From the IMG/VR virus record IMGVR_UViG_3300042564_001170, positions 1 to 31,264 of that record: a stretch of DNA of 31,264 nt. One strand, 5' to 3'. Below are positions 1-31,264 of this stretch, piece by piece. The notes beneath the pieces are model-generated. The model saw nothing but the letters and a program-made list of their open reading frames with translations, was not told the DNA's origin and made no database searches. Position numbers and translations under genes: made by a program. Position 1 is the stretch's first letter. Each line of letters begins with the position of its first letter. This DNA is from a virus.

Positions 1-1872
1 ACTCAAATTCCAAACTGAATTTTCAACGCCCCAATTCAAAGTTTGTAAATAATTTAAATCAGTTGCAGCAAGTTGTATTTCATTTGAAAATCTTCGGTAT
101 TTATTTGAAAGAATATTTGCACCACTTGAATTTTTAAAGTAAATTCTATTTGTAGTAGCACCTTCAAAAGTTTCTATACCATTATCGTACATTAATATAG
201 GCTTTGGTGTATATGGTTGCAAATCTTTTGTCCACATTGTAGCAGTTAAAAAATCAGTTCCCGTAGTACGCTCCCACATTACATCCTCAAAAGGTGTTTT
301 AACTTCATAATTTTCATTATATGCTGAATTAATATTTTCATAAAATAAATCACCATATTCAAGTGGAGGATTCATTTCTCTGTAATTTGTATTTAAAACG
401 TTTTCCGATTTTTCGTGTTTAAAATCTATTTTTTTAAATAATTTAGGTTTTCCTATTTCTATTTCGTTTTGCTGAATAAATTTAGTTACATCTATTTCAT
501 CCCCATCTTGATACCATTTCTCTAATGGTACAAAATCAAATGTATTTTCAGCAGTCGGCACAATTACCATATTAAACATCTTAACCAACCCTGTAATAAA
601 ATCACTGACTTTAATATCGGGAACTAAACTTGGAATATTTAATTGCCCGCTTGTAGTTTGTGATGCGGATAGTGCAAATTGCTGTACAAAAAAATATCCG
701 CCTAATGTATTACCTATATTTTGCAATTTACTTCCATTACATTGTAATAAAGTATAAAAAGTTACTGCCCCAATATCGGAATTAATAAAAAATGTAAAAT
801 TAAAAGTTTCAGTAAATAACCCTTGACGTGTAAAAAATGTATTATTACTATTTCCGTTTAAATTTAAAAATGACATATAAGGCACTCCGTTATTATAAAC
901 GTGAACGTTATAATTTGTTGAAGTTGTATAAACAGCAATACTATAATAAATAACATCAGGGAATAAAATATCGGGATCAGTATATGGGTATGGAGGGTAA
1001 AAATCCGGAACACTTTGCCAACCCATTTCATATTCCCTATATTGCACATTTAATGTATCAGTTAAGTAATCAAAACCTGTAAAAGAACTAAATCCCCAAT
1101 TAATTTTAGTTAAATAACTTCTAAAAATCATTTTGTCAGCATTTTTGCAATACAAAAACAACTTGCTAAAAGTTTGACTATTTAAAAATTCTCCTGTAAA
1201 TGTAAGTCCGTATTGTGATTGGATATACTCAAATATTTTTGTAACTCGAATTGCAGGGAACAAATCCTCGTAATTAATTGCACCGGTAAGCAAAGTAACA
1301 TCGTTTGCAGTATTGCCCGTTTGGTATTCGTATCTTTTATCGTTTCCAATAATTGGGAAGTAAACATCAAGCGGCGTTGTTGAACTCATTGTAGCTACAA
1401 CATCGGCCAAACTATAATCTAAATTTAACTCACTTAATCGAGGCAAATTACCAATCTTATCATCTAAAAATTTGTCCTTGAGCTGCACCAAATTACCTAC
1501 GAAATTAATCGTATATGATTCGATAAAGTTGTTTTTCTTATTGGCCTTTTGCATTACAAATTTGCCATCACGGAATGGGATTGAGTCAATCTCAATATAT
1601 CCGTAGTATTTTATCCTGTGATCAAAAGCAAAGTCTACATCGAGCGGGTCCTCATCGCTTGTAAGTCCAACGGCTGACTCGTACCAATGTTTAAAAATTG
1701 TGTTGTTGTGTTTGCTCGCTGGCACTGTAAACGTCTGCGAATAGTCGGTAAATAGTTTCCCGATGTCGTTGAAGTTTTGAATTGACGATGTGATTGATAT
1801 TTTCTCATCGTTAAAAAGCTCAATTCGGTTGACCGCTTGGCCGTCAAAATCGTAAATGTATAATGCAACCAT
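1..1872 (-). CDS. Large tail/baseplate protein, N-terminal 624 codons (runs off the left edge)
   Basis: Open from ATG at 1872 to the window edge without a stop. The protein starts MVALYIYDFDGQAVNRIELF and contains a stretch reading FTVPASKHNNTIFKHWY, which I associate with large tail proteins of flavobacterial siphophages. The ATG directly follows the stop of the upstream gene (TAA then ATG), so translation is probably coupled. Through the terminal overlap the frame continues at 31103 and stops at 30573, giving a full product of about 799 residues. Position after a Dit-like gene and before the tape measure suggests a tail-tip or tail-associated-lysin-like structural protein, but I see no catalytic motif. 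Structural role is likely; the exact function is not established. Confidence 0.85.
   Translation of the reverse strand, partial: MVALYIYDFDGQAVNRIELFNDEKISITSSIQNFNDIGKLFTDYSQTFTVPASKHNNTIFKHWYESAVGLTSDEDPLDVDFAFDHRIKYYGYIEIDSIPFRDGKFVMQKANKKNNFIESYTINFVGNLVQLKDKFLDDKIGNLPRLSELNLDYSLADVVATMSSTTPLDVYFPIIGNDKRYEYQTGNTANDVTLLTGAINYEDLFPAIRVTKIFEYIQSQYGLTFTGEFLNSQTFSKLFLYCKNADKMIFRSYLTKINWGFSSFTGFDYLTDTLNVQYREYEMGWQSVPDFYPPYPYTDPDILFPDVIYYSIAVYTTSTNYNVHVYNNGVPYMSFLNLNGNSNNTFFTRQGLFTETFNFTFFINSDIGAVTFYTLLQCNGSKLQNIGNTLGGYFFVQQFALSASQTTSGQLNIPSLVPDIKVSDFITGLVKMFNMVIVPTAENTFDFVPLEKWYQDGDEIDVTKFIQQNEIEIGKPKLFKKIDFKHEKSENVLNTNYREMNPPLEYGDLFYENINSAYNENYEVKTPFEDVMWERTTGTDFLTATMWTKDLQPYTPKPILMYDNGIETFEGATTNRIYFKNSSGANILSNKYRRFSNEIQLAATDLNYLQTLNWGVENSVWNLS
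4..164. repeat. Left copy of the 161-bp terminal repeat (circular overlap)
   Basis: Positions 4-164 match 31104-31264 at a constant offset of 31100, with only two mismatches (28 g/c and 37 c/t). The three bases before it also differ (act versus tga). In the reading frame of the tail gene that crosses it, the changes are Gly GGC/GGG, Leu TTG/TTA and Ser AGT/TCA, all synonymous. This is what is expected when an assembler closes a circular or permuted phage genome from a population with strain variants. A real short terminal repeat is less likely because it lies inside a gene. Confidence 0.9.
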
Positions 1873-2970
1873 TTAAATCACGTCGTTAATTAAGTTATAC
1901 GAGTACTCGAAATCAATTGTATAATTGATGTTTTTATCTTTGATTCGAGTCTTAAGTGCAGTTGATTTGCTCTTCACGTTTACTGGTTTATTGTCAAGTA
2001 AAACAGTCTCGCTTAACATCAAATCCGTGATCACATTCGCAAAGTTCTCATCAACCCAACCTGTGTTGAGTGTCACGCTTTGCTTGCCGCTAAAATTGAA
2101 CGATTGGAATTGGTTGCGTTGCGGGTTATAGTCTAACGCGTCGGGCAATAAATGAAACGTTGAGTTTTCAATTTGCAAACTATTTGTCTGCGCTTTGAAA
2201 AACGTAAGGAATTGCCACCCTCCAAATCGATTTAAAAACTCGCACACTACTGGTGTGTATTTGCCCTCGCAAATTGGTATCATTGTGACGGTTGGTTGTA
2301 TCGTTTCAACAAGCTCGCTTTCGATTATGATATCATTGCCGAAATTATGGTTTGTAATCTCTACATTTTTTGCAGGGATTTTAAACATATAAATATCAGC
2401 GTCATTGCTTCCATCCAAAAGAGTGAATGTACTTGAGGACAAATTTCTACGATTTGTCCATTTAACCTCCGTAAGTGATTCCCCATCGTGATCAATTAAA
2501 ACGTTAAAATATGGTAGGTCGGCTTGAGCCAAATCCTCATCAAAATAGTACTTAATATCGGGATTTGTTAAGTAGGCAATTTTGCCATCAGTGATTTGAT
2601 TGTACCCACCCATGTAGGAAGTGAACCCGCTAACTCCTACGAAATTAAATTCGCGGTCAGCGTACCACGTTTTGTCGTCTGCGATTTGATAGTAAGACTC
2701 CGCAAACACATACACCCAAGCATCGTTGTTCTCTTGGTCGGGATATATTTCGGTATACGCGTCAATCGGATTTATTTTTTGAGCGATAAACGGAGCGATA
2801 TTAAATACTATCTCAAAATCAGTCTGAGAAGGTATTTTTTTCTCGAGGTAGATCGGTTGCTCTGGCATCGTTTCGCCTTTGTGCCAAATGTATAGCCGTA
2901 TTTGTGCAGCGACTTGAGTAGCCTCTCGCACTTGTAAAAAATAGGGACTTCTAACGTTTAATATTTTCAT
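1873..2970 (-). CDS. Tail protein, possibly distal-tail (Dit)-like
   Basis: Encodes 365 residues starting MKILNVRSPYFLQV. The N-terminal pattern (RSPYFLQV..., then alternating beta strands and KIPS) is one I recall from a conserved structural protein of Bacteroidota siphophages that sits next to the large tail-tip protein. It is rich in aromatic residues and predicted beta structure, with no membrane segment or signal peptide. It overlaps the upstream gene by 20 bp and abuts the downstream tail gene, so the three are clearly co-translated. A Dit or baseplate hub role is inferred from position; no residue-level motif proves it. Confidence 0.75.
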   Translation of the reverse strand: MKILNVRSPYFLQVREATQVAAQIRLYIWHKGETMPEQPIYLEKKIPSQTDFEIVFNIAPFIAQKINPIDAYTEIYPDQENNDAWVYVFAESYYQIADDKTWYADREFNFVGVSGFTSYMGGYNQITDGKIAYLTNPDIKYYFDEDLAQADLPYFNVLIDHDGESLTEVKWTNRRNLSSSTFTLLDGSNDADIYMFKIPAKNVEITNHNFGNDIIIESELVETIQPTVTMIPICEGKYTPVVCEFLNRFGGWQFLTFFKAQTNSLQIENSTFHLLPDALDYNPQRNQFQSFNFSGKQSVTLNTGWVDENFANVITDLMLSETVLLDNKPVNVKSKSTALKTRIKDKNINYTIDFEYSYNLINDVI

Positions 2971-3481
2971 TTACTACGTATTTTAAAAATGATTCTAAGT
3001 CTAAGCCGTATTTTTCGGCGATAACTTGGTCAAAGTTTTGGTATTCTAAATCAAATGCCGAGCGAAAAAATTTCGTCTCGGGTGTTCCTGTTTTATTTAT
3101 CGAGCGGGTTATTGCTGCGACCAACGATTTACGGCTTGTAAATTGACCGCTTGCGCTTCGGGTGCCTTTTAATCCTTTTCTAACCACCCACTTATCAATC
3201 GCACCTGTTGACGCGCTGGCCTTGTATGGAGATTGTGGGGCCTTTCTACTTGATTGGCTCCCTGTTGTTCCATAGTCCAATAGCTTCCAGTAAGACTCAG
3301 CAAAGAAATCAAACTCTAACGAGTTCGGGTTTATCTTTGTTTTGAACGTGAGCGACCTCGATAGGTTGCCGCTTGCGTTGTGCGTGCCATATTTGCCCCC
3401 TCGTTTTAAATTGGCTTGCGCTCGCTCTACAACTGACGCGCCAAAATCATTGAGGGCCTGTTGAACTATTTTAGTTTCCAT
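2951..3481 (-). CDS. HK97 gp10-like head-tail/tail completion protein
   Basis: Encodes 176 residues. The N-terminal part reads as a helix followed by a basic, Gly/Ser-rich segment (RGGKYGTHNASGNLSRSL), then YWKLLDYGTTGS, and later PETKFFRSAF. The 'ASGNLSRSL ... DYGTTG' combination resembles the HK97 gp10 family, proteins that complete the tail or head-tail joint. It overlaps its neighbours by 11 bp (upstream) and 20 bp (downstream). Placement between the putative tail terminator and the Dit-like gene fits. The family call is from pattern memory and is moderately secure. Confidence 0.7.
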   Translation of the reverse strand: METKIVQQALNDFGASVVERAQANLKRGGKYGTHNASGNLSRSLTFKTKINPNSLEFDFFAESYWKLLDYGTTGSQSSRKAPQSPYKASASTGAIDKWVVRKGLKGTRSASGQFTSRKSLVAAITRSINKTGTPETKFFRSAFDLEYQNFDQVIAEKYGLDLESFLKYVVNENIKR

Positions 3482-3935
3482 CGCAACAAACTGAGAATTG
3501 ATCGTTTGGAACGCTCAACTCAATGTCACACTTCCAACCGTCGAGGGCATTTGTGAACGCCATAAATATCGGCTGCAAATTAGGCTCATTCAAAAGTTCG
3601 ATGTCGTTCTCGTTGCGTCTGAGCTGCATTTTTGTGATCATATAGTTGAGTATCGCGTGGCAGGTGTTTAGGTTGTCGAGTTCGTTGTCGTTGCCTAAAA
3701 ATTTGTCCTTGATTTGCACCTTTGACATGTTGCGAATGTCAACGACTGCCACTTCAAAAGTAAAAGTCACAACGCCAGTACTAACGACTGACGAGAGTAC
3801 ATTAATGTGAGCGAGTGGGAATATGTTTTTTTTGACGTTGTCGATTATGTCCGTGCCTTGAGTGATTGTGTTAAGGAGCGGCGCACTTTCGAGCGTGGTT
3901 TTTATGTAATCTATTGCTTGGTAAAATGTTCGCAT
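3471..3935 (-). CDS. Putative tail terminator / tail completion protein
   Basis: Encodes 154 residues beginning MRTFYQAIDYIKTTL. Size, the N-terminal amphipathic helix, and the central strand-rich part (VVTFTFEVAVVDIRNM) resemble tail terminator proteins, which cap the tail tube. The start ATG overlaps the stop codon of the upstream -1 reading frame (TAATG at 3937-3933). It does not touch the stop of the 0-frame chaperone product at 3985. That spacing supports translation of the shifted frame and coupling to this gene. The C-terminus (SVCCDGN) is unremarkable. The functional call is by position and shape only. Confidence 0.6.
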   Translation of the reverse strand: MRTFYQAIDYIKTTLESAPLLNTITQGTDIIDNVKKNIFPLAHINVLSSVVSTGVVTFTFEVAVVDIRNMSKVQIKDKFLGNDNELDNLNTCHAILNYMITKMQLRRNENDIELLNEPNLQPIFMAFTNALDGWKCDIELSVPNDQFSVCCDGN

Positions 3936-4677
3936 TATTTCATTTGTTTTTTAATTTGTTTGGCTTCTTCTGCCGACTCATCGATTAGGTAAGATAGTAG
4001 CGTGAGTGATTCATGAAGAGGCTCTTTTCCCACATCTCGAACGTGGACTCTAAGTTCACGCGACAATCTAACAAAGCTTTGAAACCAACCCCAGCGGTCT
4101 CCAAAATTTCCTCCAAATTCAGTCCCTCCCTCGCTGCTTTGTCCTCCAAATGCAATAGGGTATTGCTCAACAATTCCTTGTTTAAAGTCCAAAAAAAAAG
4201 CATCGAGCCAACCACAATATCCATTGTGACATCCTTATAAAAATCTGCCTTGCTTTCGTCGCCATCGTACTCTTCAATTTCATAAAATTCGCCTGCTTTA
4301 CGTTTAATAGGTCTATAAAGTACCGACATTAATAGCGGTATATTTTCATCAGTACCAAGCAGCGTGTCAATTGTTGCGTGTTCGCCGAGTGTAATCTTAT
4401 CAAAGTTCGGAATAAATCCGTAGTTGACGCCATTCATTTTAAACGTGCGGACGAGCTTCGGCTTTTGATCCAATACTTTTGCAAGAGTCTCAATAATATC
4501 AGTAAAATCATTAACAGGGATTTTCATAACATCGGCCACCGTTAGGTTGCAAAATATCGCCACCATTTGAATGCAAACGAAGGTCTCATCGTCGAGGTTG
4601 TCCTTCAATACCTTTTGATATCGTGAATATTGCGACAATTTTATCTCGCTTAAGCTTGTTGGAATAACTACTCTCAT
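3935..4677 (-). CDS. Tail assembly chaperone, -1 frameshift fusion (gpGT-like)
   Basis: Shifting -1 on the T run gives 162 codons of the 0 frame plus 85 codons of the second frame, about 247 residues. The second frame opens only at the slippery site (its sole early start-like codon is a TTG in the T run), so independent initiation is unlikely. Its sequence includes NFGDRWGWFQSFVRLS and PLHESLTLLSYLIDE, which match the T-domain pattern I recall from Bacteroidota phage tail chaperones (WGW...L...P..E.L..LSY). Its stop overlaps the next gene's ATG. Lambda G/GT is the classic precedent for such a -1 shift. Efficiency cannot be judged here. Confidence 0.75.
3985..4677 (-). CDS. Tail assembly chaperone, 0-frame product (gpG-like)
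   Basis: Encodes 230 residues starting MRVVIPTSLSEIKLSQYSRY. I recall related proteins in Bacteroidota siphophages at the tail chaperone position; they help fold or recruit the tape measure during tail assembly. The gene contains a run of nine T's (minus strand) at codons 160-163, where ribosomes could slip to -1. Without slippage, translation continues for 68 codons (starting WTLNKELL) to a stop at 3985. This downstream part still looks like normal protein, so the region may be coded in two frames. The gene follows a 136-bp gap after the large terminase and carries a putative late promoter just before its ATG. Confidence 0.75.
   Translation of the reverse strand: MRVVIPTSLSEIKLSQYSRYQKVLKDNLDDETFVCIQMVAIFCNLTVADVMKIPVNDFTDIIETLAKVLDQKPKLVRTFKMNGVNYGFIPNFDKITLGEHATIDTLLGTDENIPLLMSVLYRPIKRKAGEFYEIEEYDGDESKADFYKDVTMDIVVGSMLFFWTLNKELLSNTLLHLEDKAAREGLNLEEILETAGVGFKALLDCRVNLESTFEMWEKSLFMNHSRYYLT
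4191..4200 (-). other. Slippery site for -1 ribosomal frameshifting
   Basis: On the minus strand the sequence is C followed by nine T's, read in the 0 frame as CTT TTT TTT TGG. This contains the heptamer T TTT TTT in the correct phase for a simultaneous -1 slip, after which reading resumes as TTG GAC in the second frame. It lies in the tail chaperone gene, the usual place for this type of recoding in siphophages. Confidence 0.75.
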
Positions 4678-4706
4678 ACTTATATAACTGAAAAATTTGG
4701 TTTTGT
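4678..4706 (-). promoter_or_regulatory. Putative late promoter 1 (before tail cluster)
   Basis: On the minus strand ACAAAAC (4706-4700) is followed by 10 nt, AGTTAT (4689-4684), 6 nt and the ATG of the tail chaperone. The same arrangement occurs before 25778 (same spacing) and before 28433 (one base shifted). If transcription began at the ATG, AGTTAT would sit at -12 to -7, a normal -10 position. Alternatively the motif is a translation signal. Seen in sequence; the function is inferred. Confidence 0.5.
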
Positions 4707-4713
4707 TTATTTT

Positions 4714-4772
4714 TTGTACCCGCTTGGGTGTTATTTTAGGAAAAATTCATGCAATTGTACCCTATCGGGTGT
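4714..4772. repeat. Two 18-bp copies of TTGTACCC-N4-GGGTGT
   Basis: Copies at 4714-4731 and 4755-4772 are identical except for the 4-bp centre (gctt versus tatc) and lie 41 bp apart, about four helical turns. Each is an imperfect inverted repeat (ACCC/GGGT core). They fill the gap between the terminase and tail chaperone genes. A partial third copy in the opposite orientation (14676-14693) overlaps the primase-operon promoter. They could be operator sites or short RNA hairpins. Confidence 0.5.
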
Positions 4773-4775
4773 CCG

Positions 4776-4808
4776 CTATTGTATAAAAAATGCGCTTTCT
4801 TTTATCAA
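4776..4808 (-). promoter_or_regulatory. Possible sigma-70-like promoter after the terminase gene
   Basis: On the minus strand TTGATA (4808-4803) is followed 17 nt later by TATACAAT (4785-4778). The spacing suits a conventional -35/-10 pair and the site lies in the noncoding gap after the large terminase stop. Such hexamers are not the usual Bacteroidota type and AT-rich DNA gives chance matches, so this is tentative. Confidence 0.25.
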
Positions 4809-4813
4809 AGAAG

Positions 4814-5977
4814 CTAAGTTATGATAACTTTTCTCGATTTTCTTATCGATAGGCCCATCATTGCAAAATAGCGAAGGGCGTCAATCGCATGATTGTAGTC
4901 ATCAATCGGGCGGTTGAGTCGCTTGCCTGTTTTGTCGGTGTCCCAAGAGTAGTTGCGCAGCTCTTTTATTAGGTTGGTGCTTTGCTTTGTGACCAGCAAG
5001 TCCTTTTCCTGCAATACTGAAATCCCGAAATTGATTGAGTCGGCACCTTTTACAACTGGCTTAATATTGAAACCCGCTCGGCGTATCTCCTCAATAGATT
5101 TTGGCTCCGCTGAGTCGGCCCAAATTGGTAGGCGTTTGTCTTGTTTCATTAATCGAATGATATCCGAGTTTAAAAGTGAGGTCGAATAAATCAATTCGTC
5201 TGCAATTATTTTGCCGTTGTACTCGTATACGGCGATCATTGCCGTTGGATCGTTTGAGTACCCGAAATCGAGGCCGCAACCTAAGAATTTTGCCTCTTGA
5301 GGTATTGTGTCTATTTGTTCCCAATTAGGGAACACAACGCCCTCAAGTGAGCCGAGTTGACCTAATCCATAAACGTTATACCAGTTCGCCCAAAAAGTTG
5401 AGGTCTTGGCCTTCTCTTTTGCTTTGAGAATAAAATTTAGGGCTGATTCGGGACAAGCCTCGTTGTCCTCGTAGTTCACAATTAAGAAATCCACGTCGTG
5501 GTCGTTCATTAAATCGGTGTGAAACCAAAACTCGTTCACTGGATTCCAATCCAAATAAACGCCTTTTTTGGTACGCGAGGCGAGTTCGGTGTACGCGTGG
5601 AAGGTCATATTATTTGCCTCGTTCATGTACAAATAATCACGCCTTGCACCTCGAAGCTTTGAGTCGTTCTCTGCGCTAAAAAATTCTATGGCCGAGTTGT
5701 TGGCAAAGGTGTATTTAAAGTCGGTCGCGTTCCATCTTTGCGGATTCCATCGACCTGTCAATACCATTATTTTTTTAAAGTCTTTTATTGCCCCTCTTTT
5801 GAGGTGTGGTATCGACTCCGCTACAACCGAGATTTCGAGAAGCTCGGTCTTGCAGCATAAGTCAATAAGTATTGGAAGGATTCCGAAGGTCTTGCCCGCT
5901 GAGGTGCCTCCTTGTATTCCTTTGGTAAATTTTTTTAGCCCTAAGACTTTATTAATTACTGTTGTTCGTACAAACAT
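4814..5977 (-). CDS. terL: Terminase large subunit
   Basis: The packaging motor ATPase/nuclease that loads DNA into the prohead through the portal. From ATG at 5977 it has 387 residues. Walker A is GGTSAGKT at 23-30 and the Walker B-like LYMNE ends with the catalytic Glu at about 120. The RNase H-like nuclease acids are visible as LDFGYSNDP (D237), WADSAEP (D288) and NHAIDALRY (D366). The frame is open further upstream to a TTG at 6058, but that would overlap the small subunit by 107 bp and add a non-conserved stretch. The ATG at 5977 overlaps it by only 26 bp. The gene immediately follows the small terminase. Motifs make this call very secure. Confidence 0.95.
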   Translation of the reverse strand: MFVRTTVINKVLGLKKFTKGIQGGTSAGKTFGILPILIDLCCKTELLEISVVAESIPHLKRGAIKDFKKIMVLTGRWNPQRWNATDFKYTFANNSAIEFFSAENDSKLRGARRDYLYMNEANNMTFHAYTELASRTKKGVYLDWNPVNEFWFHTDLMNDHDVDFLIVNYEDNEACPESALNFILKAKEKAKTSTFWANWYNVYGLGQLGSLEGVVFPNWEQIDTIPQEAKFLGCGLDFGYSNDPTAMIAVYEYNGKIIADELIYSTSLLNSDIIRLMKQDKRLPIWADSAEPKSIEEIRRAGFNIKPVVKGADSINFGISVLQEKDLLVTKQSTNLIKELRNYSWDTDKTGKRLNRPIDDYNHAIDALRYFAMMGLSIRKSRKVIIT

Positions 5978-6365
5978 CGGGAAAAAGTGGTTGCTCTTGG
6001 TGCGTTGTGATGTCTTGATATACCCTATCGGAGTACTTTTTTGGGTGCAATTTTGCAACGATCCATTTGCGAGCGTCGATTTTTAATCGATCACGTTGCA
6101 CTACATTCGCTCCAGTAAAGGGTGTATGATCCTCGTCGGAGTGATCGGCGATGTCGATGATGTCCTCAAAGATAACGTCAGCTCGGATTTCGCACGCGCG
6201 CACGTATCTTTTTGCTTTGTCTTCGTCTGCTTCCAACCACTGATAAAACGTTGCAGTACTTGGGAACTCTTTACGTCTTAAGATTGATATAAGTGAATTG
6301 CCTTGCTCTATTTCTCTTAAGATTTCGTCGAAAGTGTCATCTATTTGTTGCTGGGAGTAAGCCAT
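5952..6365 (-). CDS. terS: Terminase small subunit
   Basis: Encodes 137 residues. The N-terminal part has a helix-turn-helix look (SLISILRRKEFPSTATFYQWLEADEDKAKRY, about residues 23-53), followed by a helical, acidic oligomerisation-type region and DARKWIVAKLHPKKYSDRV, a pattern typical of small terminase subunits that recognise the packaging site. It lies directly before the large subunit and overlaps it by 26 bp. It also overlaps the upstream 71-codon gene by 25 bp. No cos or pac site could be pointed out. Family and context agree well. Confidence 0.9.
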   Translation of the reverse strand: MAYSQQQIDDTFDEILREIEQGNSLISILRRKEFPSTATFYQWLEADEDKAKRYVRACEIRADVIFEDIIDIADHSDEDHTPFTGANVVQRDRLKIDARKWIVAKLHPKKYSDRVYQDITTHQEQPLFPDVCTNNSN

Positions 6366-6556
6366 TGTCCTATTATTACTTGATTAACTGGTATATTTTC
6401 GTCGGTTTGTATCTTAAAATCTCGGTATTCCTTGAGTTTTAAAATATCGTATAGGTTGGGTGCAAGCCAAAGCTCGTTGTGAGTAACGTCTTCGGGTTTG
6501 TTGTCGATTAGTTTGTCTAAAAATTCACACAATAGACCGAATTGGTTATCCTCCAT
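6341..6556 (-). CDS. Hypothetical protein (71 aa) before the terminase genes
   Basis: Encodes a 71-residue acidic protein starting MEDNQFGLLCEFLDKLIDN. I recognise no domain; it has no membrane segment and reads as mixed helix/strand. It overlaps both neighbours (25 bp with the small terminase and 11 bp with the zinc-ribbon-like gene), which is strong evidence that it is really translated as part of this operon. The phrase THNELWLAPNLYDIL may be a surface-exposed conserved patch, but no function can be inferred. Confidence 0.7.
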   Translation of the reverse strand: MEDNQFGLLCEFLDKLIDNKPEDVTHNELWLAPNLYDILKLKEYRDFKIQTDENIPVNQVIIGQWLTPSNK

Positions 6557-6920
6557 AATTCGATAGTTTGTTGAGGTCTTTTATAATTTGCTCATGTACT
6601 TTGGAGCAGGTTGGGCAATTGCTATTGTCTAAACCAAAGTATTTGAGATATAAGGCGTTTAAATAGGTCACGTCGTCTAAGTTTAACTCGGTGCGTTTTC
6701 CATCGATTACACGTTGCCCTTTAAGCTCAAGGAAGGTTTTAAACATTTCTTTGTCTTCTGCTGACATCTCGCTTTTAACTCTTTTAAAATTAAATAAACG
6801 ATTCAGTCCGAATTGACGCTCTTTGCAATCTTGACAAGGCTCAATCCCAACTGAGTTGGTTATATTAGCGATCACATCGCCAAGACCTTGTATTTCTTTT
6901 TTAGTCCTTCTTTTTGCCAT
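6546..6920 (-). CDS. Conserved phage protein with two CxxC knuckles (zinc-ribbon-like)
   Basis: Encodes 124 residues. Two Cys pairs are visible, C29-x2-C32 and C102-x2-C105, which together could bind one zinc. The start MAKRRTKKEIQGLGDVI is basic. The segment GLGDVIANIT...CKER...LNRLFNFKR resembles a small protein family I recall next to terminase genes in flavobacterial phages, whose role is not known. It overlaps the sigma-like gene by 20 bp and the 71-codon gene by 11 bp. Packaging or transcription roles are both possible from context; neither is shown. Confidence 0.7.
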   Translation of the reverse strand: MAKRRTKKEIQGLGDVIANITNSVGIEPCQDCKERQFGLNRLFNFKRVKSEMSAEDKEMFKTFLELKGQRVIDGKRTELNLDDVTYLNALYLKYFGLDNSNCPTCSKVHEQIIKDLNKLSNYGG

Positions 6921-7329
6921 TTATTTTAGATTTGACCATCTTATTAACTCGATGGATAGTTTGTAAGTGTATGCCTGTTTGTCGGCTGAGTTCACGTTGA
7001 CCTACCAAAGTTGAAAGCTCAAACATTGTCCTTTCATACCAGGTTAAACCTTTCATAAGTTGAAAGTAATCCACTGGCTCGATGTATTCCGTGTCCTCAA
7101 TCTCTATATTACTAAAATCGACTATTAAATCCTTTTGCTGCTTAGCATAGTCATAGAACAAGTTCCTTAATACTGTATAAATATATCCATCTTTGATAAG
7201 ATTAGTATTTTGATACAATTTAAGATACATTTCCTGTACTAACTCGTCAGCCAAGTCCTTGTCTTTACATATTTGGAAAGCCATCTTGCGCCATTGTGCG
7301 TCTTTTTTGGCTAACTCCTCCAGTATCAT
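6901..7329 (-). CDS. Sigma-70-family-like transcription factor
   Basis: Encodes 142 residues. Residues 20-64 (CKDKDLADELVQEMYLKLYQ, then YIYTVLRNLFYDYAKQQ) read as sigma region 2, the part that binds RNA polymerase core and the -10 element. Residues 97-133 (WYERTMFELSTLVG, then SRQTGIHLQTIHRVNKMVKS) read as a region 4 helix-turn-helix. The size is a little short for ECF sigma factors, which usually have 160-200 residues. It lies in the middle operon just before the terminase genes, a good position for a late-gene activator that retargets host RNA polymerase. It could also be an anti-host or degenerate factor. The structural similarity is clear; the regulatory role is inference. Confidence 0.75.
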   Translation of the reverse strand: MILEELAKKDAQWRKMAFQICKDKDLADELVQEMYLKLYQNTNLIKDGYIYTVLRNLFYDYAKQQKDLIVDFSNIEIEDTEYIEPVDYFQLMKGLTWYERTMFELSTLVGQRELSRQTGIHLQTIHRVNKMVKSKINGKKKD

Positions 7330-7559
7330 AACCGCATTGGGTTAAAATACTCCGACAAAAACAAGAGCAAAGCTTCGTTGTTCTCGACATAGTACACCGT
7401 TCCTTGAATGACTAAGCAAATTTCGCTTTCGTTCTCGATCCAGTAGCCGTTGATTGCGTCGACCATTACCCGAAACTCGACAAAGCTCCCGCCCATTCCA
7501 AGAGTGTCATCCTCTTGCTCAAGCCACATTTGTGTGCTTATTGTGTGCGGTTTTACCAT
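7326..7559 (-). CDS. Hypothetical protein (77 aa)
   Basis: Encodes 77 residues starting MVKPHTISTQMWLEQ. Strand-rich and acidic (FVEFRVMVDAINGYWI, ICLVIQGTVYYVE). No signal peptide or membrane helix. It overlaps the sigma-like gene by 4 bp (ATGA type), which supports real, coupled translation. I do not recognise the family. Its position directly upstream of the sigma-like factor leaves open a role as a partner or regulator of that protein, but nothing in the sequence demonstrates this. Confidence 0.65.
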   Translation of the reverse strand: MVKPHTISTQMWLEQEDDTLGMGGSFVEFRVMVDAINGYWIENESEICLVIQGTVYYVENNEALLLFLSEYFNPMRL

Positions 7560-7563
7560 ATCG

Positions 7564-7755
7564 CTACAAACCTACTAAATATTTCGATACTAAGTTACTT
7601 TTTATCTCAATTATTTCTCCTGTATCTATATAACGGCAAAAAGCGGTATTGTAACACAATCCACTAATATAAAACTCACGACCTTGCTTATTGATGTGGA
7701 TCGGGGCGTTTATTGGCACCTCGAGGCCTTTGTATATTTTCGAGCCTGCTCTCAT
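7564..7755 (-). CDS. Hypothetical protein (63 aa)
   Basis: Encodes 63 residues starting MRAGSKIYKGLEVPINAPI. It reads as a small all-beta protein (repeated strand-turn-strand, with INKQGREFYISGLCY and IDTGEIIEIKSN), perhaps SH3- or KOW-like, though that is a guess from pattern only. It overlaps the upstream gene by 4 bp and lies 4 bp from the next start. Not recognised as a named family. Confidence 0.6.
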   Translation of the reverse strand: MRAGSKIYKGLEVPINAPIHINKQGREFYISGLCYNTAFCRYIDTGEIIEIKSNLVSKYLVGL

Positions 7756-7970
7756 TGTTTGAATTTTTCGTTGTAGTAATGTTCAAAACTTTCGTACTTT
7801 ACCCAGAAATCTGTATTGCTTGTGGATTGACAAGCATCAATAATCTGCTGCTTCTCCATTTCTTTTGCTTTTTTAACTGCATCTACTAATAACAAATCTT
7901 GCATTGAATCTGTTTGTAATTTACCTAATATATCACTAAACTCTTTTATTAAATATTCTACTGCCGTCAT
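7752..7970 (-). CDS. Hypothetical helical protein (72 aa)
   Basis: Encodes 72 residues starting MTAVEYLIKEFSDILGKL. Almost entirely helical, with the sequence EMEKQQIIDACQSTSN and a C-terminal FEHYYNEKFKQ. I recall similar short proteins (EYL...AKEMEK.QI..A) as very common in the accessory operons of Bacteroidota phages, with no known function. It overlaps the next gene by 4 bp and begins 1 bp after the stop of the small membrane protein upstream. Confidence 0.7.
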   Translation of the reverse strand: MTAVEYLIKEFSDILGKLQTDSMQDLLLVDAVKKAKEMEKQQIIDACQSTSNTDFWVKYESFEHYYNEKFKQ

Positions 7971-7971
7971 A

Positions 7972-8070
7972 TTATTTAAATTTTTTATAAAGGTAAATTA
8001 AAGCAGAAAATATAAATCTAATTCCACATAGACTTAAAAAAATAATTATTAATACTTCTAAATAATGCAT
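7972..8070 (-). CDS. Small membrane protein (32 aa)
   Basis: ATG at 8070 opens 32 codons: MHYLEVLIIIFLSLCGIRFIF followed by SALIYLYKKFK and TAA. One hydrophobic segment (about residues 4-25) with a basic C-terminal tail suggests a single-pass inner membrane protein, probably with the tail in the cytoplasm. It fits exactly between the stop of the DUF3310 gene (8072) and the ATG of the next gene (7970), filling what would otherwise be the only 100-bp gap in this stretch. That fit supports a real gene. Function unknown; superinfection or host-membrane roles are speculative. Confidence 0.6.
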   Translation of the reverse strand: MHYLEVLIIIFLSLCGIRFIFSALIYLYKKFK

Positions 8071-8071
8071 A

Positions 8072-8278
8072 TTACTTAAATTTTAGTTTCGTCTCGTGGT
8101 GTATTATTTCGCGGTCGAGGTAGTGCATCGCTTTGCGTAGATCGTCAAGGTGTGCGCCTTTGCGCCTTGCCCTTACGATGTACTTGACTGCATTCCCCTC
8201 GTTGAAGTTGAGGTCGTAGTCCTTGATTATATCGATGACGTCATATTGCTGCTGGTTGTCGTAGTGTTTTGGTGTCAT
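8072..8278 (-). CDS. DUF3310-family protein
   Basis: Encodes 68 residues: MTPKHYDNQQQYDVIDIIKD, then LNFNEGNAVKYIVRARRKG and LRKAMHYLDREIIHH. This matches the DUF3310 pattern well (HY...E.IDII...L.F..GNA.KYI.R...KG....DL.KA..YLDREI), a small helical phage family related to part of T7 gp1.7, a nucleotide kinase. The family is often linked to nucleotide metabolism, but no biochemical role is visible here. It overlaps the upstream gene by 4 bp. Confidence 0.85.
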   Translation of the reverse strand: MTPKHYDNQQQYDVIDIIKDYDLNFNEGNAVKYIVRARRKGAHLDDLRKAMHYLDREIIHHETKLKFK

Positions 8279-8478
8279 AATAGCTCTATTTCGTTTTTAA
8301 CTTCTTGCCAGTATTTATATATAGACGTTTTAACTCCTGATAATAATTTATAATGGCTTTCTAATATCTCATCAACTGCAATTAAGGCGCATTCTTTAGC
8401 TCCTTCAATTAAAAAAATCATATTGTCAGAATTCATAAACTTATCTACTAACTCTTTTGCTTTCTCTTTTGGTGTCAT
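8275..8478 (-). CDS. Hypothetical helical protein (67 aa)
   Basis: Encodes 67 residues starting MTPKEKAKELVDKFMN. The opening 'MTPKEKAKELVDKF' and 'AKECALIAVDEIL' is a pattern I have seen in many short Bacteroidota phage proteins of unknown function. Helical throughout, no membrane segment. It overlaps the DUF3310 gene by 4 bp, so it is part of the same coupled string. Nothing in the sequence suggests an activity. Confidence 0.7.
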   Translation of the reverse strand: MTPKEKAKELVDKFMNSDNMIFLIEGAKECALIAVDEILESHYKLLSGVKTSIYKYWQEVKNEIELL

Positions 8479-8493
8479 ATAGTCAATACAGTT

Positions 8494-8748
8494 TTAATTA
8501 AAATCAGTCTCAAAGTCAGTCCAAACCTTTACAATCGCTCCTGCGGCTTTTAGTTCCTCAATGCGCAGCTCTTGAATTGGCGATAGCTTCCCGCCTTCGC
8601 GTTTCACTTCGATGAACATCGCCTTGCCGTATTTGATTGCCAGCAGGTCGGGTATGCCGTTGGTCGATGTCTTAATAAGTTTAGTGACATACCAACCTCT
8701 CTCAATCAATTTGCGTTTAATCTTCGTTTGAATTTGCTGCTCGGTCAT
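8494..8748 (-). CDS. VRR-NUC domain nuclease
   Basis: Encodes 84 residues, a stand-alone VRR-NUC domain of the PD-(D/E)XK nuclease superfamily. The active-site pattern is visible: GIPDLLAI with D34, FIEVK with E47 and K49, and SPIQE with Q59. Such stand-alone phage nucleases probably act on branched or structured DNA during replication or recombination; related domains occur in FAN1. It overlaps the upstream 74-codon gene by 32 bp. All expected catalytic residues are present, so I expect it to be active. The substrate is not predictable from sequence. Confidence 0.9.
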   Translation of the reverse strand: MTEQQIQTKIKRKLIERGWYVTKLIKTSTNGIPDLLAIKYGKAMFIEVKREGGKLSPIQELRIEELKAAGAIVKVWTDFETDFN

Positions 8749-8941
8749 ACTCTAAATATAAATTATAAATTTCTTCTGCATATTTATTAGTATAATCAAT
8801 TGAGTTTAGCTCGCCATCTATTTTGCAAACTATAAAAATCCTGTTTTCATCAAATTGAATTACATTAATAACCTCAAAATTGTTAAATTTAACATTAGGT
8901 TTTATAAATAGCATTTCAATAAATTCATATTTTATTTCCAT
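8717..8941 (-). CDS. Hypothetical protein (74 aa), first gene of the middle operon
   Basis: From ATG at 8941 it has 74 residues starting MEIKYEFIEMLFIKPNVKF. The frame is open upstream to a TTG at 8965, but that lies inside the structured leader, so the ATG is preferred. Acidic, alternating strand/helix, no recognised domain. It is the first gene after the 9.03-kb promoter and its pseudoknot-capable leader, so its expression is likely to be the most sensitive to any control in the leader. It overlaps the VRR-NUC gene by 32 bp. Confidence 0.65.
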   Translation of the reverse strand: MEIKYEFIEMLFIKPNVKFNNFEVINVIQFDENRIFIVCKIDGELNSIDYTNKYAEEIYNLYLEYDRAANSNED

Positions 8942-9024
8942 AGTATAAAAACAAACACCCCTCAATTGACCGCCAAGTGCAAAAGAAGGGTGTTGTTAGT
9001 TGTGTGTTTTCTCTTGGCGGTGGT
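8942..9024 (-). promoter_or_regulatory. Structured 5' leader able to form an H-type pseudoknot
   Basis: On the minus-strand RNA two helices interleave. Helix 1 pairs 9027-9013 (TTGACC...CGCCAAG) with 8977-8966 (CTTGGCGGTCAA), 12 bp with a 3-nt bulge. Helix 2 pairs 8998-8988 (AACAACACCC) with 8960-8949 (GGGTGTTTGTT), 10 bp with one bulge. Order is 1-2-1'-2', the H-type pseudoknot topology. Helix 2 alone ends in a U-rich stretch and resembles a terminator just before the ATG at 8941. Attenuation is an inference. Confidence 0.55.
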
Positions 9025-9055
9025 CAAATATACAAATTTATTTTAAATAACCAAA
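9025..9055 (-). promoter_or_regulatory. Bacteroidota-type promoter for the middle operon
   Basis: The minus strand reads TTTG (9055-9052), 19 nt, TATATTTG (9032-9025), matching the known Bacteroidota -33 TTTG and -7 TAnnTTTG consensus with its usual spacing. The upstream half lies within the last codons of the methyltransferase gene. The start point would fall near 9018, at the 5' edge of the structured leader. Confidence 0.75.
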
Positions 9056-10195
9056 TATGTGAGCAATAACATCAACAGTCCATCCGTTACCCAGCATTCG
9101 ATACCGCTGCGAGTCGCTCACATAATTTGTATAGTTATCATTTACTGTCTGCAATCGCTCGCATTCAATTGGTGTAAGCCTACGGATTTGAGAATTTATA
9201 GAATTAAATTGACAAACTTCTCTAAAATGAACGTTATTTTTATGCTTGTTTGTTTCTAATGTTTTCGATTTTTCATCGTTTGAAATTTCATATTCTCGTT
9301 TATACGTTCCATCGGGTTGAGCTTTTCTTCCAATAACTTGCTCCTTACATCCGTTAGCAATTATCTTAACTGCATTAGTTTCTCTATTTTCATATATATG
9401 AGTTTGACTTGAAGCATTTACCCGAGTATTAATTGTAATTGATTTATCATAATAAATGGCTTGATTATAAGAGTCTAATAAACATAAATCTTTTAAATCA
9501 TTTTTATGCTTTATTAAGTTACTTTTTAACCTTTCGTTTTTAAAGTTTTGTTTTAAAAAATACTTCTCATCAACATCAGTTTCAAGTATATCTTTAAGCA
9601 ATATGCCTTTGTCTTTTGGCTGATCAATTATACTTACTGGGTAACCAAATAAGCCAGCGGATTCCATTCCGATATTTGTCCAATACAATCGCTTTCGATT
9701 CTGAGCTGATACAAGTGAACTGTTAATCATAATCGGAGTGACTCCAATCGCTTTGCTTAAAACTTTTTCCCACTTTTCACCCATCATTACATTCTCAAGT
9801 AAAAAGTATTTAGGCTTTACTTCATAAATTAATCGCATATACTCCCAAAATAAATACGATTGCCCTTCAAACTCATAGCCTTCCGATTTTAATTGTAAGT
9901 AATGCTCAAGCGTTAAAATCTCTTGTTCATCTTTTGTACTCATTCCTTTGCGCTTGCCAGCAAATGAGAACGACTGACAAGGCGATCCGCCAATTAATAA
10001 ATCAATCTTTGGTAAGTCGTAGCCATTCACATCGACAACGCTTCCAAGTTGAATTGTATTTGGATAGTTTGCCATTGTCACTTGAATGGCGTATTTGTCA
10101 ATCTCACTTGCGAAGTAGTTATCGACTTTTATTCCTGTTCTTTCGAGAGCTTGCTGACCGCAAGACATCCCATCAAATAGAGATAGTACGTTCAT
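9038..10195 (-). CDS. DNA (cytosine-5-)-methyltransferase
   Basis: Encodes 385 residues and methylates cytosine C5 using SAM. Motif I is LSLFDGMSCG (4-13), motif IV is GGSPCQSF with the catalytic C73, motif VI is ENV (134-136), motif VIII is QNRKR (165-169), and the C-terminal motif X-like MLGNGWTVDVI is present. All core motifs are intact, so activity is expected. The target recognition region lies between about 180 and 330 and does not reveal the site. No partner restriction enzyme is seen nearby, so it is best read as an orphan enzyme protecting phage DNA from host restriction. It overlaps the helicase gene by 23 bp. Confidence 0.95.
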   Translation of the reverse strand: MNVLSLFDGMSCGQQALERTGIKVDNYFASEIDKYAIQVTMANYPNTIQLGSVVDVNGYDLPKIDLLIGGSPCQSFSFAGKRKGMSTKDEQEILTLEHYLQLKSEGYEFEGQSYLFWEYMRLIYEVKPKYFLLENVMMGEKWEKVLSKAIGVTPIMINSSLVSAQNRKRLYWTNIGMESAGLFGYPVSIIDQPKDKGILLKDILETDVDEKYFLKQNFKNERLKSNLIKHKNDLKDLCLLDSYNQAIYYDKSITINTRVNASSQTHIYENRETNAVKIIANGCKEQVIGRKAQPDGTYKREYEISNDEKSKTLETNKHKNNVHFREVCQFNSINSQIRRLTPIECERLQTVNDNYTNYVSDSQRYRMLGNGWTVDVIAHIFGYLK

Positions 10196-11408
10196 TTTGT
10201 TTAAAAATTTTTAGTGTGTAATCTTTTTTTTGTTGCACGGTCTTATAAATATCGTATTCAATACCGCCTTTTGAGAATATCCAAAAGACCTCGTTCTCTT
10301 GTCGCTGCATTGTGGTCATTCGATCACGGCTTTGCCAGTAACTTGTCGCACTAAAATCAATGTTATAGTAAACGAGATACTTTGCGTTTTTCAAACTGAC
10401 GCCCTCGCGTCCGCTGACAATCTGCAAAGCGATGTTTTTATCGGTTGCGTCAAACTCCTCGACTGAGTTTGTCAAGTAATCGGCTCCAAATACTTGCAGC
10501 AGCGCGTCCCATTCGGCCTTAAATTTATAAAAGATTGCGATTTTTTCGCCTTGAAACTTCTCCTTTATAAACCTGGCCTTTGAGTCGTCAATTACTTTGC
10601 TGGTGCCGTCTTCGAACTTACAAGTGCCACTCGATAACTGGTGTACTTTTTGCATTAACTTAACGCCTGTATCGCCTAAAATGACTTGCCCTTGTCCGTT
10701 GCGAACAATTAAGTCCTTTTTAAGTCTGCGAATGACCTCGTAAGTGATTGGTTGCATCTCGCACTCCAGCACCATTTCGTTGACTGATGTTGTAAAGCCT
10801 GCCTCTTTTTGTGTGAAAGTTATAATATACGGCCGTGTGGATCTTCGAATAAGATTCTCTTTTGCGTTTGAGTAGTCCTTCACAACGCCATGCCCTAATC
10901 GTTTCTCCTTGATGTCAACGTACTCAGCCGCCCACTTATAAAAGTTCGCATAGTTTTTATAGGGCGAGTAATCACTTACCCAAAACTGATGGAACCATTG
11001 CGAGTAACTCTCGGGCGTTGGCGTACCGCTTAGGAATATCATTGGCAGTTTACTGAAACGCTTTTTAAACTCCTTAGCCGTTGCGTTCGGCTTAGGGAAT
11101 GCGCCGAAGCGATGGTGTTCATCGTGTATGATTAAGTCAAAGTCGCCATTGACTAAATGTAAACTCTCATCGTTTATGATTGTTAAATCAAACGTAAATC
11201 CGAAGTTGTCGTAGTCCCATTGAATTGACGAAATGGCTTTCTTTTTAGTCAGAAACAATACATTTTTGGCACCGTAGAGTTGCGCCGTATTGAGTGCGGT
11301 CAAACTCTTGCCAGTTCGCACCTCCATCGCCAAATAGACGATGTGTTTATTTCGTAAAATCTCAACCGCCTCAGCTGAGATTTTATTTTGGTATGGTCGT
11401 AGTTCCAT
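10173..11408 (-). CDS. SNF2-like superfamily 2 helicase
   Basis: Encodes 411 residues. Motif Q/I region RPYQNK near the N-terminus, Walker A variant EVRTGKS (29-35), Walker B DEHH (96-99), motif III SGTP (127-130), then helicase C-terminal elements (IAIFYKF, VSGREGVSLKNAKYLVYYN, YWQSRDRMTTMQRQ). The compact size is typical for phage SNF2 proteins that act in DNA replication, recombination or nucleoprotein remodelling. It overlaps the HNH gene by 26 bp at its start and the methyltransferase by 23 bp at its end. The N-terminal ATG is followed at once by the RPYQ motif, which supports the start. Confidence 0.9.
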   Translation of the reverse strand: MELRPYQNKISAEAVEILRNKHIVYLAMEVRTGKSLTALNTAQLYGAKNVLFLTKKKAISSIQWDYDNFGFTFDLTIINDESLHLVNGDFDLIIHDEHHRFGAFPKPNATAKEFKKRFSKLPMIFLSGTPTPESYSQWFHQFWVSDYSPYKNYANFYKWAAEYVDIKEKRLGHGVVKDYSNAKENLIRRSTRPYIITFTQKEAGFTTSVNEMVLECEMQPITYEVIRRLKKDLIVRNGQGQVILGDTGVKLMQKVHQLSSGTCKFEDGTSKVIDDSKARFIKEKFQGEKIAIFYKFKAEWDALLQVFGADYLTNSVEEFDATDKNIALQIVSGREGVSLKNAKYLVYYNIDFSATSYWQSRDRMTTMQRQENEVFWIFSKGGIEYDIYKTVQQKKDYTLKIFKQNERTISI

Positions 11409-12258
11409 CGATTATTTTGTTTGATTTTTTAAGATTATCAATTGCCCAAAGTGGTTGAAAATTTGTATAATGATTTAGCTTAATTAAATGCTCCTCATCT
11501 TTTGCTCGTGATACTGGATAAATATGATCTAAATGCCATTTTCCTTGATTTTCCCAAGTCATTCCATCAGTAAATTGTTTTTCAATATGCTTTTTAAAAT
11601 CTTCAAAACTACATCCTAAAATTTGATATGTTCTTGAACGTTTTGTATAACCATTTCTTTTAAAACTATTAACAATTGCAGTGCTTATATAACATCGTAA
11701 TTTAAAAATGGTATCATTTTTTCTTTTATTAGTATAATATTTTCTAAAATATTTATTAATTCTTTCTTTATTTTTTTCTCTATATTCTTTATCTTTTTTC
11801 TTATACTCTATTAATTTATCTTTGTTATTTAAAAGCCATTCTTTTCTTTTTTCATTATAATTTAAACGCCATTGTTTTTGGTATTGTAATACTTTTTCTT
11901 TATTATTTTCATAATATTCTTTAAATTTTTCTTTATTATCTTCATAATATTCTTTTAATTTATCTTTATTTTTTAAATAATTTTCTTTTCTTTTTTGTTT
12001 TATATTCTCTTTATTATTTTCATAATATTGTTTAATTTTTTCTTTATTTTTTTCTCTATATTTTTTTTGATTTTCTTTACTATTTCCTTTAAATTTTTCT
12101 TTATTATTTATAAAATATTTTTTTTGGTATTCTTTTAATCTTTCTTTATTTTTTTCTCTATATATTTTTTGATTTTCTTTAGTATTTTTATTATATTCTT
12201 TTATTTTTTCTTTATTTTTTAACCTCCATTCTTTCATATATTCTTTTCTATCACTCAT
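11383..12258 (-). CDS. HNH endonuclease with long Lys/Asn/Glu repeat region (homing-like)
   Basis: Encodes 291 residues. The first 180 or so are a repeat array of units like NKEKIKEYYEN, very rich in Lys, Glu, Asn and Tyr, probably helical and DNA-contacting. The C-terminal 100 residues carry the nuclease: LGCSFEDFKKHIEKQF, GMTWEN, WHLDHIYPVS (HNH His pair) and FQPLWAIDNLKKSNK. This architecture is known from free-standing homing-type endonucleases in phages and large viruses. It sits between primase and helicase genes, overlapping the helicase start by 26 bp. It is much more AT-rich than its neighbours, which suggests lateral arrival. No intron is evident. Confidence 0.85.
   Translation of the reverse strand: MSDRKEYMKEWRLKNKEKIKEYNKNTKENQKIYREKNKERLKEYQKKYFINNKEKFKGNSKENQKKYREKNKEKIKQYYENNKENIKQKRKENYLKNKDKLKEYYEDNKEKFKEYYENNKEKVLQYQKQWRLNYNEKRKEWLLNNKDKLIEYKKKDKEYREKNKERINKYFRKYYTNKRKNDTIFKLRCYISTAIVNSFKRNGYTKRSRTYQILGCSFEDFKKHIEKQFTDGMTWENQGKWHLDHIYPVSRAKDEEHLIKLNHYTNFQPLWAIDNLKKSNKIIDGTTTIPK
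11750..12240 (-). repeat. Degenerate tandem repeats encoding the HNH N-terminal array
   Basis: The DNA consists of near-repeats of TTCTTTATT-like words on the plus strand. The clearest pair is 12041-12090 versus 12143-12192, offset by 102 bp (34 codons), where about 45 of 50 bases agree. The repeats are in frame with the HNH protein and vary mainly at third positions and short gaps, so the array looks selected as protein. It is not a CRISPR array: there are no unique spacers. Confidence 0.7.
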
Positions 12259-12260
12259 AA

Positions 12261-14588
12261 TTAAAAAAATATTTCGTCGGTATCGACTTGGTTATTATCC
12301 GTTTTAATTGTGAACCATCGGAAGCCGTTGGAGTTTCCGCTTAGGTATTCGGCACCTATAAAGTTGCAATATTTTTGCACCCAAATGTTAAACTTTTTAT
12401 TTGTGAGCCATTTTTTAAAATCCTGGTATTCGTTTGTAAAATTTATATAATACAACGACTTCTCAAGCCTATCGTTGTGCGGTACGTTTTCAATGTCTTT
12501 TATCCATTCTAAGAACTCCATCGACGTCTCTGCTATAAATTTCCTCATCTTTATATTTTTAGCGTTCTGAGGTACAAGTCCGAGTTTTAAATAGCATTGT
12601 AAACAATACACCATATAATTGTCAAAGCGTTGGAAGTCGTTAAGTTCCCAGTCATCAAACAACTGGCGGTCGAACTCATCGTAAGGCGTTAACGCTTTGC
12701 CGTAGTATTGAGCGAACTCAATCTCAAAGCGTCTGCGGTCATGCGAATTGCCCTCGCCTTTAATTGCGTAGTTGGTCGATATAACCAGTTTGGGACTTTC
12801 CTCAACCTTTAATTTAATGGCGTCTTTGTTTTTACGCTCTAAGGTCATCCCTTCGGTTACCAAACTAAATTTGCTCTCAAAGTCAAAGTTTTGTTTGACG
12901 TCGTCAAAAACGAGTACTTGCGTTTCGGGACTAACGGTTTGATACGGGAAGCTCTTTTTATCGTCGAAAGTCTTTCCATCCAAAATGCTAACTTTACGAA
13001 TTTGTCTTAAGCCCTGCACAAATAGTCCTTTCCCTGTCCCTCCTTCGGGATTTTCACTTATAACCTCATCATTTAAGATTATGGCCTTATTATTCATTTT
13101 ATTTTTATACGTGCTTAATAAGTAGCCTATAACGCATTCAATTGGCAAAGGCTCACTATTACTTATATTTTTGATAAAAGTGGCGTATTCGTTCTCGTAT
13201 TGCTCCAAATGGACATAATCACGCGGAATGATTTGCGACTTCCAAACGTAGCCATCGACATCGATAAAATCAACCAGTCGGGTTGTGTCTTTGGTTACTT
13301 CTAAAATGCCGTTTTCAAATGCGATGTAAGATTTGAACTTACTATCTTGGAGCATTAGCAGCTCGACGCTTTCAATCATTGATAAATAAGTCTCGCTAAA
13401 AATGTTTTGAAACGAGGCGCAGTAATTCCAAACATCCCACTCGTTACGCTCCAATAAATAATTTAACACGAAATCCTTAATTTTCTCAGCTGAGGTCTCG
13501 ACAACTTTGTTGGAGCTTACATAAATCCAAGAGGCTTTTTGAGCGTCGCTTTGGAAATACTTTTTAAAGCCATTACGCTCCAAAAATAGTTTGTATTTAA
13601 GATTGTCAATCTTTAATTTATTTTTGTCCGTATAGCACCAAAAGTCGTCGTGCTCTGCGACTTCCTTTATTTCATCGAAAGTACCCTCCGTAATACCGTA
13701 TTTTTCAATGACTTCCTTTTTACCTCTTTTTAAATCAACCTTAATACTATTTATTTTCTCATAGTTCTCAAAGTATTTGCTATCAAAGTTTCGCTTTTTG
13801 TATGCGCTTTTAATTGTTGTCTTTGCCTCCTGTTCAGAAAACTCGCCAATCACTACATTGTTAAGAATATACATTTCGCAATTGTACTGGCTTATTCCGT
13901 ACTCACAAAACGCTCCAGCTAAATCAAAAATATAAGAGTTGCGCTCGCCTTCAACGAAATCCTTTGACCAATTCCACGACATTATTTTGGCGATTATTTT
14001 GTCCTCGTCAGTAATTGGAACGAGTGGCGTTCGCTCGCTTATATTAAACCCCTCATCTTTAAGGATTGGCTCAAAGATTTGAGCCTCCATATTGACATAG
14101 ATATTTGGATCGTATGATTCAAAGCAAACGCGGTCAACATTTGAGTTGACAATGTCAAAATAGTCGTACTCAAATTTCTTATAAAATTCCTTAAATACTT
14201 TGGGGTGCGTGTCTTTAGTCAACTCATCGCTTACTTTTATAACCCCTTTTATTCCTTTACCACTTGGAGATATAAATAAAAGTAAAAAGTGAGGGTTTGA
14301 CTTGAGAAGCTCCAGTTGTTCGTGCATTACCTCAATGCTTGGGTACTTGTCAAAGTCGACGACCATAAGTCCCGAATGTTTTTGGAGTGAGCTTGAGTTG
14401 CGCTCGTTGAACGTACCCGCAAAAATAATGCAGGGCAAATTGTTTTTGAGCTTGTCGTTGCCGTTTCTAATTTGTTCGACAAGTTCTTTTGATGTCCCCT
14501 TTTGTATTCTCTTGACAATCTTATCAAGCGGAACGTGAAACGGTACGTCTTTGGACTTATACAAGTCCTTGAAAACTGATACTATCAT
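12261..14588 (-). CDS. Primase-helicase fusion (VirE-N domain plus SF3/D5-type helicase)
   Basis: Encodes 775 residues and is probably the main replication protein. The N-terminal part resembles the VirE-N/BT4734 domain: LMVVDFDKY (74-82) and FISPSGKGIKG (105-115), a primase-polymerase-like fold found in Bacteroidota elements. A linker of about 250 residues follows. The C-terminal part is an SF3-like helicase with Walker A GGTGKG (516-521), Walker B LVFDD (559-563), motif C VISTN (602-606) and the arginine-rich DRRRFEIEF. It is the first gene of its unit, following its own promoter, leader and hairpin. It ends 3 bp before the HNH gene. Domain order and intact motifs make the call solid; specific initiation mechanism is unknown. 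Confidence 0.88.
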   Translation of the reverse strand: MIVSVFKDLYKSKDVPFHVPLDKIVKRIQKGTSKELVEQIRNGNDKLKNNLPCIIFAGTFNERNSSSLQKHSGLMVVDFDKYPSIEVMHEQLELLKSNPHFLLLFISPSGKGIKGVIKVSDELTKDTHPKVFKEFYKKFEYDYFDIVNSNVDRVCFESYDPNIYVNMEAQIFEPILKDEGFNISERTPLVPITDEDKIIAKIMSWNWSKDFVEGERNSYIFDLAGAFCEYGISQYNCEMYILNNVVIGEFSEQEAKTTIKSAYKKRNFDSKYFENYEKINSIKVDLKRGKKEVIEKYGITEGTFDEIKEVAEHDDFWCYTDKNKLKIDNLKYKLFLERNGFKKYFQSDAQKASWIYVSSNKVVETSAEKIKDFVLNYLLERNEWDVWNYCASFQNIFSETYLSMIESVELLMLQDSKFKSYIAFENGILEVTKDTTRLVDFIDVDGYVWKSQIIPRDYVHLEQYENEYATFIKNISNSEPLPIECVIGYLLSTYKNKMNNKAIILNDEVISENPEGGTGKGLFVQGLRQIRKVSILDGKTFDDKKSFPYQTVSPETQVLVFDDVKQNFDFESKFSLVTEGMTLERKNKDAIKLKVEESPKLVISTNYAIKGEGNSHDRRRFEIEFAQYYGKALTPYDEFDRQLFDDWELNDFQRFDNYMVYCLQCYLKLGLVPQNAKNIKMRKFIAETSMEFLEWIKDIENVPHNDRLEKSLYYINFTNEYQDFKKWLTNKKFNIWVQKYCNFIGAEYLSGNSNGFRWFTIKTDNNQVDTDEIFF

Positions 14589-14685
14589 TTGATTTTGTTT
14601 TAAAAAATAAGGCCCGATTACCAGCGGTGGTAGTCGCGTGGTAATCAGACCTAAAAATAAGTTATTTAATGGCTACCACTCCATT
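14589..14685 (-). promoter_or_regulatory. Structured leader with terminator and competing helix before the primase gene
   Basis: The minus-strand RNA holds a 13-bp hairpin (14651-14639 with 14623-14611, two G-U pairs, 15-nt loop) followed by TTATTTTTT, an intrinsic terminator shape, only 12 bp before the ATG. Upstream, GTGGTAG (14679-14673) can pair with CTACCAC in the hairpin loop (14633-14627), forming a pseudoknot. It can also pair for 6 bp with TACCAC at the hairpin's 5' arm, which would disrupt the terminator. This is an attenuator-like arrangement; the signal it would sense is unknown. Confidence 0.55.
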
Positions 14686-14690
14686 GGGTA

Positions 14691-14724
14691 CAAATATAAA
14701 ACAAAAAAAATTACAATCCGCAAC
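14691..14724 (-). promoter_or_regulatory. Bacteroidota-type promoter for the primase operon
   Basis: TATATTTG on the minus strand (14698-14691) matches TAnnTTTG exactly. The -33 element is weaker: GTTG at 14724-14721, with a 22-nt spacer. A TTGTACCC half-site overlaps its downstream edge, resembling the repeated motif at 4714 and 4755, which could make it repressible. Confidence 0.6.
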
Positions 14725-14728
14725 ACAT

Positions 14729-14820
14729 AGTACACATTTTTTCGCAAAAAGTAGACCCCCCTATCAATTTATTTTTTTTATTCTCTAAGGGGTATATAGA
14801 GAACGGCTTAAATGTGTACT
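14729..14820. repeat. Nested inverted repeats in the noncoding region before the primase operon
   Basis: The outer arms are agtacacattt (14729-14739) and aaatgtgtact (14810-14820), 11 bp perfect. An inner pair is ttctcta (14781-14787) and tagagaa (14797-14803). The inner loop carries GGGG (14789-14792), complementary to the C run at 14756-14761. An AT tract lies between. With the SSB, primase and DnaA-like genes adjacent, this is a candidate replication origin or regulatory structure. Confidence 0.45.
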
Positions 14821-14826
14821 TTGAGA

Positions 14827-14854
14827 ATAAAAAAAGCGATCCGAAGACCGCTTT
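14827..14854 (-). terminator. Intrinsic terminator after the SSB-like gene
   Basis: The minus-strand RNA forms a 9-bp stem (AAAGCGGTC with GATCGCTTT, one G-U) closed by a UUCG tetraloop and followed by a run of seven T's. It lies 25 bp after the SSB-like gene's stop and ends the first early transcription unit. A textbook shape. Confidence 0.85.
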
Positions 14855-14878
14855 CTCAACTATTTAACCAAATCAAAA

Positions 14879-15547
14879 TCAAAAATCCAAATCGTCTGAG
14901 TCAACCTCAACCTCAACCTCAACTGGCTCCGATTTCGTGAGGTAACTTTTTAAATACGCCTCCAAAGTGTTAAACGCTTCGTCGGCAAGGTCGGCCTCGG
15001 CTCCATCAAGTGAGCAAAGGTATCCGAACTTTGGTGTTGTATATTTAACGCTGCCTTTTTTAGCCTCGTCAAAGCCAACTACTGAAACCCACTCGTCAAC
15101 CAATCGGCTTTTACTTTTTGCGGTAAAATCGCCCCACGTTTGACAGGCTGCTCCTTTAAGTTGAATGTTTGCAATCTCGCCACCCTCAAGCATGATGTAA
15201 ATACTCTTAACGTAGTGACCGCCTGCGGCCTTTGCTTTCTCTTTGATGTCTTTGTAAAGACCTCGAGCAATCTCGTTGCCTTTGAATGGCTTAACAATCA
15301 TCTCATCCTTTGAGATATACTTTACCTCGTTGGAATAAATCCCGCTCTCGGTTGCGTCGTTCCAACCTTTCACGGTGTGCAGTTCGTCGAGAACTAAGAA
15401 TTTAAACGGAAGCTCAACGCTTACGTTTGTCTTTGTCTCTTTGTCGTAGTAAGCAAACGTTTTCTCGTTTGATTTCCATTCGAAAAATTTTGTTGCTGGG
15501 TTTGTTGTTGGCTGCGAGAATGCAGCTCTGCGGTTTGAAGTACTCAT
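14879..15547 (-). CDS. Probable single-stranded DNA-binding protein
   Basis: Encodes 222 residues. The C-terminus is strongly acidic and ends VEVEVEVDSDDLDF, the acidic-tail-plus-aromatic pattern used by SSBs to recruit replication partners. The body is strand-rich (ETKTNVSVELPFKFLVLDEL, YVKSIYIMLEGGEIANIQLKG), consistent with an OB fold. I recall similar Bacteroidota phage proteins annotated as SSB-like. It lies between the small early genes and the primase, and is followed by a strong terminator, as suits a highly expressed protein. No catalytic motifs. T7 gp2.5 would be the functional analogue. Confidence 0.7.
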   Translation of the reverse strand: MSTSNRRAAFSQPTTNPATKFFEWKSNEKTFAYYDKETKTNVSVELPFKFLVLDELHTVKGWNDATESGIYSNEVKYISKDEMIVKPFKGNEIARGLYKDIKEKAKAAGGHYVKSIYIMLEGGEIANIQLKGAACQTWGDFTAKSKSRLVDEWVSVVGFDEAKKGSVKYTTPKFGYLCSLDGAEADLADEAFNTLEAYLKSYLTKSEPVEVEVEVDSDDLDF

Positions 15548-15613
15548 AATATTATTGTTTTTTGTGGCACGAAATGAAGCAGCTCGAGCCTTGCTGCGGT
15601 TATTATGATAAGG

Positions 15614-15745
15614 CTAAATTACTGATTTATATTTGTATGACAAAATTTTTTTGTATAAATCGTTCACTCGTTCCGAATTTACCCCGCGATTGTAGTAAAA
15701 TCGCATTACTCTTTTAATTCTCGTTAAAGGTGTGATATTAGCCAT
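15614..15745 (-). CDS. Small basic protein (43 aa)
   Basis: ATG at 15745 opens 43 codons: MANITPLTRIKRVMRFYYNR, then GVNSERVNDLYKKILSYKYK, ending SVI and TAG at 15614. It is basic, with many Arg, Lys and Tyr residues, and could bind nucleic acid. It overlaps the upstream 36-codon membrane protein gene by 22 bp, as genes in this operon often do. Between it and the SSB start are 66 bp with a short hairpin (GCAGC/GCTGC arms). No family recognised. Confidence 0.5.
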   Translation of the reverse strand: MANITPLTRIKRVMRFYYNRGVNSERVNDLYKKILSYKYKSVI

Positions 15746-15834
15746 CCTATTGCGGTTATAATTAATAATAATGCAGCCACCTCAATCGCAGCTCGCGTCA
15801 CAAAGATCAACTCTTTTTTGTTTTGTGGTTTCAT
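15724..15834 (-). CDS. Small membrane protein (36 aa)
   Basis: ATG at 15834 opens 36 codons: MKPQNKKELIFVTRAAIEVA followed by ALLLIITAIGWLISHL and TAA. The basic N-terminus followed by one long hydrophobic helix (about residues 16-34) is typical of a single-pass inner membrane protein with its N-terminus inside. It overlaps the DnaA-like gene by 53 bp in another frame and the next small gene by 22 bp. The clean charge/hydrophobicity pattern argues for a real gene. Function unknown. Confidence 0.5.
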   Translation of the reverse strand: MKPQNKKELIFVTRAAIEVAALLLIITAIGWLISHL

Positions 15835-16207
15835 AAGTATCTATTAAATTAATAATTTGTTGCATTAGTTCCTCGTCGTTTATTGGATTCACTCTTTTGA
15901 GCATCATAAAATAAGGCGAGTACTGATTGATTAATTGAACTCGTAACTCCTCCAGGTCGGGCCTTCTAAATCTTACATCCGAGTCGTATAGTTTAACGTT
16001 ATACAATACCGTTGCGTGATCGTAGGGCCTGTATTCTCGAATAATGTCCCGAATATCAACGACCTTGTACTTTAAATCTATTCGTAAAATGTAGCAAAAT
16101 AATGCGCGTACATCAACGACTGGCAGCGTGCGACCATTCTCGAACACGTCAATAGTTGTGGCGTGTTCGATGTTGGCTGCTATCTCTTTGGCCCTACGAA
16201 AGCTCAT
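15782..16207 (-). CDS. DnaA domain-IV-like DNA-binding protein
   Basis: From ATG at 16207 it has 141 residues. Residues 30-75 match the DnaA C-terminal domain: a VDVRALFCYILR helix like the DnaA 'R...A.YL', then VVDIRDIIREY and the signature DHATVLYNV with D63-H64-A65-T66-V67, the residues that contact the DnaA box. There is no AAA+ ATPase part. A stand-alone domain IV could bind an origin or compete with host DnaA. A TTG at 16252 would add 15 residues, but the ATG overlaps the upstream gene by just 14 bp and starts right before the helical domain. The family call is good; the role is inferred. Confidence 0.75.
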   Translation of the reverse strand: MSFRRAKEIAANIEHATTIDVFENGRTLPVVDVRALFCYILRIDLKYKVVDIRDIIREYRPYDHATVLYNVKLYDSDVRFRRPDLEELRVQLINQYSPYFMMLKRVNPINDEELMQQIINLIDTYETTKQKRVDLCDASCD

Positions 16208-16403
16208 ACAAATCGTTGTAACGGTATGAATTTGTAAAGCCACCCCAATCAACCACTACTGGAAGCTCTTGCGTTCGGCGTTTGTCTCTTGACTCGTTGC
16301 CTATTTCGACAACCGTTCCATACTTATCGCGTGGGTTGTGTCGGTCTTCCAGTGCTACGAAAATACTTGTTTCGCGCAATCTTACTTTTTGTCCTACTTT
16401 CAT
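16194..16403 (-). CDS. Small beta-barrel-like protein (69 aa)
   Basis: Encodes 69 residues: MKVGQKVRLRETSIF, then YGTVVEIG, PVVVDWGGFTNSYRYNDLY. The pattern (VG..VR...., NP....GTV..I, ..V.W..G..NSYRY.DL) is a common small SH3/KOW-like family in phages, sometimes related to mind-bomb/HERC-type repeats; these often bind nucleic acid or partner proteins. It overlaps the DnaA-like gene by 14 bp. The exact function is unknown. Confidence 0.7.
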   Translation of the reverse strand: MKVGQKVRLRETSIFVALEDRHNPRDKYGTVVEIGNESRDKRRTQELPVVVDWGGFTNSYRYNDLYELS

Positions 16404-16407
16404 TGTA

Positions 16408-16857
16408 TTAAAATTTTAATGTTATACTTGATTTGCGAGGCGTTACCGATACTTGAGGCACCTCGTTACCATATGCGTCAAAAATTGTTTGCGTTTGTTT
16501 TAAAGCCAATTTAAGAAGCTCCTCGCGCTCTTTAAGGTCGGCCTTAAGGTTTTGATAAATTGGATCGTCTCCAAAGTTTATCGTCTCGCCGCCGTTTACT
16601 GGTGTGAACTCGACACCGTAGCAAGTCATTTTTTCCTCGGGCAAGTGCTTACGCATTTCCGCGTCGGCTGAATTTACTACCTCTTTAAGTCGGCAAATGT
16701 TCGCCATAAACATATGCTTGTCAACGTTGCCCTCTTCGAGTACGTTATCGACCATTCGTTTGCCTGTAAGGATTGCGTCTTTTTTTGTAAACGATGGCTC
16801 GTACATCGTGATAAGTTGCTCGGAATTCTCAAGGAATAGTTTTGCGTTTGCTCCCAT
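16408..16857 (-). CDS. Conserved phage protein of unknown function (149 aa)
   Basis: Encodes 149 residues starting MGANAKLFLENSEQLITMY. A helical N-terminal half is followed by CYGVEFTPVNGGETINFGDDPIYQNL and a charged helix (LKEREELLKLALKQTQTI), then YGNEVPQVSVTPRKSSITLKF. The 'GVEFTPVNGGE...DP.Y..LK..L..R.ELL' pattern is one I recall from replication/recombination modules of Bacteroidota phages. It may work with the SSB-like protein or a recombinase, but no recombinase is visible here. Predicted cytoplasmic. The function remains unassigned. Confidence 0.7.
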   Translation of the reverse strand: MGANAKLFLENSEQLITMYEPSFTKKDAILTGKRMVDNVLEEGNVDKHMFMANICRLKEVVNSADAEMRKHLPEEKMTCYGVEFTPVNGGETINFGDDPIYQNLKADLKEREELLKLALKQTQTIFDAYGNEVPQVSVTPRKSSITLKF

Positions 16858-16859
16858 TT

Positions 16860-16985
16860 TTAATTTAATTTTAAGTATGCGTTAGTCATTTTTTTGTGAT
16901 CGGAATAGTAAACCGACTTAACGGTTTTTTTCATCCACTTGTCGAACTTTTTAGCCTCTTTGAGGTTTATTTTTTTCTCATCCAT
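16860..16985 (-). CDS. Small Lys-rich protein (41 aa)
   Basis: ATG at 16985 opens 41 codons: MDEKKINLKEAKKFDKWMKK, then TVKSVYYSDHKKMTNAYLKL, N and TAA at 16860. Highly charged and helical. It overlaps the upstream 49-codon gene by 19 bp and ends 3 bp before the next ATG, so it fills a gap with no slack, which supports it. No family recognised. Confidence 0.55.
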   Translation of the reverse strand: MDEKKINLKEAKKFDKWMKKTVKSVYYSDHKKMTNAYLKLN

Positions 16986-17116
16986 TTTAAAATAATTTTA
17001 TCGATTGATTGTTTTACCTCGTTTTCCGAGTCTACTGGGATAAGTTTATGCAATATTTTTGTTTGCGTGCCTTCCTTAAATTTAGTTTTACGGCCTGCGC
17101 CTCGTTCGTTTCTCAT
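16967..17116 (-). CDS. Small protein, possibly ribbon-helix-helix type (49 aa)
   Basis: ATG at 17116 opens 49 codons: MRNERGAGRKTKFKEGTQTK, then ILHKLIPVDSENEVKQSIDK and IILKWMRKK. The start RGAGRK..KFKEG followed by a strand (TKILHKLIPVD) and a helix (EVKQSIDKIILKW) resembles short Arc/MetJ-like proteins that are frequent in phage early operons. If so it would be a small DNA-binding regulator. Its ATG overlaps the stop of the previous gene (TAATG), showing tight coupling. Confidence 0.6.
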   Translation of the reverse strand: MRNERGAGRKTKFKEGTQTKILHKLIPVDSENEVKQSIDKIILKWMRKK

Positions 17117-17286
17117 TATTTGTGTCTAAATGGTAACTCCTCAACGCGCCAAATGCGCTTGCAAACTATTGAGGATTGATTAAAAATTAATACTGCCTCG
17201 GCTATGCTGCTGGCTTCAATGTCGATGTCGTAATCGTAGCACTCATCGTACTGCTCGGTGTAATAATATAGTCTATAAGTTCTCAT
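17116..17286 (-). CDS. Hypothetical acidic protein (56 aa)
   Basis: From ATG at 17286 it has 56 residues starting MRTYRLYYYTEQYDECYDYD. The aromatic, acidic N-terminal strand followed by SIAEAVLIFNQSS and VCKRIWRVEELPF suggests a small alpha/beta fold of the kind seen in many short phage proteins. A longer start at 17325 would run further into the upstream gene, so the ATG with a 14-bp overlap is preferred. No function assigned. Confidence 0.6.
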   Translation of the reverse strand: MRTYRLYYYTEQYDECYDYDIDIEASSIAEAVLIFNQSSIVCKRIWRVEELPFRHK

Positions 17287-17488
17287 ACATTCGGGCCAAT
17301 CTAAGGCCGATATTAAAGTTAGCAATCATTCTTTGTTTGTTCCAGTCTTGTACATCCCACCCAAATAAACGCTCGTTGCGTTCGATTCGACTTTTGTGGT
17401 CATTAAAGCGGCGGTCGCTTTCTTTGAACGCCTCAAGTATTTTGATGGCGCGCTCGTGTTTTTTGATTTCAAGTTCTAAGTTTTCCAT
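17273..17488 (-). CDS. Hypothetical helical protein (71 aa)
   Basis: Encodes 71 residues starting MENLELEIKKHERAIKILEAF. The heptad-like, charged helix at 1-25 suggests a coiled coil; the rest (RNERLFGWDVQDWNKQRMIA) is also helical. The ATG overlaps the stop of the upstream 30-codon gene (TAATG). No recognised family. Confidence 0.6.
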   Translation of the reverse strand: MENLELEIKKHERAIKILEAFKESDRRFNDHKSRIERNERLFGWDVQDWNKQRMIANFNIGLRLARMYENL

Positions 17489-17580
17489 TATGATCTAAAG
17501 ATTATTTGACCGATAAAGTAAGCGGCCATAATTAAACAAAAAATGTACTGCGGTTTGCGATGTTGTAAAAAGTATTTCAT
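17488..17580 (-). CDS. Small membrane protein (30 aa), first gene of the early operon
   Basis: ATG at 17580 opens 30 codons: MKYFLQHRKPQYIFCLIMAA, then YFIGQIIFRS and TAA. The basic N-terminus followed by one hydrophobic segment (about residues 12-28) predicts a single-pass membrane protein. It lies about 20 nt downstream of the 17.6-kb promoter and its stop overlaps the next ATG. It may be the first phage product made after infection, or it may act as a leader peptide. Very short genes are hard to prove from sequence alone. Confidence 0.55.
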   Translation of the reverse strand: MKYFLQHRKPQYIFCLIMAAYFIGQIIFRS

Positions 17581-17601
17581 AGTTGTTTGATTTTGTTGGA
17601 G

Positions 17602-17635
17602 CAAATATATATCAATAAATTAATTAAACAACAAA
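17602..17635 (-). promoter_or_regulatory. Bacteroidota-type promoter for the first early operon
   Basis: The minus strand has TATATTTG (17609-17602), an exact match to TAnnTTTG. Upstream -33 candidates are TTTG (17635-17632, 22-nt spacer) or GTTG (17632-17629, 19-nt spacer). It sits in the 97-bp gap between the spanin-like gene and the small early genes. Confidence 0.65.
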
Positions 17636-17640
17636 AAATT

Positions 17641-17655
17641 AAACAAAGTTTGTTT
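17641..17655. promoter_or_regulatory. 15-bp palindrome upstream of the early promoter
   Basis: AAACAAA-g-TTTGTTT is a perfect inverted repeat with a single central base, placed just upstream of the -33 element. It could be an operator or activator site. As RNA it makes only a weak hairpin (5 bp with a 5-nt loop) before a T-rich stretch, so it might alternatively act as a poor terminator of the lysis transcript. Confidence 0.4.
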
Positions 17656-17677
17656 TTAGTGCTTATTTATACAAATT

Positions 17678-18133
17678 CTAAATAAAACGGGAGATAAAAA
17701 AGCGGCGGTAAATGTAGAGAATCGCAGCAATAATAAGCAGTAACCAAATCCAACCGAACCACTCTTTGCGCTCAACGTGTTTCTCGCTTACTTTGGTGGA
17801 TTGTGTCGCAGTTTTTTGAGTTTTGCGTGTATTGTGTACGCTTTGAGATTTAACCGCCTTAAATCGGCTTATTTGCGTTCGTTTCTTAACTCGGCCGTTC
17901 TTAATTGTAGTCTTTTTGCCTTGCGAGTCTATAATAACAATAGGTTTGAGCGTGTCTACTGGCGTGATTTCAAACTCATCGGTATGTATATCCCCTTGTG
18001 ATACCTCATTTGTATATACTTTTGTGGAATCAACAACAGTAATCTCGCTTTTTTTTGTGGTTTCGGTTGTGCTTTTGTTCACTTTACGCGCCCCGCAGCT
18101 CGCCAATAATAGCAATATAAATAAATATCTCAT
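17678..18133 (-). CDS. Putative unimolecular spanin (lipoprotein with C-terminal membrane helix)
   Basis: Encodes 151 residues. The N-terminus MRYLFILLLLASCGAR is a lipoprotein signal with lipobox LLASC and acylated Cys13. The middle is a charged, Ser/Thr/Lys-rich periplasmic region of about 110 residues. The C-terminus (WFGWIWLLLIIAAILYIYRRF) is a strong membrane helix followed by basic residues. One chain anchored in both outer and inner membranes is exactly the layout of phage T1 gp11, the type u-spanin, which fuses the membranes in the last step of lysis. It is the last gene of the lysis region, after lysozyme and the phosphoesterase. No separate Rz/Rz1 pair is seen. Confidence 0.75.
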   Translation of the reverse strand: MRYLFILLLLASCGARKVNKSTTETTKKSEITVVDSTKVYTNEVSQGDIHTDEFEITPVDTLKPIVIIDSQGKKTTIKNGRVKKRTQISRFKAVKSQSVHNTRKTQKTATQSTKVSEKHVERKEWFGWIWLLLIIAAILYIYRRFFISRFI

Positions 18134-18134
18134 T

Positions 18135-19136
18135 TTATCGGATTTTATTTTCTACAATTCTAAGGTTATTTACCTCATAATCGCCTGTTTTTTCAACGTG
18201 AATGTGGGCAAAGCCGTTGTTCCAAGAGTTGAAAGGCATATAATCCGGGCTTAATCCTGACAAGCAACCGACACTCCAGGTAGTAGTTACGTCTCCGCTC
18301 AAGTTAACCTCGGTATGTTCGCTTGTTCTGTGGTGGTGTCCAATAATACAAGACTCTTTTGCTTTCATATATAGACCGCGAGCAGGGTTAACAGGTGGAG
18401 CAAAGCCGCTGAAAAATTCGTGTCCGTGCAATAGTGGCAATTTGCCCGCCTTTGCGATTTGTTTTGACTTGACCTCTTGCACACCGAACTCGCCAAAGCG
18501 CAAAATCGTAGCCAATTCAAAGTCGGGAATACCCAACAATTCGGGAGCCTGCATTTTAAGGAAGTTTTGCCAACGGTCCTCGTGGTTGCCAATCTTAAAA
18601 TATATCGGACATTGGAAGTGATCCTGTAAATTCTTTAAAAAGTTTCGTGTCATCTCCAACTCGTCGGCCATATTTCGCAAACGGCGGTCTTTAATAAAAC
18701 GCGATAACATATACATGTCGATAGTGTCCCCATTTAAGTAAACGCAGTCCACGTTCTCAGCCTTGCCGTAGTCGATAGCAAGTCGGAGCGCGTCGTTGTT
18801 TTGGTAGGGGAAATGAATGTCCGTTAAAAACAAAATGTTTTTGTTTGGCACAATAATGGTGCCTTGCTTCTCGTAGTCGCTTTCGGGTAACTCAAACTCT
18901 TTACTCATAAATTGTTTTTTTTCTTTTTTTGAACGTACTCCGATTGCATTTTTTTGTGGCCGATCCCCTTTCTCATTTCTATGAAGTCGCACAATACCAC
19001 GCGCATTGTCAACGCTTGTAAAATCAATCGGGTAGTCTTGGTGCAATAGTCTTGAGATTGCCATCGTTGATGACTTTGGAAACTTTGCTATATACTCTCG
19101 AGCGATTTCGCCCTTGTATGTGATTTTACTCTCCAA
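18135..19136 (-). CDS. Calcineurin-like metallophosphoesterase
   Basis: Encodes 333 residues. The dinuclear metal site is complete: DIH (106-108), GDTID (136-140), GNHE (183-186), HGHE (237-240) and GHHH (266-269). The first 60 residues (AREYIAKFPKSSTMAISRLL) look like a small helix-turn-helix, suggesting recruitment to DNA. It may be a nuclease or phosphatase acting on nucleotides or DNA; the substrate cannot be read off. The place between lysozyme (11-bp overlap) and spanin-like gene (1 bp apart) is unexpected, as lysis does not need such an enzyme. The catalytic family is certain. Confidence 0.88.
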   Translation of the reverse strand: MESKITYKGEIAREYIAKFPKSSTMAISRLLHQDYPIDFTSVDNARGIVRLHRNEKGDRPQKNAIGVRSKKEKKQFMSKEFELPESDYEKQGTIIVPNKNILFLTDIHFPYQNNDALRLAIDYGKAENVDCVYLNGDTIDMYMLSRFIKDRRLRNMADELEMTRNFLKNLQDHFQCPIYFKIGNHEDRWQNFLKMQAPELLGIPDFELATILRFGEFGVQEVKSKQIAKAGKLPLLHGHEFFSGFAPPVNPARGLYMKAKESCIIGHHHRTSEHTEVNLSGDVTTTWSVGCLSGLSPDYMPFNSWNNGFAHIHVEKTGDYEVNNLRIVENKIR

Positions 19137-19575
19137 AATAAATGTCGGCTTCGGCTTTGCGTCGAATTGTGAGACCTTTTAAAACGTTGCCGCCCGCTTT
19201 GTTCCATTTTAGGAACTCGGCCCGAATAGACGGATCAAAGTGATTGAAGTTGATTTTACGCAATAGCGTGGATTTCTCGAAATTGGATGGGCCGATGTTG
19301 TACATTAGTGAAACCAGCGAGTTGAATTGTCCTTGATCAAGCGGAGCCGTAACTAATTTACTAACTCTTGCTGCAAATTTGTCCGCTATAACCTTAAACA
19401 TCTCAAAAGCTTCGAGTTCGGTAATTGGCTTATCGAGTAGCGTTACCTTTTTGCCGTTTGTGTAGTAAGTATTTCCGTAGCCAATCGTAGGCACTTTCGC
19501 ACTGCACAAATACGGCTTAGAACTAAAACCCTCGAATTTACAAATCAATCTATATCCCGCGTTGTTTAGTTTCAT
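19126..19575 (-). CDS. T4-type lysozyme (endolysin, GH24)
   Basis: Encodes 149 residues that cleave the peptidoglycan glycan strands. The catalytic triad spacing follows T4 lysozyme (E11, D20, T26): here E15 (KFEGF), C24 in place of Asp, and T30 (PTIGYGNTYY). Cys at the second position is a known natural variant of this family and is expected to be active. NSLVSLMYNIGPSNF and LKGLTIRRKAEADIYFG are further family landmarks. There is no signal peptide or SAR helix at the N-terminus, so export depends on the holin. It overlaps both neighbours. Confidence 0.92.
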   Translation of the reverse strand: MKLNNAGYRLICKFEGFSSKPYLCSAKVPTIGYGNTYYTNGKKVTLLDKPITELEAFEMFKVIADKFAARVSKLVTAPLDQGQFNSLVSLMYNIGPSNFEKSTLLRKINFNHFDPSIRAEFLKWNKAGGNVLKGLTIRRKAEADIYFGE

Positions 19576-19862
19576 TTTGCAAATGCTTTAAATAGTAACG
19601 TTACGAGCGCAGCGGTAAACGCTACGGCGATGACTTTGGCTTGTTTGATGTACACCTTAAGCTCGGCGTCGTTCTCCTCCAGGTCAATCACTCTTGTATC
19701 TATGTCCGATATTTTCCAAACAAGGCCACGAAATCCGTTGAGATCGTTCCCGAGTAGGGCCTGCTTAATCTCTTTGATGTCAGCCGAGCGAATCTCGGAA
19801 TCTTTTTTAATTTCTTTGATGTGTTGCTCTATTCGGTCGAGGCGTTCGCTTTCAATGCTCAT
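19572..19862 (-). CDS. XhlA-like coiled-coil protein with C-terminal membrane helix
   Basis: Encodes 96 residues. Residues 1-35 are a charged helix (ERLDRIEQHIKEIKKDSEI), 50-75 another coiled-coil-like segment, and the C-terminus (VIAVAFTAALVTLLFKAFAK) is a membrane helix. This is the hemolysin XhlA layout: cytoplasmic coiled coil plus one C-terminal anchor, often paired with a holin next to an endolysin. It overlaps the lysozyme and holin-like genes by 4 bp each. It is likely a holin partner or holin itself. Confidence 0.7.
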   Translation of the reverse strand: MSIESERLDRIEQHIKEIKKDSEIRSADIKEIKQALLGNDLNGFRGLVWKISDIDTRVIDLEENDAELKVYIKQAKVIAVAFTAALVTLLFKAFAK

Positions 19863-20056
19863 GAGTTCAATTTGTTTGGCTGCGAAAGGTACAATTTAAT
19901 ACCTCCCAAAGTAATAACTAAAATTTTAAGGATTGTTCCAAAATAATCTGGCAATCCAAATTGCGATATCAGTTCCACCAACAAGTGAGTCGTTTGGTCA
20001 AGTATACCCAAAACGATTAAAATAATCGGCAGTAAATGCTCCTTAATTTGCTTCAT
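19859..20056 (-). CDS. Holin-like membrane protein (65 aa)
   Basis: Encodes 65 residues with two hydrophobic helices, about 8-32 (LLPIILIVLGILDQTTHLLV) and 40-58 (GTILKILVITLGGIKLYL), joined by a short turn, and basic residues near the start. Two-helix topology, size and position just upstream of the coiled-coil protein and lysozyme fit a class II-type holin. It overlaps the upstream gene by 14 bp. It is not possible to say which of the two membrane proteins makes the hole. Confidence 0.65.
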   Translation of the reverse strand: MKQIKEHLLPIILIVLGILDQTTHLLVELISQFGLPDYFGTILKILVITLGGIKLYLSQPNKLNS

Positions 20057-20180
20057 CTTCCTGCAATTTAGCCGCTAATTTGTCAAGTATTTGCGACAAA
20101 GCAACAACGTCAGCCATTTGATAAACTCCCGCTTTTACTGCGATTTCAATCGCTTGCTTAAGTACGTTTAACTCTTCCAT
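20043..20180 (-). CDS. Small helical protein (45 aa)
   Basis: From ATG at 20180 it has 45 residues: MEELNVLKQAIEIAVKAGVY, then QMADVVALSQILDKLAAKLQ and EDEAN. Two amphipathic helices. I recall near-identical short proteins after tail fibre genes in flavobacterial phages; role unknown. An upstream start would extend into the previous gene and is less likely. It overlaps the holin-like gene by 14 bp and starts 3 bp after the upstream stop. Confidence 0.65.
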   Translation of the reverse strand: MEELNVLKQAIEIAVKAGVYQMADVVALSQILDKLAAKLQEDEAN

Positions 20181-20182
20181 TT

Positions 20183-20434
20183 TTAGTATGTTAAAATAGT
20201 AATGTTTTTGTCTTTTGCTACGCAATTTTCAATCCACGTGTTATCCTCACCCCACGCTGCAAACTCCTCATCGGTTAAAGTGTAGTTCCAATTTGTACAC
20301 ATTAACCCTTCGTCGGTTAATAGTTCGTTGTAAGTGGTGCAAGTATTTGCATCGGTTGGAAAGTTAAGAATTAAAACTTTTAGCTGTGTAGCTTCGCCTG
20401 TAAAGGGGAAATCAATCGGTTGAATTTGTGCCAT
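20183..20434 (-). CDS. Conserved hypothetical protein (83 aa) after the tail fibre
   Basis: Encodes 83 residues starting MAQIQPIDFPFTGEATQLKV. Strand-rich, with TNWNYTLTDEEFAAWGEDNTW and a final ITILTY. A small family of this type follows tail fibre genes in related phages as I recall, which suggests a virion or fibre-associated part. It has four Cys residues, no signal peptide and no membrane helix. Ten bp separate it from the fibre gene. Confidence 0.65.
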   Translation of the reverse strand: MAQIQPIDFPFTGEATQLKVLILNFPTDANTCTTYNELLTDEGLMCTNWNYTLTDEEFAAWGEDNTWIENCVAKDKNITILTY

Positions 20435-20444
20435 TATTATTTAT

Positions 20445-22850
20445 TTATAGTGATATCCAAATTGTTCCGTTATATACGGATATTAAATTTAATGTTGTGT
20501 CATATACCATTAATCCCGCAGCGGGTGTAGCTATTGCGTTCTTTTGCGTGGTTGTCATTCTTGGTGGTAGGAAGCCCTTTGTGGTTGAGTCAGTTTGTAA
20601 AATAGCCGAAGCGTTTACTGAAGTTATACCGCCAATTCCAACACTTCCAACATTATCAAAAATAGTTGATAAAGTGCCTGTTGATAAAGAAGTTGCTCCC
20701 CCTGTTCTAATTTGAAAATAATTTGTACTTACGGCATAACCTAAAACACCTCTATTTGCTATTCCTCTTTGTGCAAATTGAACTATATTATCACCTGTTC
20801 CAAAAACATACATTAAACCACTTAAACTTGCTACTCCACCTGTTGAATTGATATTACCCGCTGTCAAAGGAACTGCATTTGCAACCGTTCCATTTGAAGA
20901 TAATAAAAATCCATTTAAAGCATTAAGTCCCGTTGAATCACCACCAATAGATATCCTTCTTGCTACTACTCCTGAATAGAAAAAATCAATAATTGGGGTT
21001 GATGCATTTGCACCTGCATTTATATCAATATAATTATTTCCTCCAATTGTAAACCTACTTATTCCTTGAAATCTCGTCGTGCCGTTTACGTCTAATTTAA
21101 AGCCTGCGTCGGTTGCCGTTCCCACAAGTAAATTATTATTTGAAGACAAACGCATTCTTTCAAGTCCATTATTTTGAACCCAAGTAAAAAAGAATCCTCC
21201 ACCTGTGCCGCTAACAAATCTTGTTTCTCCTGTACCTCCTAATCCTTGTAATCCTTGGTTCCAAAGCCCATTTCCAATTACATTTGCCCCTGCGTCAATT
21301 GTTCCCGCAACTGTTAATTTATACGCAGGAGTTGCCGTTCCAATTCCTAAACGATTATTCGTGTTATCCCAAAATAGTTGAGCATTTTTCTGCGCTATTG
21401 TCGTACCATTTGAAAATAAAACGCTGCCGCTTGTTAGTGCGGGAAGTGTAAATTTGCCGTTAAATGTTGTCCAATCAGTAGACGATAAAGCTCCACGATT
21501 TGCAGCCGAAGCCGTTGGTAGATTAAATGTGTGTGTACTTGTTGCCGAGCTTATACCAAAGTCCGTTCCGCTTGTTCCTGTTGCAAATGATTGTACTTGC
21601 GCAGTCAATCCGTTTAGCGCAGTTAATCCTGTCGAAAATGTTGTAATGACTTCGCAAAGGTGTCCGTTTTCAGTATGTAGTTTAATTGTACGGCCCGAAT
21701 TGTTTACATATATTCTTACCGCCAACCTATCAGTTAAAGCTAACGTTGTTTGTGGCACAGGTAATGCGCTAAGATAAAGATGCGTTGCCGTTCCGTTTGT
21801 AATGCCTTCGGGATTAGCTGAGTTTGAAGCTATCAAAGATAAAGTCGTTCCGTCCCATTTGTATAACTCAAGGTAAAATGAAGGCGAACCGCCATTACTT
21901 GACGCGCTAAAATACGTTTCAAAATTCCAATTACCCGCAGGAATTTCTAATAAATTAGGAACGCCAGCGTCAGTTATAAATGATTGAATATATCCGTTAG
22001 AACTTATTGTAAAATCAGTACCAGCTCCTAATATCGGAGTTCTGTCCATCTCTCTAAATGCAACACCGCCAAAAGTGCCTTGCGAAACTGAGCCGTTTAA
22101 ATAAAAAGTCAAAGACGACCCTCCACCTGTTGATGTAGGGAAGTTTGCAAGTGAGCCATCGCCTCGCACATATTGAGATACAAGGCCCGCACCTGTAACC
22201 TCTAAAGTACCTGCGCTTGTAATTGGGCTATTTGCTACGCTAAACGCTGAGGGCATTGTCAAACCAACCGAAGTGACTCCCGCATCAGGAATAGTAGGCT
22301 TGTTTAAAATTTGATTATTGCCGCTGGTTGCGTTCCAGTCCGAAGGTTGAGCGACAAGGGGATTGCCCGCTCCTAAATTTGTCCAGTAAGTCGTTGACGT
22401 TGGAAGTATCGAGTCATTGTTTGCAATACATCGGTAAACGTTTCCTAAATACCAAACCACGTCGCCAATCACATAAGCGTTATTGGTTGCGGTTAAATGG
22501 TCGGTTGTAAATGGTAAAGCAACAAGTAAACTCGCTGGCACATCGGCCGCAGTTATAAATGGATTAATACCATCGCTTCCGTCGTTCGTGAGGTCGCTTG
22601 TTAAAGTCGGAATGCTCGGCTTGTTTTTTATATAGTCGGGAGCTTGGTTGTCCGTTTGTGTCCAATCCGATTGCACTTGCTCTCCAATAATTCGGTTGAT
22701 ATTTACAACGTAGTTATTTGGATTGGCTACGATGTCAACTACGTCAACCGAAGCTTGCACGTTGATGTCGATTGTCTCAACTACAACGGCTGCATTTACG
22801 ACGATGTCGTTGATTGTGTCTTGTACTATTATATTTACATTGTCAGCCAT
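20445..22850 (-). CDS. Tail fibre / receptor-binding protein
   Basis: From ATG at 22850 it has 801 residues. The N-terminal 60 residues are Val/Ile/Asn-rich strands. Residues 126-160 (YVIGDVVWYLGNVYRCI...YWTNLG) resemble a carbohydrate-binding module of the chitin-binding type. The remainder is Gly/Ser/Thr/Asn-rich beta structure with repeated fibre motifs (NNRLGIGTATPAYKLTV and NNLLVGTATDAGFKLDV; RGALSSTDWTTFNGK). The C-terminal FLPPRMTTTQKNAI...GLMVYDTTLNLISVYNGTIW is common in Bacteroidota fibres. It likely binds cell-surface sugar. Codon use is typical of this window. A start further upstream would overlap the previous gene, so the ATG was chosen. Confidence 0.85.
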   Translation of the reverse strand: MADNVNIIVQDTINDIVVNAAVVVETIDINVQASVDVVDIVANPNNYVVNINRIIGEQVQSDWTQTDNQAPDYIKNKPSIPTLTSDLTNDGSDGINPFITAADVPASLLVALPFTTDHLTATNNAYVIGDVVWYLGNVYRCIANNDSILPTSTTYWTNLGAGNPLVAQPSDWNATSGNNQILNKPTIPDAGVTSVGLTMPSAFSVANSPITSAGTLEVTGAGLVSQYVRGDGSLANFPTSTGGGSSLTFYLNGSVSQGTFGGVAFREMDRTPILGAGTDFTISSNGYIQSFITDAGVPNLLEIPAGNWNFETYFSASSNGGSPSFYLELYKWDGTTLSLIASNSANPEGITNGTATHLYLSALPVPQTTLALTDRLAVRIYVNNSGRTIKLHTENGHLCEVITTFSTGLTALNGLTAQVQSFATGTSGTDFGISSATSTHTFNLPTASAANRGALSSTDWTTFNGKFTLPALTSGSVLFSNGTTIAQKNAQLFWDNTNNRLGIGTATPAYKLTVAGTIDAGANVIGNGLWNQGLQGLGGTGETRFVSGTGGGFFFTWVQNNGLERMRLSSNNNLLVGTATDAGFKLDVNGTTRFQGISRFTIGGNNYIDINAGANASTPIIDFFYSGVVARRISIGGDSTGLNALNGFLLSSNGTVANAVPLTAGNINSTGGVASLSGLMYVFGTGDNIVQFAQRGIANRGVLGYAVSTNYFQIRTGGATSLSTGTLSTIFDNVGSVGIGGITSVNASAILQTDSTTKGFLPPRMTTTQKNAIATPAAGLMVYDTTLNLISVYNGTIWISL

Positions 22851-22852
22851 GC

Positions 22853-23176
22853 TTATCGTGTGATGTCGTCGGTTACTGTAAAGAGTCCACTGATCCAAGT
22901 GTCAACCTCGCCACTATCTTGAGTGATTTGAATATCGTATTTGTAGGTGCAAGCCTGTATGTCGATTATTTGCTCATCGATACAAAACTCGCCATTGGTA
23001 GCGTCAAAAATAGTGATTGGCACCTCAAGTGCAACCACTCCGCCCGCCTCTTTTCTAAGCTGCATTCTAACATCGCCACCAGTTAGGTTCAGAGGTGCCT
23101 CGTTAACGTTTATTTGGAAGTCCGTTTGTTTGAACGTGTCCCCTCTTTTGGTCGTGAAATTTAATGTCGATGCCAT
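22853..23176 (-). CDS. BppU-N-like baseplate/fibre-anchor protein
   Basis: Encodes 107 residues: MASTLNFTTKRGDTFKQTDF, then LNLTGGDVRMQLRKEAGG, FCIDEQIID, YKYDIQITQDSGEVDTWISG and FTVTDDITR. The order 'RGDTF ... NLTG..V.MQLR ... I.D...G.F ... Y.YDI.......V.T...G.F.V..DIT' matches the N-terminal domain of baseplate upper proteins (BppU) that link fibres to the baseplate. Standing directly before the fibre gene, with its stop 2 bp from the fibre ATG, it is probably the fibre adaptor. Confidence 0.75.
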   Translation of the reverse strand: MASTLNFTTKRGDTFKQTDFQINVNEAPLNLTGGDVRMQLRKEAGGVVALEVPITIFDATNGEFCIDEQIIDIQACTYKYDIQITQDSGEVDTWISGLFTVTDDITR

Positions 23177-23237
23177 TTTTTAAAAATAGTTTTAATTTTT
23201 TGATGTTTTCCTCAGTTCGTTTGTCTACTTTTCTCAT
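23103..23237 (-). CDS. Possible small Lys-rich protein (44 aa)
   Basis: ATG at 23237 opens 44 codons: MRKVDKRTEENIKKLKLFLK, then NGIDIKFHDQKRGHVQTNGL and PNKR. It starts 2 bp after the connector gene's stop and fills a 63-bp gap, but more than half of it overlaps the BppU-like gene in another frame. The first 20 residues look like a reasonable helix; the overlapped part is less convincing. Kept as doubtful. Confidence 0.3.
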   Translation of the reverse strand: MRKVDKRTEENIKKLKLFLKNGIDIKFHDQKRGHVQTNGLPNKR

Positions 23238-23239
23238 AT

Positions 23240-23749
23240 TTAGTATGGTCGATCAAGCCACCATTTGCCACAAATTAAACGTGAACGCAAAGGGTTGACG
23301 ATATTATTGGAATTGCTTACATACTCAGGTAAATGGAATTTATTAAGCCAGCGCAACATGCGGTCTTGATACATTTCGCTTTTTAATCGCATATTATTTA
23401 CCAAATAGTCCACCTCAGTTTTATCAATCGCCACCGAGTTGTCGGGTTGCGACTTAAATATACCGTTGTTGTTTACTTTATACGCTCCAATTAGGAGGTA
23501 TTCTACCGCGCTTGCAGCGATTAAAAAAGGTTTGATGTAATCTTCGTACAAAATTAAGTAATCGTCGATTAAATCGTCGTTATCAAAGTCATCGCAAATT
23601 TTATTATATAATGTCTCGCCTAAAATCTCTTCGAGCCTTGTCCTTTGGGCATCGGCTATGCAGGGTATATATAAATCTACGTCCAAATTTCCCCCAAGTA
23701 GGGTGTTTTTAGTGAGTTCGTTTTCTTTAAGTAGTATAATAGTTGCCAT
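23240..23749 (-). CDS. Head-tail connector-like protein (DUF6712 type)
   Basis: Encodes 169 residues. Landmarks are LTKNTLLGGNLDVDLYIPCI, QRTRLEEILGETLYNKI, YIKPFLIAASAVEYLLIGAY and VDYLVNNMRLKSEMYQ. This series matches a Bacteroidota phage family (DUF6712) that I associate with head-tail connection. It is mostly helical, like gp6-type adaptors. Position directly after the portal gene (3 bp) fits a neck protein. The function is inferred from context. Confidence 0.75.
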   Translation of the reverse strand: MATIILLKENELTKNTLLGGNLDVDLYIPCIADAQRTRLEEILGETLYNKICDDFDNDDLIDDYLILYEDYIKPFLIAASAVEYLLIGAYKVNNNGIFKSQPDNSVAIDKTEVDYLVNNMRLKSEMYQDRMLRWLNKFHLPEYVSNSNNIVNPLRSRLICGKWWLDRPY

Positions 23750-23752
23750 AAA

Positions 23753-25465
23753 TTACATGTCGTGAGGCGCGATGTACGCTTTAGGGTTATTTGTTGGTAG
23801 GATTTCGCCTGCTTTTCTCGCTTGCGCTGGTGTAATTGTCTCCGCAAGTGGGTTGTTTACATCCGCTCTTTTACGATACGTTTCTCTAACCCAAAAATGT
23901 TTGCAAGTTCCAAAAGGGAAAGCCTCACTTTGTAAGCCTCCGCCTTTCCAAAGGAAGATATCATAAGGTTGATTCGGATTAGGGTGCATTCCAAAGCCAG
24001 GGTTTACGTTTCTTTGGCTCATCATTTCAATGTCCTCTTTACGATATACCTTATTGGCTTTCATCATTGCTTTACAAAATGCACGCTCTGGCGATGGATT
24101 TCCGCTATAACGGTACCGACTTTTAAAAAGCGCGCCATCTTGATAACTTTTTGCGTTTGGTCTTGCAGTTCCTGTTGAAACTTTATCTAAAGCAACGCGC
24201 ATTAATTGCGTACTTACTCCATTCATGCGATCAAGTTCAGCGTCAAGCTCGGCCTCTTTTTCATAGTCAACCGCTTCGGAACTTATAAGTTCCCATTCGT
24301 TTAAATCGATGTCCTCTCCTAAGTCATCAAAGCCTTGAGTTGACAATTGCGTAACCGCTGCGGCTGGAGCTTCAACAATTACTTGCTCCTCACTTCTTAA
24401 ACTCTCAAATTGTAAGTCCAAAGTAATGCCGTTAACGGCAAAAATCTCCATCAAGCCATCAAGTATAATCTCTTGCTTTGGTCTAATTACGTTGATCATT
24501 AACTCCTCAAATCCAACTTTGATTTCCTCAGCGTTTGAGCTAAACCCGCTCGACTCTTTTACACCTACAAGCATTGGCGATGTAAGTTTGTGCGAGGTGC
24601 AAAGTTGTTGTCTTGCCTCAGCACTTAAATACTGGTATTGTTGATGCGCGTCGCTAACTTCCAAAGGTGCGATTGTAATCTCGGAGTCTTTGTTGTCGTT
24701 CCAATTCAAAAAGAATGCACCCGCGTTTTGTGATCCTGTTAAGTGGTTACGGATTTGGCGTGTATTCTCCTCAATTGTCTCCATTGACTCTTGCACGCCC
24801 GAGTTCATATTAATGATGTGGCCGAAGCTCAACCCTTTTTGAATGTGGTTGATTGAATAATTACTAATTTCGGACTCCATGCGCGCCCAAGAAATCCCCG
24901 ACACGTACGAAGGGTTGCTATAATAGAACTGTCCCACTTGGTAATCGCGAATGATATAAATCTCGGAGCGTTCGCCCATTCCTTCGCCAAATCCAAATGC
25001 GTCAATGCGTTCGGGTTTATATTTGTTTACGTTTGCAAAATCGTAGCTATAATAATATCCTGTTATATCGCCCTCCTCGTTTGCAACTTCGGGAGCAATA
25101 CGTTGTTTGGCTACGTGAAAACATCTTTGGATTTTTCCGTTTACATATTTGACCTCGATTGAAGCCTCGCCAAACATCTCGAAATCCTTGCATATTTTAC
25201 GCAAATCTTTTTTAGAAACGAGCGAAATGATTGCTGCCCATTCGCTTGGCTTGCGTGCCTTGTCTTTTGAGGTCAATCCTTTACCATAAATGAACTGCGA
25301 ATAACTGTCGATAATCGCCGAGTTTGTTGGCGATCCGTTATAGGCGTCAATAATGACTTGATAAAACGAGTTTTTGTCTCCATTTAATACCCACTTTTTA
25401 CCCGACACCTCTTTAATTTCGGGGCGAATGTAGTTCGATAGGTTTATAATTTGTAATTTTTCCAT
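23753..25465 (-). CDS. Portal protein with MuF-like C-terminal extension
   Basis: Encodes 570 residues, longer than many portals. The N-terminal 380 residues have a portal look: NSAIIDSYSQFIYGKGL, FEMFGEASIEVKYVNG, LTGSQNAGAFFLNWND, LCTSHKLTSPMLVG and a long helix EEIKVGFEELMINVIRPKQ. It forms the ring through which DNA is packaged. An acidic linker (about 395-425) leads to a separate C-terminal part with FCKAMMKANKVYRKEDI (C464), YDIFLWKGG and CKHFWVRETY (C521, H523). That part recalls the C-terminal Cys/His region of Mu gpF/SPP1 gp7-type minor head proteins, suggesting a portal-minor head fusion. No separate MuF gene was found. Confidence 0.82.
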   Translation of the reverse strand: MEKLQIINLSNYIRPEIKEVSGKKWVLNGDKNSFYQVIIDAYNGSPTNSAIIDSYSQFIYGKGLTSKDKARKPSEWAAIISLVSKKDLRKICKDFEMFGEASIEVKYVNGKIQRCFHVAKQRIAPEVANEEGDITGYYYSYDFANVNKYKPERIDAFGFGEGMGERSEIYIIRDYQVGQFYYSNPSYVSGISWARMESEISNYSINHIQKGLSFGHIINMNSGVQESMETIEENTRQIRNHLTGSQNAGAFFLNWNDNKDSEITIAPLEVSDAHQQYQYLSAEARQQLCTSHKLTSPMLVGVKESSGFSSNAEEIKVGFEELMINVIRPKQEIILDGLMEIFAVNGITLDLQFESLRSEEQVIVEAPAAAVTQLSTQGFDDLGEDIDLNEWELISSEAVDYEKEAELDAELDRMNGVSTQLMRVALDKVSTGTARPNAKSYQDGALFKSRYRYSGNPSPERAFCKAMMKANKVYRKEDIEMMSQRNVNPGFGMHPNPNQPYDIFLWKGGGLQSEAFPFGTCKHFWVRETYRKRADVNNPLAETITPAQARKAGEILPTNNPKAYIAPHDM

Positions 25466-25469
25466 AAAA

Positions 25470-25778
25470 TTATACTTTTAAAACTCCTTTATTGAGTTCA
25501 AAATTCTCTAAGTCGGTTTGAGCCGTTGCGTACGCTTTGCCTCTATAAATTAATTCGTCATTTTCGTTGATTGTAACTTCAAACGATTGGCCTTCGGTCA
25601 TGATTGGCACGCTAAAAACCAACACTAAAACATTGTTTTGGTAATATATGCCAGTTACGGCGATTTCGTGAGTAATGTCTCGCGTTTCGTCACGCAATAA
25701 AAACGTGATTTCGCCACTATTGTAGCCTCTTGGAATGCATCGGAATTGGTAAGGCGCAGTTAAATTGAATATCCACAT
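25470..25778 (-). CDS. Hypothetical structural protein (102 aa) before the portal
   Basis: From ATG at 25778 it has 102 residues starting MWIFNLTAPYQFRCIPRGYN. All-beta character (GEITFLLRDE, VLVLVFSVPI, FEVTINENDELIYRG). It is the first gene after the strong terminator and carries a putative late promoter right before the ATG. A longer reading frame upstream would run through that terminator, so the ATG is well supported. It may be a decoration or minor tail protein; similar genes follow tail tube genes in flavobacterial phages as I recall. Confidence 0.7.
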   Translation of the reverse strand: MWIFNLTAPYQFRCIPRGYNSGEITFLLRDETRDITHEIAVTGIYYQNNVLVLVFSVPIMTEGQSFEVTINENDELIYRGKAYATAQTDLENFELNKGVLKV

Positions 25779-25807
25779 ACTATAATAACTAAAAAATAGT
25801 GTTTTGT
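25779..25807 (-). promoter_or_regulatory. Putative late promoter 3 (before portal cluster)
   Basis: Minus strand: ACAAAAC (25807-25801), 10 nt, AGTTAT (25790-25785), 6 nt, ATG. Spacing and both boxes are identical to the copy before the tail cluster. It lies right after the terminator that follows the tail tube gene, where a new start of transcription would be needed. Confidence 0.55.
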
Positions 25808-25810
25808 AAC

Positions 25811-25836
25811 AAAAAACGCCCCTTAAAGGAGCGTTT
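25811..25836 (-). terminator. Intrinsic terminator after the tail tube gene
   Basis: The minus-strand RNA forms a 9-bp stem, AAACGCTCC with GGGGCGTTT (one U-G pair), loop TTTAA, then a run of T's. It starts 22 bp after the stop of the tail tube gene and would isolate the capsid and tube messages from the portal cluster. Confidence 0.85.
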
Positions 25837-25858
25837 AATGACAAAACTATGAAAAGAA

Positions 25859-26383
25859 TTAAGAAACAACTTGGTCAGAAACGAAAGTCATCAACGCCTC
25901 TTTTGCGGCAGTATTCAAAAATGGAGATAAGTTTGACTCCTCAGCAGCGATGGTCAAAGTGTAACCACTTAAATCACCACCTGCTCCTCCGCTTACTTTT
26001 GTGCAGTTTGACATTGTGCCATTAGTAGCACCAATCAACATGATATTTCCGTTATAATCTTCAACGAAAACTTGAGGGCGTCCAGCGCAAATCAATTGGA
26101 TTTGAGCTTGCAAGTCAGCACCTAATTTCGGAAGCGTAACGGCCAAAGATTGGGCGTTTAAAAATGTTCCGTTGTCCTCTGAACTTGTACCAGTTTCGGT
26201 CAAGGCATTTGTTGTAGCCTTTACCTCGTATTTGAAAACCTCAGTAAGGTCTCCAAGGTCGGTCAATGTTTGAGCAGCAATAACATAACCGTAGTCCTCA
26301 TAATTTGCAAAATACAAATTTTTGATTCCACCGCGTTGGTCTTTGCAACCCAATAATTTACCCTTTGTTATTAAACAGGCCAT
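25859..26383 (-). CDS. Major tail tube protein
   Basis: Encodes 174 residues starting MACLITKGKLLGCKDQRGGI. It has the size and beta-rich composition of siphophage tube proteins, with VFKYEVKATTNALTETGTSS, LAVTLPKL and a Gly-rich KVSGGAGGDLSGYTLTIAAEES near the C-terminus. I recall the start 'KGKLLGCKD..GG.KNLYFAN' from Bacteroidota tail tube proteins. Terminators on both sides suggest a short abundant transcript, as expected for the tube. No paralogue is present. Confidence 0.8.
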   Translation of the reverse strand: MACLITKGKLLGCKDQRGGIKNLYFANYEDYGYVIAAQTLTDLGDLTEVFKYEVKATTNALTETGTSSEDNGTFLNAQSLAVTLPKLGADLQAQIQLICAGRPQVFVEDYNGNIMLIGATNGTMSNCTKVSGGAGGDLSGYTLTIAAEESNLSPFLNTAAKEALMTFVSDQVVS

Positions 26384-26397
26384 GTATTTTTTAGGTA

Positions 26398-26425
26398 TTT
26401 AAAACCGCCCCACTTAAGAGGCGGT
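26398..26425 (-). terminator. Hairpin terminator between capsid and tail tube genes
   Basis: On the minus strand ACCGCC (26425-26420) pairs with GGCGGT (26409-26404) across a 10-nt loop, followed by TTTTAAAT. The T run is short, so it may be partial, allowing some read-through from capsid into tail tube. Confidence 0.65.
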
Positions 26426-26436
26426 CTTTGTTATTA

Positions 26437-27339
26437 TTATGCTTCGTAAGTCAAGTAAACAATTTCCTCAGCGTTGTAGTATCCAACACCAACGTTGTAA
26501 ACTACCTTGCCGCGAACTTTACCAGTCAATAGACCGATTTCGTCTTCGTCTACCAAAGCAACTTGATTGTGATCAGCAGTCAAACCAGTAGCGAATACTA
26601 AGTTTTTACGCTCGTAGATAACAACTGTATTTGCAGGTAATCCATTTAATACGGTCATTGTGTGACGTCCGAAAGTTAAAGCGAAATCAGTGTTTCCGTT
26701 TCCGTATACAATACCTTGAGTTGACAAGTAGAAAGCGTAGTATTGAGCAACGTCAGGAGATACTGCGAAAATCAATTCTTTGTTTCTCAAAGCAATTGGC
26801 ACGGCAGCCAAAGCTGGTTTCAAATACTTAGCCAAAACGTTTGCCTCAGTTACAACGGCGTCAGCAGTTGGCTTATTTACGTCAGAATCGTCAGCAAACA
26901 AAGTTAAGAAACCGTCAAAGTTTGTTGATGACTGCCAAATGTCAGTCTCCAATTTTTCTCCGATAGCACCCAAAACCTCAGCTTGGATAGCGTCCATAAT
27001 ATCAGAAGGAGATGTAGGGTTTGCAGCACCTGCACCCATAATTCCATCCGACCAAGTAGCACGGAAATCCTCTTTACAAACATCAAAATCATTTTTGAAT
27101 TTGAAAGGCTCGATTAAGTTTTCGTTCAATACGATTGTCCCAGCTGGAGCAAATCCGCAAGTGTATGCAGTTGTTCCGTCAGTATAAGCGATTTTACGCA
27201 AAGACAATTTGTAGTTTACATTTTCAGCGATAGTTACCGCATTTTTTTCGATAGTGTCAATCGTTTTGAACGCTTGACCAATAATTACGCCCGCATCACG
27301 GCCAGCGTAGTTAGAACTTACAGTTGTAGTTGTAGGCAT
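26437..27339 (-). CDS. Major capsid protein
   Basis: Encodes 300 residues starting MPTTTTVSSNYAGRDAGVII. The size, high Ala/Val/Asp content, and position between the protease and a terminator point to the HK97-fold capsid protein. Helix-turn segments (SPSDIMDAIQAEVLGAIGEKL, like the spine helix) and strands (KELIFAVSPDVAQYYAFYL; NGLPANTVVIYERKNLVFATGL, a P-domain type pair) are visible. Its start overlaps the protease stop (TAATG). Codon use is less AT-rich than in neighbours, as for a highly expressed gene. An acidic delta domain is not obvious and may be supplied by the protease C-terminus. Confidence 0.85.
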   Translation of the reverse strand: MPTTTTVSSNYAGRDAGVIIGQAFKTIDTIEKNAVTIAENVNYKLSLRKIAYTDGTTAYTCGFAPAGTIVLNENLIEPFKFKNDFDVCKEDFRATWSDGIMGAGAANPTSPSDIMDAIQAEVLGAIGEKLETDIWQSSTNFDGFLTLFADDSDVNKPTADAVVTEANVLAKYLKPALAAVPIALRNKELIFAVSPDVAQYYAFYLSTQGIVYGNGNTDFALTFGRHTMTVLNGLPANTVVIYERKNLVFATGLTADHNQVALVDEDEIGLLTGKVRGKVVYNVGVGYYNAEEIVYLTYEA

Positions 27340-28433
27340 TAGTTTAAGTTTTTAAGATTATTTTGAATTTTTTGTGATCTCGTCATTTTGACGTTTGAGT
27401 TTAAAGTTTGAGCAACTTCGGGCTTTGCTTTTGTTGAAGCCTTAACCTCAACTTGAGAAGTTTTAACCTCAGCGATTTGTGAGCTTAACTCAGTTCTAAC
27501 CGCTTCGATTTGTTTAGCAACTTCAACGCTCATTGATGTAACGATTGATTTTACTAACTCAGCGAATTGATTTTCGCTTGTCATTTCGATTGGAGCCTCT
27601 TCAACTTCAACCTCTTCAACTTCCATTTCTTTAATTTCGGCGATCATACCTTCTTCGGTAATTACCAAAACTCGTCCGTCTTCAAGCTCATGCTCTCCAA
27701 TTGGAGCAGGAACTTTGTCTCCGTTTTCAGCTACAATAAACACAGGCACGCCAGCGTCAAATGATTCAGCCTCTAAAACGGTAACACCATCTTTAAGCAT
27801 CATGGTAGCCATTGCGACTTCCACTTGCTTGGTCTCGTTCGATAACTTTACCGAAGCGAAACCGTCTTTTATCGCGTTAACGATTTCATTAATATTCATA
27901 TATTCACTTTTTAAATTTACTTTTTCCATGTCAAAAACCCCATCAATTGAGAAGCCTTTGACTTTACCTGTCTTAACGTAGTCATTCCAAATCTCGTCGT
28001 TGTTCACTTTCATAGCGGCAAACCACGTTCCAACTGGCTCATTAAATCCGTAGTGTACCGACTTATCGTGTACCTCGTCTTCTTTTATCCACGTCTCAAC
28101 AAATGTTACATCCTCGATTTGTGTACCCGAATGCTCAATCGTTGAGTTGTTCTGATATCCTTGACGACTGAAATTTTGTTGCACTTGCTTAATCGTTTCC
28201 GCAGGGAATACGATGTTAAACTCGTGTCCGTCTTGATTTCGATATATTGGTTGGTTTGGTATCAATACCGCGCCCAATAAAATGCGCTGCTCTTCGTTTA
28301 TAGTTGCGAGTTGTATCTCTTTTTGTTGTGACAAAGTGATAAACTGCACCCCAATTGCAGGATCGGATACGAGTGAAACGGCATAAACGCCCTCGTTATC
28401 TTCCTCATTAAACATTACTTTGTAAGTGTCCAT
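27339..28433 (-). CDS. XkdF-like prohead serine protease with C-terminal scaffold region
   Basis: Encodes 364 residues. The N-terminal 170 residues match the XkdF/prohead protease type: LIPNQPIYRN, the catalytic His in STIEHSG (H101), and the catalytic Ser in KGFSIDGVF (S162). After about 210 residues the chain becomes acidic and helical (KEMEVEEVEVEEAPIEM, then AKQIEAVRTELSSQIAEVKTS), a likely internal scaffold that the protease removes after head assembly. A protease-scaffold fusion is well known in phages such as those with Mu I/Z-type genes. The putative late promoter lies right before the start codon. Confidence 0.85.
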   Translation of the reverse strand: MDTYKVMFNEEDNEGVYAVSLVSDPAIGVQFITLSQQKEIQLATINEEQRILLGAVLIPNQPIYRNQDGHEFNIVFPAETIKQVQQNFSRQGYQNNSTIEHSGTQIEDVTFVETWIKEDEVHDKSVHYGFNEPVGTWFAAMKVNNDEIWNDYVKTGKVKGFSIDGVFDMEKVNLKSEYMNINEIVNAIKDGFASVKLSNETKQVEVAMATMMLKDGVTVLEAESFDAGVPVFIVAENGDKVPAPIGEHELEDGRVLVITEEGMIAEIKEMEVEEVEVEEAPIEMTSENQFAELVKSIVTSMSVEVAKQIEAVRTELSSQIAEVKTSQVEVKASTKAKPEVAQTLNSNVKMTRSQKIQNNLKNLN

Positions 28434-28463
28434 ACCCTAATAACTGATTTTTAATTGTTTGTT
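28434..28463 (-). promoter_or_regulatory. Putative late promoter 2 (before head cluster)
   Basis: Minus strand: AACAAAC (28463-28457), 11 nt, AGTTAT (28445-28440), 6 nt, ATG of the protease. The -10-like box and its distance to ATG equal those of the two other copies. The upstream box differs by one A and one position. Confidence 0.5.
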
Positions 28464-28589
28464 ATAAACTTTTTTTCGTTTTCAAGGTTTTAACCTTGAA
28501 TATTCAACCCATAGATTGAAAAACTTAACCCTTTTTTCAACCTATAACCTTAAAATTTTATAGTTTTTTAAGGTTATAACCCTAAAATA
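28464..28589. repeat. Two palindromes in the gap between tape measure and protease genes
   Basis: One is TTCAAGGTT-tt-AACCTTGAA (28481-28500). The other pairs ATAACCTTAAAA (28544-28555) with TTTTAAGGTTAT (28566-28577) around a 10-nt AT loop. Words of the type AACCTT/AACCC recur through the gap at irregular spacing. Neither hairpin has a T run in the transcribed direction. They may be mRNA processing sites or operators; no gene fits here. Confidence 0.5.
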
Positions 28590-30452
28590 TTACCCTCCAA
28601 GTGTTGCGCTCGATATGATGTTGCGATCTAAGGATTGGGCCGTTGTCACATTATTAGCAACGACATACGCTTGCACGGGAGCTGCCTCTCTATTTCCGAT
28701 AACGCCCGCCAATTGATTGACACCTGTTGAGCCAACGACGTTGAATTGAGGAGCGTTTGCGCCACCCGCGCCACTCATCGCGCTCATACTTGGAGCAGCT
28801 CCACCGCCGCCGCCTCCTGGGACTTTTACCGATATAATATCCTTAACGGCTTTGAAACCTGTTGCGGCAATAATTGCAACGTTCGCTATTTTTAAACCAA
28901 TCTCAAACGGCGTGACTGTTTTGGTCGCAAGCTCCGCAGTAATACCTTGATAAGTATTTATGGTTGCTGCTGCAATTGCCATCGCTTTACCCGCTGCGGT
29001 ATTTTTACCCAATAGGTCAGCTCCTTGACTTAATACGCTTGCAGTTTTTGCGAAAATAGCTTGTTTTGCTGCCGCCTCTTTTTCAGCTAATTGGATATTA
29101 GCTTTTGCAAGCTCCTCATCTTTTACTTTTTGCTCTTCTCTAATTTTATCCTCCTCGCTTGCATATTTTTGCATTACACCTGTTCGCTCAAGGGCAAATG
29201 CGTCGGTCAAAGTTGTAGTGTCTTGACCTAATTTTGTAGCGAGTGCGATTTGGTCTTGATATTTTTTATCAATTGCAGCAAGTTCAATTTCCTCCCTTGT
29301 CATTGTGGACTCGGCAATTAATTGATTTGCGTCTTGATTTGCTTTGTACAAATTGTCAAAATCCTCTTGTATTTTTTCGACTTTTTTCTTTTGCAATTCC
29401 GCTAACTCCTCAGCCTCTTTTTGTCTTGCTGCATATTGCTCCTCGGCTAATTTTTTATTGATTGCCGCTTGAGCGTCGCTCAATTGTTTGCCGTGAGAAG
29501 CTCTTAAAACGCGCTCGTCTTGCAAGGCTTGGTCAAGTTTCTCTTGATCGTCTTTGTATAGCTTTTGCTTATTTTTTAGATTATCAAGTTCTAAGGAGTA
29601 AGTGTCTTTGCCACTTGCTTTTAAAACTGCTATTCGGTTTTCGTTGTCTTTTACCAATTTAGCCAATTGCTCGGCTGCCGCTTCGTCTCTTTGATTTTGA
29701 CGTTCTTTGGCTGCGCCTGCCTCGTAGTTTCCAACGACATCAAAGCCTTTTTTAATCTCCTCGATTGCGCCTTTAAAATCGCCTGCAATCAATTGGCCTA
29801 ACGCTTTGAATGGCATTAAAATGTAGTTTTTAATTACATTACCAGCCCCGAATGCGTACTCCTTTAATTTGTTGAAAACATTACCCACGTTATTAAGCGC
29901 AGGGAACGCCTCTTTTGCAGCCGATACAATATCCTCCCAATTTGCTGCAATAGTTCCCAAAGCAACCACAAGTAAACCAATACCAGTTGCACCGATTCCC
30001 GCTTTGATTCCTTTAAGCGCGTCAACTGCAACGGCCTTAAGTTGTTTGAATGAGTCGCGGCTTTCGCCTAACGCTTGCAATCCTTGCGATAAAGCCATCG
30101 CGCTTTGGACTTTTAAAAGTGACTCCTCTAAGTTTTTATTTTCAACACCCGCTAAATTGAGCGCACCTTGATACGCTGAAAACCCAGCAGCAACACCCGA
30201 CAAAGACGAGGTCAAAGCCTTAAATTTAGCGTCGGGATTGAACGCGTCAGTCAACGCCTTTGCGTCTCCGATTCGGTCTTTAAGTTCTCCCGCTCTTTTT
30301 GCAGCGTTAACCGCTTCGGCTGACGTTGCTCCAAATTTATCAGACAACGCAGCAACCTCTTGTTGCGCTGCTCTAAGTTGTGAGCGTAAAGAGCCAACCG
30401 CCTCGTTGACGTTGCCTTGTACTTTTATATCAATAACCTTTTCTATTGCCAT
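28590..30452 (-). CDS. Tape measure protein
   Basis: Encodes 620 residues starting MAIEKVIDIKVQGNVNEAVG. Residues 1-60 form a helical start (LRAAQQEVAALSDKFGATSAEAVNAAKRAGEL). A hydrophobic Gly/Ala segment (GIGATGIGLLVVALGTIAA, about 148-166) is likely the membrane-active part. A long coiled-coil region rich in Ala, Glu, Lys and Gln follows (about 245-480), then another hydrophobic stretch and a Gly-rich PGGGGGGAAP segment. This is the standard tape measure composition, setting tail length (at roughly 0.15 nm per residue about 90 nm). It ends the tail cluster, which is an unusual position after the Dit-like gene. Confidence 0.88.
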   Translation of the reverse strand: MAIEKVIDIKVQGNVNEAVGSLRSQLRAAQQEVAALSDKFGATSAEAVNAAKRAGELKDRIGDAKALTDAFNPDAKFKALTSSLSGVAAGFSAYQGALNLAGVENKNLEESLLKVQSAMALSQGLQALGESRDSFKQLKAVAVDALKGIKAGIGATGIGLLVVALGTIAANWEDIVSAAKEAFPALNNVGNVFNKLKEYAFGAGNVIKNYILMPFKALGQLIAGDFKGAIEEIKKGFDVVGNYEAGAAKERQNQRDEAAAEQLAKLVKDNENRIAVLKASGKDTYSLELDNLKNKQKLYKDDQEKLDQALQDERVLRASHGKQLSDAQAAINKKLAEEQYAARQKEAEELAELQKKKVEKIQEDFDNLYKANQDANQLIAESTMTREEIELAAIDKKYQDQIALATKLGQDTTTLTDAFALERTGVMQKYASEEDKIREEQKVKDEELAKANIQLAEKEAAAKQAIFAKTASVLSQGADLLGKNTAAGKAMAIAAATINTYQGITAELATKTVTPFEIGLKIANVAIIAATGFKAVKDIISVKVPGGGGGGAAPSMSAMSGAGGANAPQFNVVGSTGVNQLAGVIGNREAAPVQAYVVANNVTTAQSLDRNIISSATLGG

Positions 30453-30580
30453 TTGATTGCCTTTTTAAATAGTTGTAAATAGTTGCGCGTGTATTCGTAT
30501 CGCCCCTTGGCAATAGATATCGTCTCGTTGTTCTCGTATTGCTCCGCGATTTGGAGCATTTGTAGTATGTGATTAAGCAT
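30443..30580 (-). CDS. Small helical protein (45 aa) before the tape measure
   Basis: ATG at 30580 opens 45 codons: MLNHILQMLQIAEQYENNET, then ISIAKGRYEYTRNYLQLFKK and AIKWQ, TAG at 30443. It overlaps the stop of the large tail gene by 8 bp and the tape measure start by 10 bp, so the three genes are chained. It is mostly helical with a basic end. Being so tightly placed, it is probably real, perhaps a small tail assembly factor, but no family is recognised. Confidence 0.6.
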   Translation of the reverse strand: MLNHILQMLQIAEQYENNETISIAKGRYEYTRNYLQLFKKAIKWQ

Positions 30581-31264
30581 ATTGTAGTACTGGTAAGGTT
30601 ATTATTGTTGAAACGCCTCCTTTAAAATATTCTAAAAATACCGCGTCAAGCCTATCCGCTGCCGTTGCATTTGCAGGAATAGTCACATCGAGCAAAATAT
30701 CGGTATCGTTGTCAGTCGAAAGCGTATAGCTCAAAAAGTCGCTTGACAATTTTACGTCGAAAGTGTCGTAATTATTGCGGTAAATTATGTATTGCACCTC
30801 TTGAGCCGTGTTATCTACTTGCAAAGTTTGGAGGTTTGAATACCGTAAATAAGTTGTATTTTGAGATGCGTCTCTAAAATCGTTGATTAACTCCAAATTT
30901 ACCTCTCCGCTTGTGAGGTCGGTTGTCATAGTATTTATAATATATCGTTTATTAGAAACTATTACCCTATCATTTAATTTTAAAGATGAAAGCAAATAAG
31001 GATTAAATAAACCTTTTGCTTTTAATACTCTTGTACGTTGATTATATAAGTTATTTATGTATTGACTATAAAACTGTTGATATAATCCATTAGGTGCAAA
31101 TGACAAATTCCAAACTGAATTTTCAACCCCCCAATTTAAAGTTTGTAAATAATTTAAATCAGTTGCAGCAAGTTGTATTTCATTTGAAAATCTTCGGTAT
31201 TTATTTGAAAGAATATTTGCACCACTTGAATTTTTAAAGTAAATTCTATTTGTAGTAGCACCTT
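30573..31264 (-). CDS. Large tail/baseplate protein, C-terminal part (runs off the right edge)
   Basis: Reading frame open from the right edge to TAA at 30573; 230 codons here, of which the first 54 repeat the end of the left-edge fragment. It continues SFAPNGLYQQFYSQYINNLYNQ..., LSSLKLNDRVIVSNKRYIINTMTTDLTSGEVNLEL, typical of the C-terminal part of flavobacterial tail-tip proteins. Through the terminal overlap it joins the fragment at 1-1872 to make one gene of about 799 codons. The final part (SSDFLSYTLSTDNDTDILLDV) is beta-rich and may be a separate small domain. It should not be counted as a separate gene. Confidence 0.85.
   Translation of the reverse strand, partial: GATTNRIYFKNSSGANILSNKYRRFSNEIQLAATDLNYLQTLNWGVENSVWNLSFAPNGLYQQFYSQYINNLYNQRTRVLKAKGLFNPYLLSSLKLNDRVIVSNKRYIINTMTTDLTSGEVNLELINDFRDASQNTTYLRYSNLQTLQVDNTAQEVQYIIYRNNYDTFDVKLSSDFLSYTLSTDNDTDILLDVTIPANATAADRLDAVFLEYFKGGVSTIITLPVLQYA
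31104..31264. repeat. Right copy of the 161-bp terminal repeat (circular overlap)
   Basis: Matches 4-164 with two mismatches, both synonymous in the tail gene. It closes the genome at about 31,100 bp. Confidence 0.9.

Follow-up and report, generated by a model that had tools for sequence, protein, structure and literature searches.

In phage lambda, the tail assembly chaperones gpG and gpGT are produced through a conserved −1 frameshift (reviewed in PMC5009743). The two proteins have an N-terminal domain in common, and a slippery heptamer leads into a −1-frame T domain that has no start codon of its own. The lambda slippery sequence is GGGAAAG and the slip occurs near the 3′ end of G. Programmed backward shifts within the gene are also annotated for chaperone genes of actinophages, where the mean distance from the slip to the 0-frame stop is 26 nt over the 2476 annotated SEA-PHAGES genes of the PRFect training set (PMC10885494). 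Overprinted overlapping genes have been described in viruses together with omega tests for them (OLGenie; PMC7531306). As in the gene presented here, both frames of such overlaps are under purifying selection, measured by similar logic, but they are two separate genes, whereas here alternative ends of one gene are joined by slippage.

The gene is carried on the minus strand of IMG/VR virus record IMGVR_UViG_3300042564_001170, of which the whole stretch analysed (31,264 nt) is referred to as the window. As shown in Table 1, it has the gpG/gpGT layout: two open reading frames, the downstream one lacking its own start, with an in-phase slippery heptamer between them. Codons 159-163 of the 230-aa frame read ATG-CTT-TTT-TTT-TGG and form a T9 run. 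Past the Phe-Phe pair, 68 codons follow in the 0 frame vs. 85 in the −1 frame, so that the unshifted product is 230 aa long and a shifted one would be 247 aa long. The −1 tail (LDFKQ...WGWFQSF...PLHESLTLLSY...KKQMK) has no ATG until its last residues. The first-pass annotation had proposed that a −1 slip on this run exchanges one tail for the other, that the shifted frame carries a T-domain pattern and that its stop and the start of the following gene overlap; the reading frames, the phase of the heptamer and the TAATG junction agree with all three proposals. T9 is the sole A/T homopolymer of at least 9 in the window, and among 14 structural or neighbouring genes scanned the slip gene alone combines an in-phase XXXYYYZ heptamer with a −1 frame outlasting its own stop. 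A T_TTA_AAC heptamer (4186-4180, minus strand, in phase) occurs just after T9 in the window and in some close relatives; it was dropped as a candidate extra slip site, as most relatives have TTTAAGC.

Table 1. Coordinates of the slip gene, its parts and its neighbours in the window
Feature	Position	Strand	Remarks
0-frame ORF, 230 aa, coding for a gpG-like product that has a C-terminal tail of its own	3985..4677	-	start ATG 4677
G domain common to both products, codons 1-159	4201..4677	-	single-coding by substitution pattern; PHROG 32199
T9 run	4191..4199	-	slippery heptamer T_TTT_TTT 4192-4198, in phase for −1 slip
Dual-coding stretch, read as G tail (0 frame) and as T domain (−1 frame)	3988..4188	-	substitution tests
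0-frame stop TAA	3985..3987	-	
T domain read in the −1 frame past the slip, 85 codons and stop	3935..4192	-	stop TAA 3937-3935
TAATG, T-domain stop overlapping the ATG of the next gene (3935-3933)	3933..3937	-	
Next gene, 154 aa, PHROG 30964 (unknown function)	3471..3935	-	
Terminase large subunit, upstream neighbour	4814..6058	-	
Tape-measure protein (PHROG 9483, 1538)	28590..30452	-	several genes downstream on the circular map

Like lambda, this is a tailed phage with a tape-measure gene. Its slippery sequence is unlike that of lambda, and the slip gene is placed after the terminase gene. The record has an imperfect 161-bp direct repeat at both ends (4-164 and 31104-31264), and for this reason it is probably a circular map cut open inside a long structural gene. 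In a 291-aa ORF of the same strand (11383-12258), KENKEKIKEY-like repeats are numerous, and the end that comes after them (LDHIYPVSRAK) is HNH-like.

A protein scan of viral contigs returned at least 80 loci with 72-98% identity, and every one of these that was readable to its end has T9, an open −1 frame and a 0-frame end at codon 230. In this main clade, the run, both open frames and the identical 0-frame end codon were found in 73/73 distinct relatives. A profile scan gave at least 572 relatives, from which 77 further loci, mostly of 30-44% identity, were taken. The relatives are metagenomic contigs, and a G-domain identity of 60% divides their 132 complete genes into 32 lineages. The shift site and both reading frames are kept throughout the 73 close relatives and the 32 lineages, and within the T domain the W-G-W motif is invariant and Y70 nearly so (40 sequences). 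The T run, for which the first-pass annotation advised a search in related phages, is present in all homologues read (T7 being the shortest), and in none of them does the −1 frame stop early. Scans of GTDB genomes with two queries found no relative.

One close known system is that of Nonlabens phages P12024L and P12024S (JQ823123, JQ823122), in which gp40 and gp41 together show a G domain 30% identical to that of the window gene, T9 again and a −1 T domain that is homologous, with the same order of neighbours. They differ from the window gene in that the 0-frame tail ends 25 codons after the run. Their records annotate gp40 and gp41 as two separate genes without a frameshift; in P12024L (NC_018272.1, 23946-24640, our locus L156) the pair looks like one T9 frameshift gene. 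As these flavobacterial phages are relatives, the host of the window phage probably belongs to the Bacteroidota. Gene order extends to more distant members: the succession terminase, slip gene, PHROG 30964 and PHROG 29822 was found again in lineage L205, the terminase gene is upstream also in the Nonlabens phages and in L171, and a gene of the PHROG 30964 kind follows in L205 and, by position, in the Nonlabens phages.

The 0-frame stop of the window gene is 203 nt past the T run, and across the 32 lineages the corresponding distance is 54-270 nt, vs. the mean of 26 nt in SEA-PHAGES genes; the design had been called less usual in the first-pass annotation, and these distances bear this out. Selection on the overlap was analysed in the 73 distinct main-clade genes by parsimony and simple codon models, with codon-pair bias addressed through third-frame and G-domain controls. 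Wobble positions in the single-coding part have an entropy of 1.05 bits and are variable at 96% of sites, while −1-frame wobble entropy is 0.54 bits in the overlap vs. 0.90 after the 0-frame stop. In 27 phylogenetically independent pairs, with the codon model fitted upstream, −1-synonymous differences in the overlap reached 0.416 of expectation (95% interval 0.35-0.48), which is the outcome that the annotation's reading had called for downstream of the run. The corresponding ratios were 0.97 upstream, 1.09 in the next gene (six pairs only) and 0.67 after the 0-frame stop; the depression in this last, single-coding region is probably due to the start signals of the next gene.

In tree-based parsimony, the 0 frame of the overlap had an omega of 0.20 [0.13-0.38] and the −1 frame, under the stronger constraint, one of 0.08 [0.05-0.17]. 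Upstream, where the −1 and +1 frames are non-coding, they had values of 1.54 and 0.97. When the 166 −1-silent differences were placed randomly, 13.9 stops arose in the 0 frame (minimum 6 in 200 runs); none was observed. A parsimony count reads two or three single changes as stops because several changes share one codon on one branch, and none of the actual or reconstructed main-clade sequences has a 0-frame stop. Amino-acid changes in the 0 frame are also gentler than random (BLOSUM −0.48 vs. −1.04 ± 0.12), and with each unique change counted once the values are −0.69 and −0.96 ± 0.12, with 8/500 random sets reaching the observed one. Constraint on the 0 frame is found across the overlap and is strongest in its first 66 nt. 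We conclude that the overlap of two open frames is not due to chance and that purifying selection acts on both frames of about 200 bases, which code for two protein tails; the unshifted tail had been suspected of being real protein, and the duplicate use of about 200 bp had been predicted.

Two other explanations of these patterns were weighed. The least credible is that only the −1 frame is selected and the 0-frame tail is accidentally open, as a shadow of the T-domain sequence. The −1 frame is indeed clearly the stronger one, the length of the 0-frame tail varies among lineages, and some 0-frame similarity follows of necessity from KWGW in the −1 frame (NG[DV]G and other such motifs were dropped as evidence for this reason). 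Yet the avoidance of 0-frame stops, the depressed synonymous rate, the 0-frame omega with its controls near 1 and the excess of 0-frame similarity across lineages, given below, contradict it. Very unlikely, too, is that the low synonymous rate reflects an RNA element, such as a frameshift stimulator or another signal, rather than a second protein. The depression is greatest over the 70 nt that follow the slip, where a stimulator is usually located, and a weak hairpin is common to the main clade; against this, the constraint reaches about 180 nt, covariation is slight, and it is the 0-frame sense that is specifically spared, with no stops, milder amino-acid changes and a helix pattern. Folding revealed no strong downstream structure (z-scores near zero, from −1.0 to +1.4, in 12 sequences folded without pseudoknots).

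The two-frame use of the overlap extends to the family. The 0 frame is open for 54-270 nt past the slip in 32/32 lineages, which are less than 60% identical to each other, whereas drawing −1 codons by the codon usage of each locus predicts 14.2/32 lineages open for at least 54 nt (sum log10 P = −15.1). The first 18 codons of the 0 frame are alike across lineages beyond the −1 shadow (z 10); among the controls, the third frame gave z 1.8, and shadows within the G domain gave −0.3 and −0.4. They follow the pattern FF[WYCL]xL..[ED]LL.....[YS]L[EK], and their hydrophobic moment is 0.387 vs. 0.313 ± 0.018. The excess similarity and the helix pattern together indicate that the tail starts with a predicted amphipathic helix selected family-wide, and in these 18 codons the trait is not peculiar to the window. 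Past this first part the length of the tail is lineage-specific, suggesting that the T domain may be the older frame, to which long 0-frame tails would have been added by overprinting. In six loci (L167, L168, L170, L172, L174 and L176) the 0 frame runs for 264-270 nt and ends later than the −1 T domain, which makes the unshifted product the longer one there. A stop interrupts the third frame within 18 codons in 32/32 lineages vs. 28.9 expected, possibly as a result of selection against +1 products.

The T run itself bears on the machinery that slips. It is T9 in 27 of the 32 lineages, T10 in three, T11 in one and T7 in one, and T9 occurs in three different codon phases. In all 32 lineages, and in every gene with a complete tail, it contains T_TTT_TTT in phase, that is, an X_XXY_YYZ heptamer as used in ribosomal −1 shifts. 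Slippage of RNA polymerase on T9, giving mRNAs with 8, 9 or 10 Us, would switch the frame while leaving the proteins and the dual coding unchanged. Transcriptional slippage is known in bacteria from T runs longer than 8 (PMC3711429, citing mxiE), a length that T9 reaches, no stimulatory RNA structure was found, and a run of nine or more is kept in nearly all lineages and in three codon phases, where a heptamer would be enough for the ribosome. Nevertheless, we regard the polymerase as an unlikely agent: the heptamer is in the single phase that −1 ribosomal slippage requires in all lineages, and the T7 lineage (L209, L210, L221 and L230) has exactly T_TTT_TTT in phase, which favours the ribosome. 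A shade more doubtful is the broader proposal that throughout the 32-lineage family two separately selected chaperone C-termini are produced in a ratio set by the polymerase, and not the ribosome, on a T9 conserved for its length; if true, the G:GT ratio would be set in a manner that is new.

Evidence on the function of the gene is less direct. The G domain matches PHROG 32199, a family of unknown function (E 9.6e-22). No match was obtained in Pfam and no significant one in a PDB fold search, and no named PHROG family identifies the gene as a chaperone. PHROG 166 (‘tail protein’) gave weak matches in 3/8 lineages (E 0.002-0.013), and near-misses in BFVD (E 0.25-0.57) are named tail assembly (chaperone) protein. 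The gene adjoins the terminase and PHROG 30964 genes, not a tape-measure or tail-tube gene, and is thus away from the usual position before the tape-measure gene. The name of tail chaperone given in the first-pass annotation therefore holds in part, being backed by the architecture and the weak profile and fold matches and not by a named family or by the gene's neighbours. With no family match and a place beside the terminase, the pair could be the two forms of a different phage assembly protein; we consider this unlikely, as a G of about 160 aa, a −1 slip site and a T of about 85 aa are the layout of tail chaperones, the pair is the only slip-linked one among the genes scanned in a phage with a tape-measure gene, and the weak matches point to tail families. 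Membership in the gpG/gpGT kind is likely, and a chaperone function is suggested by the architecture together with these matches.

A fold relative of the G domain was found in Flavobacterium phage 6H (R9VW65, BFVD E 1.9e-4), identified in the genome (L234, 10044-10927) by its length of 191 aa. This protein (10927-10352) precedes a 153-aa gene and is encoded upstream of the tape-measure gene. As a further case of the overlap it was rejected, because a comparable T9 overlap was not seen. An unannotated 300-nt gap downstream of the 191-aa gene holds an open −1 frame, and PHROG 25418, to which the protein belongs, has a length of 293, which hints at a fused product.

AlphaFold2 modelled the 0-frame product with a mean pLDDT of 79.8. 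A predicted helix at residues 152-183 spans the slip residues 160-162, and further helices at 188-194 and 197-227 are of lower confidence, that of the tail being 57-71. Modelled alone, the T domain also begins with a helix (pLDDT 67). In these models the slip falls inside the last helix of the G domain, and with a helix predicted across the slip residues and a T domain that starts helical, either frame could finish it.

Taken together, we favour, with a probability of roughly 0.7, a gpG/gpGT-like tail chaperone with a helical, selected C-terminus on its abundant unshifted form and the T domain on its minor, shifted form. Most ribosomes would read straight through T9 and make the 230-aa G product, while a minority would slip by −1 at T_TTT_TTT and make the 247-aa GT product. 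As the slip would occur within the last G helix, both frames would have to complete this helix, and the unshifted form would gain a mostly helical C-terminal tail. By analogy with lambda (PMC5009743), G may be in excess and coat the tape-measure protein, and the rarer GT may recruit tail-tube subunits. The G tail may serve in finishing or stabilising G, or in contacts of G with itself and with the tape-measure protein. We infer that slippage occurs, with the ribosome as its agent and G in excess.

What distinguishes this gene from the known gpG/gpGT kind is its long, selected 0-frame tail: lambda has its slip close to the 3′ end of G, but here the unshifted product runs for 68 selected codons past it. 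We found no description of such a tail for phage chaperones in the open-licence literature. Frameshift finders tuned to short overlaps would misread this gene family, as would gene callers, which is illustrated by the Nonlabens annotation. The overlap is also a bacterial-virus example, with strong statistics, of bases maintained by both frames. The unshifted chaperone of well-studied phages is in essence the protein minus the T domain; here it has a selected end of its own, so that slippage would pick between two functional ends rather than add one. The role of the unshifted form is directly testable, since the 0-frame tail can be altered with the T domain untouched.
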